A stretch of 64,000 nucleotides of DNA from Luteibacter sp. (GTDB lineage Bacteria > Pseudomonadota > Gammaproteobacteria > Xanthomonadales > Rhodanobacteraceae): contig NZ_WNDO01000030.1 of NCBI RefSeq assembly GCF_009912395.1, forward strand, positions 1 through 64,000, given 5' to 3'. The position numbers and the translations under genes are program-made. The notes beneath the pieces are model-generated. The model had not been told where the DNA came from. It made no database searches and worked only from the letters and a program-made list of their open reading frames with translations. This document shows, in pieces, positions 1-64,000 of the stretch. Numbering within the stretch: the stretch's first letter is position 1; each line of letters starts with the position of its first letter.

Positions 1-2
1 GG

Positions 3-185
3 ATTTCCTTGATCGCCTTTATCGTCGCGGCCTTCGCGTTAGGCAGTTTCGCCGGTCGCTATGATCTACGTCCCCACCAATACGAATGGCCGGATAACTG
101 GCTGGAATTCTCCGGCGCCTTGCTGATTGGTTCGACGCTGGGTGCGATCTGGATGTGGTTCATCTCGCGGGAGCCCGAACTGTAG
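3..185 (+). CDS. C-terminal end of an unidentified membrane protein (partial)
   Basis: Only the last 60 codons lie in the window; the frame is open from the first bases to a TAG at 183-185. Two hydrophobic stretches (about residues 1-17 and 36-54 of the fragment) separated by a polar, aromatic loop suggest two membrane helices. I do not recognise the family from this fragment. Its stop codon lies inside a REP palindrome (bases 2-4 of GTAGGAGCG), a pattern seen at five other genes here. The reading frame is reasonably sure because it is uninterrupted and hydrophobic; the function is unknown. Confidence 0.6.
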   Translation: MSLIAFIVAAFALGSFAGRYDLRPHQYEWPDNWLEFSGALLIGSTLGAIWMWFISREPEL

Positions 186-358
186 GAGCGCGCTTGCGCG
201 CGATGCCAGGTTGTCGCGAGCACCCATCGCGCGCAAGCGCGCTCCTACAGAAGGTGAGCCGGGTTGCGAGCTCGCGCGAGGCCTGACCTGTTGCACGCGA
301 TCCTGCGATAGCGGGCCAGATTGCCGCTGTCGCGGGTCGCGCGCAAGCGCGCTCCTAC
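182..358. repeat. REP palindrome pair plus a third REP half-site
   Basis: A left REP arm (GTAGGAGCGCGCTTGCGCGC) at 182 faces its inverted copy ending at 248, with about 25 bases between them. A further right-hand arm ends at 358, after an interior sequence resembling the one at 15440-15480. The repeat fills most of the 253-base gap between the partial membrane protein and the acylase gene. The first arm supplies the TAG stop of the upstream gene. Confidence 0.85.
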
Positions 359-379
359 AGGAGGTGGTCGGTCTGGCAC

Positions 380-410
380 TTGACGCTACCGCGCCTTGCG
401 CCGGTACGAT
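380..410 (+). promoter_or_regulatory. Candidate sigma70 promoter for the acylase gene
   Basis: TTGACG (380-385) and TACGAT (405-410) are separated by 19 bases, a little longer than ideal, and lie just after the REP cluster and 28 bases before the chosen ATG at 439. Assigned by eye only. Confidence 0.35.
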
Positions 411-438
411 CGGTGACTGGTTCCAGGGGATAGAGACG

Positions 439-2619
439 ATGCCGTGCCGAAATCGACTGACGTTGCTGCTGGTGGCGTTGCTTGTGCCTGCGGTCCACGC
501 TGCCGATGCGCCCACGGCTCGCGAGCAGCGAACGGCCAAGGCGGTGACCATCGTCCGTGACGACTGGGGTATTGCCCATGTCCACGGCAAGACCGACGCG
601 CAGGCGGTGTTCGGTGCGGCGTATGCCCAGGCCGAGGATGACTTCAACCGCGTGGAGACGAACTATCTCGTCTCACTCGGCCGCCTAGCGGAAGCCGAAG
701 GCGAGTCCGCCCTGTGGAAGGATCTTCGCCAGAAGTTGTTCGTGGACGAAGCCGAGTTGAAGGCCTTGTACTCGCGCAGCCCTTCCTGGTTGAAGGCCTT
801 GATGGAGGGCTGGGCCGACGGCCTCAACTATTACCTCGCCACGCATCCCGACGTACATCCGCGCGTCATCACCCATTTCGAGCCGTGGATGGCGCTGAGT
901 TTCAGCGAGGGCAGTATCGGTGGTGACATCGAGCGGGTGTCCACGAAGGACTTGCAGGCGTTCTACGGCAAGGACCCGGCCGGGGCGCTGGCCCAGGTCA
1001 CGCCGCCGTCGAGCTGGTGGGAGCCGACGGGCTCCAATGGCATCGCCATCGCGCCGAAGATCACGGCCGACGGACATGCCTTGCTGCTGATCAATCCGCA
1101 TACCTCGTTTTTCTTCCGCTCCGAGTTGCAGATGAGCAGCGATGAGGGGCTGGACGCCTATGGCGCGGTGACGTGGGGTCAGTTCTTCATCTATCAGGGC
1201 TTCAATCCGCATCTGGGCTGGATGCATACCTCGTCTGGCGTGGATGTGGTGGATGAGTTTGCCGAAACGATCGTGCGTGACGGAGGCAAGCTCTCGTACC
1301 GCTACGGCAGTGCAAGCCGACCGGTGCGTACGCGCGAGGTGATCGTCAAGGTGAAAGGTGCGGATGGCGGCGTGACCGAGCGGCGTTTCACCACCTACGC
1401 CACGCATCATGGTCCCGTGGTGCGCGAGAAGGACGGCAAGTGGATTGCCGTGGCCTTGATGAACAAGCCGCTGGAGGCCTTGCAGCAAAGCTGGTTGCGA
1501 ACGAAGGCGACGGACTTCGCCAGCTATATGAAGGTGGCCGTGCTGAAGGCCAACTCGTCGAACAACACGCTCTATGCGGACGATAAGGGCAATATCGCCT
1601 ACCTGCATCCGCAGTTCATCCCGAAGCGTGACGATCGCTTTGACTATACGAAGCCCGTGGATGGCAGCGACCCGGCCACCGACTGGCAGGGCTTGCTGCC
1701 GCTGGACAAGGCGCCGCGGGTGATCAATCCGCGCACGGGTTGGGCGTTCAATACCAACGACTGGCCGTACACGGCGGCGGGCGAGGACAGCCCGAAGAAG
1801 GCCGACTTCCCGCGTTATATGGACATGGTCGGCGAGAACCCGCGAGGGCTGCATGCGGTCCGTGTGTTGACCGGCCAGCGCGACATGACCCAGGCCTCGC
1901 TCATCGCGGCGGCGTTCGATTCGTACTTGCCGGCCTTCGAGCGGCAGTTGCCGATACTTATCCGCGATTATGACGCGTTGCCGGACAGCGATCCCTTGAA
2001 GGCTCGTCTGGCCGGTCCCGTCGGCTTGCTACGCGGCTGGGATTATCGCTGGGGCATCGCCTCGATGCCGACCACGCTGGCGGTGTACTGGGGCGACATC
2101 CTGTGGGATGCCGTGAGCAAGGAGGATACCCAGGAAGGCCTGACTATCTACGACGTGATGGCCGATCGTGCCGGTCCGCAAAAGTGGTTGAAGGCCCTGG
2201 CCGATGCGGTGAAGCGGTTGGAGAAGGATTTCGGCAGCTGGGGTGTGCCGTGGGGCGAGGCGAATCGCTACCAGCGCAACGACGCGGCCATCGTGCAGAC
2301 CTTCGACGACGCAAAGCCGAGCATCCCGGTGCCGTTTACGTCGTCACGCTGGGGCTCGCTGGCATCGTTCGGCGCGCATCGCTGGCCGGGCACGAAGCGT
2401 TATTACGGCACCAGCGGCAACAGCTTTGTGGCGGTGGTGGAGTTCGGGCCGAAGGTGAGTGCGCGGGCCATCACCATCGGTGGTGAGAGTGGCAACCCGT
2501 CGTCGCCGCATTTCAACGACGAGGCGGAGCGCTACACCACGGGTAACCTGCGCAAGGTGTACTTCTGGCCGGACGACCTGCAAGGGCATGTCGAGCGGAC
2601 CTATCATCCGGGTGAGTGA
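439..2619 (+). CDS. Secreted penicillin acylase family Ntn-hydrolase
   Basis: The product (726 aa from the ATG at 439) starts with a typical Sec signal peptide ending near residue 23 (VPAVHA-AD). Penicillin-acylase proteins are made as proenzymes cut autocatalytically; the Ser left at the new N-terminus of the beta chain is the nucleophile. The match here is GSNG, with Ser at residue 199, giving a roughly 175-residue alpha chain and a 528-residue beta chain in the periplasm. The frame is open upstream to 127, but that part crosses REP DNA, so the later ATG with a signal peptide is preferred. The family includes beta-lactam, aculeacin and acyl-homoserine-lactone acylases; the substrate cannot be told from sequence. 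The amidohydrolase gene follows after 16 bases and is probably co-transcribed. Confidence 0.85.
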
Positions 2620-2635
2620 ATCGGCGGGAGGGGTT

Positions 2636-3955
2636 ATGGGCATGCTTCGTGGGTCGCGCCGTGTGCTGGCGTGGGTGATCGGTCTTTCGATGGTGTCGAC
2701 TGCGTGGGCGGACGATGTGCCGTCGCCGCCCCTGCATCCTGTGATGCTCAAGGCGGATCGGGTCTTCGATGCGAAGGATGGGCAGGTCCATGCTGGCTGG
2801 GTGGTGCTGGTGGAGGGCGAGTGGATTGCCGCCGTCGGGCCGATCGGGTCGGTGGAGGTGCCGGTGGGTACGGACGTGATCGACCTGCCGGGCATGACCC
2901 TGTTGCCTGGGTTGATCGACGCGCACTCGCATATCTTCCTGCATCCGTATAACGAGACTCTGTGGAACGACCAGATGCTCAAGGAGACGTTGCCGTTCCG
3001 CACTATCGAGGCAGTGAAGCATGCGCGCGATACGCTGATGAGCGGATATACGGCGCTGCGCGATCTGGGCACCGAGGGCGCCGGTTACGCCGATGTCGAT
3101 GTGCAGAAGGCGATCGACAAGGGGCTGATTCCGGGGCCGCATCTGTATGTCGCCACGCGGGCGACGGTGGCGGCGCATTGCTATGGGCCGGGGCCGCTGG
3201 GCTTTCGTGAGGACCTGGACCTGCCGCAAGGGGCGATCCCGGTCAGTGGCACGGCGCAGATGATCGATGCCGTGCGTGATCAGGCGGCGCATGGTGCGGA
3301 CTGGATCAAGCTGTATGCCGATTACCACTGCGGCAAGGCGAAGGGCTCGATGCCGACGTTGACGCAGGAGGAATTGAACGTCGCGGTGGAAACGGCCCAT
3401 TCGCTGGGTCTGCCGGTGGCGGTGCATTCCACCACGGCGGAAGGCATGCGGCGTTCGGTGATGGCCGGCGTAGACACCATCGAGCATGGTTACGACGGAA
3501 CGGCCGAGGTATTCGCGCTGATGAAGAAGCGCGGCGTGGCCTATATGCCGACGTTGGAGGCCAGTGCCGCCTATGCCAGCTATTTCGGCGGGTGGAAGCC
3601 GGATGCACCGCCGACGGAGGCGATGACGAAGTCAGCCGAGGCGTTCAAGCGGGCGATGGCCGCTGGCGTCACTATCGGCGCGGGCAGTGACGTGGGCGTG
3701 TTCGCACACGGTACCAACTACAAGGAACTGGAGTGGATGGTCCGCGATGGCATGACGCCGACGCAGGCCTTGCTGGCGGCGACCTCGGTGAACGCGAAGG
3801 TGTTGCGTCAGCAGGATCGTATCGGCCAGTTGAAGGTCGGATTGGATGCCGATGTCATCGCGGTGCCGGGAGATCCGACGAAGGATATCGGTGTGCTGTC
3901 GAACGTGCGCTTCGTGATGAAGGGTGGCCTGATCTACAAGCGCCCCGGCAATTGA
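2636..3955 (+). CDS. Secreted metal-dependent amidohydrolase
   Basis: This 439-residue protein has an N-terminal signal sequence (residues 1-25, ending TAWA-DD), then the amidohydrolase fold. HxH metal ligands sit at His97/His99 in DAHSHIF, a probable carbamylated Lys in [10 protein letters not shown], further His ligands in VAVHST and IEHG, and the catalytic Asp in GAGSDVG. The pattern resembles the imidazolonepropionase/Xaa-Pro dipeptidase (prolidase-like) branch, which cleaves amide bonds in small molecules or dipeptides. The start is set by a strong GGGAGGGG site just upstream of the ATG. It lies 16 bases after the acylase gene, so the two exported hydrolases probably act on related amide substrates; this is inference. 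Confidence 0.85.
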
Positions 3956-3971
3956 ATCCGTCCGCGTCTTG

Positions 3972-4348
3972 CGACGATGTCGTCGGCGGCGGCTGTTGTA
4001 GGAGCGAGCTTGCTCGCGATGCCTCAACTGTACCTATGAAACGAATGAGGCCTTGCGGTTATCAAGTGAGCGGTAAACGCCTGCCTGATCAACGCAATGC
4101 CTCATTCGCGTTAGCTGTCCTGAGGGGTCGCGAGCAAGCTCGCTCCTACAGGTGGGGGTGGGCGGTGTTGCGATGATGTCGTCGGCGGCGGCTGTTGTAG
4201 GAGCGAGCTTGCTCGCGATGCCTCAACCGTGCCTATGAAACGAAGGAGGCATTGCGGTGATGAAGCGAGCGGTAAACGCCTGCTTGATCATTGCAATGCC
4301 TCATTCGCGTTAGTTGTCCTGAGGGGTCGCGAGCAAGCTCGCTCCTAC
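3972..4348. repeat. Tandem duplication of a REP-bounded nested palindrome element
   Basis: Two 152-base elements (3998-4149 and 4197-4348) lie in direct orientation with a 199-base period; the 25 bases before each copy are nearly identical too (3972 and 4171). Each is bounded by inverted REP arms of the GAGCGAGCTTGCTCGC subtype and holds an inner inverted repeat (GAATGAGG... to ...GCCTCATTC). The copies differ at about 11 positions. A diverged relative lies at 10678-10832. This fills the whole gap between the amidohydrolase and the convergent transporter, and the last arm supplies the transporter's TAG stop. Confidence 0.85.
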
Positions 4349-5892
4349 AGTTGGGGTGGGGGTGTGGGTTCGGTGCGGAGGGCTTTTACCAGGCCGGCCA
4401 TGTAGAGGATCAGCACGAACGAGAAGGGTAGGCCGCAGAGGGTTACGGCGGTCTGCATTGCGCCGAAGTTGCCTGCGAGCAGCAGGCCGATGCTGAGCAC
4501 GCCGATGGCGATGGACCAGAACACGCGTACCCACGCCGGGGCGTCGGCGTGTTCGTCGGCGGAGGGCGTGGCGTCGTGGCGCATGCACAGGTTGGAGATC
4601 ATCAGCGTGCCGGAGTCCACCGGCGTGAGGAACAGCACGAAACCAATGATGATCACGGCGCCGGCCACCCAGTGCGCGCCGGGCAGGTATTCGATCAGCT
4701 TGAACAGCGTCATCGCGGCATCCGTCTTTGCGACGGCGGCAAGTGCGTCCTGGCCCTTGTTCAGCACGAGGTTGATCGCGGTGTTGCCAAAGATCGAGAG
4801 CCACGCGAGGGTAAAGCCCAGTGGGATCAGCATCACGCCCAGGATCACTTCGCGAATCGTACGGCCGCGCGAGATGCGCGCCACGAACAGGCCCACGAAC
4901 GGCGCCCAGGCGATCCACCACGCCCAGTAGAAGATCGTCCATGCACCCAGCCAGTGACGGCCGCCCTTGTCGTTGTTGTACATGTCGAAGGTCTTGCCAA
5001 CGAAGCGGGACAGGTAATCACCGGTGTTCTGCAGCAGGCCATCGAGCAGATAGCGCGTGGGGCCGCAGAACAGGACGAAGGCCAGCAGCAGCACAAGCAG
5101 ACGCACGTTGAGGTTGGACAACCAGACGATGCCCTTCTCCACGCCGGTCACCACCACGAGGGTGGCGACGATCATCATCACCACCACGATGGCCACCAGC
5201 ACCTGCGGCGTGTTCGGCACGCCGAACAGGTAGACCAGGCCGGAGTGCAACACGAGCGCACCGATGCCGAGGTTGGTGATCATCGAGACCAGCGTGGCGA
5301 CGATGCCGAAGCCGTCGACGAAGTGGCCGATGCAGCCGTGGATGCGCTCGCCGAACAGCGGCTCCAGCGCGGAACGCAGGGCCAGCGGCAGGTTGCGGCG
5401 GTAGGCGAAGTAACCCAGCGTCACGCCGACCAGGGCATACAGTGCCCAGCCGTGCAGGCCCCAGTGTAGGAAGGTGAGCACCATCGCGTCACGCGCGGCA
5501 GACGCGGTGCCGCCCTGGCCGGTGGGCGGCTCGACGAAATGATCGAGCGGCTCGAACGCGCCGTAGTAGAGCATCGCGATGCCGATGCCCGCCGAGAACA
5601 GCATCGACACCCACGCCGTATAGCCGAACACCGGCTTCTCGCCGTCCTGGCCTAGCGGGATGCTGCCGTGGCGGGAGCAAGCCAGCCAGATCACGAAGAC
5701 CAGGCAGGCCGCGACCAACAGCATGTAGTACCAGCCGAAGCTGGCGCCGATCCAGCCCTGGGCGGATTCGAGCCAGCGTTCGGCCGCCTGGGGAAAGGCG
5801 ACCGTGAGGCCGCCGAGGAGGGCGGCGACAAGGGAGGCGCTGATAAAGACGGCGCGGTTCAGGCGCATCGGCGCGGTGGCGGGAGGGGACAT
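4345..5892 (-). CDS. betT: BCCT family choline/betaine transporter
   Basis: A 515-residue, very hydrophobic protein with about 12 predicted helices. It carries the Trp-rich BCCT signature (FYWAWWIAWAPFVGLFVARI, about residues 310-340), which lines the quaternary-amine site in this sodium- or proton-coupled family. It is divergent from betI-betB-betA with a BetI-like palindrome between, so choline uptake is the likely role. It is shorter than E. coli BetT (677 aa) and lacks that long C-terminal osmosensing tail, so activity control may differ. The C-terminus ends ...PPPQL and its TAG is part of a REP palindrome. Symbol by context; a betaine carrier is the alternative. Confidence 0.85.
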   Translation of the reverse strand: MSPPATAPMRLNRAVFISASLVAALLGGLTVAFPQAAERWLESAQGWIGASFGWYYMLLVAACLVFVIWLACSRHGSIPLGQDGEKPVFGYTAWVSMLFSAGIGIAMLYYGAFEPLDHFVEPPTGQGGTASAARDAMVLTFLHWGLHGWALYALVGVTLGYFAYRRNLPLALRSALEPLFGERIHGCIGHFVDGFGIVATLVSMITNLGIGALVLHSGLVYLFGVPNTPQVLVAIVVVMMIVATLVVVTGVEKGIVWLSNLNVRLLVLLLAFVLFCGPTRYLLDGLLQNTGDYLSRFVGKTFDMYNNDKGGRHWLGAWTIFYWAWWIAWAPFVGLFVARISRGRTIREVILGVMLIPLGFTLAWLSIFGNTAINLVLNKGQDALAAVAKTDAAMTLFKLIEYLPGAHWVAGAVIIIGFVLFLTPVDSGTLMISNLCMRHDATPSADEHADAPAWVRVFWSIAIGVLSIGLLLAGNFGAMQTAVTLCGLPFSFVLILYMAGLVKALRTEPTPPPQL

Positions 5893-5980
5893 CGGGAGGT
5901 CTCAGGAAGAGGTGGAACACCATGCTTCGCCTCCGCGACGTCCTTTGTCGGACCAAGGCGCGGTTGGATCGTACGCCTAG

Positions 5981-6000
5981 TTGATTGAACGTGCAATCAA
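5981..6000. promoter_or_regulatory. BetI-type operator between betT and betI
   Basis: TTGATTGAACGTGCAATCAA is an inverted repeat with 9 of 10 matching pairs. It closely resembles the choline-responsive BetI sites described for enterobacterial and pseudomonad bet genes. It lies 61 bases before betI and 88 before betT, so one BetI site could control both directions. Confidence 0.75.
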
Positions 6001-6061
6001 CATCCGCTACAGTGACAGGACTGCCCGGCCGCCCAGGCGGTCACGATGGAGGTGACTTCAA

Positions 6062-6646
6062 ATGCCCAAGCGTGGCGTCGAACCCCTGAGACGCGAACAG
6101 CTGATCCGCGCCACCCTGGAGTCCATCGACCAGAAAGGACTGGCCGAGACGACCGTGGCGACCATCGCCAGCAAGGCCGGCCTGTCCACGGGCATCGTGG
6201 CGCATTACTTCGGCGACAAGGATGGCCTGCTCAACGCCGCCATGCGCAAGATCCTCCGCGACCTGAAGGACGCGGTAGCCCGTTGTCGGGCCGAAGCACC
6301 CAGCGATGCGCCGCGCGACCACCTGCGCGCCATCGTCGATGGCAACTTCGACGACACCCAGGTGAACTCCGAAGCGATGCGCGTGTGGCTCACCTTCTGG
6401 TCGGCCTCGATGCACCAGCCGCCCCTGGCGCGCCTGCAACGAGCCAACGACAAGCGCCTGTATTCGAACCTGGCGCACCAGTTCAGCCGCGTGCTGCCGC
6501 GCGAACGCGCGGTCAGCGCGGCACGCGGCCTCGCCGCGATGATCGACGGTCTCTGGCTGCGTGGCAGCCTGGTCGGAAAGGACTTCGACGCGGATAACGC
6601 CCGCCGCATCGCCTATGACTACATCGACAGCCAGCTGACGCCGTAA
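6062..6646 (+). CDS. betI: TetR-type choline-responsive repressor BetI
   Basis: 194 residues, the normal BetI length. The N-terminal TetR helix-turn-helix is clear ([28 protein letters not shown], about residues 25-55), followed by the all-helical ligand domain with W-rich segments typical of BetI ([19 protein letters not shown]). BetI represses bet genes and is relieved by choline. The ATG at 6062 is preceded by GGAGGTGA, a near-perfect ribosome site. It is first in the betI-betB-betA order and lies next to a BetI-like operator. Confidence 0.92.
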
Positions 6647-6678
6647 GGCCCGCGCTGTCGCCCGACCCAAGGAGCGTT

Positions 6679-8148
6679 ATGTCCCTTCCCCTGCACAAGC
6701 TTTATATCCATGGCCGTTACTCCGACGCGGAAGGCGGCGCCACGTTCGACACCGTGAACCCCGCCACAGGCGAAGTCATCGCCCAGGTCGCCAGCGCTTC
6801 GCGCGCCGACGTGGAGCGTGCCGTGAAGAGCGCCGCCGAAGGCCAGAAGGTGTGGGCGGCCATGACCGCCATGCAGCGTTCGCGCATCCTGCGCAAGGCC
6901 GTGGATATCCTGCGCGAGCGCAACGACGAACTCGCCCACCTGGAAACGCTGGACACCGGCAAGGCCATCGCCGAAACCACCACGGTGGACATCGTCACCG
7001 GCGCGGACGTGCTCGAGTACTACGCAGGCCTCGCCACCGTGGTCGAGGGCATCCAGCTGCCGCTGCGCGAAAGCTCGTTCTTCTACACCCGCCGCGAGCC
7101 GCTGGGCGTGGTGGCGGGCATCGGCGCGTGGAACTACCCGATCCAGATCGCCATGTGGAAGTCGGCCCCGGCGCTGGCCGCCGGTAACGCGATGGTGTTC
7201 AAGCCGTCGGAAGTCACCCCGCTCACGGCGCTGAAGCTCGCCGAGATCTACACCGAAGCCGGCGTGCCGGACGGCGTGTTCAACGTGGTGCAGGGTCCGG
7301 GCCGTGACGTCGGCCAGTGGCTCACCGAGCATCCGGTGATCGAGAAGATTTCGTTCACGGGTGGCGTGGAAACCGGCAAGAAGGTGATGTCCAGCGCGGC
7401 GGCCTCGTCGCTGAAGGAAGTCACCATGGAACTCGGCGGTAAGTCGCCGCTGCTGGTGCTGGCCGATGCCGACCTCGACCGCGCCGCCGACATCGCGGTG
7501 ATGGCAAACTTCTTCAGCTCCGGCCAGGTGTGCACCAACGGCACCCGCGTGTTCGTGCCGCGCGCCATGCAGGCCGCGTTTGAACAGGCGGTGGTGGAGC
7601 GCGTGAAGCGCATCCGCGTGGGCGATCCGCTCGACCCGCAGGTGAACTTCGGGCCGATGGCCAGCTTCCCGCATATGGAAAAGGTGCTGTCGATGATCGA
7701 GTCGGGCAAGGCCGAAGGCGCCCGCCTGCTCATCGGTGGTGGTCGCGACACGGAAGGCGCGCGCGCGAAGGGCGCCTATGTGCTGCCGACCGTGTTCAGC
7801 GATTGCCGTGACGACATGACCATCGTGCGCGAGGAAATCTTCGGGCCGGTGATGAGCATCCTCGTCTACGACACCGTGGACGAAGCCATCGACCGCGCCA
7901 ACGACACGCATTTCGGCCTGGCGGCCGGCGTGGTCACGAAGAACGTCGCCGACGCGCACAGCGTCATCCACCGTCTCCAGGCCGGCATCTGCTGGGTGAA
8001 CACCTGGGGCGAGTCGCCGGCCGAAATGCCGGTGGGCGGTTACAAGCAGTCGGGTGTGGGTCGCGAGAACGGCCTGTCCACCCTGGCCCATTACACCCGC
8101 ATCAAGTCGGTGCAGGTCGAGATGGGCGAGTTCGCCAGCGTCTTCTGA
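6679..8148 (+). CDS. betB: Betaine aldehyde dehydrogenase
   Basis: 489 residues, full length for the family. It oxidises betaine aldehyde to glycine betaine with NAD(P)+ in the cytoplasm. The catalytic Cys is residue 285 ([12 protein letters not shown]), the general base Glu251 is in MELGGKSP, and the coenzyme-binding GxGxxxG region and [10 protein letters not shown] motif are present. It starts 32 bases after betI with an AAGGAG site and precedes betA by about 100 bases, giving the standard betIBA order. Confidence 0.95.
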
Positions 8149-8248
8149 CGAACCTCGGGCGCGCCGCGGTCGCGGCGCGCCCTCTCCCTATTCACGCGGG
8201 ATCGTGGCCAGGCGCTGCGATGGCGCCGCACGCTTGAGGAAAACGTCC

Positions 8249-9934
8249 ATGACCCAGCCCAACGAATACGACTACATCATCATCGGCGCGGGATCCGCCG
8301 GTAACACGCTCGCCACGCGACTCACGGAAGACGCCGACGTCACCGTGCTGCTGCTCGAAGCGGGCGGCCCGGACTACCGTCTCGACTTCCGCACCCAGAT
8401 GCCCGCCGCGCTCGCGTATCCCTTGCAGGGTCGCCGCTACAACTGGGGCTACAAGACCGATCCCGAGCCGTACATGAACAACCGTGTGATGGATTGCGGT
8501 CGCGGCAAGGGCCTCGGCGGTTCGTCGCTGATCAACGGCATGTGCTACATCCGCGGCAACGCGATGGACTACGACAACTGGGCCAAGGCCGAGAGCCTGG
8601 AGCACTGGCAGTACAACCAGTGCCTGCCGTACTTCCGCAAGGCGGAGACGCGCGACATCGGCCCTAACGATTACCACGGCGGCGATGGCCCGGTCTCGGT
8701 GACCACGCCCAAGCACGGCAACAACGAGCTGTTCCAGGCCATGGTCGATGCGGGCGTGCAGGCGGGCTATCCGCGCACCGATGACCTCAACGGTTACCAG
8801 CAGGAAGGCTTCGGCCCTATGGACCGCACGGTGACGCCGAAGGGCCGCCGTGCCAGCACGGCGCGCGGCTACCTCGACCAGGCGCGTCCGCGTCCGAACA
8901 TCACCATCGTCACCCATGCGCTCACCGACCGCATTCTGTTCAACGGCAAGCGCACCGAAGGCGTGGCCTGGCTGAAGAACGGCGAGGGCGAAATGCAGAA
9001 GGCCTTCGCGCGTCGCGAGGTGCTGCTGTGCAGCGGCGCCATCGCCTCGCCGCAGATCCTCCAGCGCTCGGGCGTCGGCCCGGCCGCGCTGCTGCGTTCG
9101 CTGGATATCCCCGTGGTGCACGACCTGCCGGGCGTGGGTTCGAACCTTCAGGACCACCTGGAGATGTACCTGCAGTACGAATGCAAGAAGCCGGTATCGC
9201 TGGCGCCGGCGCTCAAGTGGTACAACCAGCCGGCGATCGGCGCGCAGTGGCTGTTCGCCGGTACCGGTATCGGCGCGAGCAACCAGTTCGAGGCGGGCGG
9301 TTTCATCCGCAGCCATGAAGACTTCGACTGGCCGAACCTGCAGTACCACTTCCTGCCGGTGGCGATCAATTACGACGGCTCGAACCCGATCAAGGTGCAC
9401 AGCTTCCAGATGCACGTGGGCTCCATGCGCTCGCCGAGCCGCGGTCGCGTCCATGTTCGTTCGCGCGATCCGCGTGTGCATCCGAGCATCCTGTTCAACT
9501 ACATGTCGCACGAGCAGGACTGGCGTGAGTTCCGCGCCGCGATCCGCATCACCCGCGAGATTTTCGGGCAGCCGGCGCTGTCCGCGTACAGCGGCAAGGA
9601 AATTTCGCCGGGACAGCACCTGCGCACGGATGCCGAGCTGGATGCCTTCGTCCGCGAACACGCCGAGACGGCCTACCACCCGTCGTGCTCGAACAAGATG
9701 GGCCCGGCCAGCGATCCGATGGCGGTGGTCGATGGCTACGGCCGCGTGCATGGCATGGAAGGCCTGCGTGTGATCGATGCCTCGATCATGCCGCAGGTGG
9801 TCACCGGTAACCTCAATGCACCGACGATCATGATCGCGGAAAAGATGGCCGATGCGATCCGTGGCCGCGGCGCGCTGGCTCCGAGCACCGCGCCGTACTA
9901 CAAGGCGAATGGCGCCCCGGTCCGTCGCGTCTGA
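8249..9934 (+). CDS. betA: Choline dehydrogenase (GMC oxidoreductase)
   Basis: 561 residues, matching E. coli BetA in length. The FAD-binding dinucleotide fold opens the protein ([10 protein letters not shown], residues 9-18); the GMC signature [15 protein letters not shown] follows, and the catalytic His is residue 477 in [10 protein letters not shown]. The enzyme oxidises choline to betaine aldehyde, and often on to betaine, at the membrane side of the cytoplasm. The frame is open from 8054, overlapping betB, but the ATG at 8249 preceded by GAGGAAA gives the family N-terminus. Operon with betB upstream and a porin gene 10 bases downstream. Confidence 0.95.
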
Positions 9935-9944
9935 TCGACGCGGG

Positions 9945-10673
9945 ATGAGGTCGCGAGTGGTGGTGCTGGTGTGTGCGCTGGCGGCGATGCCGTCGGCGCA
10001 TGCGGCGGACGATTGGGCCTTCTCGGGCAATCTCGGCCTGCGCAGCACGTACATGTCACGCGGCATCGGCCAGACGGACGGGAAGTCGTCGCGGTTCTTC
10101 GGCGCCGATGTCGCGTGGCGCGATACCGTATACGTGGGCATGTGGTCGTCCAACGTGGATTTTTCCGCGTCGGGCGATACGCATACCCGGCGCGAGTACG
10201 ACGTCTACGCCGGCTGGCGCCCGAAGGTGGGTATCGTCACGCTGGACGTCGGCTACGCGTACTACGGCTATAGCCACCAGCCACGCGATACGCGCGTGTC
10301 GTATTCGGAGTGGTATGTACGCGGCAGCGTGCCGGTGGGCCCGGTGGTGATGGGCCTGTCCGTGAATTACTCGCCGGACTACCCGGGCATGGTGCAGCGG
10401 GCGTATTACACGGAAGGCACGGTCGCCTGGGCCATCGATGACGCCTGGACCCTGTCGGGCGTGGTCGCGCACCAGCAGGAAGCGCACGCGGTGTTTCGTC
10501 CGAACGGGCATATCGGTTCGTTTGGCTACAACGCGTGGAACCTCGGCGCGACCTGGCGCTTTACCCCGACGTGGAGCGCCGACCTGCGCTACTGGAACAC
10601 CGATGCCCATGACGCGGGCGATCCGTTCCATCCCCACCTGGTCGCGTCGATCAAAGCCGATTTCAGCCGGTAA
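9945..10673 (+). CDS. TorF family putative outer-membrane porin
   Basis: 242 residues with a signal peptide (ending PSAHA-AD near residue 21) and a mature part rich in alternating aromatic beta-strands ending in the aromatic/basic tail SIKADFSR. Sequence style (GNLGLRSTYMSRGIGQT, repeated Y/W strands) matches the TIGR02001/TorF family of 'Gcw_chp' outer-membrane proteins. It begins 10 bases after the betA stop, so it is probably translated from the bet message and may help choline or betaine cross the outer membrane; that role is inference. The family itself has no firmly known substrate. Confidence 0.75.
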   Translation: MRSRVVVLVCALAAMPSAHAADDWAFSGNLGLRSTYMSRGIGQTDGKSSRFFGADVAWRDTVYVGMWSSNVDFSASGDTHTRREYDVYAGWRPKVGIVTLDVGYAYYGYSHQPRDTRVSYSEWYVRGSVPVGPVVMGLSVNYSPDYPGMVQRAYYTEGTVAWAIDDAWTLSGVVAHQQEAHAVFRPNGHIGSFGYNAWNLGATWRFTPTWSADLRYWNTDAHDAGDPFHPHLVASIKADFSR

Positions 10674-10677
10674 CACT

Positions 10678-10832
10678 GTAGGAGCGCGCTTGCGCGCGAA
10701 CCCTCAGCTAACCCTATAAAATAGATGATGCGTTGCGGTGATCGGGCGAGCGGTTGAAACGCCCGCCTTATCATCGCAATGCATCATTCGCCTGGGGCTG
10801 TCCTGAGGGGGCGCGCGCAAGCGCGCTCCTAC
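10678..10832. repeat. Third copy of the REP-bounded nested palindrome element
   Basis: This 155-base element has outer arms of the GAGCGCGCTTGCGCGC subtype, then a CCCTCAG/CTGAGGG pair, then an inner inverted repeat (ATGATGCGTTGCGGTGAT with ATCATCGCAATGCATCAT). Compared with the pair at 3998-4348, inner-stem bases change on both sides (GAGGC/GCCTC there, GATGC/GCATC here), which keeps pairing. It lies between the convergent porin and NTF2-like genes, 5 bases after the porin stop. Confidence 0.85.
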
Positions 10833-10845
10833 AGTGGCAGGGGGA

Positions 10846-11235
10846 TTAGGTTGGCAACGTCGTTTCGTGCAGGTAACGCCACAGCGGTCGGTCACCCTGC
10901 TGCGGGATCAGCCACGCCGTCGAATGACGACGATTGCCGCTGCCGTCGGGTAGCGTCTGCGTTTCGGTGTACGACACCCACAGGCCATCGGCGGATGAAT
11001 GGGTCACCACGTCGGCGATGTCGATGCGAAGGCCCCGGCGTGCGCCGCGCAGGTTGCCGAACAGGTTTTCGACACCGGCGCGATCCAGTCGGTCGCCGCG
11101 CACGGTGACCATGCGGAACCCAGGATCGAAGCGTTCGACCAAGGCGCCGAGCGCCGCATCTTCGGCGTCACCGCCGAACCAAGTCTCGATCTGTCGATGC
11201 AGCTCGACGATTTCGCGATGTGCGATGTCATTCAT
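10846..11235 (-). CDS. NTF2-like (SnoaL/DUF4440-type) small protein
   Basis: 129 residues with the look of an NTF2-like cone fold: an N-terminal helix pair (HREIVELHRQIETWFGG), a middle strand region with MVTVRGDRLDRAG, and a C-terminal strand pair ending LWRYLHETTL. Such proteins are enzymes or small-ligand binders; no catalytic residues allow a function to be named. Its ATG overlaps the stop of the MFS gene by four bases (ATGA), so the two are translationally coupled and probably form one operon. Confidence 0.7.
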   Translation of the reverse strand: MNDIAHREIVELHRQIETWFGGDAEDAALGALVERFDPGFRMVTVRGDRLDRAGVENLFGNLRGARRGLRIDIADVVTHSSADGLWVSYTETQTLPDGSGNRRHSTAWLIPQQGDRPLWRYLHETTLPT

Positions 11236-12425
11236 GCGGAGGTCTCCTCAAGGGGAAAAGTATGCCGGCGCGATAGTCGCAGCGCGACGGTCGTGGGAAG
11301 CAGGGTGAGCAGGGCGGCGAGGCCAAGCGTTGTATACGGTGCGTTCGATCCGCCGAAGGCCTGCCATGCGGCGCCCATGGCCACGGGGCCGAGGCAGAAG
11401 GCGAGCTGGCGATTCATGTTCCACAGGGCGCTGGCCTGGCCCATGCGCGCGTCCGGAACGCCGGTGAACGCGAGGGTTTGTGCGGTGCTGGAACACAGGC
11501 TGCCGCCCAGTCCCATCAGCACGAAGGCGCAGGGTGCCCAGGCGTCTCCCGGTCCGACGATCTTGCCCAACGCAAGGATGCCCAGTGCCTGCGCGACCAT
11601 GCCGACGAACAGCAGCGGACGCGCACCGAAGCGTCCGAAGCCACGGCGTGTCGTCATGATCGCCACGGCGGAGGCCGCGGCCCAGGGAAGCATCAGGGCG
11701 CCGATGGCGGCAGGTGAATAGCCCAGTGTGGTCAGGTGCAGTGCGGCGATGAGGTTCACGCCGACAAAGACGCCGGGCACCAGCAGATAGACCAGCATCG
11801 CCGTATGCAGCGCACGCAGGCGTAGCAGCGACGGGATGGCGGGAAGGAACGCGGCACTACCGGCGGGGTGGCCGCCTTTCGGCAGCCACACCACGGCCAG
11901 TGCCAGGACGATCAGAGCCAGCGGCACATTGGCCAGATACAGCCAGCGCCAGGACACGGCGTCCACCAGCGCGCCACCGAGCATCGGCGACAGCGCCGGA
12001 ATCAGCAGGGCGACGAACATCACCCGCGTCGTCAGGGCGCTGCGTTCGCTGGCTGGCGTGAGCCGATAGGCCCAGGCTTGCCCGACGGGAATCAGCAGCC
12101 CGCCGAACAGGCCCTGGCCAAAGCGCCAGCCGATCAGCGCATGGATGTCGTGCGTGGCGCCGGCCAGCGCCGACATGGCGGCGAAGCCTGCCAGCGCGAC
12201 GCCGATCAGCGGTTTCTCGCCCAGCCACGCGGCGAGACGCGGGCCGGCGGGGATTACGACGGTCAGCCCCAGCGTGTAGATGCCGCTGACCCACGAGAGC
12301 TGGCCCACGCTGGCGGCCAGGTCCTGGCCGATGCGCGGCATGGCCACGTTGGCGGCGAACATGTTGACCAGGTCGAGCGCGAAGCCCAGCAGATAGATCC
12401 ACGCGACACGGTTGCGCTCGTCCAC
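11232..12425 (-). CDS. MFS transporter (drug/metabolite efflux type)
   Basis: From the GTG at 12425 the product is 397 residues with about 12 predicted helices. The first helix is followed by NVAMPRIGQDLAASVGQLSWVSGIYTLGLTVV, the usual N-terminal pattern of DHA-type drug:proton antiporters. A longer open frame reaches 12506, but its extra 27 residues are not membrane-like and would cross the palindromes at 12470-12518; the GTG has a GGAG site 8 bases upstream. Divergent from a LysR regulator and coupled to the NTF2-like gene. The substrate is unknown. Confidence 0.8.
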   Translation of the reverse strand: MDERNRVAWIYLLGFALDLVNMFAANVAMPRIGQDLAASVGQLSWVSGIYTLGLTVVIPAGPRLAAWLGEKPLIGVALAGFAAMSALAGATHDIHALIGWRFGQGLFGGLLIPVGQAWAYRLTPASERSALTTRVMFVALLIPALSPMLGGALVDAVSWRWLYLANVPLALIVLALAVVWLPKGGHPAGSAAFLPAIPSLLRLRALHTAMLVYLLVPGVFVGVNLIAALHLTTLGYSPAAIGALMLPWAAASAVAIMTTRRGFGRFGARPLLFVGMVAQALGILALGKIVGPGDAWAPCAFVLMGLGGSLCSSTAQTLAFTGVPDARMGQASALWNMNRQLAFCLGPVAMGAAWQAFGGSNAPYTTLGLAALLTLLPTTVALRLSRRHTFPLEETSA

Positions 12426-12469
12426 GGCGCGACTCCAGGGAGAAAGCGCGCAGCGTAGGGAATCCGCCT

Positions 12470-12492
12470 GTCTGGAAATAGCCCATCCAGAC
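12470..12492. promoter_or_regulatory. Inverted repeat, candidate LysR-type operator
   Basis: GTCTGG-N11-CCAGAC, a perfect 6-base inverted repeat with LysR-like spacing, in the 102-base region between the divergent MFS and LysR genes. Confidence 0.45.
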
Positions 12493-12501
12493 GGATAGAT
12501 T

Positions 12502-12518
12502 GTCAAAAATAGTTTGAC
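12502..12518. promoter_or_regulatory. Inverted repeat next to the LysR start
   Basis: GTCAAA-AATAG-TTTGAC is a perfect 6-base inverted repeat with an AT-rich core, 10 bases before the LysR ATG at 12528. It is well placed for autorepression and for activating the divergent MFS gene. Confidence 0.5.
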
Positions 12519-12527
12519 GAGTAGCCC

Positions 12528-13421
12528 ATGATCAGCCTGGACCGTTTCGACATCTTCAAGGCCGTGGTCGACGCCGGCTCGCTATCGGCGGCCGCGACCG
12601 CGCTCGGCCTCAGCCGGGCGGTCGTCAGCTTCAACCTCAAGCGGCTGGAAGCCGACCTTGGCGTGGCGCTGCTCATCCGCAACACGCGCAGCCTGACGCT
12701 GACCGATGCGGGCGAACGGTTCTATGAACGTTGCGTCGAAACGCTGGAAAGCGCACGCCGGGCCATCGACGAGGCGCGCGGCGACGACGCCCCGCTGATC
12801 GGTCGCCTGCGCATCACCACCACGCCGGAGTATGCGGCGCATGCCGTGATTGGTTGGGTGGACACCTTCCACGCCACGCATACCGGACTACGTATTCACC
12901 TGTCCACCAGTTCCGCACCGGCGCAGCTGATCCCGGAACGCTTCGATCTCGCGATTCGCCTTGGGCGACTACAGGACGCCGAATACCGCGCGGCGGAACT
13001 GTCGCGCTACGACATCGTGGCGGTTGCGGCGCCTTCGCTGCTGCGGGGCAGGGGGCGTGCCCGGCCCGACGATCCGGCCTGGGTGATCGGTCTTCCACGC
13101 ATCGGTTATCCACGCCTGCCGGACCAGGTGTTGCGCGCCTCGGACGGCACGGAAACCGTCTTTCCCAGCAACCCGGGCAACGTCATGCTGAGCGCCGACA
13201 ACGCGGCGACCCTGCTTGCCTTCGCCCGCGCGGGGCATGGCGTGGCGATCATGCCCCGCTGGCTGGCGGCACGCGACCTGGCCGAGGGCGCGCTGGTGGC
13301 GTTGCTGCGCCGTCACCGTTTCCCCGACCAGGGCGTGTACGCCGTTTATCCGAACACGCGGCATGTGCCGCACGCGGTACGACGCTTCATCGACCACGCG
13401 CGGCAGGCTACGTCGGGCTGA
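12528..13421 (+). CDS. LysR family transcriptional regulator
   Basis: 297 residues, normal for the family. The winged helix-turn-helix is at the N-terminus (FDIFKAVVDAGSLSAAATALGLSRAVVSFNLKRLEADLGVALLIRNTRSLTLTDAG, residues 5-60), followed by the two-lobed substrate-binding domain with the typical DLAIRLG motif. It resembles the LTTR subgroup that has short linker helices and regulates an adjacent divergent gene. The divergent MFS/NTF2-like pair and two inverted repeats between them make those genes the likely targets. Confidence 0.88.
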   Translation: MISLDRFDIFKAVVDAGSLSAAATALGLSRAVVSFNLKRLEADLGVALLIRNTRSLTLTDAGERFYERCVETLESARRAIDEARGDDAPLIGRLRITTTPEYAAHAVIGWVDTFHATHTGLRIHLSTSSAPAQLIPERFDLAIRLGRLQDAEYRAAELSRYDIVAVAAPSLLRGRGRARPDDPAWVIGLPRIGYPRLPDQVLRASDGTETVFPSNPGNVMLSADNAATLLAFARAGHGVAIMPRWLAARDLAEGALVALLRRHRFPDQGVYAVYPNTRHVPHAVRRFIDHARQATSG

Positions 13422-14414
13422 TCAGCGCGGCAGGCCCGCGCCGGTCAACGTTTCGCTCAACGTCCACAGGCGTTCCGCGGCGTCCGGGTCGATCGCCCAT
13501 AGGCGTACGCCGATTTCCTGGGGGATCTGGCCGAGTTCGGCGGGGCTGCTGGCGGGCAGCACCGGGGCGATGTCCGCATCCTCGCAGTACACGCCACCCA
13601 TGCCATCGAGCTGCGGGCTGGCGGCCGTCCAGACGCTGGTCGCGGCGCCCTGCGGCACGTTCTTCAGGCCCTTGGCGAGGTCGGCGACGGGACGCCCCTG
13701 TTCGTCGAGGGCGCCGAAGCCACGCAGGGTGTCTTCGTCGAGATGGCGGACGAGGTCGGTGATGATCGCGCCCGGATGCACGGCGAACGCGCGGATGCCT
13801 TGCGCCTGGCCGCGTGCGTCGACGCCGAGGGCGAACAGCGAGTTGGCGGTCTTCGACTGGCCGTAGGCCACCCACGGATCGTAGGCGCGGCGTTCGAAGT
13901 GCGGATCGTCGAAGTCCACAGCGGAGAAGCGATGGCCGCGCGAGGACAGGGCAACCACGCGGGCACCGTTGGCGCGGACCAGCGCGGGCCACAGGCGCAC
14001 GGTGAGCTGGAAGTGGCCAAGATGGTTGGTGGCGAACTGGCGCTCGTAGCCACGGGCGTCGCGTTCCAGCGGACAGGCCATGACGCCGGCGCTGTTGACG
14101 AGGATGTGCAACGGTTCTTCGCGGGCGAGGAAATCACGGGCGAAGGCGTCGATGGAGGCGGGATCGGCGAGGTCCATCGGCAGGATCTCGACATCCAGGC
14201 CCTTGAGGTTCTCGCGGGCCTTGGCGAGGTCGCGGGCCGGCACGATCACGCGGGCGCCAGCGGCGCGCAGGGCGCGGGTGGTCTCGGTGCCCAGGCCGGA
14301 GTAGCCGCCCGTGACGATGGCGGTGCGTCCCGTGAGGTCGACGCCGGCGAGGATGTCGTCAGCGGTCGTGGCCGGGCCGTGGCCCGAGGGAAGGGGATGC
14401 TGGGGCGTGCGCAT
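13422..14414 (-). CDS. Short-chain dehydrogenase/reductase
   Basis: 330 residues from the ATG at 14414, which has a GGAG site 7 bases upstream; the frame is open to 14498 but that part is not SDR-like. The Rossmann motif GGYSGLGTETTRAL (about residues 37-50), NSAGVM, and the catalytic YGQSK (YxxxK) are present. The long C-terminal part and overall pattern resemble the WWOX/retinol-dehydrogenase-like group. The substrate is unknown. It is divergent from an AraC regulator that probably controls it. Confidence 0.85.
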   Translation of the reverse strand: MRTPQHPLPSGHGPATTADDILAGVDLTGRTAIVTGGYSGLGTETTRALRAAGARVIVPARDLAKARENLKGLDVEILPMDLADPASIDAFARDFLAREEPLHILVNSAGVMACPLERDARGYERQFATNHLGHFQLTVRLWPALVRANGARVVALSSRGHRFSAVDFDDPHFERRAYDPWVAYGQSKTANSLFALGVDARGQAQGIRAFAVHPGAIITDLVRHLDEDTLRGFGALDEQGRPVADLAKGLKNVPQGAATSVWTAASPQLDGMGGVYCEDADIAPVLPASSPAELGQIPQEIGVRLWAIDPDAAERLWTLSETLTGAGLPR

Positions 14415-14509
14415 GGTGGGCTCCTTGGTAGGGGAGTCCACAAAGTAGGGGCGGTGCCCCGAACGATGAATACTTGAAAGTCCCTGTTCCATGCGCAATC
14501 GTCCAGGTC

Positions 14510-15418
14510 ATGAACCACGATCCCATTACCGACATGCTTCGTCTGGCCGACGTCGAATCGGTCGTCTCCGGCGGATTCCAGGTCGGCGGCGACTGGGCGG
14601 TCCGTTTTCCCGCGCCCGACAAGATGAAGTTCTTCGCCATGGTCCGCGGCGAATGCTGGCTATCCGTGGAGGACGAGCCGGCGCCCGTGCGCATGCATGC
14701 GGGCGACGTGATCCTGCTGATCGCAGGGAAGCGTTTCGTGCTAGCGAGCGATCCGGCGTTGGAGCCACTGGAGTACAGTGCAGCCCTCGTCGCGAATGGC
14801 GGGCCTATCGCGGCGCTGAACGATCGCGACGACGACCTGCTCGTCGGCGGGCATATCCGCCTGCATCCCGCGTACGCGCCCTTGCTGGTGGATGCGTTGC
14901 CCTCGTTCATCCACGTGCATGGCGCCTCGCCGGAAGCCGGCGTGATACGCTGGTTGCTTGATCGCATGGTGGCGGAACAATCCGGCGATCGTCCGGGCGC
15001 GGGGTTGGCGACGACGCAGTTGGCCTACCTGTTGTTCCTGCACATTCTTCGCGCTTATCTCGCCATGGGCGAGGTGCCACGCACCGGCTGGTTGCGTGCG
15101 GCGACGGATCCGAGGCTGGCGGACGTGTTGCGCCGGGTCCACGCGGAGCCGGGCAAGTCATGGCGACTGGACGAGATGGCACGTTTGTCGGCGATGTCGC
15201 GTACCGCGTTCGCCGCGCATTTCAAATGCGTGGCGGGCGTGGCGCCGCTGACCTACATCGCGCAGTGGCGCATGCGTCTGGCCTGCCATGCGTTGCGTCG
15301 TGGCGAACAACCGGTGTCGGTGCTGGCGCGTGACCTGGGCTATGCCTCGGAAAGCGCGTTCAGCCATGCGTTCAAGCGCATCGTGGGCGTGGCGCCCAGT
15401 CATTACCTGGCGGCATAA
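14510..15418 (+). CDS. AraC family transcriptional regulator with N-terminal cupin
   Basis: 302 residues. Residues ~8-185 form an AraC-type cupin sensor (DWAVRFPAPDKMKFFAMVRGECWL, a cupin_6 look), and the C-terminal ~100 residues hold two helix-turn-helix motifs (LDEMARLSAMSRTAFAAHFK and SVLARDLGYASESAFSHAFKR). The ATG at 14510 begins the cupin domain directly. It is divergent from the SDR gene with 95 bases between, the usual arrangement for a regulator controlling a neighbouring redox gene. Confidence 0.88.
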   Translation: MNHDPITDMLRLADVESVVSGGFQVGGDWAVRFPAPDKMKFFAMVRGECWLSVEDEPAPVRMHAGDVILLIAGKRFVLASDPALEPLEYSAALVANGGPIAALNDRDDDLLVGGHIRLHPAYAPLLVDALPSFIHVHGASPEAGVIRWLLDRMVAEQSGDRPGAGLATTQLAYLLFLHILRAYLAMGEVPRTGWLRAATDPRLADVLRRVHAEPGKSWRLDEMARLSAMSRTAFAAHFKCVAGVAPLTYIAQWRMRLACHALRRGEQPVSVLARDLGYASESAFSHAFKRIVGVAPSHYLAA

Positions 15419-15421
15419 CCT

Positions 15422-15501
15422 GTAGGAGCGCGCTTGCGCGCGATCCCGCGGCAGCGGGCCAGTCATTCGCGCCCCCGGGTCGCGCGCAAGCGCGCTCCTA
15501 C
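15422..15501. repeat. REP palindrome pair
   Basis: Left arm GTAGGAGCGCGCTTGCGCGC starts 3 bases after the AraC stop; the inverted arm ends at 15501 after a 35-base interior resembling the spacer near 300-340. The right arm contains the TAG stop codon of the convergent brnQ gene. Confidence 0.88.
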
Positions 15502-16859
15502 AACGGCGAGTCGGCGTTTACGGGGGATCGATCGGGGCCGACGAAACGATCCACCAGTGCCATCACCGCCATCACTACCAAGGCAGGCGGCAGCCACGAC
15601 AGACCCTGCTCGTGCAGCGGCAACTGTTTCACCAGCGCCAGCGCGTCGAGCCCGGCGGCGTTGAGCGCGTCGGCGCTGCCGATGGTCAGGGCGACGATCG
15701 ACACCGGCACCACCACGCGCGACGGCGAGCGGAACAGCGGGCGCATGAAGAAGGTGGCAATCAGCACGATGAAGACCGGATAGATCGAGGTGAGGATCGG
15801 CACCGACACGCCGATCAGGCGGGTGAGGCCCAGGTTCGACACCATCCACGAGAAGGCCGCGAAGATCCACACGTAGGTGCGGTAGCTGATGCGCGTGATG
15901 CCGCTGAAGTAGCTGGCGCACGCGGAGGTGAGGCCGATCGCCGTGACCATGCAGGCGATGGTGATCAACACGCCGAGGAAGACGCTGCCGCCGACGCCGT
16001 AGCTGAAGTGCACGTAGGCGCTGAGCACCTCGGCGCCGTTGGTGGCGTTGCCCGCGATGGCGGTGCTGCCGGTGCCCAACAGGAACAGGCAGACGTAGAT
16101 CAGCGCCAGGCCCACGCCGGCGATCACGCCGGAGAGCACCGCGTAGCGCGTGATCAGTTTCGGCGCGTCGACGCCGCGCGAGCGGATGGCGTTGACGATG
16201 ACCAGACCGAAGGCCAGCGCACCGAGCGTGTCCATCGTGAGGTAGCCGTTGGTCAGGCCCTGCGAGAACGCGGCGTGCGCGTACAGCTCGCTCGGGGCGC
16301 CCGGCTGGCCGGCGGGCCACAGCAGGGTGGTGATCGCCAGCACGATGAGGGCGGCGATCTTGATCGGCGAGAGGACCTTGCCCACAGTGTCCATGAGCTT
16401 GCCGGGGTGCAGCGAGACGGCGATCACCACCGCGAAATAGGCAAGACTGAACAGCCAGAGCCAGTGGTCCGAGCCGACGAAAGGCTGGATGGCCGTCTCG
16501 TACGACACCGTGGTCGTACGCGGGATCGCGAACAGCGGGCCGATGCAGAGGTAGCAGACGATCGTGAGCACCATGCCGCTGGTGCGGCCCACGGGTTGGG
16601 TCAGCGCGGACATCGCGCCCTCGGCCCGCGCCATGGCGATGGAGGTGATCACCGGAAGGCCCACGCCCGTGAGCAGGAAGCCGATGGCCGCCGCCCAGAC
16701 CGAGGTCCCCGCCTGGAGGCCGATGAAGGGCGGGAAGATGATGTTGCCCGCCCCGACGTACAGGGCGAAGTTCATGAATCCCAGGATGAGGATGTCTCTT
16801 GCGCGGAACGTGTTCACTGACGAAGGCACGGCGTGGCGGGGAGGGGAAGGGTCGAGCAT
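15498..16859 (-). CDS. brnQ: Branched-chain amino acid carrier BrnQ
   Basis: 453 residues from the ATG at 16859, with about 12 predicted helices. The N-terminal FMNFALYVGAGNIIFPPFIGLQAG is characteristic of the BrnQ/LIVCS family, which imports Leu, Ile and Val with sodium or proton. The frame extends to 16961, but the extra 34 residues are polar and poorly conserved-looking. The last residues (DRSPVNADSPL) end in a TAG belonging to a REP palindrome. The gene stands alone between an AraC and a DUF4339 gene. Confidence 0.88.
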   Translation of the reverse strand: MLDPSPPRHAVPSSVNTFRARDILILGFMNFALYVGAGNIIFPPFIGLQAGTSVWAAAIGFLLTGVGLPVITSIAMARAEGAMSALTQPVGRTSGMVLTIVCYLCIGPLFAIPRTTTVSYETAIQPFVGSDHWLWLFSLAYFAVVIAVSLHPGKLMDTVGKVLSPIKIAALIVLAITTLLWPAGQPGAPSELYAHAAFSQGLTNGYLTMDTLGALAFGLVIVNAIRSRGVDAPKLITRYAVLSGVIAGVGLALIYVCLFLLGTGSTAIAGNATNGAEVLSAYVHFSYGVGGSVFLGVLITIACMVTAIGLTSACASYFSGITRISYRTYVWIFAAFSWMVSNLGLTRLIGVSVPILTSIYPVFIVLIATFFMRPLFRSPSRVVVPVSIVALTIGSADALNAAGLDALALVKQLPLHEQGLSWLPPALVVMAVMALVDRFVGPDRSPVNADSPL

Positions 16860-16960
16860 AGCCCCTGCGGACGCCCGGGCGAACCCGTCGAACGAAACTC
16901 GCCCATGACAGCGTCCTTGGGCATACTCCCCGGCCACCGGAATGACCAGGGGAGTGGGCA

Positions 16961-17752
16961 ATGGATCAGGAACGCGAGATCTGGCTGGGTCGTGGGCAGG
17001 AGAAGTTCGGTCCCTATGCCGAGTCCGTCATCCGGCAGTGGCTGATCGAGGGCAAGGTAAAGCTCTCGATGCTGGCCTGGGTCGACGGCATGGAAAGCTG
17101 GCGTCCGCTGCACGAGGTGCTGGGCCTGGCGCCCGAGTCCACGCCCCCGCCCATGCCACCGGGCGCCTTCGGTAGCCTGGCGCCTTCCGATGCCAGCGTC
17201 CTGGCGCTGCCCGAGCCGCCCAACCTGCACTGGTTCCTCGTCCTGCTCCTGTGTATCCCCACCCTGGGTTTGATGGGTGTGATCTGGCCGTTCGTCCAGG
17301 CGTCCTGGATCAAGAAGATCGATCCGTCCAGCAAGGCGACGAACTGGCTGATCGCCTCGATGCTGCTGACCGTCGGCGTCTGGGTGTTCGCCATCGTCGG
17401 CCAGTTCGCCGATGCCGGCGACGGCCTGCCGCCGATCTCGCTGATCGGTTTCCAGGGGCTGGTCGGCCTGGCCCAGTGGGCCTGCCTGATCGTGGCCTTC
17501 TTCTCGATGGCCGACTCCATGCGCCGCGTGCTCACCCCGCTGGGCCTCGTGCCCGAGATCGGCGGCGTGACGCTGTTCTTCTTCACCACGTTCTATCTCC
17601 AGGGCCAGATGAGCTGGGTCGCCCGCTGGCGGGCCACCGGTCGCGTCGATCCGCCCGCGCCGAAGGCCGTGTTCTGGGTGCTGTGGTGCGTGCCGGTCGG
17701 CGTTGTCCTGGTCGTGCTGCTGGCCTTGATGGCGGCCCTGGGCCACGGCTAG
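16961..17752 (+). CDS. GYF_2 (DUF4339) domain membrane protein
   Basis: 263 residues. The N-terminal ~60 residues match the GYF_2/DUF4339 module (IWLGRGQEKFGPYAESVIRQWLIEGKV, then LAWVDGMESWRPL), a domain that binds peptides in other proteins. About five hydrophobic segments follow (roughly residues 87-110, 128-150, 160-180, 195-212, 240-260). The function is not known; it may be a membrane adaptor. It precedes gmk on the same strand by 116 bases. Confidence 0.7.
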   Translation: MDQEREIWLGRGQEKFGPYAESVIRQWLIEGKVKLSMLAWVDGMESWRPLHEVLGLAPESTPPPMPPGAFGSLAPSDASVLALPEPPNLHWFLVLLLCIPTLGLMGVIWPFVQASWIKKIDPSSKATNWLIASMLLTVGVWVFAIVGQFADAGDGLPPISLIGFQGLVGLAQWACLIVAFFSMADSMRRVLTPLGLVPEIGGVTLFFFTTFYLQGQMSWVARWRATGRVDPPAPKAVFWVLWCVPVGVVLVVLLALMAALGHG

Positions 17753-17842
17753 GGGGCGAATCCGGCTACAATCCCGTTTTGCGCAACGAAATGCCGCGCC
17801 TTTCCGGCCTTGTCCGGCGGGGCGGTGTTCCGGGAGAGAGCC

Positions 17843-17872
17843 ATGAACCCCCATCGAGATACCCACGGATGA
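17843..17872 (+). CDS. Nine-codon leader minicistron overlapping the gmk start
   Basis: The ATG at 17843 has a GGGAGAG site 6 bases upstream. The short frame (MNPHRDTHG) ends in TGA at 17870-17872, overlapping the gmk ATG at 17869 as ATGA. The gmk start has no convincing ribosome site of its own, so coupling through this minicistron is likely. Inference; see the finding on the paired mlaD leader. Confidence 0.45.
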   Translation: MNPHRDTHG

Positions 17873-18486
17873 CGCCAGGCACCCTTTTCGTGGTGGCCGC
17901 GCCGTCGGGTGCGGGCAAATCGACGCTGGTCAACGCGCTGCTTGAACGCGAGCCGCAGATTTCCCTTTCCATCTCGCACACCACGCGCCCGCCGCGCGTG
18001 GGCGAAATGTACGGTCGCCACTATTTCTTCGTGGAGCGCCCCGATTTCGAGAAGGAAATCGAGGACGGCATCTTCCTCGAACACGCGGTGGTGCACGGCA
18101 ACCTCTACGGCACCTCGCGCACCGTCGTGGACGAAAAGCTGAACGCCGGCGCCGACGTGCTGCTGGAAATCGACTGGCAGGGCGCCCGCCAGGTGCGCAA
18201 AGGCAAGCCGGACTGTGTCAGCGTGTTCATCCTGCCGCCGTCGCGCGTGGAACTGGAACGCCGCCTGCGCGGTCGTAACACGGACGCGGCGGACGTCATC
18301 GAGCGCCGGTTGATCAATTCACGCGAAGAGATCGCCCATGCGCACGAATTCGACTACATCATCGTCAACGACAGCTTCGAGGACGCCCTGGGCGACCTCC
18401 AGGCCATCGTCCATGCCGTGCGGCTGCGCTCGCCGCACACGGCCAAACGCCATGAGGCACTGATCCAGGAGCTGATCGCCCCATGA
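17869..18486 (+). CDS. gmk: Guanylate kinase
   Basis: 205 residues, standard length. It phosphorylates GMP to GDP with ATP. The P-loop APSGAGKST (residues 11-19), the GMP-binding SHTTRPPRVGEMYGRHYFFV region, and LEIDWQGARQVR are all present. The start overlaps a leader minicistron (ATGA), and its stop overlaps mlaF (ATGA). In many gammaproteobacteria gmk is followed by rpoZ and spoT; here the mla genes lie in between. Confidence 0.96.
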   Translation: MTPGTLFVVAAPSGAGKSTLVNALLEREPQISLSISHTTRPPRVGEMYGRHYFFVERPDFEKEIEDGIFLEHAVVHGNLYGTSRTVVDEKLNAGADVLLEIDWQGARQVRKGKPDCVSVFILPPSRVELERRLRGRNTDAADVIERRLINSREEIAHAHEFDYIIVNDSFEDALGDLQAIVHAVRLRSPHTAKRHEALIQELIAP

Positions 18487-19295
18487 CCGACGACGCCATC
18501 GTCCGCGTACGCGGACTGACCACCGTCCTCAACGGCAAGACGATTTTCGACTCGCTCGACCTCGATATCCCGCGTGGCAAGGTCACGGCGATCATGGGGC
18601 CCAGCGGCACGGGCAAGACCACCCTGCTCAAGCACATCACCGGGCAGATGCGCGGCGACGCCGGCAGCATCGAGGTGGATGGTCAGAACGTGCCGGCGTT
18701 GTCCCGCGAGAAGCTGTTCGAGCTGCGCGAGCGCATCGGCTACCTGTTCCAGAACTCGGCCCTGCTCACCGATTTCGACGTCTTCGAAAACGTGGCCTTC
18801 CCCCTGCGCCAGCACACGAAGCTGCCGGAGGAACTGGTCCGCAACATCGTGCTGAACAAGCTCCAGGCCGTGGGCCTGCGTGGGGCGGCCAAGCTCATGC
18901 CCACCGAGCTGTCCGGCGGCATGGCCCGTCGCGTGGCGCTGGCGCGCGCGATCGTCTTCGATCCGGCGCTTATCCTGTATGACGAACCCTTCGTGGGCCT
19001 CGATCCCATCGCGCTCAACCAGGTGTTGCTGCTGATCCGCACGCTCAACGAGACGCTGGGCATCACCAGCGTGCTGGTGGCGCACGAACTGGCGGCGGTG
19101 CAGAAGGTGGCCGACCACGTCTACCTCATCGCCAACGGCAAGGTCGTGGCGCAGGGTGCGCCCGACACGCTCGCCAACGACGGCTCGCCGTGGACGGCGC
19201 AGTTCTTCGGCGGCCAGCCGGATGGCCCCGTCCCGTTCCAGTACCCCGCCGGCGACTACGCCACGGCGCTCGGTTTCCCCGGAGGCAAGGCATGA
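18483..19295 (+). CDS. mlaF: ABC transporter ATPase MlaF
   Basis: 270 residues. It powers phospholipid transport between the membranes with MlaE, MlaD and MlaB. Walker A GPSGTGKTT is at residues 39-47; the Q-loop is in YLFQNSALLTDFDVFENVAF (the 'LFQ..ALF..DVFENV' pattern of Mla/Ttg2 ATPases), the signature is LSGGMARR, Walker B LILYDEPF, and the switch His is in LVAHE. It overlaps gmk by 4 bases and mlaE by 4 bases. Confidence 0.95.
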   Translation: MTDDAIVRVRGLTTVLNGKTIFDSLDLDIPRGKVTAIMGPSGTGKTTLLKHITGQMRGDAGSIEVDGQNVPALSREKLFELRERIGYLFQNSALLTDFDVFENVAFPLRQHTKLPEELVRNIVLNKLQAVGLRGAAKLMPTELSGGMARRVALARAIVFDPALILYDEPFVGLDPIALNQVLLLIRTLNETLGITSVLVAHELAAVQKVADHVYLIANGKVVAQGAPDTLANDGSPWTAQFFGGQPDGPVPFQYPAGDYATALGFPGGKA

Positions 19296-20059
19296 CCACC
19301 AGGGACGACAACGTCGTCATTCGCAGCCTGACGCAGATCGGCGCCTGCGGGCTGTTTCTCCTTACCGTGCTGGCGGCCATCCCGCGCAGCATGCGCCATG
19401 GTCGCGAGACGCTCCGGCAGATCTGGTTCGTGGGCGCCATGAGCCTCACCATCGTCATGACCTGCGGCCTGTTCGTGGGCATGGTGCTGGGCCTGCAGCT
19501 GTACGACGTGCTGTCGATCTTCGGCGGCACCTCGGCCACGGGCACCGTCGTCGCCATCGCGATCTACCGCGAGCTGGGCCCGGTCGTGACCGCGCTGCTG
19601 TTCGCCGGCCGCGCCGGTACGTCCATCACCGCCGAGATCGGCCTGATGCGCGCCACCGACCAGCTCGACGCCATGGAAATGATGGCCGTGGACCCGGTCG
19701 CCTACGTCGCCGCGCCGCGCTTCCTCGCCGGCGTGATCGCCCTGCCGTTGCTGGGCGTGGTGTTCTGCGCCATGGGCGTGTTCGGCGGTCACCTCGTCGG
19801 CGTGACCTGGCTGGGCATCGACAACGGCACCTTCTGGTCCAACATGACCGCCGCGGTGGATGTCCACAAGGACATCATCAACGGCGTGCTGCTCAAGTCC
19901 TTCGCCTTCGGCATCGTGGTCTCCCTGATCGCGGTGTTCCAGGGCTACACCACCCCGCCGACCAGCGAAGGCGTCGCCTACGCGACGACGCGCACGGTGG
20001 TCGCATCGTCCATCGCCATCCTGGCGCTGGACTTCGTCCTCACCTCATTCCTGATCTGA
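19292..20059 (+). CDS. mlaE: Phospholipid transport permease MlaE
   Basis: 255 residues with 5-6 predicted helices. It contains the MlaE signature LGPVVTALLFAGRAGTSITAEIGLMRATDQLDAMEMMAVDP, including the conserved Glu/Arg and EIG..KATEQLDA-like loop that contacts MlaF. The chosen ATG overlaps the mlaF stop as ATGA; a GGAGGCAAGG site lies just before it. It is the inner-membrane core of the MlaFEDB complex. Confidence 0.95.
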   Translation: MTTRDDNVVIRSLTQIGACGLFLLTVLAAIPRSMRHGRETLRQIWFVGAMSLTIVMTCGLFVGMVLGLQLYDVLSIFGGTSATGTVVAIAIYRELGPVVTALLFAGRAGTSITAEIGLMRATDQLDAMEMMAVDPVAYVAAPRFLAGVIALPLLGVVFCAMGVFGGHLVGVTWLGIDNGTFWSNMTAAVDVHKDIINGVLLKSFAFGIVVSLIAVFQGYTTPPTSEGVAYATTRTVVASSIAILALDFVLTSFLI

Positions 20060-20076
20060 GGCCACGGAGGCCCGCC

Positions 20077-20121
20077 ATGACCGCATCCCTTTCCGCATCC
20101 AACCCGAGGATCGTGCCGTGA
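20077..20121 (+). CDS. Fourteen-codon leader minicistron overlapping the mlaD start
   Basis: An ATG with CGGAGG 6 bases upstream opens a short frame (MTASLSASNPRIVP) whose TGA at 20119-20121 overlaps the GTG start of mlaD as GTGA. mlaD itself lacks a clear ribosome site, so translation coupling is plausible. Same arrangement as the one before gmk, 2.2 kb upstream. Inference. Confidence 0.45.
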   Translation: MTASLSASNPRIVP

Positions 20122-20993
20122 CCCAGAGACGCTCCTATGCCGTCGGCACCGGCCTGTTCATCGTGCTCGGCTTCGCCGCGCTGGCCTATCTCGCGACCCA
20201 GACCACCTCGGTGGCCAATTCGCGGCAGGGCTCCAGCTACCCGGTCGAGACTCGTTTCGCCAACGTCGGCCAGCTCAAGGTCCGCGCTCCGGTGAAGATC
20301 GCCGGCGTTCGCGTCGGTTCGGTCCAGGCCATCGACCTCGTCCCGGGCAAGGAAGAAGCCAAGGTGACGCTGTCGATCGACGACAACCACAAGGACATCC
20401 CGGACGACTCGGTCGCTACGATCTACACCAGCGGCCTGCTGGGCGACCAGTACGTGGGTATCCAGTTCGGCCGGTCGAAGAACCCGGTCAAGGAAGGCGG
20501 CGAGCTGGGCCTGACCCGCCCGGCGCAGCAGCTGGAAGAAATGCTCGGCAAGTTCTTCGGCGGCGGCAGTGCCCCGGACCACCTGGGCGGTACCTTCCAC
20601 GTGACGGGCAACTTCACCAATATCGGCGGCCTGCAGGTAGGCGCCGCGGTGAAGATGGCCGGCGTGCCCATCGGCAGCGTCGATTCCATCGTCATCAAGC
20701 CGGGCTCCAGCGAGGCCACGGTGACCCTTGCGATCGACAAGCGCTACTCCCAGATACCGGATGACTCGGCCGCCGCGGTGTTCACAAGCGGTTTGATCGG
20801 TAGCCAGTATGTTGCCCTCCAGCCGGGCGGCTCGCCGGAGTACCTGCAGGAAGGCGACGAACTCGTCCTCACGCAGTCGGCGATGCAACTGGAAGACCTG
20901 ATCGGCAAGTTCCTCGTGAACGGCTCGCCGAGCAACAACAAAAACGGCGGCGCCTCCGGCGACGCCAAACCAGACAACGCCGGCAAGAAGTAA
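20118..20993 (+). CDS. mlaD: MlaD with two tandem MCE domains
   Basis: 291 residues from a GTG; E. coli MlaD is 183 with a single MCE domain. An N-terminal anchor (residues 8-27) is followed by two copies of the periplasmic MCE domain (about 43-145 and 162-265). The copies align throughout: ANVGQLKVRAPVKIAGVRVGSV against TNIGGLQVGAAVKMAGVPIGSV, and TRPAQQLEEMLGKFF against TQSAMQLEDLIGKFL, so even the C-terminal pore helix is duplicated. A low-complexity NNKNGGASGDAK tail closes the protein. MlaD forms the hexameric periplasmic lipid channel of the complex; here it may form a two-ring stack. No alternative start codon reaches upstream in frame. Confidence 0.92.
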   Translation: MTQRRSYAVGTGLFIVLGFAALAYLATQTTSVANSRQGSSYPVETRFANVGQLKVRAPVKIAGVRVGSVQAIDLVPGKEEAKVTLSIDDNHKDIPDDSVATIYTSGLLGDQYVGIQFGRSKNPVKEGGELGLTRPAQQLEEMLGKFFGGGSAPDHLGGTFHVTGNFTNIGGLQVGAAVKMAGVPIGSVDSIVIKPGSSEATVTLAIDKRYSQIPDDSAAAVFTSGLIGSQYVALQPGGSPEYLQEGDELVLTQSAMQLEDLIGKFLVNGSPSNNKNGGASGDAKPDNAGKK

Positions 20994-21013
20994 TGCCGGC
21001 CCAGGAGACTCGC

Positions 21014-21688
21014 ATGCTGCGTCAGCTTTCCCTCGCCATCGCCCTGGCCGTCGGCACGGTCGTGGCCGCGCCGGTCCTCGCCCAGAACGCCGCCCCGGCG
21101 GCCACCCAGGGCCAGCAGCCCCAGCAGATCGTCCAGACCATCTCGGACGACCTGGGCAAGGCCATCGAAGGACACCAGGCCGAGCTGAAGAACGACAAGG
21201 AAAAGCTGATCGCCGTCATCGACGACACCTTCCTGCCGCACTTCGACATCGACTACGCCTCCATCCTGGTGCTGGGTCAGAACGCTTCGAAGGCGTCGCC
21301 CGAACAGCGGGAGCGCTTCGCCAAGGCGTTCTACAACTCGATCACCCATCGCTACGCCGAAGGCCTGTTGAACTACACCCGTGGCCGCGTGAAGGTGTTG
21401 CCGTTCACCGGCGAACAGAACCCGAAGCGCACGGTAGTTCGTACCCAGGTCATGCTGGACGACGGCAAGTCGGTGTCGGTGGATTACGCATTCCGCCAGA
21501 GCAAGAGTGGTGACTGGAAGGCCTACGACGTAATCATCGAAGGTATTTCCTACATCACCAACTACCGCAACCAGGTCGACGCCGAGATCAAGAAGGAAGG
21601 TCTGGACAAGCTGATCGCCGACCTCGAGCAGAAGGGCTCGGCGGCGATCGACCAGCTTGAGAAGGATTCTGGCGGCAAGAAGAAGTGA
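21014..21688 (+). CDS. mlaC: Periplasmic phospholipid-binding protein MlaC
   Basis: 224 residues from the ATG at 21014, which has AGGAG 6 bases upstream and gives a direct signal peptide (ending VLAQ-NA near residue 24). An earlier ATG at 20993 overlaps the mlaD stop but would add a charged leader. The mature part shows the Tol-Tol-Ttg2 fold pattern (QNASKASPEQRERFAKAFYNSITHRYAEGLL, DYAFRQSKSGDWKAYDVIIEGISYITNYRNQ), diagnostic of MlaC, which carries phospholipids between MlaA and MlaD. Confidence 0.95.
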   Translation: MLRQLSLAIALAVGTVVAAPVLAQNAAPAATQGQQPQQIVQTISDDLGKAIEGHQAELKNDKEKLIAVIDDTFLPHFDIDYASILVLGQNASKASPEQRERFAKAFYNSITHRYAEGLLNYTRGRVKVLPFTGEQNPKRTVVRTQVMLDDGKSVSVDYAFRQSKSGDWKAYDVIIEGISYITNYRNQVDAEIKKEGLDKLIADLEQKGSAAIDQLEKDSGGKKK

Positions 21689-21981
21689 GCCAGCCGGCCT
21701 TCCAGCTGACCACCCCGGCACCGGATACCCTCGCGGTATCCGGTGCGCTCACGTTCGCCACGGCGACGGCCGCGCTCGGTGCCGGTCGTGCCGAGCTGGA
21801 TCGTGGGTCGCAGACGGTGCTGGATCTTTCCGGCGTCGCCCAGGCGGACAGCGCCGGCCTTGCCACGGTGCTGGCGCTGCTGGCGCACGGCCGCAGCAAG
21901 GGCAGGGCGATCCGCGTCGCCCATGCACCGACGGGCCTCCAGGCCCTGGCCCGCGTTTCGGGCGTCGAACCGCTTCTTTGA
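21685..21981 (+). CDS. mlaB: STAS domain protein MlaB
   Basis: 98 residues beginning with GTG, overlapping the mlaC stop as GTGA. The single STAS domain has the DLSGVAQADSAGLATVLAL motif around the conserved Ser. MlaB sits on the cytoplasmic MlaF dimer and stabilises it. It ends the mlaFEDCB run; a repeat block and a terminator follow. Confidence 0.9.
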   Translation: MSQPAFQLTTPAPDTLAVSGALTFATATAALGAGRAELDRGSQTVLDLSGVAQADSAGLATVLALLAHGRSKGRAIRVAHAPTGLQALARVSGVEPLL

Positions 21982-22012
21982 CGCGTGGGCGTTACGCGAT
22001 AACCGTACTCAT

Positions 22013-22343
22013 GGCCCTGGGCTCCTGCTTTCGCAGGAGCGACGAGGCTGGCGATCCGTCGTTCCAGCGAACGCTGGAACCCAGCGCGAGGCGATCGGTT
22101 ATCGCATCGGGGCCTCCTACGTAAAGCCGATTCGGCGCCCTCCCCGTGCGGGTAAACCGAGGCGCTGGGTTCCTGTTTTCACAGAAACGACGAGCCCGCG
22201 AACCGTCGTTCCAGCGCACGCTGGAACCCAGCGCGAGGCAATCGGTTGTCGCGTCGCCGCCTCCTACGCAAAGGCCGATGCGATGCCCTCGCCATGCTGG
22301 TGAACCGAGGCGCTGGATTCCTGTTTTCACAGGAACGACGAGC
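22013..22343. repeat. 148-base tandem repeat, 2.2 copies
   Basis: Copies start near 22013, 22161 and 22309; the last is cut after about 35 bases. Each begins GGCGCTGG-TTCCTG-TTTTCAC, carries an imperfect hairpin (TTCCAGCG-ACGCTGGAA), and a central CGATCGGTT/TCGC stretch. Copies 1 and 2 differ at many places, so the duplication is old. It occupies the region between the convergent mlaB and mlaA genes. Unrelated to the REP family. Confidence 0.75.
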
Positions 22344-22375
22344 AAAAAAAGGGGCCCATGGGCCCCTTTTTCTTT
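22344..22375. terminator. Bidirectional intrinsic terminator between mlaB and mlaA
   Basis: The perfect palindrome GGGGCCCATGGGCCCC (22351-22366) has seven As before and five Ts after it, so it can terminate both converging mla messages. Confidence 0.85.
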
Positions 22376-23207
22376 ATTCCGGCTTCTGCCCGTTCTGCTG
22401 TTCCCACTTGTGCTGCTGGTCGAGCAGCTCTTCGGGGTCGAAGTTCGAGTTGTCGTTGCCGGTGATGCCCTGCATGCGCTCGACCACGTCCGCCGGCGGG
22501 TTGCCGTCGTAGATCTGGTAGAGGCGCTGCTGGCGGTAGGCGTCACGCATGAACACGTACGGGTCGTAGGCCGAATTCAGGAAGCTTTCGGCGTCGATCG
22601 CACGGGCGCGCAGGGTCACGAGATAAAGGACCGACGGGATGTAGTACTGGCCGGCCTTGAAGTCGTGATTGCGGGAGAAATAGCTGAGCGGATCGAAGAA
22701 GTAGCTGTCGACCGGCAGGCGCCAGACGTCGCGCGGCGTGGTCGGGCCGACGAAGGGCAGGACCAGGTAGCTGCCCTCGGGCACGCCCCAGCGGGCCAGG
22801 GTCACGCCGAAGTCGGTGTCATACAGCGGCATGCCGAGCAGGCTGGCTGGGTCCTTGAAGCCCAGGAAGCCGATGGTTAGGTTGACCACGAAGCGGCCGG
22901 TGGTCTGGATGGCCTGCTTGGGACGGGCCTGCAGCAGCTCGTTGGCGACCGTGATCGGCAGGCGGATATTCGTATAGAAATCGCTCACCGCGGTGCGGAC
23001 CGGCGGGTTGGTCACCTTGCGGTAGCCCACGGCGACAGGCCGGATCAGGGTCTTGTCGAGGCTGTCGTTGAAGGCGTAGACCTTGCGGTTGAAGTGCTCG
23101 TTCGGGTCGTCGGTGCGCGGTGGGGCGATATGGCACGCGGCCAGGAGGCCGGTGGCCAGCAGGCCGAGCGCGGGGCGGACGATCCGTGACAGGAGGCTGG
23201 AAGGCAT
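22374..23207 (-). CDS. mlaA: Outer-membrane lipoprotein MlaA (VacJ)
   Basis: 277 residues with a lipoprotein signal ([10 protein letters not shown], Cys about residue 25). The family core is clear: [32 protein letters not shown] and the long [18 protein letters not shown] and PDLG-like segment ([29 protein letters not shown]). MlaA removes phospholipid from the outer leaflet of the outer membrane and hands it to MlaC. The extended C-terminus ([22 protein letters not shown]) is longer than E. coli MlaA. It is convergent with mlaFEDCB. Confidence 0.93.
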
Positions 23208-23316
23208 GGGGTCTACTTTACGGGGTGAGGCGATACTTTAGTGTACCGCTTGGTTTTATTATTTTCATCCGCCGGGTCCATCCGGGCCGGAACCGGGCAT
23301 CATACCCCCGCCCCGA

Positions 23317-23346
23317 TTGCCAGCCAACCGGCCTCGACGGTAGACT
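23317..23346 (+). promoter_or_regulatory. Candidate promoter for rpoZ-spoT
   Basis: TTGCCA (23317-23322) and TAGACT (23341-23346) are 18 bases apart, ending 38 bases before the rpoZ ATG. The same TAGACT appears before ridA at 26045. Assigned by eye. Confidence 0.4.
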
Positions 23347-23383
23347 GTGCGGTCAGAAGTGTCTTTATTGTCAAGGATTTGAA

Positions 23384-23674
23384 ATGGCCCGTATTACTGT
23401 CCAAGACTGCCTAGAGGTAGTCGACAATCGCTTCGAGCTGGTGCTCCTTGCGACCAAGCGCGCCCGTCAGCTCGCCAAGGGTGCCGAACCCACGATCGAT
23501 CCGGATCACGACAAGCCGACCGTCGTCGCCCTGCGCGAAATCGCCGAGCGTCGCGTCACCGAAGATATGATCGACGCGATCGACAAGGCCACCCGCGAGC
23601 GTGCCGAGCGTGAAGCCCTCGAGTGGGCCGCCACCGAAGTGGACGACGACCTCTCGAAGGGCGGAGATGACTGA
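23384..23674 (+). CDS. rpoZ: RNA polymerase omega subunit
   Basis: 96 residues. The start is the ATG at 23384 ([30 protein letters not shown]), the conserved omega N-terminus, with an AAGGA site upstream; the frame is open further but not omega-like. The acidic tail ([14 protein letters not shown]) is typical. Omega helps assemble RNA polymerase and binds ppGpp together with beta-prime; spoT follows 110 bases downstream. Confidence 0.95.
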
Positions 23675-23784
23675 TGACGCCGGGTCGCTGTCGGCCCTGC
23701 ATTCATCCGTTCACTGCGCAGGTTGACGCGCGGCTCTCCATGCCGCGCGCGGGAGGCGTCGCCCGCTGAGGCGCGAGTTCTCCC

Positions 23785-25968
23785 ATGGAAGTCATCCCTG
23801 CCAAAAAACTGACCGACGTGGTCGATACCGATCCAGTGCCGCCCTATGTGCAGGCGCTGGAAGAGCGCGTGGGCGCCTACCTGCCGCAAGAGCAGGTGCT
23901 GCGCATCCGCCGCGCCTTCCTGGTCGGTGCCGCCGCGCACGAAGGCCAGACGCGTAAATCGGGCGAGCCCTACATCACGCATCCCGTCGCCGTGGCCCAG
24001 GTGCTGGCCGATCTCGGACTCGACGCCGAGACGATCATCGCCGCGATCCTGCACGACACGCTTGAAGACACCAAGCTCGGTCGCGAGGAACTCGCCGGCG
24101 CGTTCGGCGAGACCGTCGCCGAACTGGTCGATGGCGTCACCAAGCTCGACAAGATGCGCTTCTCCAGTCGCGCCGAGGCCGATGCCGAGAGCTTCCGCAA
24201 GATGCTCCTGGCGATGGCGCGCGACCTGCGCGTGATCCTGATCAAGCTCTCCGACCGCCTGCACAACATGCGCACCCTCGGCGCCAAGGACTCCTCGTCG
24301 CGCCGCCGCATTGCGCGCGAGACGCTGGAAATCTACGCGCCCATCGCGCAGCGCCTGGGCATGAACAAATTCAAGGCCGAGCTGCAGGATCTCGGCTTCA
24401 AGGCGCTGTATCCCGATCGCCACCGCATCATCGGCGAGCGCATCCGCGCCGCGCTGGGCAACCGGCGCGAGGCGATGGCCAAAATCGAGATGGCGCTGGA
24501 AGGCCGCCTCGCCGCGGAGAAGATCCCGGGGCGCGCGGTCAGCCGCATCAAGTCGGCCTGGAGCATCTATTCGAAGATGCGCAACGAGCACAAGTCGTTC
24601 GCGCAGCTCATGGATGTCTACGGCTTCCGCGTCATCACCGACACGGCGATGCATTGCTACATGGCGCTGGGCGCCGTGCATGGCCTGTACAAGCCGGTGG
24701 ACGCACGCTTCAAGGATTTCATCGCCATTCCCAAGGGCAATGGCTACCAGTCGCTGCATACCGTGTTGCTCGGGCCGTTCGGCGCCCCCATCGAGATCCA
24801 GATCCGTACCTCGGAAATGGAATCCGTGGCCGAGCGGGGTATCGCGGCGCACTGGGCGTACAAGAGCGACTCCGGTCCCGCGAACAGCGCGCAGCTGCGC
24901 GCGCGCGAATGGCTCTCGGCGCTGGCCGACAGCCAGGCCAACACGCCGTCGGCGTCCGAATTCCTTGAGAACGTCAAGATCGACCTCTTCCCGGACGAGG
25001 TCTACCTGTTCACGCCGCGTGGCGACATCTTCTCGCTGCCGCGCAACGCCACGGCCCTCGATTTCGCTTACGCGGTGCATACCGACGTCGGCGACCACGC
25101 CGTGGCGGCGCGCGTCGACAAGAAGCTGGTACCGCTGCGCACGCGCCTCATCTCCGGCCAGGTGGTGGAGGTCATCACCGCGCCCTCGGCCGTGCCCAAT
25201 CCGGCATGGCTCGAAGCGGTGGTCACCGGCAAGGCGCGCACCGCGATTCGCCAGTACCTCAAGCACCTCCAGCACGAGGACGCGGTGGACTTCGGTCATC
25301 GCATGCTCGATCGCGCGCTCGATGCGCGGGGCCTGAGCCTCGATTCCATCCCGCCGGCCACGCTCGACCGTTTCCTCGACGATGCCAAGCTGCGTCGGCT
25401 GGAAGAACTGCTCGCCGAGATCGCGCTGGGCAACCGGTTCGCGGACCAGGTGGCCAACCAGCTCGTGTCGTTGCTCGGTCCGGGCGACGATCGTCACCCT
25501 TCGCCGGTGGATCAGCACAGCGCCGAGAAGATCCGCATCAGTGGCTCGGAGCGTGGCGTGCTGAGCTTCGGCAACTGCTGCCATCCGCTGCCGGGCGACG
25601 AGATCGTCGGTTACCTCTCGTCGGGCAAGGGCATCGTGGTGCATCGGGTGGAATGCCCCAATGTCGCTGAGTTCCGCAAATCGCCCGAGCGCATCGTGGC
25701 GATCGAATGGGATCGCGACGTTAGCGGCGATTACCGCGCCGAACTGCGGATCGAAGTGCTCAACCGTCCGGGCGTGCTCGCCACGGTGGCGGCGGCCATC
25801 GCCGATGCCAGCTCGAACATCGAGAACGTGGAATACATCGAGCGCGACAGCACGGCCGCGACGCTGCTCTTCGCCATCGAGGTGAAGGGTCGCAAGCACC
25901 TGGCGGACGTGATGCGTCGCGTGCGTCGCACGGGCGTGGTCAGCGGCGTTTATCGGCATCCCCTGTAG
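23785..25968 (+). CDS. spoT: Bifunctional (p)ppGpp synthetase/hydrolase SpoT
   Basis: 727 residues. Domains in order: HD hydrolase (HDTLEDT, His90-Asp91), synthetase (YSKMRNEHKSFAQLMDVYGFRVI; RFKD at 308-311; GYQSLHT), TGS (VYLFTPRGDIFSLPRNATALDFAYAVHTDVGDH), the helical/zinc-finger region (FGNCCHPLPGDEIVGYLSSGKGIVVHR) and ACT (YRAELRIEVLNRPGVLATVAAAIADA). RFKD rather than ExDD marks a two-activity enzyme. It makes and degrades the stringent-response alarmone. Its TAG stop lies inside a perfect 44-base REP palindrome. Confidence 0.96.
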   Translation: MEVIPAKKLTDVVDTDPVPPYVQALEERVGAYLPQEQVLRIRRAFLVGAAAHEGQTRKSGEPYITHPVAVAQVLADLGLDAETIIAAILHDTLEDTKLGREELAGAFGETVAELVDGVTKLDKMRFSSRAEADAESFRKMLLAMARDLRVILIKLSDRLHNMRTLGAKDSSSRRRIARETLEIYAPIAQRLGMNKFKAELQDLGFKALYPDRHRIIGERIRAALGNRREAMAKIEMALEGRLAAEKIPGRAVSRIKSAWSIYSKMRNEHKSFAQLMDVYGFRVITDTAMHCYMALGAVHGLYKPVDARFKDFIAIPKGNGYQSLHTVLLGPFGAPIEIQIRTSEMESVAERGIAAHWAYKSDSGPANSAQLRAREWLSALADSQANTPSASEFLENVKIDLFPDEVYLFTPRGDIFSLPRNATALDFAYAVHTDVGDHAVAARVDKKLVPLRTRLISGQVVEVITAPSAVPNPAWLEAVVTGKARTAIRQYLKHLQHEDAVDFGHRMLDRALDARGLSLDSIPPATLDRFLDDAKLRRLEELLAEIALGNRFADQVANQLVSLLGPGDDRHPSPVDQHSAEKIRISGSERGVLSFGNCCHPLPGDEIVGYLSSGKGIVVHRVECPNVAEFRKSPERIVAIEWDRDVSGDYRAELRIEVLNRPGVLATVAAAIADASSNIENVEYIERDSTAATLLFAIEVKGRKHLADVMRRVRRTGVVSGVYRHPL

Positions 25969-26008
25969 GAGCGCGCTTGCGCGCGATCGCGCGCAAGCGC
26001 GCTCCTAC
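25965..26008. repeat. Perfect 44-base REP palindrome
   Basis: Two inverted REP arms join with no spacer around a central GATC to form a perfect palindrome. An identical copy lies at 55497-55540. It contains the spoT stop codon and could act as a transcript-end hairpin. Confidence 0.9.
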
Positions 26009-26076
26009 ATGCGTCCTTGGTGGCGGCGGCGCGGTGCCTGCGGCTAGACTCGCCTGCATCACCACGAGGACATCCC

Positions 26077-26460
26077 ATGACCCGTAGCATCATCGCCACC
26101 GACAAGGCTCCGGCCGCCATCGGCCCGTATTCGCAGGCCGTCCGCGCCGGTAACACTGTGTACTTCTCGGGCCAGATTCCGCTCGATCCGGCCACCGGCA
26201 ACCTCGTCGAGGGCGACATCACCGCGCAGACCCGTCGCGTGTTCGACAACCTCGTCGCCGTGGCCGAAGCCGCCGGCGGCAAGCTGGCCGACATCGTGCG
26301 CGTGGGCATCTACGTCACCGACCTCGGCAACTTCGCCGCAGTGAACGCCGTGATGGCCGAATACTTCCAGCAGCCGTACCCGGCGCGTTCCACCATCGAG
26401 GTCTCGGGCCTGCCCAAGGGCGCCCAGGTCGAGGTCGACGCGATCCTCGTCCTGCCGTAA
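26077..26460 (+). CDS. ridA: RidA family enamine/imine deaminase
   Basis: 127 residues, family standard. RidA hydrolyses 2-aminoacrylate and other reactive enamines made by PLP enzymes. Key parts: the N-terminal [12 protein letters not shown], the [12 protein letters not shown] loop, and the C-terminal [22 protein letters not shown] with the conserved Arg that binds the carboxylate. A TAGACT candidate -10 box lies 27 bases upstream. recG starts 17 bases after its stop. Confidence 0.93.
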
Positions 26461-26476
26461 GGACGACGCCATCCCC

Positions 26477-28594
26477 GTGGCTCCCAGCGTGAGATCGACG
26501 TCCACCGCACCCTCGGTGGACCCGGGACGCGCGCCGCTGACGACGCTCGGCGGCGTCGGGCCGGCGCTCGCCGAGACGCTGGGCAAGCTCGGCCTGCGGG
26601 AGGTGCAGGACCTCTGGTTTCACCTCCCGCTGCGTTATGAAGACCGCACGCGCGTCGTATCCATCGGTGACTTGCGCCCTGGCGATCACGCACAGGTGGA
26701 GGGCACGGTCGATTTCGTCGAGCGCGGTTTCCGTTTCCGGCCGCAGTTGAAGGTCATCGTTTCCGACGATTCGGGGCGCGCGCTTTTGCTGCGCTTCTTC
26801 CATTTCCGCAAGAGCCAGGTCGACCAGTTGCCCAAGGGCACGCGCCTGCTCTGCTTCGGCGAAGTGCGCCAGGGGCCGCAGGGCCTGGAGATGGTGCATC
26901 CGCAGTACCAGCGCATCGAGGTCGGCGAACCCGTGGTGGTGGATGAGCGGCTGACGCCGGTCTATCCCACCACGGAAGGCCTGGGACCGCGCCGCTTGGG
27001 TAGCGTGATCGCCAAGGCGTTGGCCCACCTGCCGGCCGATGATCGGCTGGAGCTGATTCCCGAGGATGTCGGTCAGCCGCTGGGCATGGCCTCGTTGCGC
27101 GATGCGTTGCTGTACGTACATCGACCGCCGCCGGACGTGGATCTACGCCAGCTGGAACTAGGTACACATCCCGCGCAGAAACGGCTGGCGTTCGAAGAAT
27201 TGCTGACCCAGCACTTGACCCTGCGTCGCATGCGCGCGGCGGTGAAGAAGCGCAAGTCGCCGGCGTTGAAGAGCGCCGGGAGCCTACGCGACCGTTTGCT
27301 CGCGTCTTTGCCTTTCGCGTTGACGAAAGCGCAGGCGCGCGTGTCCACCGAGGTGGCGCGCGACCTGTCCCGTCCGCACCCCATGCTGCGTCTCGTGCAG
27401 GGCGACGTGGGCAGCGGCAAGACCGTTGTCGCTGCACTCGCCGCCGTCGCCGCCGTGGAAAGCGGCTACCAGGTCGCGCTGATGGCGCCGACTGAATTGC
27501 TCGCCGAGCAGCACCTGCGCAATTTCCGTGCGTGGCTGGAGCCGATGGGGCTTGAGGTCGAATGGCTCGCCGGCAAGGTGCAGGGCAAGGCGCGCAAGAG
27601 CGCGCTGGCTCGCGTGGCCGACGGCAGCGCGCATGTCGTGGTGGGTACGCACGCGCTCATGCAGGAAGGCGTCGCCTTCGCGAAGCTCGGCCTGGTCATC
27701 GTGGACGAGCAGCATCGCTTCGGCGTGCACCAGCGCCTCGCACTGCGTGACAAGGGCGCGGAAGGCGAACTCATTCCGCACCAGCTGGTGCTCACCGCGA
27801 CGCCGATTCCACGTACGCTGGCGATGAGTGCGTACGCGGATCTCGACGTGTCGTCCATCGATGAGTTGCCGCCCGGACGTACGCCGGTGCAGACGGTGGC
27901 CATTTCGAACGAGCGCCGTTACGACGTGATGGAGCGTATCCACGCGGCGTGCATGGAAGGTCGCCAGGTGTACTGGGTGTGCACGCTGATCGAAGAATCC
28001 GAGCAGCTCAACGCGCAGGCCGCCGAGGTGGCCCACGCGGAACTCGTCGCCGGCTTGCCTGACTTGGCCGTGGCGCTGATCCATGGGCGTATGAAGCCCA
28101 AGGAAAAGCAGGCGGTGATGGATGCCTTCAAGCGCGGCGAGATCGCCGTGCTGGTCGCCACCACTGTCATCGAGGTGGGCGTGGACGTGCCCAACGCCAG
28201 CCTCATGGTCATCGAGAACAGCGAGCGGTTGGGCCTTGCCCAGTTGCATCAGCTGCGTGGGCGCGTGGGTCGTGGTTCCATCGCGTCGTCCTGCGTGTTG
28301 CTTTACCAGACCCCACTGTCGCGGCTGGCGAAAGAGCGGCTCCAGGTGATGCGCGAAACCAACGATGGTTTCCGTATCGCCGAGAAGGATCTGGAGCTGC
28401 GCGGGCCGGGCGAAGTGCTCGGCACGCGGCAGACCGGCCAGCTGCAATTCCGCATCGCCGACCTTTCGCGCGATGCGCACCTGATGCCCGATGTGCAACG
28501 CGTGGCGGAGGCGATGATGCGCGACCATCCGGCGCGCTGCGAACGCCTCATCGCCCGCTGGGTCGGCGACGCGGCGCGCTACGTCGACGCCTGA
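26477..28594 (+). CDS. recG: ATP-dependent DNA helicase RecG
   Basis: 705 residues from a GTG, close to E. coli RecG (693). The N-terminal wedge/OB domain (residues ~20-200) precedes the helicase core: Walker A GDVGSGKT (309-316), DEQH box (410-413), and helicase motifs including the conserved TATPIPRTLAM and the C-terminal QLHQLRGRVGRG. RecG remodels stalled replication forks and Holliday junctions. It follows ridA by 17 bases, so the two may be co-transcribed. Confidence 0.95.
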   Translation: MAPSVRSTSTAPSVDPGRAPLTTLGGVGPALAETLGKLGLREVQDLWFHLPLRYEDRTRVVSIGDLRPGDHAQVEGTVDFVERGFRFRPQLKVIVSDDSGRALLLRFFHFRKSQVDQLPKGTRLLCFGEVRQGPQGLEMVHPQYQRIEVGEPVVVDERLTPVYPTTEGLGPRRLGSVIAKALAHLPADDRLELIPEDVGQPLGMASLRDALLYVHRPPPDVDLRQLELGTHPAQKRLAFEELLTQHLTLRRMRAAVKKRKSPALKSAGSLRDRLLASLPFALTKAQARVSTEVARDLSRPHPMLRLVQGDVGSGKTVVAALAAVAAVESGYQVALMAPTELLAEQHLRNFRAWLEPMGLEVEWLAGKVQGKARKSALARVADGSAHVVVGTHALMQEGVAFAKLGLVIVDEQHRFGVHQRLALRDKGAEGELIPHQLVLTATPIPRTLAMSAYADLDVSSIDELPPGRTPVQTVAISNERRYDVMERIHAACMEGRQVYWVCTLIEESEQLNAQAAEVAHAELVAGLPDLAVALIHGRMKPKEKQAVMDAFKRGEIAVLVATTVIEVGVDVPNASLMVIENSERLGLAQLHQLRGRVGRGSIASSCVLLYQTPLSRLAKERLQVMRETNDGFRIAEKDLELRGPGEVLGTRQTGQLQFRIADLSRDAHLMPDVQRVAEAMMRDHPARCERLIARWVGDAARYVDA

Positions 28595-28603
28595 TCCTTT
28601 CCT

Positions 28604-28653
28604 GTAGGAGCGCGCTTGTCGTGGTGTGTGATCGCGCGCAAGCGCGCTCCTAC
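28604..28653. repeat. REP palindrome pair
   Basis: Two inverted REP arms with a short, slightly degenerate centre (CTTGTCGTGGTGTGTGATC replaces the left inner arm). It separates the convergent recG and ELM1-like genes and supplies the TAG stop of the latter. Confidence 0.85.
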
Positions 28654-29627
28654 AGGTGTGGGGTGCGCAGGCCGAGGTGCTGGCGGAGGTGGGTGGCGAT
28701 GGCCGCGGTTTCGCGCAGCACGGGCTGGGTGTCGCCGGTGATGGCGTCCATGTCGTGCAGGCGGCCGGTGGCTCGCAGCTCGGCATGGAAGCGCGCCAGT
28801 TTCTCCGGTAGTGGGTCGCTGACGAGGGTATGCACGGGGCGGCCGGTGGCGCAGGCCTCCGACAGCATGTTCACCGAGTCCGGGGTGACTGCCAGCCGGT
28901 CGGCCCAGCCCAGGATGCCGGGATAAGGGTTCGCCCCGTCCCGTGGCGACGTCCATACGAAACCGGGCAACCCTGCCAGCGCGGCGCGGATCATCGGCAT
29001 GTGCTCGGCGGGCGTGCGTCGCGAGGTGACCACCATCACCGAGCCGCCGTCACGTGCATGGCGCGCCTTCACGGCTTCCAGGAAAGCGGCGGTCACCGAT
29101 GCGTCCACCGACTTGCCATGCCGCTCGCCGCCGAACAGCACGCCCAGGCGGGGACCCGGCAGGGCAGCGAAGCCGGCAAAGGCCGAGCGGGCGTCGGCCA
29201 GCCAGGCATCGTCCACAGGGTGCAACGAGCCGAGCGGGGAGAGCACGTTGTCGCCATGCAGGCCATCGTGCTTCGGTGCGACCACAAGATCCCAGTGCGC
29301 AGTGTCGATGCGCGGATCAAGGATCTGCACCGTGAGGGTGCGCCCACCGGACCAGTGCCGCATCAGACGAGTCACCCAGGCGGCCGTGCGACCGCAACCG
29401 ATGGCCAGGGCGGGCCAGGGAGGCAGGAGGCTGTCGGTGTTTCCCGCCAGCGCCATGCTCGTTCCCGGCAGGAGTCGCGGCGCGAACCACGACCAAGGGG
29501 CACGCAGGTCGATCGCGACTTCGCGGATGGAGGGGGTGAGGGCTTCGGCCAGGGCCAACGCCTGCCGGCGGTTTCCCGCCCGGCCATCGGTGACGACCCA
29601 GCAGAATGGCGGGGCGGGCTGGGTCAC
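28650..29627 (-). CDS. Mitochondrial-fission ELM1-like protein
   Basis: 325 residues from the GTG at 29627; the frame is open to 29759 but the family N-terminus ([23 protein letters not shown]) begins just after the GTG. The protein matches the DUF1022/ELM1 family, found in many proteobacteria and in plant mitochondria. Motifs such as [19 protein letters not shown] and [19 protein letters not shown] look like a GT-B glycosyltransferase fold, so a role in cell-envelope sugar transfer is possible. The bacterial function is not known. Its stop is REP-derived. Confidence 0.75.
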
Positions 29628-29767
29628 GAGGGGATGCCGTGGTCGATTGTTATCGATATCGCGACAGTACGTTCCCCGGCAGGGCGATCCACGAAACCCG
29701 TCTTCACGCTTACACTCTCCGGACGCTGGCCCCTCTGGGCCCTTTTCGCCACTGTACAAGGATTCCC

Positions 29768-30361
29768 ATGAGCGCTCCGCTGTCCGACGCCTCGCTTGAC
29801 CAACTGTTCCGTACCGCGCGCACTTTCAACGCGTGGCAGGACAAGGAAGTGACCGACGAACAGATCCGCCAGATCTACGAACTGGCGAAGATGGGTCCCA
29901 CGGCCGCGAACATGTCGCCGATGCGCGTCGCCTTCATCAAGTCCAAGGACGCCAAGGAGCGCCTGAAGCCGTTCCTGTCCGAGGGCAACGTCGAGAAGAC
30001 CATGGTGGCCCCGGTGACCGCGATCGTCGCCACCGATTTCGCCTTCTACGAGCATTTGCCCAAGCTGTTCCCGCATGCCGATGCGCGCAGCTGGTTCGTT
30101 GGTAACGATCCGCTGATCCAGGAAGCCGGCCGCCGCAACGGTTCGCTCCAGGGCGCCTACCTCATGATCGCCGCCCGCTCGCTCGGCCTCGACTGTGGCC
30201 CGATGTCCGGTTTCGACCAGGCTGGCGTGGACGCCGAGTTCTTCGCCGGTACCCAGGTCAAGTCGAACTTCCTCGTGAACATCGGTTACGGCAACCCGGA
30301 CGTCGGCCTGTTCGGCCGACTGCCGCGCCTCGATTTCGACGAAGCCGCCCAGATCCTCTGA
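29768..30361 (+). CDS. Nitroreductase family protein, RutE/HadB type
   Basis: 197 residues. FMN-dependent NAD(P)H nitroreductase fold; the N-terminal [39 protein letters not shown] pattern and [26 protein letters not shown] match the malonic semialdehyde reductase (RutE) branch, which reduces 3-oxopropanoate. The other rut genes are absent, so the true substrate may differ. The ATG at 29768 is chosen because the family N-terminus starts there. Confidence 0.82.
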
Positions 30362-30432
30362 TTCCTTTCCCGCGGTGACCGTCCGGTCCCGCTGCACTTG
30401 GCAGTACCCACCCTCACTGCAGGAGACACACC

Positions 30433-31017
30433 ATGCGCGCTCTTCGTTACCTCGCCCTCGCGGGCCTGCTCGCCACCGCCGGCACCGCCGTTGCCGCCCC
30501 GGTCACCTACAAGCTCGACCCGACCCACACCATGGTCCTGTTCAGCTGGAACCACTTCGGCTTTTCCAACCCGACCGCCAACCTGAACAACGTCGACGGC
30601 ACCCTCGTCTATGACGAGAAGGACCCGACCAAGGCCACCGTCGAAGCGACGTTCAAGCTGGCCGACCTGGACACCTTCGTGCCGAAGCTCAACGAGCACC
30701 TGTCGTCGGACCAGTTCTTCGACGCCGCCAAGTACCCGACCATCACCTTCAAGAGCACCAAGGTCGCCACGGCGGGCAAGGGCAAGCTGAAGGTCACCGG
30801 TGACCTGACTGTGCACGGCGTGACCAAGCCGGTCACCCTCGACGTCACCGTGAACAAGGTCGGCGAGAATCCGATGATGAAGGGCACCCCGGTTGCCGGC
30901 TTCGACGCCGTCGCCACGCTCAAGCGCTCTGACTTCGGCGTGGGCGCCTACGTGCCGAACGTGTCGGACGAGATCAAGATCCGCATCACGACCGAAGCGC
31001 ACGGCGAGAAGCAGTAA
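30433..31017 (+). CDS. YceI family periplasmic protein
   Basis: 194 residues with a signal peptide (ending AVAA-PVTYK near residue 22) and a lipocalin-like YceI barrel: YKLDPTHTMVLFSWNHFGFSN, FKLADLDTFVPKLNEHLSSDQFFDAAKYPTITFKST, and LTVHGVTKPVTLDV are the family's hallmarks. YceI proteins bind isoprenoid-type lipids such as polyprenyl chains or quinones in the periplasm. A ribosome site (GGAGA) precedes the ATG, and a terminator follows the gene. Confidence 0.9.
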   Translation: MRALRYLALAGLLATAGTAVAAPVTYKLDPTHTMVLFSWNHFGFSNPTANLNNVDGTLVYDEKDPTKATVEATFKLADLDTFVPKLNEHLSSDQFFDAAKYPTITFKSTKVATAGKGKLKVTGDLTVHGVTKPVTLDVTVNKVGENPMMKGTPVAGFDAVATLKRSDFGVGAYVPNVSDEIKIRITTEAHGEKQ

Positions 31018-31041
31018 GTTTTTCCGGGGCTCGTCCCCAGG

Positions 31042-31077
31042 GGCCCGCGCCGGCGACGGCGCGGGCCTTTTTGTTTC
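31042..31077 (+). terminator. Intrinsic terminator after the YceI gene
   Basis: GGCCCGCGCCG-GCGA-CGGCGCGGGCC (31042-31067), an 11-base stem, followed by TTTTTGTTTC. Confidence 0.88.
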
Positions 31078-31125
31078 TTGTTACCATTTCCTCCCAGTGC
31101 AAATCGTATCGCCCGGAGTTTTTCC

Positions 31126-31350
31126 ATGAGCACCCACAACGCTGCGCGTCCCAACCCCGCGGCCGCGCCGCTGATCCCGGCGAACGCCGAAAACCGCTAC
31201 GAGGTCACCCGGGCCGACCTGCCGCTTTCCTGCCCCATGCCGGGCATGTACCTGTGGAACTCGCATCCGCGCGTCTACTTGCCCATCGAGGACGACGGCG
31301 GCACGTCGAAGTGCTCGTACTGCGGCGCCACCTACGTTCTGAAAGACTGA
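31126..31350 (+). CDS. Small zf-CHCC zinc-finger protein
   Basis: 74 residues. The C-terminal half contains the CHCC pattern (LSCPMPGMYLWNSHPRVYL ... SKCSYCGATYVL), matching the zf-CHCC family related to the NDUFS6 subunit of mitochondrial complex I. The four ligands, C-x11-H then CxxC, are all present. Function in bacteria is not established. The ATG at 31126 has a CGGAG site. The glycosyltransferase gene follows on the same strand. Confidence 0.8.
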   Translation: MSTHNAARPNPAAAPLIPANAENRYEVTRADLPLSCPMPGMYLWNSHPRVYLPIEDDGGTSKCSYCGATYVLKD

Positions 31351-31407
31351 CGTCGCCATGCGGGCCCGCCTGCTGTCGAGCCCGCTCGCTACCCCAACGG
31401 ACCGCCC

Positions 31408-32547
31408 ATGGCCACCGTCTTTCCTAGTCGGACGATGACCGTCGTACAACTCGTCCCCGCCCTGCATTCGGGCGGCGCCGAGCGCTCGACCCTGGAAATC
31501 GCCAAGGCGCTGGTCCAGGCCGGCCATCGATCCATCGTGATCTCGGCCGGTGGTCGTCTCGTGGCCCAGTTGGAGGCCGAGGGTAGCCGTCATATCAGCC
31601 TGCCCATCGGGAAAAAGGCGCTTTCAACGCTGTTCCTGACCGGCAAGCTGCGTCGCATCCTGCGAGAGATCCAGCCCGATATCGTCCACGCTCGTTCACG
31701 CTTACCCGGCTGGCTCGGCTGGTGGGCGCTGCGTGGCCTGCGTCCCCGTCCGCACTTCGTCACCACGGTGCACGGGCTGAACACGCCGGGACGCTACAGC
31801 GCCATCCTGCTGCGCGGCGAGCGCGTCATCGTGGTCTCGCAGACCCTGCGCGACTACGTCCTGCGCCACTACCCGCGCGAGATCGAAGCGTCGCGCATTT
31901 CGGTGATTCCCCGGGGGATCGACACCGAGGCGTTTCCCTACGGATACCGTCCCGACGACAACTGGCAACGCTCGTTTCTTGAGCAGTATCCGCAGTTGGC
32001 CGGGGCGCCGTTGCTGACCCTCCCGGGGCGCGGTACGCGCCTGAAGGGACACGCCGACGCGATCGAGCTGGTCGGCGACCTGGCCCAGCGTTCCATCGAC
32101 GTGCGCCTGCTCCTCCTGGGCGCCGACGAGCCGGGGCGCGAGGCCTATATCGAGGAACTGCGCCAGCTCGTCCGGGCGCGTGGCCTCGATGACAAGGTGG
32201 TGATCTTGCCGGCCCGCTCGGACATCAGGGACATCTATGCGATGTCCGCGCTGGTGCTGCAGTTGTCCCGCCGACCGGAGTCCTTTGGGCGCACCGTGGT
32301 CGAGGCGCTGGCGCTGTGCCGTCCCGTGATGGGCTATGCCCACGGCGGCGTTGGCGAGCTGCTGGCGGAACTGTATCCGGCAGGCCGCGTTCCGCTGGGC
32401 GATCGCGAGAAGCTGGTGGAACGCGCCGCGGAGCTGCTTCGCTTCGCGCCGCCCATCCCGCCGCCGCGCAGCTACCGTCTCGTCGACATGCAGACCAGTA
32501 CGCTGGCGTTGTACGCCGACGTGGTGGAAGGCGTACCCACCGCATGA
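31408..32547 (+). CDS. Glycosyltransferase family 4 (lipopolysaccharide core)
   Basis: 379 residues, GT-B fold. The N-terminal motif VQLVPALHSGGAERSTLEIAKALVQAGHRSIV is typical of GT4 retaining glycosyltransferases; the C-terminal half carries the donor-binding E-x7-E segment (RRPESFGRTVVEALALCRPVMGYAHGGVGELL). It lies directly before a WaaL-type ligase with an ATGA overlap, so it probably adds a sugar to the lipopolysaccharide core. Donor and acceptor are not known. Confidence 0.85.
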   Translation: MATVFPSRTMTVVQLVPALHSGGAERSTLEIAKALVQAGHRSIVISAGGRLVAQLEAEGSRHISLPIGKKALSTLFLTGKLRRILREIQPDIVHARSRLPGWLGWWALRGLRPRPHFVTTVHGLNTPGRYSAILLRGERVIVVSQTLRDYVLRHYPREIEASRISVIPRGIDTEAFPYGYRPDDNWQRSFLEQYPQLAGAPLLTLPGRGTRLKGHADAIELVGDLAQRSIDVRLLLLGADEPGREAYIEELRQLVRARGLDDKVVILPARSDIRDIYAMSALVLQLSRRPESFGRTVVEALALCRPVMGYAHGGVGELLAELYPAGRVPLGDREKLVERAAELLRFAPPIPPPRSYRLVDMQTSTLALYADVVEGVPTA

Positions 32548-33821
32548 GCGCCGGCCTGGCGGCGAAGCTCCGCGCGGGGCTCGCATCCCCCCTGTTTCCC
32601 CTCTGGCTCGTGCCCGCGTTGTTGCCCGTGGGACGCAGCGCCGAGTTCGGCGTGTTCCTTTGCCTGCTGGGCGCGATGTTGCTGCTGGTCCGCGAGCCCA
32701 GGGTGCTGTCCCATCACGAGGGCGCGAAACTCTATCTCTGGCTGTTCGCCGCGTACGCTGGCGCCGCGCTGGTTTCCGCCGTGGATGCGGTGGCCCCTGG
32801 CAAGAGCTGGGGGACGGTGGTGGGCATCCTGCGTTTCGCCCCTCTTGGTGTCTACGCTTGTTTCGCCGTGCGGCGGCCCGGCAAGCTGCGTGCGCTTTAC
32901 ATGGCCACGGCCGTCGTCGTGGCCATCTGGGTGGTAGATGCCTGGGTCCAGGCCCTCACGGGCTACGGGCTGGCCGGCGCTTCCAACGCGGATCGTCTCT
33001 CGGGCATCTTCGGTGCCACCAACCTCAAGCTGGGGCCGGCGCTTTCGGCGTTTTCGCCTTTCCTTCTCTGGGCCGCGCGCGAGCGCTGGGGCCGGAAGGG
33101 GCTGGTCATGGCCTTTCTGCTGGCGCTGGGGCCCGTATTGCTGTCCGGATCGCGCGCCTCGTGGATTTGCTATGGATTGGTCGCCCTCGGGTTCCTCTGG
33201 CGCGAGGCGGGGTCATTCCGTCGTTTTGCGCTGGCCTGTGTCGGCACCGGCGGCGTGCTGCTGCTTGCCGGCGCGTTGGCCTGGCAGGTCTCGCCGAAGT
33301 TCCACGAGCGGATCGCCCGCACGCTGCCGGTACTCCAGGGCACCCAGGCTGGACTGGACAGCGCCTTGACCGGTCGCCTGGACATCTGGACGACGGCCGT
33401 GCGCCTCTACGAAACGCATCCGATCAACGGCGTCGGCGTCCGCGGCTTCCGCGTCGCCTACCCCGAGGTGGCGGCACCCGACGACCACTTCCTCACGGCT
33501 GAAAAGTGCGGGGAGGGCGAGGGCGCCTGCCACGCGCATCAGGTTCTGCTGGAGGTCGCCACCGAGACCGGCACCATCGGCCTGCTGGCATGGCTGGCGG
33601 CAACGGTGTTCGCCCTGCGCCAGTGGTGGAGGGCCGGCGTCGCGGCTCGTGCGCGGGCGTTCCCCGTCACGGTCGCCTTGGTGGCGATCCTCTTTCCGTT
33701 GAACACGCACATGGCGTTTTATTCGGCCTGGTGGGGATTGTTGGCGGCGTGGCTGCTGGCGATCTGGTGCGCCGCGCTGTATGCCGATCTACCGGACGGG
33801 GAGGGCACCCATGGCGCGTGA
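32544..33821 (+). CDS. O-antigen ligase family membrane protein
   Basis: 425 residues with 10-12 predicted helices. The start overlaps the upstream stop (ATGA). The pattern of an O-antigen ligase/polymerase (Wzy_C) is present: a large periplasmic loop (residues ~265-340) with HPINGVGVRGFRVAYPEV and the CHAHQVLLEVATETGTIGLLAWL segment, equivalent to the WaaL 'H..NxxL.....GxxG' motif. The enzyme joins undecaprenyl-linked O-antigen to lipid A-core in the periplasm. Its stop overlaps the next gene by 11 bases. Confidence 0.82.
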   Translation: MSAGLAAKLRAGLASPLFPLWLVPALLPVGRSAEFGVFLCLLGAMLLLVREPRVLSHHEGAKLYLWLFAAYAGAALVSAVDAVAPGKSWGTVVGILRFAPLGVYACFAVRRPGKLRALYMATAVVVAIWVVDAWVQALTGYGLAGASNADRLSGIFGATNLKLGPALSAFSPFLLWAARERWGRKGLVMAFLLALGPVLLSGSRASWICYGLVALGFLWREAGSFRRFALACVGTGGVLLLAGALAWQVSPKFHERIARTLPVLQGTQAGLDSALTGRLDIWTTAVRLYETHPINGVGVRGFRVAYPEVAAPDDHFLTAEKCGEGEGACHAHQVLLEVATETGTIGLLAWLAATVFALRQWWRAGVAARARAFPVTVALVAILFPLNTHMAFYSAWWGLLAAWLLAIWCAALYADLPDGEGTHGA

Positions 33822-34605
33822 ACCGCTTTCGGTGGTCGTCACGACCTTCGATAACGCCGACACCATCGAAGCCTGCCTGGCGTCGGTCCGTTTTGCCGAC
33901 GAGATCGTGGTGCTCGATTCGGGCTCGACGGATGCGACAAGGGATATCGCCGAACGGCTCGGCGCGCGCGTGATGGTGCAGCCTTTTGCCGGCTACAGCG
34001 CGCAGAAGCAGGCCGCGATCCATCTCGCATCGCATCGCTGGGTGCTGTTGCTGGATTCGGACGAGGCCTTACCTGCCGTGGCGGCGCAACGCGTCGAGGC
34101 GGCGCTGGTGTCACCCCAGGTGGCCGGCTTCGAGTTGCTGCGCAGGGAATGGGTGTTCTGGCGCTGGCAGCCGGCGCGCGCACGGCTTAACCACTATGTT
34201 CGCCTGTTCGATCGCACACGGGCCCGCATGAGCGGCCACGAAGTGCATGAGAGCGTGGTGGTGGATGGTCCGGTAAGACGACTCGACGCCGTCATCGATC
34301 ACTATGGCGAACGTGACATCGAAGGCCGTGTCGACAAGGCGAATCGTTATTCGTCGTTGCAGGTGGCAGACCGTCACACCCGGCTACCGTCGTTCCTGCG
34401 CGCCCGCATGGTGGTGTACCCGACGATCGCCTTCGCCCGTTACTACTTCTGGCGCGGCCACTGGCGCGGAGGCTGGGCCGGCTTCGTCGCCGCGCGAGTG
34501 CACGCGTTCTATGCGTTCCTGAAGTACGCGAAGCTCTACGAGCGCGAGCGCTCAGGCGGCCAGGGCTTCCTGGCGAAGCTGGAAGCCGAACGCCGCGACC
34601 AGTAG
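33811..34605 (+). CDS. Glycosyltransferase family 2, WaaE/KdtX-like
   Basis: 264 residues from the ATG at 33811, with GAGGG 7 bases upstream; an earlier GTG/ATG at 33781 would sit inside the ligase gene. GT-A fold: LSVVVTTFDNADTIEACLASVRFADEIVVLDSGSTDAT, then the DSDE metal-binding motif (LLLDSDEALP). The WaaE-type group adds heptose-linked glucose to the lipopolysaccharide inner core. A C-terminal aromatic region (ARYYFWRGHWRGGWAGFVAARVHAFYAFLKYAKLYE) looks membrane-associated. Its last 54 bases overlap the convergent VirK/YbjX gene. Confidence 0.85.
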   Translation: MAREPLSVVVTTFDNADTIEACLASVRFADEIVVLDSGSTDATRDIAERLGARVMVQPFAGYSAQKQAAIHLASHRWVLLLDSDEALPAVAAQRVEAALVSPQVAGFELLRREWVFWRWQPARARLNHYVRLFDRTRARMSGHEVHESVVVDGPVRRLDAVIDHYGERDIEGRVDKANRYSSLQVADRHTRLPSFLRARMVVYPTIAFARYYFWRGHWRGGWAGFVAARVHAFYAFLKYAKLYERERSGGQGFLAKLEAERRDQ

Positions 34606-35466
34606 CGAGCAGGCCTCGTGACGCAGGGCTTCGCGACGACGGAACTCGCTGCGACGCTTGCTCTCGACCTCGGACGCACAGCGCACCGGTTCGCGCGGAG
34701 GTACGGCGAAGAAGCCGTCTTCCGCCGGTACGGCTTCGGCTTCGAGCCAGAAGGCGTCGTAATCGGCCTTGATCTTGCCCGGGCGGTTCGCAAACGGATG
34801 CGCCGCGTTGCCGATGCCGAGCACGCGCTCCACCTCGAAGGCCTCCGCGAGCGAGCGGATCATCGACAGCAGCAGGTTCTTCGGACGAAGGCCATGGCAC
34901 TGCTTGGTGAAATCGCGCACGACGTCGCGCCCGGCGTTGTTTGCCGCACCCTGCAGGCAGCCGATGACGATGCTGCGTCCACCATCGATGAAAGAGATGG
35001 CGGCATAGGAAATCTGCAGGTCGTTGTCGTCGGTAAGCGAGAGGCTGAGTTCGCCTTCACGGTCACGCAGGCGCGGTGCCTTGAGGATCAGGTTGAGGCC
35101 GGAACCGTCGCGCAGTTCGATGCGCCCCAGGCGCACCTGGCGCGAACGATAGAGCGTGTCGAACAGCTCGCGCGGAAAGCGGGCGAGGGCAAACTCGTAG
35201 TGCGCCCGCAACGCTTCCAGGCGACGGTCGCGCGACCAGCGGCGGGACATGTAACGATGCTGATAGCGCTCGATCAGGGTCGCGTCCACCTGGGTCAACC
35301 CGGCCATGTCGGGCGATTCCAGCAGCGCGAGCCAGGCGTCGTGGCGGGCGAAGCGCACGACCGAACGGCCGACATACGTCAGCGTGGCACCGATGCCACG
35401 GATGCGCTTGCTGTGCCAGCTGGACCGGCCGCGCAGCGAGCGCGCGAAACGGAAGAGCGACTGCAT
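34552..35466 (-). CDS. VirK/YbjX (DUF535) family protein
   Basis: 304 residues from the ATG at 35466. The middle and C-terminal parts match the DUF535 family (FPRELFDTLYRSRQVRLGRIELRDGSGLNLILKAPRLRDREGELSLSLTDD, IGCLQGAANNAGRDVVRDFTKQCHGLRPKNLLLSMIRSLAEAF). Enterobacterial VirK/YbjX are PhoP-controlled and affect outer-membrane properties and antimicrobial-peptide resistance; the biochemical role is unknown. Starts at 35502 and 35577 are possible, but that DNA is palindrome-rich and of lower GC, so I treat it as promoter. The 3' end overlaps the WaaE-like gene by 54 bases. Confidence 0.78.
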   Translation of the reverse strand: MQSLFRFARSLRGRSSWHSKRIRGIGATLTYVGRSVVRFARHDAWLALLESPDMAGLTQVDATLIERYQHRYMSRRWSRDRRLEALRAHYEFALARFPRELFDTLYRSRQVRLGRIELRDGSGLNLILKAPRLRDREGELSLSLTDDNDLQISYAAISFIDGGRSIVIGCLQGAANNAGRDVVRDFTKQCHGLRPKNLLLSMIRSLAEAFEVERVLGIGNAAHPFANRPGKIKADYDAFWLEAEAVPAEDGFFAVPPREPVRCASEVESKRRSEFRRREALRHEACSLLVAAFGFQLRQEALAA

Positions 35467-35468
35467 GA

Positions 35469-35565
35469 ATGGACGTCCATCTTTTCGGGGAATGGACGAC
35501 ATTCTACGCCCGCGAAATTTCGCGAAGCTTTCGTCTGTAAGCCTGGGAAATGCCTGCTTAAGCAG
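35469..35565. promoter_or_regulatory. Three perfect palindromes upstream of the VirK/YbjX gene
   Basis: ATGGACGTCCAT (35469-35480), CGCGAAATTTCGCG (35511-35524) and CTGCTTAAGCAG (35554-35565) are all perfect inverted repeats. They lie between two minus-strand genes and are better explained as protein-binding sites than as coding sequence. The regulator is unknown; no PhoP-type direct repeat was found. Confidence 0.4.
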
Positions 35566-35590
35566 TTGCTTGCGCATGCAAGCATCGGCC

Positions 35591-36517
35591 TCAGTAGATA
35601 CGGGGCTCGCCGGGCGGCCGGGTCTTGAACCGTTTGTGAACCCAGAGGTATTGCTCCGGCGCCTCGCGCACCATCTGCTCGATCTGGGCGTTCACCACGG
35701 CGGTGTCCAGGGCGGCGTCCTTGCTCGGGACATCGGGCAGCGGCGCACCCAGGCGCATGACATAACCGGTGTCGTCGGGCAGACGGCGATGATAGAAGGG
35801 AATGACAGCCGCGCCCGACATGCGCGCCAGGTGATGGGTGGCCGTGATGGTCGCGGCGGGCACGCCGAAGAAGGGGACGAATACGTTGTCCTTGCTGCGC
35901 ATGTCCTGGTCGGGGGCGTACCAGACGGTGCCGCCGGCCTTCAGGTACTTCACGGTGCCGCGGATATCGTCCTTGTCGAACATGGCGTCGGCATAGTGCA
36001 AGCGCGAGCGCAGCACGGCGAACTCGAAGACGTCCGAATCCATGCGCCGGTACATGCCGGCGATGCGGATACGCTGCGATACCAGGCGGGCGCATAGTTC
36101 CAGGTGCGAGAAGTGTCCCCCGACCAGCAGGACACCCCGTCCCGAGGCCCTGGCGGCCTCCAGGTGCTCCAGGCCCTCGATGCGGACAGGGACGCGCGCG
36201 ATGGCTCGGTCCGAGCCCATCCAGCCGAGCGCGAATTCGGCGAGCATCATGCCGACATCGCACAGGTTGGCCCTGACCAGGGCCCGCTGGGCCTCCGGAT
36301 CGAGTTCGGGGAAGCACAGGGCGATGTTCGTGGCCGCGATGCGCCGGCGCTCCCGGTTCAGATGCAGGGCCAGCCGGCCGGCGAGTCGTCCGAGCCCCAT
36401 CAACAGGCGGAACGGGAGGTGGGCGATCAGCCAGATGACGGCCACGCCGATCCACGCCGGCCAGTGGCGGGGCGTAAGGAGGCGACGCGTCAGGGAGGGA
36501 TAGGGCATTCCGGGCAT
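35591..36517 (-). CDS. LpxL/HtrB-type lipid A acyltransferase
   Basis: 308 residues from the ATG at 36517. A hydrophobic N-terminal anchor (about 22-45) precedes the acyltransferase core, with the catalytic H-x4-E in GGHFSHLELCARL and downstream YAPDQDMRSKDNVFVPFFGVPAATITATHHLARM, all typical of late acyltransferases that add secondary acyl chains to Kdo2-lipid A at the inner membrane. LpxL or LpxM cannot be told apart from sequence. It is divergent from kdtA, whose product supplies its acceptor. An ATG at 36508 is an alternative start. Confidence 0.88.
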   Translation of the reverse strand: MPGMPYPSLTRRLLTPRHWPAWIGVAVIWLIAHLPFRLLMGLGRLAGRLALHLNRERRRIAATNIALCFPELDPEAQRALVRANLCDVGMMLAEFALGWMGSDRAIARVPVRIEGLEHLEAARASGRGVLLVGGHFSHLELCARLVSQRIRIAGMYRRMDSDVFEFAVLRSRLHYADAMFDKDDIRGTVKYLKAGGTVWYAPDQDMRSKDNVFVPFFGVPAATITATHHLARMSGAAVIPFYHRRLPDDTGYVMRLGAPLPDVPSKDAALDTAVVNAQIEQMVREAPEQYLWVHKRFKTRPPGEPRIY

Positions 36518-36525
36518 GGCCGACC

Positions 36526-36552
36526 ATTGTAGCGAATGGGGGCGGCTATACT
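36526..36552. promoter_or_regulatory. Divergent -10 boxes between the acyltransferase and kdtA
   Basis: TACAAT reads on the minus strand (36531 to 36526) 9 bases before the acyltransferase ATG; TATACT reads on the plus strand (36547-36552) 15 bases before the kdtA ATG. Both leaders would be very short. No good -35 boxes are seen. Confidence 0.4.
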
Positions 36553-36567
36553 GCCCGGCCACCCCTC

Positions 36568-37854
36568 ATGCCCGGGAAACGCGTGCTCCTGCGCCTGCTC
36601 TACAACTTCGCCATGTACCTGTTCACGCCGCTGGTGATGCTGCGGCTGATGGCCAGGGGTATGCGTTATGGCGATTACCATGTGCGCTGGAGGGAGCGTT
36701 TCGGCAGCTTTCGCGAGCCCAGGCTCAACGGTTGCCTCTGGGTGCACGCCGTATCCGTCGGCGAGGTGAACGCGGCCGAGCCGCTGGTGAAGGCGCTGAT
36801 GGAGGCCTATCCACGGGCGCCGATGCTGGTCACGACGGTCACGCCGACGGGCTCCGAGCGAGTCCGACAGCTGTTCGGCGACAGCGTGCACAGTGTCTAT
36901 CTGCCCTACGACCTGCCGTTCGCGGTGCGCCGGTTCCTGCGCAATACCCGTCCCCGCCTGGCGGTGATCGTCGAAACCGAGATCTGGCCGAATCTGTATT
37001 TCGCCTGCCGCCGGCATGGCATCCCGCTGTTGATCGCCAATGCGCGCCTTTCCGAGCGTTCGCTACGCGGATACGCCCGGCTGAACTCGCTGGTCCGCCG
37101 TGCCCTGCGTTGCGTGAGCCACATTGCCGCGCAGTCGCGGACCGACGCGGCCCGGTACCGCCTTCTGGGTGCCGAACCCAGCCAGCTCACCGTATGCGGC
37201 AACCTCAAGTTCGACATGCCCGTGCCGCGGGCGGCCCTGGAGTCCGGTATCGCCATGCGCGAGGCCTGGGGAACGGGGCGCCCGGTATGGATCGCGGCCA
37301 GCACCCACGAGGGCGAGGAGATGTGCGTGCTGGAGGCCCATCTCGATGTGCTCAGGCGCCTGCCCGACGCCCTGCTGTTGATCGCACCCCGGCATCCGGA
37401 GCGCTTCAAGGCGGTCGAGGCCTCGGTGCGCAGCCTCGGCTTTACGGTCGCCACACGCAGCGTGGACGGTGTCCCCGGCCACACCACGCAGTGCTTCGTG
37501 ATCGACTCGATGGGTGAGTTGCTGCGTTTCTTCGCCGCCTCCGATGTCGCGTTCGTGGGCGGCAGCCTGGTGTCCATCGGTGGTCACAACGTGCTGGAAC
37601 CGGCGGCGCTGAGCAAGCCCGTGCTGGTCGGTCCGCATACCTTCAATTTCGAGGAGATCACCCAGGAACTCCTCGACCGCGGTGGCGGCCTGCGCATTCC
37701 CGACGGCGATACGCTGGGTGCCGAGGTCCTTTCCCTGCTCCGTGACGAGACGCGCCGCGCATCCATGGGGCGCGCGGCGCGTCAGGTCTTCGAAGCCGAA
37801 CGGGGTTCCGTTGGCAAGGTCATGAAGCTGGTGGACGGCCTGCTCCAGGAGTGA
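36568..37854 (+). CDS. waaA: Kdo transferase (lipid A Kdo-transferase)
   Basis: 428 residues, standard for WaaA/KdtA. It transfers Kdo from CMP-Kdo to lipid IVA at the cytoplasmic face of the inner membrane. An N-terminal anchor (residues 8-28) is followed by the GT-B fold with LWVHAVSVGEVNAAEPLV (the catalytic-site region with the conserved Glu), VETEIWPNL, and the C-terminal GGSLVSIGGHNVLEPAALSKPVLVGPHTFNF. Located opposite the LpxL-type gene, consistent with consecutive steps in lipid A assembly. Confidence 0.94.
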   Translation: MPGKRVLLRLLYNFAMYLFTPLVMLRLMARGMRYGDYHVRWRERFGSFREPRLNGCLWVHAVSVGEVNAAEPLVKALMEAYPRAPMLVTTVTPTGSERVRQLFGDSVHSVYLPYDLPFAVRRFLRNTRPRLAVIVETEIWPNLYFACRRHGIPLLIANARLSERSLRGYARLNSLVRRALRCVSHIAAQSRTDAARYRLLGAEPSQLTVCGNLKFDMPVPRAALESGIAMREAWGTGRPVWIAASTHEGEEMCVLEAHLDVLRRLPDALLLIAPRHPERFKAVEASVRSLGFTVATRSVDGVPGHTTQCFVIDSMGELLRFFAASDVAFVGGSLVSIGGHNVLEPAALSKPVLVGPHTFNFEEITQELLDRGGGLRIPDGDTLGAEVLSLLRDETRRASMGRAARQVFEAERGSVGKVMKLVDGLLQE

Positions 37855-37915
37855 GGCCTCAGCCGCCGTGGAAGGACGCGGCGAAGCCGTCGTTGCAGCC
37901 GAAGCTGGCTTCCAC

Positions 37916-38473
37916 TCAGTCGATGGTGCAGGCGAAGTGGCCTTCGACGGTTTCGCCGCCGAGCGCGTTCTTGCGATGGGACAGGCGCATGGAGCCCACG
38001 CGCTGACCCTGTGCCATGCAGTTGTCGCGAACTTTGTCGCGAGCTGCCTCGTAAGCCGATTCACGATCGCCGACGGCATGCACGCGCCCGATGGCCGAGA
38101 GACCATCCTCCGTGTCGTAGATGAAAGCCATGGTGGTGTGCTTGCGCTCCGACGGATCGGTGGCGGCGAAGGTGTCGTCCTGAAGATGACAGGTGATGCT
38201 GGCACTCGCGTACGGGGCAGACGAGGTTTCGTTCGCCGGTAGCTCGGCGTAGCCGGTGACGAAGCCCTTGTGCTCGTCGCAGACGCGCATCGCCCGGACC
38301 CAGTGCTTGCGGAAGGCAGGTGCATCGCCACGGATTCCTGCCGCTTCGGGCACGGCGTACTCGAAGGCGATGACGATGGCGTTGCCGGGCTCTGGTAGGT
38401 CGGAGGCACGCAGCGAGGAAGCGGCGAAGGTCGTGGCGAGCGCCACGCCGGCAAAGGCGAGATGACGTTTCAT
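37916..38473 (-). CDS. Small exported protein of unknown function
   Basis: 185 residues from the ATG at 38473 (AAGGA site upstream) with a signal peptide (MKRHLAFAGVALATTFAASSLRA, cleavage near residue 23). The mature part holds four Cys residues (around RVCDEHKG, ITCHLQDD, DNCMAQGQ, FACTID), probably two disulfides. I do not recognise the family. It lies convergent to kdtA and downstream of tolC but separated from it by a terminator. Confidence 0.65.
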   Translation of the reverse strand: MKRHLAFAGVALATTFAASSLRASDLPEPGNAIVIAFEYAVPEAAGIRGDAPAFRKHWVRAMRVCDEHKGFVTGYAELPANETSSAPYASASITCHLQDDTFAATDPSERKHTTMAFIYDTEDGLSAIGRVHAVGDRESAYEAARDKVRDNCMAQGQRVGSMRLSHRKNALGGETVEGHFACTID

Positions 38474-38624
38474 GATTCGTCCTTGAGGAGAGGGAATGCC
38501 GCCATGGAGCGGCCCACGCATTCTTGTGGTGGCCCGTGTCGGCGGCCAGCGGATCAACCCCTGTGCTCACGCAGGCGCATGCCGTGTCCATGGCGAGCGA
38601 TTTCCTGCCCGGATGTCGCCCATG

Positions 38625-38658
38625 AAAAAAGGCGGACCCTCGCGGGCCCGCCTTTTTT
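38625..38658 (-). terminator. Intrinsic terminator after tolC
   Basis: GGCGGACCC-TCGC-GGGCCCGCC (38631-38652; one bulge) flanked by six As and six Ts, so it can act in both directions; it ends the pcm-tolC message 19 bases after the tolC stop. Confidence 0.85.
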
Positions 38659-38676
38659 GCGTGGCTTTCGCCGTGC

Positions 38677-40065
38677 TTACTGGAGCAGCGAGTTGATCGT
38701 TTCCATGTCCTTGAAGTCCACCGTGCCGGCCGTCTGCTTGAGCAGCAGCTTGTCGAGGATGAACTGGTGGCGCGCCTGCGAATAGTTGCTGAGCGCCTGG
38801 GTCAGGTTCTGCTGCGCGATGAGCACGTCCACGATGGTACGGGTACCCACTTCGAAGCCGGCCTGCGTGGCGTCTCGCGCGCTCTCGGCGGATTCCACGG
38901 CGGCCTTGGTCGCGCCGACCTTGCTGATGCCGGCGACGACCGAGCGGTAGTAGTTCAGCGTGTCGCGGACGACCTGGCGGCGGGTAATCTCCAGCGAATC
39001 CTGGGCGGAATCGCGGTTGTAGATCGCCTGACGCACCTTCGACTGCGTGTAGCCGCCGGAGAAGATGGGCACCGTCAGGGTCAGGCCGACCGTGGTCGTG
39101 CCGCGGCCGTTCGGGTTGTTGGCGCTGTTCACTGCGCCCAGGTTCTCGGTCCACGACGACGACTTGCCGTATGACGCCGTGGCGCCGAGGGTCGGCAGGT
39201 GGCCGGCACGGGCGGCCGAGATCGAATGCTCGTTGGCATCGACGTTGTACTGACCCGAGATGATCGTCGGGTTGGTCTTGACGGCCTGGGCCACCCACGC
39301 GTTCGGATCGTTCGGGGTCGGCGCGTCCATCGGCAGCTGCTCGCGCAGCTTCTTCAGGTTCTCGGACGGCTTGCCGGTGATCTGGGTCAGGGCTTCGCGC
39401 GAGTCGGCCAGGGTGTTCTCGGCGGTGATCACGGAGGCCACGGCGGAGTCGTGCTGGGCCTTGGCGTCCTGCACGTCGGTGATGGCCGACAGGCCCACGT
39501 CGAAACGCTGCTGGGCCTGCTCGAGCTGGCGGGCGAGCGCCTGTTCGTTGGCCTTGGCGAAGGTCAGCGCGTCGTCGTTGGTGAGCACCAGGAAGTAGGC
39601 CGAGGCCACGCGGGCAAATAACTGCTGCGCGGAGGCGTCGTAGGCGGCGTTTTGCGAGTCGGCCGACGAATGGGCGGCCTTCAGGTCGGCCAGCTTGCTG
39701 AAGTCGACCACGGTCTGGGTGATGTTCGCATTGAGCGTACGCGTGCGGGTATGACCGGCGTCGTCCGAGAGAACCGGGCGGCCCTGGGCATCACGCAGGG
39801 GATTGCCCGCTGCGTCGGTCAGCTGGGTCCGCGACGGACCGGCCGGATCGGCCTGGTTGAGGCTGAGCGTAGCGTTGGCCTGCGGGAGCAGGGCCGAACG
39901 TGCCTGCACCACGCCTTCACCGCTGGCGAGGCGCTGGGAATCCGCCTGGGACAGCGTCGGATCGTTGGCACGGGCCAGGCGGTAGGCCTCGAGCAGGTCT
40001 TCCGCGTGGCTGGCGAACGGCATCGCGGCCAGTGCGAACGCGACGGTGAACAGCTTCAAGCGCAT
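38677..40065 (-). CDS. tolC: TolC family outer-membrane efflux channel
   Basis: 462 residues. A signal peptide (ending SHA-ED near residue 22) is followed by the family repeat (LLEAYRLARANDPTLSQADSQRLASGEGVVQARSALLPQANATLSLNQ, with the second copy near residues 235-270). The EVGTRTIVDVLIAQQNLTQALSNYSQARHQFILDKLLLKQTAG segment is the signature of TolC-type trimeric channels. TolC forms the outer-membrane exit of type I secretion and RND/ABC efflux. It lies after pcm on the same strand; no efflux pump genes are in the window. Confidence 0.93.
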   Translation of the reverse strand: MRLKLFTVAFALAAMPFASHAEDLLEAYRLARANDPTLSQADSQRLASGEGVVQARSALLPQANATLSLNQADPAGPSRTQLTDAAGNPLRDAQGRPVLSDDAGHTRTRTLNANITQTVVDFSKLADLKAAHSSADSQNAAYDASAQQLFARVASAYFLVLTNDDALTFAKANEQALARQLEQAQQRFDVGLSAITDVQDAKAQHDSAVASVITAENTLADSREALTQITGKPSENLKKLREQLPMDAPTPNDPNAWVAQAVKTNPTIISGQYNVDANEHSISAARAGHLPTLGATASYGKSSSWTENLGAVNSANNPNGRGTTTVGLTLTVPIFSGGYTQSKVRQAIYNRDSAQDSLEITRRQVVRDTLNYYRSVVAGISKVGATKAAVESAESARDATQAGFEVGTRTIVDVLIAQQNLTQALSNYSQARHQFILDKLLLKQTAGTVDFKDMETINSLLQ

Positions 40066-40101
40066 GGTATCGCCTCGTGGATGATGGGAAATCTGGTGGG
40101 G

Positions 40102-40761
40102 TCAGAGCACGAAGCGCTTCACCGGCGCGGCATGCGCCAGGTAGGGAAGGTCCGTTTCAAACAGGGATTCCTCGCGGAAGCGGCCCTCGCCCTCATGGGT
40201 GAGGAGCACCGCCGTCTGGGCGGGGGAGTCGCCACGGACCACGAACATGCGGCCGCCCGGCTTCAGCCAGCGGACGAACTTCTCGGGAACCGCATGGACC
40301 GCCCCGGTGACCACGACGACGTCGAAAACGCCAGCCGGGGCATAGCCGTTGACGGCCTCGGCGGTGTCCAGCGCGACATTGGTGACGCCGGCGGCGGCCA
40401 GGCGCTGGCGCGCGGCGTCGACGAAGTCGGCATGCATGTCGATGCTGGTGACCTTGCCGGCAAGGCGGGCGAGGCAGGCGGTGAGGTAGCCCGAGCCGGT
40501 GCCGATCTCGAGCACCGTGTCGGTCTTGTTCAGGGCAATGGCCTGGAGCACGCGGCCTTCGATGACCGGCTTCATCATCACCTCGCCATGGCCCAGGGGC
40601 AGGGTGAGGTCGGCGAACGCCACGTTACGGTGAGCCGGCGCGACGAAGTCCTCGCGACGGACAGCCTTCAGGGTTTCGAGGACGTCATAGTCGAGGACCT
40701 CCCAGGGGCGGACCTGGTTCTCGACCATGTTCTGCCGGGCCTGCTCGAAATTCATCGCCAT
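40102..40761 (-). CDS. pcm: Protein-L-isoaspartate O-methyltransferase-like protein
   Basis: 219 residues from the ATG at 40761; the frame extends to a TTG at 40770 and an ATG at 40755 is also possible. The SAM-binding motif VLEIGTGSGYLTACLARLAGKVTSIDM and the PCMT pattern (MVENQVRPWEVLDYDVLETLKAVRREDFV, PLGHGEVMMKPVIEGRVLQAIAL) fit the pcm family, which repairs isoaspartyl residues in aged proteins. The usual 'GxGQTIS' substrate loop is changed here to GHGEVMMKP, so the substrate may differ. It precedes tolC by 36 bases, probably one operon. Confidence 0.85.
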   Translation of the reverse strand: MAMNFEQARQNMVENQVRPWEVLDYDVLETLKAVRREDFVAPAHRNVAFADLTLPLGHGEVMMKPVIEGRVLQAIALNKTDTVLEIGTGSGYLTACLARLAGKVTSIDMHADFVDAARQRLAAAGVTNVALDTAEAVNGYAPAGVFDVVVVTGAVHAVPEKFVRWLKPGGRMFVVRGDSPAQTAVLLTHEGEGRFREESLFETDLPYLAHAAPVKRFVL

Positions 40762-41124
40762 GGTGTTCAATCCCGTACGAAATCTGCAAAAAAGGTTCGG
40801 AAGGATAAGCGCTTACCGCCTACATTCCCAATGTGTAAAGGCTGCGGGCGCCGTGCCATCGGACGAAGTGCCGGAAGTCACCGGACGGACCTGACGGAAG
40901 TCATGCTTCCGTGAGATCCAGGACTCTGGCGGCTGAACGACCGATGGCGAGCATCCCTTCAGGCCATGGGAACCGCCGATCGGAGGCCCCACCTCACATT
41001 CTAAGGTAGACGGGCGGCGATGCTCCGCTTTTTCCGGTGACGTGGACGGCAACCGCGTCGTGCTGGAAATAACTAAACCGATGCGTATAATAAAGTCATA
41101 ATCTTTGTTTGTGAAGGTGTAGCC
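40762..41124. other. Intergenic region between pcm and the TetR gene
   Basis: 363 bases without a credible gene. It holds a perfect ACATT-CCC-AATGT inverted repeat at 40822-40834 on the pcm side, next to AAGCGCTT at 40807-40814, and a TATAAT box at 41086-41091 with a weak TGGAAA at 41064-41069 pointing to the TetR gene. The AT-rich stretch 41065-41115 contrasts with the high-GC surroundings and is the likely promoter. The open frames across it are antisense continuations without coding character. Confidence 0.5.
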
Positions 41125-41787
41125 ATGAACGCCAGCCCGAAAATGAAACCCCAGGGCCCGGGGCGTCCGAAGGACATGGAGAAACGCGCGGCCATCCTCG
41201 ACGCGGCCAAGGCCCTGTTCACCCAGGGCGGCTTCGCGGGTACCAGCATGGACGCCGTTGCCGCGTCCGCCGGCGTATCCAAGCTCACCGTCTACAGCCA
41301 TTTCGGCGACAAAGACAACCTTTTCCGTGAAGTGATCCGCGCGCACGTGCAGGAGCGCCTGCCGGACAACCTCTTCGACTTCAGCCCCGGCGCGGACATC
41401 CGCATCACCCTGGGCAACATCGCCAGCCGTCATGCGGCGATGGAAACCAACACGGAGTCCGTGGGTACCTTCCGCGCGATCCTTTCGGACTGCCATTCGG
41501 GCGGCAACCCGCGTTTCGGCCGGTTGGTCTGGGAAGAAGGCCCGGCACGCATGCACAAGCTCGTGCAGCGACTGCTCGAAGGTGCCACCAGCCGTGGTCA
41601 GCTCGACATTCCTGATGTCTCCCGCGCTACCACGCAGTTCCTGGCCCTGCTCAAGGGCGACCTGCTGATTCGTCGCCTGTTCGGTTGCGAGGACTGTGCC
41701 GTGCAGTTCGCCGAAGAGGTGCGCGCCAACGCGCAGGCGGCGGTCGAGATGTTCATGCGCGCGTATTCGCCGCGCAGCGAAGCCTGA
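41125..41787 (+). CDS. TetR family transcriptional regulator
   Basis: 220 residues. N-terminal TetR helix-turn-helix (AILDAAKALFTQGGFAGTSMDAVAASAGVSKLTVYSHFGDKDNLF, residues ~22-66) and a C-terminal helical domain resembling TetR_C_7-type (AefR-like) regulators of efflux genes. A TATAAT box lies 34 bases upstream of the ATG. The divergent pcm-tolC genes are the nearest possible targets; this is inference. Confidence 0.88.
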   Translation: MNASPKMKPQGPGRPKDMEKRAAILDAAKALFTQGGFAGTSMDAVAASAGVSKLTVYSHFGDKDNLFREVIRAHVQERLPDNLFDFSPGADIRITLGNIASRHAAMETNTESVGTFRAILSDCHSGGNPRFGRLVWEEGPARMHKLVQRLLEGATSRGQLDIPDVSRATTQFLALLKGDLLIRRLFGCEDCAVQFAEEVRANAQAAVEMFMRAYSPRSEA

Positions 41788-41829
41788 TATCGCTCGCATC
41801 CGCTGCCGCTTCGTGCTTGAATGGCCGGC

Positions 41830-41912
41830 GAAGCGGGGGTGCCCATGCGAAAAGCGCGGGCTGAGAGAGTCCCTTCGAACCTGATCCGGTTGGTACCGGC
41901 GTAGGAAGCTTC
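41830..41912 (+). promoter_or_regulatory. TPP riboswitch (THI element)
   Basis: All conserved parts of the thiamine pyrophosphate aptamer are seen in order: GGGGTGCCC, the CTGAGA core (in GGGCTGAGAGAGTCCC), ACCTGATCCGG and GGTACCGGCGTAGGAA. P1 is closed by GAAGC (41830-41834) and GCTTC (41908-41912). A downstream hairpin CCACGGG/CCCGTGG (41915-41949) and a pyrimidine tract (41961-41975) near the GAGGA ribosome site may form the switching part. No U-tract terminator follows, so translation control is more likely. Confidence 0.96.
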
Positions 41913-41924
41913 GTCCACGGGTGA

Positions 41925-43835
<1,911 letters not shown>

Positions 43836-43999
43836 TCGCGCCTGCTTCGCCGTGGCCCTGGGCGCATGCCCGGGGTTACGGCGGAAGGCTCCGAGGGAAA
43901 CGCACACGATTCCCATTCGGCCGCCTTCACCCGCTTTTCCCAGCGCCGGTCCTACCGTCTGGAGCCTTCCCCACGTCACCTTCCAAGGAGACCCAGGCC

Positions 44000-44572
44000 A
44001 TGTCCAGCGCCAAGCCATTCGTCAGCGATATCGAGAACATTCGTAAGCGTGCCCGCGAGCATATCGACAAGGGCGCCATCACATCGGGGTACCGCGCCGA
44101 CCGTGAAACGGTGATCAAACTGCTCAACGAAGCGCTGGCCACCGAGATCGTTTGCGTGTTGCGCTACAAGTACCACTACTACATGGCGCCGGGCATCCAT
44201 TCGCAGAGCGTGAAGGCCGAATTCCTCGAACACGCCAACGAGGAACAGACCCATGCCGACCGCATCGCCGAGCGCATCACGCAGCTCGACGGCACCCCCA
44301 ATTTCAACCCGGAAGGCCTTCTTTCACGCAGTCACGCGGATTACGTCGAAGGTAAGGACCTCATCGACATGATCAAGGAAGACCTCGTCGCAGAACGCAT
44401 CGCCATCGACAGCTATCGTGACATCGTCAACTACATCGGTGACGACGACCCGACCACGCGCCGCATCATGGAAGACATCCTCGCGCAGGAAGAAGAGCAC
44501 GCCGAAGACATGGCGACGCTGCTGGAGAACCTCGGCAAGAAGGGCGAGCCGGCGGCACCTGCCCGGCACTGA
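44000..44572 (+). CDS. Ferritin-like diiron protein
   Basis: 190 residues, start set by AAGGAG. The four-helix ferritin pattern shows paired diiron ligands: EALATEIVCVLRYKYHYYMA, EFLEHANEEQTHADRIAERI (ExxH), DLVAERIAIDSYRDI and ILAQEEEHAEDMATLLENL (ExxH). It resembles the bacterioferritin-like/DUF2202-type ferritin-like proteins of xanthomonads, which may store iron or protect DNA from oxidants. Not a classic heme bacterioferritin, as no obvious heme Met is placed. Confidence 0.8.
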   Translation: MSSAKPFVSDIENIRKRAREHIDKGAITSGYRADRETVIKLLNEALATEIVCVLRYKYHYYMAPGIHSQSVKAEFLEHANEEQTHADRIAERITQLDGTPNFNPEGLLSRSHADYVEGKDLIDMIKEDLVAERIAIDSYRDIVNYIGDDDPTTRRIMEDILAQEEEHAEDMATLLENLGKKGEPAAPARH

Positions 44573-44610
44573 GGGGGTAAGCTAGGGGCGTTCGCTCGCT
44601 CTGACGAAGG

Positions 44611-45633
44611 ATGACCATGAACGCGACCGCCGCCCCCGCGCCGAAACGTCGACGCAACCCTGTGACCCTCGCGATCGCGCTGCCGATCGCGATCCTCGTC
44701 CTGCTGGTGCTGTTTTTCATGTGGTGGTGGGACAAGGAGCCGGAGCAGTTCGATCCGGTCGCCGTGACCACCGCGCACATGAAGGACCTCGGCCGGCCGA
44801 TGAGCACGGGCGCCGTCACCACGTATACGCTGATCCGTTCGGTCGACACGCTGATGGACAAGCGCGGTGGTTATCTCAGCAATGACAAGCTGCCGCCCGG
44901 CGCGTTCATGGACAACATCCCCAATTGGGAGTTCGGCTCCCTGACCGCCTCCCGCGACTTGGTCCGTGCACTGCGCAACGACTTCAGTCGCTCGCAGACG
45001 CAGTCCGTCGAGGACAAGTCCCTCGGCGAGGCCGACCCCCTGCTCAACAGCCCGAACGACCGCTGGCTCTTCCCCAGCTCGGAATCCCAGTACACCAAGG
45101 CGATGGGCGACCTGGAAGACTACCTCGGGCGCCTGAGCGACTCGCCCGACGGCAACGCCCATTTCTACGCCCGCGCCGACAACCTGGCCGACTACCTGCA
45201 GACCGTCTCCACCCGCCTGGGCTCGCTGTCCCAGCGGCTCTCGGCCAGTGTCGGCCAGCTCAAGGTCGACGCCGCCCCCAACGCCGACGTGGCGGCCAAT
45301 GCGGCACCTGCCAAGGCCGTGTACGTGAAGACGCCCTGGAACAAGATCGACGACAACTTCTATGAGGCGCGTGGCTATACCTGGGCGCTGCTGGAGCAGC
45401 TGAAGGCCATCCGCCACGATTTTGGGCCGATCCTGAAATCGAAGAATGCCGATGCCAGCCTGCAGCAGGTGATCCGCGAGCTTGAGGAATCGCAGAAATC
45501 GCTTGGTAGCCCTGTGGTGCTGAACGGTTCGCCGTTTGGGTTCTTCGCCAATCATTCGCTGGTGATGGCGAACTACATCTCGCGGGCTAACGCGGCGATC
45601 ATTGATCTGCGGGCTTTGTTGAGCCGCGGTTGA
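44611..45633 (+). CDS. DUF2333 family inner-membrane protein
   Basis: 340 residues with one N-terminal membrane anchor (NPVTLAIALPIAILVLLVLFFMWWW, residues ~16-40) and a large periplasmic domain. The sequence (SVDTLMDKRGGYLSNDKLPPGAFMDNIPNWEFGSLTASRDLVRALRNDFSRSQTQS) is the DUF2333 family signature. Function is unknown; these proteins are co-conserved with envelope genes in gammaproteobacteria. An intrinsic terminator follows at 45691. Confidence 0.88.
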   Translation: MTMNATAAPAPKRRRNPVTLAIALPIAILVLLVLFFMWWWDKEPEQFDPVAVTTAHMKDLGRPMSTGAVTTYTLIRSVDTLMDKRGGYLSNDKLPPGAFMDNIPNWEFGSLTASRDLVRALRNDFSRSQTQSVEDKSLGEADPLLNSPNDRWLFPSSESQYTKAMGDLEDYLGRLSDSPDGNAHFYARADNLADYLQTVSTRLGSLSQRLSASVGQLKVDAAPNADVAANAAPAKAVYVKTPWNKIDDNFYEARGYTWALLEQLKAIRHDFGPILKSKNADASLQQVIRELEESQKSLGSPVVLNGSPFGFFANHSLVMANYISRANAAIIDLRALLSRG

Positions 45634-45663
45634 TCCTTCGATCGGATGTAGCGGCGGCCCCGT

Positions 45664-45683
45664 CGCGCGCAAGCGCGCTCCTA
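45664..45683. repeat. Single REP half-site
   Basis: Only the right-hand arm (CGCGCGCAAGCGCGCTCCTA) is present, between the DUF2333 stop and its terminator. The partner arm is missing or degenerate. Confidence 0.75.
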
Positions 45684-45690
45684 CAGAAGA

Positions 45691-45719
45691 AAAAAAAGCC
45701 CGCGTTAGCGGGCTTTTTT
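45691..45719. terminator. Bidirectional terminator between DUF2333 and ppa
   Basis: GCCCGC-GTTA-GCGGGC (45698-45713) with eight As before and six Ts after, serving the convergent genes on both sides. Confidence 0.88.
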
Positions 45720-45742
45720 GTACGACATGCGGTTCGCGTGGC

Positions 45743-46276
45743 TTACTTCGAGGCCTTGTAGCTCTCGATGCCGGCGTTGATCACGGCCTTGGCTTCGGCG
45801 GCGTTGACCCAGCCTTCGATCTTGACCCACTTGCCCTTCTCGAGATCCTTGTAGTGCTCGAAGAAGTGGCCGATGCGCTCAAGCCAGTGGCCCGAAACCT
45901 GGTCGATGTCCTTGATGTGCGAGTAGCCGGCGAAGATCTTGCCGACCGGCACCATCACCAGCTTCTCGTCCGAACCGGCTTCGTCGGTCATCTTGAGCAT
46001 GCCGACCGGATGGCAGCGGATGACCGAGCCCGGGACCAGCGGCAGGGGCAGGATCACCAGCGCGTCGAGCGGGTCGCCGTCGCCGCCCAGGGTGCCCGGC
46101 ACGTAGCCGTAGTTGCACGGGTAACGCATCGGGGTCGAGAGGATGCGGTCGACGAAGATCGCGCCGCTGTCCTTGTCCACCTCGTACTTGACGGGCTCGG
46201 CATCCTTGGGGATTTCGATGATGACGTTGATTTCGTCCGGCACGTTCTTGCCGGCGGGTACGAGGTGCAGGCCCAT
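45743..46276 (-). CDS. ppa: Inorganic pyrophosphatase (soluble)
   Basis: 177 residues, family I PPase. The active-site signature DGDPLDALV (with the metal-binding Asps), RYPCNYGYVPGTL and KDIDQVSGHWLERIGHFFEHYKDLEKGKWVKI are intact. It hydrolyses PPi in the cytoplasm, pulling biosynthetic reactions forward. A membrane H+-PPase and a PPi-dependent phosphofructokinase lie within 11 kb. Confidence 0.96.
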   Translation of the reverse strand: MGLHLVPAGKNVPDEINVIIEIPKDAEPVKYEVDKDSGAIFVDRILSTPMRYPCNYGYVPGTLGGDGDPLDALVILPLPLVPGSVIRCHPVGMLKMTDEAGSDEKLVMVPVGKIFAGYSHIKDIDQVSGHWLERIGHFFEHYKDLEKGKWVKIEGWVNAAEAKAVINAGIESYKASK

Positions 46277-46401
46277 GGGGATTCCTTGGAGGGTAAAGGG
46301 TACTTAGCCGCCTAGGATACCGGCAGGGCCGGGGTAAGTCAGCCGTCCTGCCGGGCGGCCCAGAAAGCGTAAACGGTAGGTAAACGTCGGGATATTTGGC
46401 T

Positions 46402-46468
46402 GTAGGAGCGAGCTTGCTCGCGATCACACGTCGCGAGGAGCCCCCATCGCGAGCAAGCTCGCTCCTAC
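46402..46468. repeat. REP palindrome pair, GAGC/GCTC subtype
   Basis: Inverted arms of the GAGCGAGCTTGCTCGC subtype separated by about 25 bases, between the ppa start and the prolyl oligopeptidase stop. This is the subtype of the 3998-4348 elements; the stop of the peptidase lies 21 bases away, outside the repeat. Confidence 0.85.
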
Positions 46469-46488
46469 AAGCGTGAGGCGCCGAGTCC

Positions 46489-48615
46489 TTACTTCAGGTG
46501 TTCCCAGAGGTAGGTGTACGACAGGGCGTTCATGAAGGCCGACTGCTTGTTGTCCGCCGCGGCGCCGTGGCCGCCTTCGATGTTCTCGTAGAAGCTGGCA
46601 TCGAAGCCCATGGCCTGCATGCGGGCGGCCATCTTGCGGGCGTGCACCGGACCCACACGGTCGTCGCGGGTGGAGGTGGTGAACAGCACCGCCGGGTAGT
46701 GGGTGCCCTTGTGGAGGTTGTGGTACGGCGAGAAGGTCTGGATGTACTTCCATTCCTCCGGCTTGTCCGGGTTGCCATATTCAGCCATCCACGAGGCACC
46801 GGCCGACATGTGCGGATAGCGCTTCATGTCGAGCAGGGCGACCTGGCTGACCACGGCGCCGTACAGCTGCGGGTACTTGGTGAGCATGTTGCCCGCCAGC
46901 AGGCCGCCGTTGCTGCCGCCCATCATGCCCATGTGCTTCGGGCTGGTGATCTTGCGGTCGATCAGGTCTTGCGACACGGCCGCGAAGTCCTCGTAGGCGC
47001 GCGGACGATTCGCCTTCTGCGCCGCCTGGTGCCAGCGCGGACCGTATTCGCCGCCGCCACGGATGTTGGCGATGACATACACACCGCCCTTCTCCAGCCA
47101 CGCGCGGCCGACGCCAGCTGAGTAAGCGGGCTGCAGGGAGATTTCGAAGCCGCCGTAGCCGTAGACCAGGGTCGGGTTGCTGCCGTCGGTCTTCAGCGAC
47201 TTCGGGGCGATCTCGAAGTAGGGCACCTTGGTGCCGTCCTTGGAGGTGGCGAAGTGCTGGCTCACAGCGAACTTCGAGGCGTCGAAGAACGCCGGGCTGT
47301 GCTTGAGCTCTTCCGGCTGGCTCTTGCCGAGCGTGCCGAAGTACAGCGTGGACGGCTGCAGGAAGCCCGAGACGATCATGAAGTAATCGTCGTTGTCGTC
47401 GGCATCGACACCTGTCGCCTGCGCCGTGCTGAGTGCGGGGGCGCCGCCGAGCGATTCGGTCTTCCACTCGCCGCCGGTGTTCGGCGTCAGCACGCTGATC
47501 TGCGTGACGACGTCGCGCATGACGTTGAGGATGAGATGGTTGCGGGTCCACGAATGGGCCGCCAGCGAGCTGTGCGCATCCGGCTTGAACAGCACGGTGA
47601 TGCCGTCGCGCTTGCCGGCCATGTAGTCGTTGAAGTTCGCCGCCAGCAGCGAGCCGGAGGGATAGGTCTTGCCACCCACGGTCCAGTCGGTGCGCGGCTC
47701 GATCAACAGCCACTCGCGCTCGACGTCGGTCTCGGCATCGTTGGGCACGTCGATCTTGGTGAGCTTGCCGTCCTTGCCGCGGACGTAGGTCTCGGAGTTG
47801 TAGAACGCCAGCGCGCGATTGACGAAATCACGTTCGAAGCCCGGCGTGCGATCGCGGAAGGCCGAGATGGACATGTCGGTCTTCTGGCCTTCGTATACCG
47901 TGGTCGCGGAGGCGAGCGGCGTACCGCGCTTCCATTCCTTCACGATGCGCGGGTAGCTGGAATCGGTCATGGAACCCGGGCCGAAATCGGTGGCCACGTA
48001 GATGTGGTCTTGGTCGATCCAGGCCACCTGGCTCTTGGCCTCGGGCAGGGTGAAGCCATCCTTGATGAAGGACTTGGTCGTCAGATCGAACTCACGCACC
48101 ACGTCCGCGTCCGCGCCACCGCGCGAGAGCGACAGCAGGCAGCGGCGATAGTCCGGCTTCAGGCACTGGGCGCCGTGCCACACCCAGTTTTCCTTCTCGG
48201 CGGCGTTGAGCGCGTCGAGGTCGATCACGGTCTCCCAGTTGGGCTTGTCCTTGCGGTACTCGGCCAGGGAGGTGCGCCGCCAGATGCCCTTGGGGTGTTC
48301 CTTGTCGCGCCAGAAGTTGTAGTAGCTATCGCCGATGCGCGAGACCATCGGGATCTTCGCGTCGGAGTCGAGCACCTCGAGCAGGCGCGCGTCGAGTGTC
48401 TTGAAGTCCTGGCTTTCGGTGTACTTGGCGACGGTCTTGGCGTTTTCCGCCTTGACCCACTCGAGCGGCTTCGCACCGTCGATGTCGTCGAGCCAGAGGT
48501 TTTCGTCGTCACCGGCGGCCTGAGTGGCGGCGGGCGCGGTCTTGGGGGTGTCGTGTGCCTGGGTCATGCCACTGAAGGTAAGGGCGATGGCAAGCGCAAT
48601 CCAGCGTCGTTGCAT
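46489..48615 (-). CDS. Prolyl oligopeptidase family serine peptidase (S9)
   Basis: 708 residues. An N-terminal signal-like segment (MQRRWIALAIALTFSGMTQA) suggests export. A beta-propeller (~residues 40-450) precedes the catalytic domain with the triad: Ser568 in GGSNGG, Asp near 652 (TRDDRVGP), His683 in EGGHGA. The N-terminal DENLWLDDIDGAKPLEWVKAEN is typical of the S9A group. The family cleaves short peptides after Pro and related residues. Confidence 0.9.
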   Translation of the reverse strand: MQRRWIALAIALTFSGMTQAHDTPKTAPAATQAAGDDENLWLDDIDGAKPLEWVKAENAKTVAKYTESQDFKTLDARLLEVLDSDAKIPMVSRIGDSYYNFWRDKEHPKGIWRRTSLAEYRKDKPNWETVIDLDALNAAEKENWVWHGAQCLKPDYRRCLLSLSRGGADADVVREFDLTTKSFIKDGFTLPEAKSQVAWIDQDHIYVATDFGPGSMTDSSYPRIVKEWKRGTPLASATTVYEGQKTDMSISAFRDRTPGFERDFVNRALAFYNSETYVRGKDGKLTKIDVPNDAETDVEREWLLIEPRTDWTVGGKTYPSGSLLAANFNDYMAGKRDGITVLFKPDAHSSLAAHSWTRNHLILNVMRDVVTQISVLTPNTGGEWKTESLGGAPALSTAQATGVDADDNDDYFMIVSGFLQPSTLYFGTLGKSQPEELKHSPAFFDASKFAVSQHFATSKDGTKVPYFEIAPKSLKTDGSNPTLVYGYGGFEISLQPAYSAGVGRAWLEKGGVYVIANIRGGGEYGPRWHQAAQKANRPRAYEDFAAVSQDLIDRKITSPKHMGMMGGSNGGLLAGNMLTKYPQLYGAVVSQVALLDMKRYPHMSAGASWMAEYGNPDKPEEWKYIQTFSPYHNLHKGTHYPAVLFTTSTRDDRVGPVHARKMAARMQAMGFDASFYENIEGGHGAAADNKQSAFMNALSYTYLWEHLK

Positions 48616-48708
48616 GGGTGAAGTGTCCCCTGGGGTCGATGAAGAACGTGACTTCTGACCTTAACGCAGGGGAGGCCATGGGGCCCCCATGACTTTCGTC
48701 CTAGATAT

Positions 48709-48750
48709 CCACCCCTTCGGCAGGCGACATGGCGACGACCGAAGGGGTGG
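48709..48750. other. Long inverted repeat between the peptidase and hppA
   Basis: CCACCCCTTCGG (48709-48720) and its perfect complement CCGAAGGGGTGG (48739-48750), a 12-base stem with an 18-base loop, 31 bases after the hppA stop (minus strand). No U tract follows. It may stabilise or terminate the hppA message with Rho. Nearby, CATGGGG-C-CCCCATG at 48678-48692 is a second short hairpin. Confidence 0.5.
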
Positions 48751-48780
48751 GAGCCGACCGTGTCGGCGATCAGGCTTGCC

Positions 48781-50829
<2,049 letters not shown>

Positions 50830-50931
50830 CGAAGCCTCCCCGAATTGTAGGAGCCCCGGCAGGGCTCGGCCCGAGTATAGGCAGGGGAGGCGCTCGAAGC
50901 TGTTGTGCGCTGCACCGTCGCCGGTGCGGGA

Positions 50932-51375
50932 TCAACGCGTGGCCATATCCAGGATGATGCCTGTGGCGATGGCGACGAGCAGGAAGTCGTTGTTATCGCG
51001 CACCCAGTGATAACCGCGCGGCGGCGGACGCAGGCGATAGCTGCCGTAATCGTAGATCACCGTCTGCCGGCCGTAGTACCGGTGACCGCGCTCCCAGTGG
51101 CCGTAATAGCGTGGCGGCGGGGGCGGGCGGTTGTAGTAGGCCGGGCGATAGTAATGGTCGTGACCGTAGTAGCGCGGCGGGGGCGGTGGGCGATGGCCGT
51201 GCCATCCGCGGTCAGGGTACCGGCCACGATCGTCGTGCCAGCGTCCATCGTGATGGCGGTCGTAGCCGTGACGATCCCGATCGCGGTCGTGATCGTGGTG
51301 GCCCGGATCGGCGAAGGCGGCCGGAACGGCGGCCAGGGCCAGACAGGCGAGGGTGGTGCGCAGGAAGGTTTTCAT
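50932..51375 (-). CDS. His-rich exported protein, RcnB-like
   Basis: 147 residues from the ATG at 51375 (GGAGA upstream), with a signal peptide ending AFA-DP near residue 23. The mature part is rich in His, Asp, Arg, Tyr and Pro and has two copies of PPPPPRYYGH. The C-terminal IYDYGSYRLRPPPRGYHWVRDNNDFLLVAIATGII resembles the RcnB family, which in E. coli modulates nickel/cobalt efflux in the periplasm. Metal binding is plausible from composition; function unproven. Confidence 0.7.
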   Translation of the reverse strand: MKTFLRTTLACLALAAVPAAFADPGHHDHDRDRDRHGYDRHHDGRWHDDRGRYPDRGWHGHRPPPPPRYYGHDHYYRPAYYNRPPPPPRYYGHWERGHRYYGRQTVIYDYGSYRLRPPPRGYHWVRDNNDFLLVAIATGIILDMATR

Positions 51376-51502
51376 CGCGGGTCTCCAGGTGCGGTCACCT
51401 GCCGCGCTCCTTGCGGCCAACCGTCGACCCGGATGCTAGGAACGTTCGCCTGAACGCAAGGTCTTACGACGTCACGGGTCGTTCACTTCCGCGACAGCTC
51501 GA

Positions 51503-52789
51503 TCAGGCGATCGAACCCGGGCGGAATTCCAGCGACACCCGCGCCGGCCGGCCGGGCAACTGGAGTGCCGCGGCGCGTTCCGGTGCGCGGGCCAGCACGC
51601 GGCCACCGCGCAGCACCAGCAGGCGGGCCGCTCGAAGGCGAATCGCCTCGTAGGCGTCGCCGGCCTGCAACAGCACCAGATCGGCCGGATGGCCTTCCGC
51701 GATGCCATAGCCCTCCAGGCCCAGCACGCGCGCCGGATTCGCGGTGACTGCGTCGAAACACTGGGCGACACCCGCCGTGGAGGTCATCTGGGCGACGTGC
51801 AGGCCCATGTGGGCCACGTCGAGCATGTCGCCCGAGCCCATGCCGTACCACGGGTCCATCGCGCAGTCGTGGCCGAAGGCGACGTTGACCCCGGTCGCCA
51901 GCAGCTCCGGCACGCGGGTCATGCCGCGACGCTTGGGGTAGGTGTCGTGGCGACCTTGCAACGTGATGTTGATCAGCGGGTTGGCGATGGCATGCACCCC
52001 GGCCTCAGCGATCAATGGGATCAGCTTGGACACGTAGTAGTTGTCCATCGAATGCATGGACGTGAGATGCGAGCCGGTGACCCGTCCCTGCAGGCCGATG
52101 CGCTGCGTCTCTGCCGCGAGTGTCTCGATGTGGCGGGACAGCGGATCGTCGGACTCGTCGCAATGCATGTCCACGCGCAGGCCGCGTTCGGCGGCGAGTT
52201 CGCACAGCCAGCGAATCGACGCGGCTCCGTCGGCCATCGTGCGTTCGAAATGCGGGATGCCGCCGACCACGTCCACGCCCATGTCGAGCGCGCGTATGAG
52301 GTTGGCCTTCGCGCTGGGCGAGCGAAGCAGGCCATCCTGCGGGAAAGCGACCAGCTCCAAGTGCAGGTACGGCGCGACGCGGCGCTTCACTTCCAGGAGT
52401 GCCTCGACGGCGAGCAGGCGGTCGTCGCAGACATCCACATGGCTGCGGATGGCGAGCAGGCCCTGGGCCACGGCCATGTCGCAGTAGGCCATCGCACGGG
52501 CGATGAGCGCGTCGATGGTGAGCTGCGGCTTGAGTTCGCCCCACAGGACGATGCCTTCGAGCAGGGTACCCGAGGCATTCAGGCGCGGCAGGCCCAGCGA
52601 GAGCGTGGCATCCATGTGGAAGTGCGCGTCCACGAAGGGCGGACAGACCAGCCGGCCCTGCGCGTCGATCTCCTCCGCCGCGCTCGCTTCCAGTGCCGGC
52701 CGGATGGCGGCGAAGCGTCCGTCGCGGATGCCGATGTCGACATCGCGGCGACCGTCGGGCAGGGTGGCGTGGCGGATGATCAGGTCCAT
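51503..52789 (-). CDS. codA: Cytosine deaminase-type amidohydrolase
   Basis: 428 residues, same size as E. coli CodA. Metal ligands HFHMD (about residues 58-62), the HCDESDD segment (~213-219) and GHDCAMDPWYGMGSGDML (E. coli has GHDDVFDPWY) fit the CodA branch, which removes the amino group of cytosine or isoguanine. Since the branch also includes N-isopropylammelide hydrolases, the substrate is not certain. It is divergent from the radical SAM-UdgX pair, 90 bases apart; a functional link to uracil metabolism is possible but unproven. Confidence 0.82.
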   Translation of the reverse strand: MDLIIRHATLPDGRRDVDIGIRDGRFAAIRPALEASAAEEIDAQGRLVCPPFVDAHFHMDATLSLGLPRLNASGTLLEGIVLWGELKPQLTIDALIARAMAYCDMAVAQGLLAIRSHVDVCDDRLLAVEALLEVKRRVAPYLHLELVAFPQDGLLRSPSAKANLIRALDMGVDVVGGIPHFERTMADGAASIRWLCELAAERGLRVDMHCDESDDPLSRHIETLAAETQRIGLQGRVTGSHLTSMHSMDNYYVSKLIPLIAEAGVHAIANPLINITLQGRHDTYPKRRGMTRVPELLATGVNVAFGHDCAMDPWYGMGSGDMLDVAHMGLHVAQMTSTAGVAQCFDAVTANPARVLGLEGYGIAEGHPADLVLLQAGDAYEAIRLRAARLLVLRGGRVLARAPERAAALQLPGRPARVSLEFRPGSIA

Positions 52790-52879
52790 GGCGGGGCTCC
52801 GGGTAACGACCCCGGATGATAGCGGTGATAGGAACCTTCACGCCGATCGGCCTTCGGATACGGCACCATAAGCCTCCCC

Positions 52880-54094
52880 ATGGAACTCTCAGACAAGCTC
52901 GCCATCCTGGCCGACGCCGCCAAGTACGATGCCTCGTGCTCGTCCAGCGGCGGCAAGGGCCGCAACTCGCTCGGTACGGGAGGCATCGGCTCGACCGAAG
53001 GGATGGGCATCTGCCATGCGTACGCGCCGGACGGGCGTTGCATTTCGCTGCTGAAGATCCTGCTCACCAACTTCTGCGTCTACGACTGCGCGTATTGCGT
53101 GAACCGGCGCAGCAGCAACGTGCGTCGTGCCCGGTTCACGCCCGAAGAAGTGGTGGAGCTGACGCTGGAGTTCTACCGGCGCAACTACATCGAGGGGCTG
53201 TTCCTGTCCTCGGGCATCATCCGCTCGCCGGACTACACGATGAAACAGCTGGTGCGCGTGGCCCGCACGCTTCGCACCGAACACCGCTTCGGTGGCTACA
53301 TCCACCTGAAGACGATTCCCGACGCCGCGCCCGAGCTGATCGACGCCGCCGGACGCTGGGCCGATCGTCTGAGCATCAATGTGGAAATGCCCACCGAGGG
53401 CGGCCTGAAATCGCTGGCGCCGGAGAAAGACCTTCGCGATATCCGCCGCTCGATGGGTCGGTTGCGGTTGTCGATCGACGAGGCGAAGGCCGAAGCGAAG
53501 GCGCCGCGTTTCGCGCCGGCGGGCCAGAGCACGCAGATGATCGTCGGCGCGGACAGCGCCAACGACCGCGACGTGCTGGTGACCAGCAGCAACCTCTACA
53601 ACAACTACCAGCTTCGCCGCGTCTACTACTCGGCGTTCAGCCCGATTCCGGACGCGTCGAAGATCCTGCCGTTGAAGCCGCCACCGCTGGTGCGCGAGCA
53701 TCGGTTGTACCAGGCCGACTGGCTGATCCGTTTCTATGGCTTCGTTGCCGACGAGATCGCGCCGGCGGGCGACGACGGCATGTTGCCGCTCGATATCGAT
53801 CCGAAGCTGGCCTGGGCGCTGCGTCATCGCGAGCAGTTCCCCGTGGACGTCAATCGCGCCTCGCGCGACATGCTCCTGCGCGTACCGGGGCTGGGCGTGA
53901 AGACCGTGGACAAGCTGATCGCCATGCGCACGCACAAGCGCATCCGCTACGACGACCTGGTGCGCCTGCGCGTGCCGGTCAAGAAGGTCGCCCCCTTCGT
54001 GCAGACGGTGGACCATCGCCCGCGCGGTGACCACGAGAGTGTCGTCCTTCGACGCGACCTGCGCGAACCGGCCCAGCCCGACCTGTTCGGCTGA
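52880..54094 (+). CDS. Radical SAM protein linked to UdgX (TIGR03916 type)
   Basis: 404 residues. The radical SAM cluster motif is CVYDCAYC (Cys66, 70, 73), preceded by ISLLKILLTNF. A C-terminal helix-hairpin-helix (VNRASRDMLLRVPGLGVKTVDKLI, about 324-350) suggests DNA binding. The order and motifs match the family described only as 'putative DNA modification/repair radical SAM protein' linked to UDG. Its TGA overlaps the ATG of the DUF4130-UdgX gene (TGATG), so both are made together. The reaction and DNA substrate are unknown. A conserved cytoplasmic role in nucleic-acid repair is inference. Confidence 0.9.
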   Translation: MELSDKLAILADAAKYDASCSSSGGKGRNSLGTGGIGSTEGMGICHAYAPDGRCISLLKILLTNFCVYDCAYCVNRRSSNVRRARFTPEEVVELTLEFYRRNYIEGLFLSSGIIRSPDYTMKQLVRVARTLRTEHRFGGYIHLKTIPDAAPELIDAAGRWADRLSINVEMPTEGGLKSLAPEKDLRDIRRSMGRLRLSIDEAKAEAKAPRFAPAGQSTQMIVGADSANDRDVLVTSSNLYNNYQLRRVYYSAFSPIPDASKILPLKPPPLVREHRLYQADWLIRFYGFVADEIAPAGDDGMLPLDIDPKLAWALRHREQFPVDVNRASRDMLLRVPGLGVKTVDKLIAMRTHKRIRYDDLVRLRVPVKKVAPFVQTVDHRPRGDHESVVLRRDLREPAQPDLFG

Positions 54095-55500
54095 TGTACC
54101 GCGTCACCCTCGACGATCCGTCCGACCTCGATACCTGGCGGACGACCGCCCGGGCGCTGCTGCTTGCCGACGTGGATCCGCGCGACGTGGCTTGGCAGGA
54201 GGATGGTCTGTTCGGCGGTGACGTCTTGCCGCCGCCGGGCGATAAGAGGCTGGCCCCCGTGCCGCGCGCTTTCCTCGATCTCGCGGCGATCGTGCTGACC
54301 CATAGCGACGAGCAGCGCCATGCGGTGCTTTATCGGATGCTGTGGCGACTCACCCATGGCGAGAAGGGCCTGCTGGCGCTCGCCACCGACGACGATGTCG
54401 CCTGGGCGTACGCCTGTGCGAAGCAGGTCAATCGCGACGCGCACAAGATGAAGGCCTTCGTGCGCTTCCGTGAAGTGACCACCGAGGACGGCAGCGTCTA
54501 CGTGGCGTGGTTCGAACCGGCGCACGATATCGTCCGTCGCGTGGCGCCGTTCTTTGTGCGTCGCTTCACCGGCATGCGCTGGTCCCTGCTCACCCCGTCA
54601 CGCACGGCTCACTGGGACGGCACGACGCTCACCTTCGGGCCGGGCGCGCGGCGCGAGGACGCGCCATCGGACGATGCGTTGGAGGACCTGTGGCGTACCT
54701 ACTACGCCAGCATCTTCAATCCCGCCCGGCTGAAGGTCGACGCGATGCGTCGCGAGATGCCGGTGAAATACTGGAAGAACCTGCCGGAGGCGCGCCTCAT
54801 CCCCGAACTGGTGCGTGACGCGCTGCCGAGGATGCAGGCCATGGTCGAGAAGCAGGCCACGGTGCCGAGGAAGAAGATCACGCCCTTGCAGAAGGCGGCG
54901 GACGAAGCGCCTGAGGGTAGTCTCGCTGAGCTGCGACGCCAGGCGGCCGATTGCCGTGCATGCGACCTTTGGAAACCGGCGACGCAGACGGTGTTCGGCG
55001 AAGGCCCCGTCGATGCCCGCGTGGTGGTGATCGGCGAACAGCCGGGCGACCAGGAAGATCTGGCAGGAAAGCCGTTCGTTGGGCCTGCGGGCAAGCTGTT
55101 CGACCAGGCGCTGGCCGAGGTCGAGGTGCCGCGCGACAGACTCTATGTCACCAATACGGTGAAGCACTTCAAGTTCGAACCACGCGGCAAGGTCCGCCTG
55201 CACAAGCGGGCGAACGCCGAGGAACAGGCGGCATGCCGGCGCTGGCTGGCGGCGGAGATCGACCGCATTCGGCCCAAGGCGTTGGTCTGCCTCGGCGCGA
55301 TGGCCGCGCAGGCCGTGTTCGGCGCGTCGTTTCGCCTGATGGAAGAGCGCGGTCGCTGGATCGAGCTGCCCGACGGGCGCCGCGCCATGGCGACGGTGCA
55401 TCCGTCGTATTTGCTGAGGTTGCCCGATCCGGCGGAGCAGGAACGGGCTTATGCGGACTTCGTGCGGGACCTGTCCCTGATGCGGGACCTGCTCGTGTAG
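54094..55500 (+). CDS. DUF4130-UdgX fusion: uracil-DNA glycosylase-like protein
   Basis: 468 residues. The N-terminal half (about 1-275) is the DUF4130 module (VLTHSDEQRHAVLYRMLWRLTHGEKGLLALATDDD). The C-terminal half is a family-4/UdgX-type uracil-DNA glycosylase: Cys287/Cys290 and Cys381/Cys399 as probable 4Fe-4S ligands, GEQPGDQED at 314-322, the R-loop RGKVRLHK with His370, and VHPSYLLR. In M. smegmatis UdgX the equivalent His (in KRRIH) forms a covalent bond with uracil-containing DNA. Here the loop is GKVRLH. Overlaps the radical SAM gene by one base. The TAG stop belongs to a perfect REP palindrome. Confidence 0.92.
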   Translation: MYRVTLDDPSDLDTWRTTARALLLADVDPRDVAWQEDGLFGGDVLPPPGDKRLAPVPRAFLDLAAIVLTHSDEQRHAVLYRMLWRLTHGEKGLLALATDDDVAWAYACAKQVNRDAHKMKAFVRFREVTTEDGSVYVAWFEPAHDIVRRVAPFFVRRFTGMRWSLLTPSRTAHWDGTTLTFGPGARREDAPSDDALEDLWRTYYASIFNPARLKVDAMRREMPVKYWKNLPEARLIPELVRDALPRMQAMVEKQATVPRKKITPLQKAADEAPEGSLAELRRQAADCRACDLWKPATQTVFGEGPVDARVVVIGEQPGDQEDLAGKPFVGPAGKLFDQALAEVEVPRDRLYVTNTVKHFKFEPRGKVRLHKRANAEEQAACRRWLAAEIDRIRPKALVCLGAMAAQAVFGASFRLMEERGRWIELPDGRRAMATVHPSYLLRLPDPAEQERAYADFVRDLSLMRDLLV

Positions 55501-55540
55501 GAGCGCGCTTGCGCGCGATCGCGCGCAAGCGCGCTCCTAC
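55497..55540. repeat. Perfect 44-base REP palindrome (identical to 25965-26008)
   Basis: Two inverted REP arms fused around GATC with no spacer, and the same sequence, base for base, as the copy after spoT. It contains the stop codon of the UdgX fusion gene and lies 3 bases before the end of the convergent phosphofructokinase gene. Confidence 0.92.
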
Positions 55541-55543
55541 AGG

Positions 55544-56800
55544 TCACGCCGGTTTGAATTTCTTCAGCTTCTTCGGCACAGAGGCATTCTTCAGCACCAC
55601 ATACTCCGGCAGGCCATCGTCCCCATACGGCGGCGGCACCTCACCCTGAATCAACGGGGCGAGATAACGGCGCGCGGCAGCGGTGATACCGAAGCCATCC
55701 TTCGCGATGAAGTTCTTCGGCATCTTCTTTTCGTGGTTGGCGATCTTGTCCAGCGGCGCCGCCTCGATCTTCCACTTGTACGGCTCGTCGGACGTGCGCA
55801 CGATCACGGGCATCACGGCGTTCAGTCCCTCGGCGGCGTATTCCACCGCCTTCTTGCCGACCGCATAGGCCTGTTCCACGTCGACCTTCGAGGCGATGTG
55901 GCGGGCGGAGCGCTGGAGGTAGTCCGGGAGGGCCCAGTGGTACTTGTAGCCCAGCTTCTCGCGCACCAGCGCCGCCAGCACAGGCGCGGCGCCGCCGAGC
56001 TGCGCGTGGCCGAAGGCGTCGCGCGCGCCGGATTCAGCGAGGAACGCGCCGCTGGCGTCCTTCACGCCTTCGGACACCACCACGGTGCAGTAGCCCACCT
56101 TCTCGACCGTGGCCTGCACCTTGGCCAGGAAGGCCTCGGGGTCGAAAACGTTCTCGGGGAACAGGATCACGTGCGGCGGATCGCCGGCCTTGCTGCCGGC
56201 CAGGCCCGCGGCGGCCGCGATCCAGCCGGCGTGGCGGCCCATCACTTCGATGATGAAGACCTTGGTTGACGTGTCGGCCATCGAGGCGACATCGAGGCTG
56301 GCTTCGCGCACGGCGATAGCGGTGTACTTGGCCACCGAGCCGAAGCCGGGGCAGGTGTCGGTAACTACCAGGTCGTTGTCGATCGTCTTCGGCACGCCGA
56401 TGCAGTTCACCTCGTAGCCCAGCGCCTGGCCGATCTTAGACACCTTGTTGGCGGTGTCGGCGGAATCGTTGCCGCCGTTGTAGAGGAAGGTGCGGATGTC
56501 GTGGGCGCGGAAGACCTCGATCAGCCGCTCGTATTCGGCACGATTCTCTTCCAGCGACTTCAGCTTGTAGCGGCAGGAGCCGAAGGCACCGCCTGGCGTA
56601 TGGCGCAGGGCGGCGATGTTCGCCTTGGCTTCCTTACTGGTGTCGATCAGCTCCTCGCGCAGGGCGCCGAGGATGCCGTTGCGGGCGGCGTACACCACGA
56701 TGCCCTTGTCCCGGGCGGTTTCGATGACACCCGCCGCGGTGGCGTTGATGACGGCGGAGACACCGCCCGACTGGGCGTACAGGAGTTTGCCGGAGGCCAT
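55544..56800 (-). CDS. pfp: PPi-dependent 6-phosphofructokinase
   Basis: 418 residues from the ATG at 56800. GGND at 109-112 (Asp112 replaces the Gly of ATP enzymes) and PKTIDND with Lys138 mark the pyrophosphate-dependent group, as in the characterised Xanthomonas enzyme; Asp141 is the catalytic base. It phosphorylates fructose 6-phosphate reversibly with PPi. The frame is open to 56926, but the family N-terminus LLYAQSGGVSAVINATA starts here. The nearby soluble and membrane pyrophosphatases share the same substrate. Confidence 0.93.
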   Translation of the reverse strand: MASGKLLYAQSGGVSAVINATAAGVIETARDKGIVVYAARNGILGALREELIDTSKEAKANIAALRHTPGGAFGSCRYKLKSLEENRAEYERLIEVFRAHDIRTFLYNGGNDSADTANKVSKIGQALGYEVNCIGVPKTIDNDLVVTDTCPGFGSVAKYTAIAVREASLDVASMADTSTKVFIIEVMGRHAGWIAAAAGLAGSKAGDPPHVILFPENVFDPEAFLAKVQATVEKVGYCTVVVSEGVKDASGAFLAESGARDAFGHAQLGGAAPVLAALVREKLGYKYHWALPDYLQRSARHIASKVDVEQAYAVGKKAVEYAAEGLNAVMPVIVRTSDEPYKWKIEAAPLDKIANHEKKMPKNFIAKDGFGITAAARRYLAPLIQGEVPPPYGDDGLPEYVVLKNASVPKKLKKFKPA

Positions 56801-56887
56801 GCGTCGCGTCCTTCTTCGGGTCGTAAGCCCCGAGGGTACAGCGAGCCGGAGCCCTGCGGCGTCCTGCCACGCCTTTGTAACAGCCGT

Positions 56888-56916
56888 TTGACGCGGCGCG
56901 GCAGCTGCCGTTACCT
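56888..56916 (+). promoter_or_regulatory. Candidate promoter for adk
   Basis: TTGACG (56888-56893), 17-base spacer, weak TTACCT (56911-56916), 61 bases before the adk ATG. Assigned by eye; the -10 is poor. Confidence 0.3.
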
Positions 56917-56977
56917 TGGGACCCATTTTATTGTGTCCGGCGGAGGGGTTTCCGCCTGCCGGCGAAACGGAGCATCC

Positions 56978-57559
56978 ATGCGACTCGTGCTATTTGGCGC
57001 CCCCGGTTCGGGCAAGGGTACCCAGGCGACCATCCTCAAGGATGATCTGGGCATTCCGCACATCTCCACGGGCGATCTCCTGCGCGCCGAGATCAAGGCG
57101 GAATCCGAACTCGGCATGAAAGCCAAGTCGCTCATGGACGCCGGCCAGCTGCTGCCGGACGACATCATGCTGGGCATCATCCGCCATCGCCTGAGCCAGG
57201 CGGACGCCAAACCGGGCTTCATCCTCGACGGCTATCCGCGCAACCTCGCCCAGGCCGACGCCCTCGACGTGGTGCTGAAGGAAATCGGCCAGCCGCTCGA
57301 CGTGGTGATCAAGCTCAACGTGCCGAACGAGGCCATCGTCGATCGCTGCGTGGTGCGTTTCGAGAAGGAAGGCCGCCCCGACGACAACCCGGACACGGTC
57401 AAGAAGCGCCTGGCCATCTACGCCGACCAGACCGCCCCGGTCGCCGAGTTCTACGCCAAGCGTGGCAAGCTCAAGGAGATCGACGGCGTGGGCGAGCTCA
57501 AGGACGTCACCGTCCGTATCAAGGCCGCTCTCGACGAGGCCAAGGCCCTCAGCGCCTGA
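56978..57559 (+). CDS. adk: Adenylate kinase (short, LID-less type)
   Basis: 193 residues. P-loop GAPGSGKGT (residues 7-15), the AMP-binding region STGDLLRAEI and DGYPRNLAQA are intact. The enzyme interconverts AMP+ATP and 2 ADP. It lacks the long LID domain of E. coli Adk (214 aa): after RCVVRFEKEGRPDDN the chain goes straight to RLAIYADQTAPVAEFY, as in short bacterial enzymes of xanthomonads. ACGGAG lies just before the ATG. Confidence 0.95.
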   Translation: MRLVLFGAPGSGKGTQATILKDDLGIPHISTGDLLRAEIKAESELGMKAKSLMDAGQLLPDDIMLGIIRHRLSQADAKPGFILDGYPRNLAQADALDVVLKEIGQPLDVVIKLNVPNEAIVDRCVVRFEKEGRPDDNPDTVKKRLAIYADQTAPVAEFYAKRGKLKEIDGVGELKDVTVRIKAALDEAKALSA

Positions 57560-57567
57560 TCCTTCCC

Positions 57568-57592
57568 GGCCCGCCTTCATGGCGGGCCTTTC
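57568..57592 (+). terminator. Terminator-like hairpin after adk
   Basis: GGCCCGCC-TTCAT-GGCGGGCC (57568-57588) with only TTTC after it; a moderate terminator. Confidence 0.6.
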
Positions 57593-57634
57593 GCGATGGC
57601 CCTGCGCCATCGCGCCAGACGACGAACTACGGCA

Positions 57635-58993
57635 ATGCGCGTCCATATCCTCGGCATCTGCGGCACCTTCATGGGCGGCGTCGCCGCGCTCGCTCGCGAA
57701 CTGGGTCTCCAGGTCGAGGGTTCCGACGCCAACGTCTATCCGCCCATGAGCACCCAGCTCGAAGCACTGGGCATCTCGCTCATGCAGGGCTATCGCTCCG
57801 AACATCTCCAGCCCACGCCGGATCTCGTGGTGGTGGGCAATGCGATGGTGCGTGGTAATCCGGCCGTCGAGTACATGCTCGACGAAGGCATGCGCTACAT
57901 CTCCGGACCGCAGTGGCTGGGCGAGACCTTGCTGGGCGGTCGCGAGGTGCTGGCCGTGGCCGGCACGCATGGCAAGACCACCACGACGAGTCTGCTCGCG
58001 CACCTGCTGGAATCGGCCGGTCAGTCGCCGGGGTTCCTGATCGGCGGCGTGCCGGGTAACTTCGACGTGTCGGCGCGCCGCGGCGAAGGCAAGCCGTTCG
58101 TGATCGAGGCCGATGAATACGATTCGGCCTTCTTCGACAAGCGCTCCAAGTTCGTCCATTACCGGCCGCGCATCGCCATCCTCAATAACCTGGAATATGA
58201 CCACGCGGACATCTTCCCCGACGTGGCCGCCATCCAACGCCAGTTCCACCACCTCGTGCGCACGGTACCCGGCAACGGCCGACTGATCGTCAACGCCGAG
58301 GACGCCTATCTCGCCGAGGTGCTCGCGATGGGCGCGTGGACGCCGGTGGAAACCTTCGGTATCGAGCGCGGCGACTGGCGCGCCGAGCTGATCGCCGCCG
58401 ATGGCTCGCATTTCCGTGTCACGCGGCAGGGCGTGGCGTTGGGCGAGATCCGCTGGAACTCGCTCGGTCGCCACAACGTCATGAACGCGCTGGCCGCGCT
58501 GGCCGCCGCGACCGCGGCAGGCGCCGATCCGGTGGCCTTGCTGCCGGCATTCGCCGGTTTCACCAGCGTGCGTCGTCGCATGGAGGTGATCGGCATGGCG
58601 CATGGCGTCACCGTCTATGACGACTTCGCGCACCATCCCACCGCCATCGCCACCACGCTGGCGGGTCTGCGAGCGAAGGTCGGCAAGGCGCGCATCGTCG
58701 TGGCGCTGGAGCCGCGCTCGAACTCCATGCGCCTGGGCGCGCATGCCGATGCGCTGGCACCCTCGCTGGCCGATGCGGATCGCGTGGTCTTCCTGCATCG
58801 CCCTGAACTGGCCTGGGACGCGGGCAAAGTCACCGCCGCGCTCGATGGTCGCGGCACCACCGTCCCCGGCGTGGATGCGCTGGTCGCCGAACTGGCCGCC
58901 GATGCGCGCGAGGGCGACCATGTGGTGTTCATGTCCAACGGCGGTTTCGAAGGCGCGCCGCGACGCTTCTTCACGACACTCGACGCGGGTTAG
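57635..58993 (+). CDS. mpl: UDP-N-acetylmuramate:tripeptide ligase Mpl
   Basis: 452 residues. Mpl joins recycled L-Ala-gamma-D-Glu-meso-Dap to UDP-MurNAc for peptidoglycan recycling. The Mur-ligase ATP motif GTHGKTTTT (~108-116), the N-terminal HILGICGTFMGGVAALARELG (a Mpl hallmark instead of MurC's GxxG), and the FDDFAHHPTA-like DDFAHHPTAIATTL are present. The ATG at 57635 gives the family N-terminus. The LonN-domain gene follows after 10 bases. Confidence 0.93.
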   Translation: MRVHILGICGTFMGGVAALARELGLQVEGSDANVYPPMSTQLEALGISLMQGYRSEHLQPTPDLVVVGNAMVRGNPAVEYMLDEGMRYISGPQWLGETLLGGREVLAVAGTHGKTTTTSLLAHLLESAGQSPGFLIGGVPGNFDVSARRGEGKPFVIEADEYDSAFFDKRSKFVHYRPRIAILNNLEYDHADIFPDVAAIQRQFHHLVRTVPGNGRLIVNAEDAYLAEVLAMGAWTPVETFGIERGDWRAELIAADGSHFRVTRQGVALGEIRWNSLGRHNVMNALAALAAATAAGADPVALLPAFAGFTSVRRRMEVIGMAHGVTVYDDFAHHPTAIATTLAGLRAKVGKARIVVALEPRSNSMRLGAHADALAPSLADADRVVFLHRPELAWDAGKVTAALDGRGTTVPGVDALVAELAADAREGDHVVFMSNGGFEGAPRRFFTTLDAG

Positions 58994-59003
58994 ACTGGCG
59001 GGC

Positions 59004-59606
59004 ATGGCTGCGACCACGCCCACGCACGACTTGCCGCTGTTCCCCTTGTCGAACGTCCTCTTCCCGGACGGTCATCTCCAGTTGCGCATCTTCGAACCGC
59101 GCTACCTCGACCTGATACGCGAATGCGCCCGTACGGGACGCGAGTTCGGCGTATGCATGATCCTGGAAGGCCGTGAGGCGGGGCAGCCGGCCGTACCGGC
59201 CGCCGTGGGCACGCTGGCCCGCATCACCGACTTCCACACCCGCGAGGATGGCCTGCTCGGTATCGTGGCGGAAGGTGGCAAGCGCTTCCGCGTCGCCCGT
59301 ACGCGCGTGCGCTCGGATGGCCAGGTGCGCGGCGATGTCACCGTGTGGAACGCGGAGGACACCCTGCCGGTGCCGGCTGAGTTCGGCCTGCTGGCGACCA
59401 TCCTCGAACGCCTGTCCGAGCAGATGATGCCGCCGTGGCGCAATGACGTGGCCGGCCGCGCCGACGATGCCAGCTGGGTAGGGTTCCGCCTGTGCGAACT
59501 GTTGCCGCTGGATGCCCACGAGTGCCAGCACATGCTCGAACTCGACGACCCCCTGCAGCGGCTGGCGGAGCTGCGCGACATCCTGCCCCGCTTCCAACGC
59601 ACCTGA
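59004..59606 (+). CDS. LON substrate-binding-domain protein
   Basis: 200 residues, the free-standing Lon N-terminal (PUA-like) domain: DLPLFPLSNVLFPDGHLQLRIFEPRYLDLIRECARTGREFGVCMI, then VGTLARITDF. Such proteins lack the ATPase and protease parts; function unproven. It lies 10 bases after mpl and 10 before the SDR gene, so mpl, this gene and the SDR probably form one message. Confidence 0.88.
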   Translation: MAATTPTHDLPLFPLSNVLFPDGHLQLRIFEPRYLDLIRECARTGREFGVCMILEGREAGQPAVPAAVGTLARITDFHTREDGLLGIVAEGGKRFRVARTRVRSDGQVRGDVTVWNAEDTLPVPAEFGLLATILERLSEQMMPPWRNDVAGRADDASWVGFRLCELLPLDAHECQHMLELDDPLQRLAELRDILPRFQRT

Positions 59607-59616
59607 GATCTTCGCC

Positions 59617-60432
59617 ATGACCTCGCTCGCCGGAAAGACCCTCTTCATCACAGGTGCCTCCCGGGGCATCGGTCTGGCCATCGCCCTGCGCGCGGCTCGC
59701 GATGGCGCCAATATCGTCATCGCGGCGAAGAGTGGCGTGCCCAATCCGAAGCTGCCGGGCACCATCCACACCGCGGCGGCGGAGATTGAGGCCGCCGGTG
59801 GCGTGGCGCTGCCGTTGAAGGTGGACATTCGCGAGGAATCGGAAGTACGCATGGCCGTGGCGACCGCGGCGGAACGCTTCGGTGGTATCGACATCCTGGT
59901 GAACAACGCCAGTGCGATCTGGCTCGCGGGTACCGAAGACACGCCCATGAAGCGCTTCGACCTGATGCACCAGGTCAACACGCGCGGCACCTTCCTCACC
60001 ACGCAGGCCTGCTTGCCGTTCCTGCGCGAGGCCGAGAATCCGCACGTGCTGATGCTCTCGCCGCCGCCGAGCCTCGATCCGGCGTGGTATTCGCCGCATG
60101 TCGCCTACACCATCGCGAAGTTCGGCATGAGCCACTGCGTGTTGGGCATGGCGCCGGAGTTCGAGCCGATGGGCATCGCGGTGAACGCGCTGTGGCCGAA
60201 GACCATCATCGCCACCGCCGCCATCGGCATGATCGACGGCGTGGAGGCCAAGCGTTGCCGCCGACCCGAGATCGTGGCCGACGCGGCCCATGCGATCCTC
60301 ACCCGGCCGGCGAAAGGCTTCACCGGCCGCTTCTGCATCGACGAGGACATCCTGCGCGAGCAGGGCGTCGTCGATTTCGATGCCTACGCCGTCCAGCCCG
60401 GCGAGCCGCTGCTGCCCGATTTGTTTCTCTGA
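59617..60432 (+). CDS. SDR oxidoreductase, HSDL2-like
   Basis: 271 residues. Rossmann GASRGIGLAIA (residues 14-24), NNASAIW, and catalytic YTIAK (YxxxK, in HVAYTIAKFGMSHC) are present. The segment AAKSGVPNPKLPGTIHTAAAEIEAAGG is the pattern of hydroxysteroid-dehydrogenase-like 2 and related peroxisomal/bacterial SDRs. Substrate unknown. Last gene of the probable mpl operon. Confidence 0.88.
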   Translation: MTSLAGKTLFITGASRGIGLAIALRAARDGANIVIAAKSGVPNPKLPGTIHTAAAEIEAAGGVALPLKVDIREESEVRMAVATAAERFGGIDILVNNASAIWLAGTEDTPMKRFDLMHQVNTRGTFLTTQACLPFLREAENPHVLMLSPPPSLDPAWYSPHVAYTIAKFGMSHCVLGMAPEFEPMGIAVNALWPKTIIATAAIGMIDGVEAKRCRRPEIVADAAHAILTRPAKGFTGRFCIDEDILREQGVVDFDAYAVQPGEPLLPDLFL

Positions 60433-60637
60433 CCACCGAGCCAGGAGCGCCACGTGGGCTAGCTCGTTTGGCGTATGGCCGCTTTCGGCAGGCCGTTATA
60501 ACGTCGGTTCCGGTCGCCGCCACCCTTTCGGGACAGGCGGCGCGTGGGGCTTGCCGGCTCGCAGGGGGCGTCGGCGGCGGGACAGGGAACACCCGCAAGG
60601 GCCGCAGCAGGCCACGGGCACGGGGTGAGGATCAGTC

Positions 60638-61597
60638 ATGTCGCACGGCGAATCGGCGGGGCTTTGCGCCATCTGGGGCGAGAGTCCGGCCATCGGCACG
60701 CTTCTGCATAACCTGCGCAAGTTCGCTCCCGTGGAGCTGCCCCTGCTCATCACCGGTGAGACGGGCACGGGCAAGGAAGTAGCGGCGCGTACGCTGCATC
60801 AGCTTTCTCCACGCCAGGACAAGCCCTTCGCAGCCATCAACTGCGGCGCATTGCCGGCTAACCTGGTCCAATCCGAGCTGTTCGGCCACGAACGTGGCTC
60901 ATTCACCGGCGCCACGTCGCGCCGTATCGGGCATTTCGAATCGGCGGACGGTGGTACGGTCTTCCTGGACGAGATCGGCGACCTGCCGCTCGATGCCCAG
61001 ACCAACCTCCTGCGCGTGTTGCAGGAGGGCACGATCGAGCGCATCGGCAGTTGCCGTTCGATCCGGGTCGACGTGCGCGTGCTGGCGGCCACGCATGTGG
61101 ACCTTGAAAAGGCGGTGGCGCAGGGCCGCTTTCGCGAAGATTTTTTCTATCGACTCAACGTCCTGCGCCTGCGGATGCCGCCCCTGCGCGAACGCATGGG
61201 TGACCTGGACCTGCTGGCGCAGCACTTTCTTGATACCTTCCGCGAAAACTACGGCACTCGCGCGCGCACGTTCAGCGCGGCGGCACGCCGTGCGATGAGC
61301 GCGTTTCCCTGGCCGGGCAACGTGCGCGAACTCATGAACCGCGTGCAGCGCGCAGCCGTGATCGCCGACGATGCGCTGATCACGCCCGACGATCTCGAAC
61401 TGAACGCCGATGCGCCCGGCGGCGATCGCGACAGCCTGGGCGGCGCGCGGACCATGGCCGAGCGCGAAGCCATCGTGGACTGCCTGCGGGCCAGCGCCTT
61501 CAACATCAGCGAATGCGCGCGTCGCCTGCGGGTATCCCGCGTCACCGTCTATCGGCTCTGCAAGAAACACCAGCTCGTGCTCGACGAACTGCGCTGA
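60638..61597 (+). CDS. Sigma54 activator without receiver domain
   Basis: 319 residues. It starts almost directly with the AAA+ domain: Walker A GETGTGKE (40-47), GSFTGA at 87-92 (the sigma54-contacting loop, normally GAFTGA), Walker B GGTVFLDEIGD, and the Arg-finger FREDFFYRL. The C-terminal Fis-type helix-turn-helix (AFNISECARRLRVSRVTVYRLCKKHQL) is intact. No receiver, GAF or PAS domain is present, so it is either always active or controlled by a separate protein. GAGGAT lies just before the ATG. The upstream 205 bases hold no gene. Confidence 0.88.
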   Translation: MSHGESAGLCAIWGESPAIGTLLHNLRKFAPVELPLLITGETGTGKEVAARTLHQLSPRQDKPFAAINCGALPANLVQSELFGHERGSFTGATSRRIGHFESADGGTVFLDEIGDLPLDAQTNLLRVLQEGTIERIGSCRSIRVDVRVLAATHVDLEKAVAQGRFREDFFYRLNVLRLRMPPLRERMGDLDLLAQHFLDTFRENYGTRARTFSAAARRAMSAFPWPGNVRELMNRVQRAAVIADDALITPDDLELNADAPGGDRDSLGGARTMAEREAIVDCLRASAFNISECARRLRVSRVTVYRLCKKHQLVLDELR

Positions 61598-62024
61598 GTG
61601 ACCTCGCGAGGCGGAAAAAAACTCCCGGTTCACAGGGGAACCGGGAGTTTCCCATTCACCGCCGGGCTTGGCAGGGGTACCGGCAGGCGAATCCGCGGGC
61701 TCACAGGACCACGGTGATGGAAAGAGCAAGCGCCGTGCCATGCGACGGGACGACTGATTCGCAAGGATTTTCCGAGCCGTCGGTGAGCAGGGCGGCTCGG
61801 CGGTTGTAGCGTCCGCTATGCACTGCGTTGCACGGTCGCTACAGGGCCGTTGTCCGCGTGGTCCGCGCCTTATAGGATGGGGATTCCACCCGAGCGCCCC
61901 CACGGACCCGTTCCGCTCGCCGCTCGTGAGGGAAGGATCGATGTCGGACCGCAGAGCGTACCGTGCGATTCCATCCATCCCTGAGTGGGTCCTGGCGCTG
62001 CGGCCGGGGCCCGGAGTCGTTGCA
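61598..62024. other. Intergenic region between the sigma54 activator and argD
   Basis: 427 bases. It contains a 13-base-stem hairpin (AAACTCCCGGTTC/GAACCGGGAGTTT, 61619-61650; A tract before, only TTT after), an 8-base hairpin CCGAGCCG/CGGCTCGG (61772-61800), and TGTAGCG/CGCTACA (61805-61843) that resembles a decayed repeat. TATAGG at 61871 could be a -10 box for argD. No other coding signal is seen except a possible 28-codon N-terminal extension of argD from 61941. Confidence 0.55.
61619..61650. terminator. Hairpin after the sigma54 activator
   Basis: A perfect 13-base stem with a 6-base loop, preceded by an A tract (so it reads best as a terminator on the minus strand) and followed by TTTCCC on the plus strand, 22 bases after the activator stop. 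Confidence 0.65.
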
Positions 62025-63275
62025 ATGTCGTCGCATCCTGTCGAACCCTCCGATCTCATCGGCCTGGGCAAGCGCTATTGGCTTTCCGTGTACCGTCCCC
62101 GCGACGTCATCCTCGATCACGGCAAGGGTGCCCGCGTGTGGGACACCGAGGGCCGTGACTATGTCGATTTCGGCGCCGGTATCGCCGTGAACGCGCTGGG
62201 GCACCAGGATCCCGACCTCGTCGAGGCCCTCGTCACCCAGGCCCATAAGCTCTGGCACGCCAGCAACGTGTTCTATTCCGAGCCGCCGCTGCGCCTGGCC
62301 GAAGAACTGGTCAAGCATTCGCCGTTCGCCGAACGCGTGTTCCTTTGCAATTCGGGTACCGAGGCCAACGAGGCCGCGATCAAGCTGGTCCGCAAGTGGG
62401 CCGCCTGCCAGGGCCGCTCGCCCGAGAACCGCGTCATCGTCACCTTCAAGGGTTCGTTCCATGGCCGCACCCTCGCGTCGGTCACGGCCACCGCGCAGCC
62501 GAAGTACCAGGAAGGCTACGAGCCGCTGCCGGGTGGCTTCCGCTACGCGCCGTTCAACGACGTGGCCGCGCTGGAAGATGCCTTCGCGCAGGGTGGTGTC
62601 GCCGCTGTGATGCTGGAGCCGGTGCAGGGCGAGGGCGGTGTCATGCCGGCCGAGCCGGGTTTCCTGAAGAAGGTGCGTGAATTGTGTGACGCCCACGACG
62701 CGCTGCTGGTGCTGGACGAGATCCAGTGCGGCATGGGGCGTACAGGTTCGCTGTTCGCCCACACGCACGACCATGTCACGCCCGACATCGTCACCCTGGC
62801 CAAGGCGCTGGGCGCCGGTTTCCCCATCGGCGCGATGCTGGTCGGGCCGAAGGTGGCCGATGTCATGCAGTTCGGCGCCCACGGCACCACGTTCGGTGGC
62901 AACCCGATGGCCGCCGCCGTCGCCCGCGTGGCGCTGCGCAAGATCGCCTCGCCCGAAGTGCTGCTCAACGTCGAGCGCCAGGCCAATGACATCCGCAAGG
63001 GCCTGGACAAGCTCAACCACGAGTTCCATCTGTTCTCGGAAGTGCGCGGTCGCGGCCTCATGCTCGGCGCGGTGCTGGACAGCGCCCATCAGGGACGTGC
63101 CGGCGAGATCCTCGACATCGCCGCGGCCCATGGCCTGTTGATCCTCCAGGCCGGCCCCGACGTGCTGCGCATCGTGCCGCCGCTGACCATCACCGACGAG
63201 GAAGTGGCCGAAGGCCTGCACCGCCTCCACGCAGCCCTGGCCGAGTTCGCGGCCAAAGAAGCCAAGGTGGCCTGA
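62025..63275 (+). CDS. argD: Acetylornithine-type aminotransferase
   Basis: 416 residues from the ATG at 62025, with GGAG 8 bases upstream, matching the family N-terminus (DLIGLGKRYWLSVYRPRDVILDHGKGARVWD). Class III PLP fold: NSGTEANEAAIKLVRKW, PLP-binding EPVQGEGGV, LVLDEIQCGMGRTG, and the Schiff-base Lys260 (TLAKALGAGFPIGAM). It transfers an amino group in arginine synthesis or related diamine steps; N-succinylornithine or putrescine use cannot be excluded. An alternative ATG at 61941 with a strong GGAAGGAT site would add 28 residues. Other arg genes are not nearby. Confidence 0.88.
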   Translation: MSSHPVEPSDLIGLGKRYWLSVYRPRDVILDHGKGARVWDTEGRDYVDFGAGIAVNALGHQDPDLVEALVTQAHKLWHASNVFYSEPPLRLAEELVKHSPFAERVFLCNSGTEANEAAIKLVRKWAACQGRSPENRVIVTFKGSFHGRTLASVTATAQPKYQEGYEPLPGGFRYAPFNDVAALEDAFAQGGVAAVMLEPVQGEGGVMPAEPGFLKKVRELCDAHDALLVLDEIQCGMGRTGSLFAHTHDHVTPDIVTLAKALGAGFPIGAMLVGPKVADVMQFGAHGTTFGGNPMAAAVARVALRKIASPEVLLNVERQANDIRKGLDKLNHEFHLFSEVRGRGLMLGAVLDSAHQGRAGEILDIAAAHGLLILQAGPDVLRIVPPLTITDEEVAEGLHRLHAALAEFAAKEAKVA

Positions 63276-63312
63276 AACAAAATGCCCGGCCAATGGCCGG
63301 GCATTTTGTTTC
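63274..63312 (+). terminator. Strong terminator overlapping the argD stop
   Basis: An 18-base perfect stem (63274-63291 with 63295-63312) and a 3-base loop; the stem includes the last two bases of the TGA and has TTTTGTTT on its 3' side. The A-rich 5' arm lets it work in both directions. Confidence 0.85.
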
Positions 63313-63377
63313 CACGCGGGTCGTCGCACCGGCGCAGGCCGGTGCCCACGGCGAGGCGGCGGGTTACCGCGGCGCGG

Positions 63378-64000
63378 TCATGCCACCAGCGTCCCGAACA
63401 CAGCGTCGGCCGCCGCGATCGTCTCTTCGATCACCGCATCCGAATGCGCGCTGGAAACAAAGCCCGCCTCGAACGCCGACGGCGCGAGGTACACGCCGCG
63501 CTCCAGCATCCCATGGAAGAACCGGTTGAACGCGGCGACATCGGCGCCGGTAGCCTGGGCGTAGGTCTCCACCGTCTCGCTCGTGAAGTACAGGCCGAAC
63601 ATCGCGCCCACGCGGGTCACGCTGAACGGGATGCCGTGCTTCGTCGCAGCCGCGGCGATGCCGTCGGTGAGGCGCACCGTGCGTGCGGCCAGGTCGTCGT
63701 GAAAGCCCGGTGCCTGGATCAGCTCCAGCATCGCGAGGCCGGCCGCCATGGCTACGGGGTTACCCGACAGCGTGCCCGCCTGGTAGATCGGACCCGCCGG
63801 AGCGATCTGCTCCATGAGGTCGCGGCGGCCACCATAGGCACCGACCGGCATGCCGCCGCCTATGATCTTGCCGAAGCAGGTCAGGTCGGGGGTGATGCCG
63901 TAATGCGCCTGCGCACCGCCCAGGGCGACGCGGAAACCGGTCATCACCTCGTCGAAGATCAGCAGGGCGCCGTGTTCGGTGCACAGCTCGCGCAGGGCCT
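63378..64000 (-). CDS. hemL: Glutamate-1-semialdehyde aminomutase, C-terminal part
   Basis: The C-terminal ~207 residues of a protein that continues past the window end. The PLP-Lys motif [45 protein letters not shown], and [23 protein letters not shown] are diagnostic of HemL, which makes 5-aminolevulinate in heme synthesis. It is convergent with argD, with about 100 bases between. Confidence 0.94.

Follow-up and report, generated by a model that had tools for sequence, protein, structure and literature searches.

The two genes at positions 52,880 to 55,500 of the 64,000-nucleotide Luteibacter sequence analyzed here (the window) are a member of an already known and widespread operon, in which the linkage of three NCBIfam families has already been named. 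In this operon, UdgX is a frequent but optional fused module that has been repeatedly gained or lost beside a constant radical SAM-DUF4130 core. We give about even odds (a probability of roughly 0.5) to the reading that the radical SAM protein and DUF4130 are a damage-response enzyme pair acting on DNA lesions, with UdgX as an optional uracil trap. The genomic context behind this reading is observed; the lesion, an auxiliary cluster and the part played by DUF4130 are what we infer.

Both genes are encoded on the plus strand. The upstream gene (52,880 to 54,094) specifies a radical SAM / helix-hairpin-helix (HhH) protein of 404 amino acids and the downstream gene (54,094 to 55,500) a DUF4130-UdgX fusion protein of 468 amino acids, the start of which overlaps the upstream stop in a TGATG common to both open reading frames of the window (54,092 to 54,096), as an earlier note on this sequence had described. 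Pfam profile searches of the two proteins returned Radical_SAM, a sub-threshold HhH, DUF4130 (138.6 bits; cut-off 27) and UDG (116.3 bits), which confirms the fusion of DUF4130 to a UdgX-like glycosylase recognized in the same note. The NCBIfam families matched here, TIGR03916 (rSAM_link_UDG), TIGR03915 (SAM_7_link_chp) and TIGR03914 (UdgX family), were all far over their cut-offs; their names record the linkage itself, and the note was thus right that the partners are named only by it.

The composition of the operon was surveyed in one draw of 398 Pseudomonadota genomes, 338 of them at least 90% complete, which were searched with each of the three families. Over the curated cut-offs, the radical SAM family was present in 84 genomes, DUF4130 in 87 and UdgX in 78, counts that drop matches under the cut-off in 15 of 99, 1 of 88 and 218 of 296 genomes, respectively (for UdgX, where at most seven candidates per genome were scored, family-4 UDGs are expected among them). 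The radical SAM and DUF4130 genes lay on the same strand in all 84 genomes with radical SAM, separated by at most 718 bases (0.72 kb) in 82 and by about 2.8 and 3.1 kb in the remaining two; the refuting condition set by the earlier note, that the two genes are usually far apart, was thus decided in favor of the module. DUF4130 without radical SAM was found in three genomes. Among the control genomes of these searches, C. vibrioides matched all three families, with DUF4130 over its cut-off. All three families occurred together in 63 genomes. UdgX was over its cut-off in 63/84 genomes with radical SAM versus 15/314 without, and is strongly associated with the pair. The pair was nevertheless found without UdgX over cut-off in 21 of the 84 genomes; for 20 of these loci, no UDG-like open reading frame was detected at E 1e-5 in the 7.7-13 kb read around each, and the remaining one (L133) is a divergent fusion, while some of the 21 genomes hold sub-cut-off UDG matches elsewhere (e.g. 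G398, G137 and G221). Among the 78 UdgX genomes, 15 were without radical SAM and 13 without DUF4130 over cut-off. One of these 13 (G110) holds a DUF4130 remnant. Within the window's genus, 4 of 23 genomes (G006, G016, G020 and G021) were without radical SAM, and the same four were without DUF4130.

The named loci, which are the best 80 of 589 confirmed genome_contigs loci, lean towards close relatives and all bear Pseudomonadota titles, comprised 65 fusions, one locus with UdgX as a separate open reading frame, 12 with the radical SAM-DUF4130 pair alone (at one of these, L184, the contig end precedes any possible UdgX) and two in which DUF4130 was not seen; at L185 the contig ends just past a DUF4130-like start, and at L192 the remaining 0.7 kb of downstream sequence gave no DUF4130-like match. 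A tree built from 105 radical SAM proteins, 31 of them without UdgX (L133 and two unfused neighbors being counted as having it), required 14 changes in the presence of UdgX, compared with a mean of 27 when the UdgX labels were shuffled, and 8 changes were forced by well-supported branches; this was a quick tree with SH-aLRT support only and with long branches at L116 and L212.

The DUF4130 domain (TIGR03915; plus strand, 54,121 to 54,792; 211.7 bits, cut-off 112.25) was modeled with a pLDDT of 89.9. A profile search against solved structures returned no convincing relative and one chance-like match at E 0.16. Comparison of the model with solved structures gave top matches that were mostly of the RecJ/DHH superfamily, with low TM-scores and a best Z in the range that the tool calls middling, the structure alignment having been thinned by hand to 68 of 77 listed stretches. 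A possible kinship to RecJ/DHH received no support from hhalign, and the DHH triplet was found neither in the fusion protein nor among the conserved positions of DUF4130. When 72 of the 75 fused homologues were compared with 33 unfused rows, which include the cut-off L184 and L137 without radical SAM, D99, H117, R124, E141, H144, R157, D194, W200, N209 and R212 were among the residues equally conserved in both sets; M119, R126, F140 and a few more positions were more weakly conserved in the unfused set. Because its residues are largely alike with and without UdgX, DUF4130 can probably function independently of UdgX, which makes a role dedicated to crosslink release unlikely for it.

The UdgX domain (plus strand, 54,796 to 55,479) scored 309.5-312 bits against the TIGR03914 cut-off of 189.95, and its membership of this family is further borne out by motif A and by the Arg and His of the R-loop (Q316, R368 and H370). 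Motif A is GEQPG (amino acids 314-318; plus strand, 55,033 to 55,047), within the GEQPGDQED that the earlier note had read. That note had also placed the R-loop His at residue 370 and equated it with the crosslinking His of Mycobacterium smegmatis UdgX; in a phmmer alignment to 6ail, H370 (plus strand, 55,201 to 55,203) indeed pairs with H109, as numbered in a passage of PMC10359453, and R368 with R107. The UdgX part is predicted to bond covalently with DNA at uracil through H370. Among the 75 fused homologues, the equivalents of His109, Arg107 and Gln53 (Q316 here) were each kept in 74 and that of K94 in all 75, the sole His109 exception being L133, a divergent copy from which the loop has been lost. 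The precise physiological role of UdgX is described as largely unknown in a passage of PMC10359453.

The note had further remarked that the R-loop GKVRLH differs from KRRIH. The letters do differ (GKVRLHK here versus GKRRIHK), but K105, R107 and H109 are kept. At position 108, 45 of the 75 fused homologues have Leu and 28 have Ile (73 together), and position 106 is variable, being Arg in 59 and otherwise I, V, F, K, H or L; the loop is therefore an ordinary version of the motif rather than an outlier, and we rejected it as an unusual R-loop with functional weight. Similarly, three of the four Cys that the note had counted are conserved (C287 70/75, C290 70/75 and C381 69/75), but at the position of C399 only 2 of the 75 have Cys. 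H358, in contrast to C399, was kept in all 84 rows of an alignment from which two rows (L133 and L145) were left out, and we regard it as the likely fourth ligand of a Cys3-His cluster. The window's own genome contains three further UDG-superfamily matches, which by their motifs resemble a Mug-like protein, an Ung and a third type; simple uracil removal is thus probably covered elsewhere in the genome.

The radical SAM protein scored 569.3 bits against the TIGR03916 cut-off of 343.5, and its place in this family is also indicated by its CxxxCxxC and its linkage to DUF4130. The CxxxCxxC of the radical SAM cluster, noticed before, corresponds to C66, C70 and C73 (plus strand, 53,075 to 53,098) and is invariant in 20/20 and 61/61 aligned sequences, the latter a structure alignment thinned by hand to 60 of 80 stretches plus the window's own. 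The HhH suggested by the earlier note is supported at amino acids 321-353 (plus strand, 53,840 to 53,938; HHH_3, E 2e-4), but its 21.8 bits lie under the Pfam cut-off of 27. Three further Cys, C20, C45 and C54 (stretch 52,937 to 53,041, plus strand), which had gone unremarked in that note, are likewise invariant in 20/20 and 61/61 rows. This stretch, modeled with low confidence (pLDDT below 50 for residues 20-44 and 46-54), is a possible site of an auxiliary cluster. A profile search of solved structures yielded no sequence relative at E 0.01, and the best single-sequence match was HydE at E 0.014; the structural matches listed include HydE, lipoyl synthase, biotin synthase, MqnE and others. 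No spore photoproduct lyase appeared among the 50 matches listed in each of two structure comparisons, an absence that excludes nothing.

LexA boxes were sought in the 250 bases that precede the radical SAM start, and 71 of the named loci (again the best 80 of 589) carried one, either the alphaproteobacterial repeat GTTC-N7-GTTC on either strand (62 loci) or CTGT-N8-ACAG (9 loci); these are exact patterns, and about five near misses per scan, found by eye, are uncounted. Random 270-base stretches of the same loci gave a mean of 1.0 and a maximum of 4 in 200 draws. At L116 and L131 neither an exact box nor a near miss was found. Of the 21 genomes without UdgX over cut-off, 14 also had an exact box. 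A DnaE2-type polymerase was encoded in the fetched flanks of 13 of the same 80 best-matching loci, and the two copies scanned were both error-prone polymerases. We take the COG4277 of the literature to be the radical SAM family TIGR03916. A COG1573-COG4277 operon appears among Bacteroidetes SOS networks in a passage of PMC8565304, which also names GTTC-N7-GTTC as an alphaproteobacterial motif and refers to reports that place a UDG-based repair system under SOS control in Verrucomicrobia and Alphaproteobacteria. The boxes in our wider set thus support an SOS link already in print. A gene with the name of the radical SAM family is listed as up-regulated in desiccated Acinetobacter at 8% humidity (excerpt of PMC13130816), which is in keeping with a damage role. 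The linkage of DUF4130 is mentioned in a figure-legend sentence of PMC3765255, and our literature search, mainly of open-access papers, turned up no study of what reaction the radical SAM-DUF4130 pair carries out.

This SOS link does not extend to the window's genus as tested: none of its 19 loci had any of four LexA-type box forms within 250 bases upstream, and damage control of the operon in this genus therefore remains a proposal. A TGTACAAATGTAC-type box is, however, found at the lexA genes of the genus: TGTACAAATGTACA, a 14-mer, occurs in 11 of 23 lexA upstream stretches, and 11 of the other 12 show, by reading, the same core or its complement (23 of 24 lexA loci gave an upstream stretch; L288, a second LexA, did not). 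The 19 genus loci, including that of the window, share in front of the operon an element of the form CTTCACGC-N17/18-GGCACCAT (plus strand, 52,836 to 52,869 in the window), with small deviations in some. Its exact spaced pattern has a single match in the own genome, at this operon, and we regard it as a probable promoter or operator; a sigma-70 scan gave no match. As a regulon motif, CTTCACGC/GGCACCAT was rejected, because a genus search that allowed two mismatches hit scattered sites in large numbers, exceeding the reversed control before any sorting by gene. At the same upstream place, all three named Xanthomonadaceae loci carry the palindrome GTCTCA-N5-TGAGAC. Given that the upstream elements differ between lineages, the operon seems to change its regulator from one lineage to another.

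Other features of the neighborhood were weighed and set aside. The divergent CodA-type deaminase gene that the earlier note had seen 90 bases away is indeed there, but codA-like matches were confined to the genus (19/19 genus loci, the window's included; 0/80 of the best-matching named loci; 0/21 UdgX-less loci), and we accordingly give it no weight as a functional link. A defence system was rejected, since the PADLOC anti-phage models matched neither protein at E 0.01 (0 families). The operon is not typically mobile, with one viral-contig locus and 158 of 72,556 plasmid records, of which 142 are predicted to be non-mobilizable, and it was rejected as mobile cargo on these counts. The fusion protein matched 56 phage records; in the 15 that were listed, the match was confined to the UDG part.

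In the reading that we prefer, the radical SAM subunit of the pair would be docked on DNA by its HhH, might carry a second Fe-S cluster on C20/C45/C54, and would act on a damaged base, altering or reverting it, by means of a 5'-deoxyadenosyl radical, with DUF4130 as its DNA- or lesion-recognizing partner. Where UdgX is fused, it would excise uracil and bond to the site through H370, and the bonded protein could mark or shield uracil sites that stem from the same damage or are left by error-prone synthesis. The earlier note had instead proposed that DUF4130 and the radical SAM enzyme serve the UdgX-DNA crosslink, by repairing, modifying or releasing it. Such a service is favored by the fusion and the gene overlap, by the fact that 63 of the 84 genomes that have the pair also have UdgX, by the retention of H370 and its partner residues, and by a passage of PMC10359453 that calls the UdgX-DNA complex irreversible and suggests RecA-dependent pathways or proteases for its resolution. 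Against this, the pair does without UdgX over cut-off in 21/84 genomes, 20 of them without a UDG-like match nearby; UdgX does without DUF4130 over cut-off in 13/78; 14 changes of UdgX fall on the radical SAM tree, 8 of them forced; and most DUF4130 residues are the same when UdgX is absent. As the general role of the two enzymes, a service to the crosslink is hence not supported, and we consider it very unlikely; the association of UdgX with the pair (63/84 versus 15/314) and the His kept in the fusion leave room for a step shared with the pair.

Direct reversal, in which the radical SAM protein would split a UV pyrimidine photoproduct in the manner of spore photoproduct lyase, would fit the LexA boxes of the relatives, but we think it unlikely: the lyase is missing among the 50 structural matches of either list (which, as said, excludes nothing), and SplB (COG1533) and COG4277 are treated as different genes in a passage of PMC8565304. 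The pair might instead deliberately change a normal base during the damage response, for example by sulfur insertion or methylation, with UdgX guarding against a uracil by-product; a core resembling lipoyl synthase and biotin synthase, the three further invariant Cys that precede the radical SAM motif and NCBI's own name, "DNA modification/repair", lean this way, whereas the nearby error-prone polymerases and the LexA boxes point more to repair or tolerance, making it quite unlikely in our estimation. A protein-maturation enzyme that modifies DUF4130 or UdgX post-translationally would account for the constant pairing with DUF4130 and for the many conserved residues of that domain, but the HhH and the LexA boxes suggest work on DNA, and we hold this option to be highly improbable. 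A bolder form of the lesion-enzyme reading is that C20/C45/C54 bind a second Fe-S cluster, as in lipoyl and biotin synthase, and that the radical SAM protein, together with DUF4130, carries out on a base of damaged DNA a radical reaction unlike that of any known enzyme, while the fused UdgX then caps uracil sites covalently; this is speculative, and we consider it unlikely. If it held, a single damage-induced operon would join radical chemistry on bases to the shielding of DNA by protein while error-prone synthesis proceeds.

UdgX serves as a tool for mapping uracil, and the present survey shows that it can be detached from an operon that has the radical SAM-DUF4130 pair as its constant core. 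With this pair mostly behind LexA boxes in the relatives, the question of function shifts away from the crosslink and towards the pair, and the natural UdgX-less versions of the operon provide controls. Spore photoproduct lyase is one of the few radical SAM enzymes that act on DNA, and the pair, should DNA prove to be its substrate, would be added to this small group.

With spore photoproduct lyase (SplB), the radical SAM protein shares a proposed action on DNA (passage of PMC3765255), and it differs by its HhH and three extra N-terminal Cys. In contrast to the HydE, lipoyl synthase and biotin synthase fold, it has a C-terminal HhH and a DUF4130 partner. The COG1573-COG4277 SOS operon of PMC8565304 resembles the present one in uniting a UDG and its partner gene in one operon and in the LexA boxes upstream in relatives, whereas none of the tested box forms occurs in the window's genus. 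Compared with M. smegmatis UdgX (6ail), the equivalents of E52, Q53, K94, K105, R107, H109, H178 and R184, residues with roles taken from excerpts of the literature, are all kept; R106 is replaced by Val (1/75 in the fused set, at a variable position) and I108 by Leu, the commonest residue there, and, unlike its M. smegmatis counterpart, the protein is a DUF4130 fusion whose gene is coupled to that of a radical SAM protein. From the linked families TIGR03916, TIGR03915 and TIGR03914, finally, this locus shows no essential difference: all three cut-offs are passed, and adjacency and fusion are as in most relatives.

In the genus of the window, the operon comprising the radical SAM/HhH gene and the overlapping DUF4130-UdgX fusion gene is preceded by a conserved element, CTTCACGC-N17/18-GGCACCAT (52836-52869), which alignment of the genus loci showed to be kept, small deviations included, 5' of the operon across 19 loci. 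This element matches neither the sigma-70 consensus nor any of four LexA-type boxes that were looked for. A gene for a CodA-type cytosine deaminase (51503-52789, minus strand; PRK07572 subfamily, 793 bits) is also present in the window; a codA-like gene is found at the operon in all 19 genus loci and in none of the 80 named relatives (best 80 of 589).

In other lineages, a GTCTCA-N5-TGAGAC palindrome is located approximately 39 bases 5' of the radical SAM start, as observed in all three of the named Xanthomonas, Stenotrophomonas and Pseudoxanthomonas loci (L154, L175 and L190; near base 5961 of each locus). The same palindrome was found in two of three further genomes of the window's order (L342 and L344) and not in the third, L343; its looser form, GTCTC-N5-7-GAGAC, turns up 7 times across the full set of 80 named loci (best 80 of 589), which together span 962,042 bases. 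The palindrome is probably the operator of another regulator.

Two relatives carry unusual copies. In L133 (genome G425), the fused UDG domain scores under the UdgX cut-off (TIGR03914) and the R-loop and its His are gone; this domain is possibly a decaying or re-purposed UdgX. L142 (G360:C5) holds a second, diverged DUF4130-UdgX fusion, with no radical SAM gene within the 12 kb read around it and a complete operon elsewhere in the same genome.

At its 3' end, the window's fusion gene runs into a perfect 23-nt inverted repeat (55496-55541), which contains the stop codon TAG (55498-55500). With three or fewer mismatches allowed, the window contains 19 copies of the repeat arm, versus 0.01 expected, and these are frequently arranged as inverted pairs; the repeat is therefore probably a REP/REPIN-type element.
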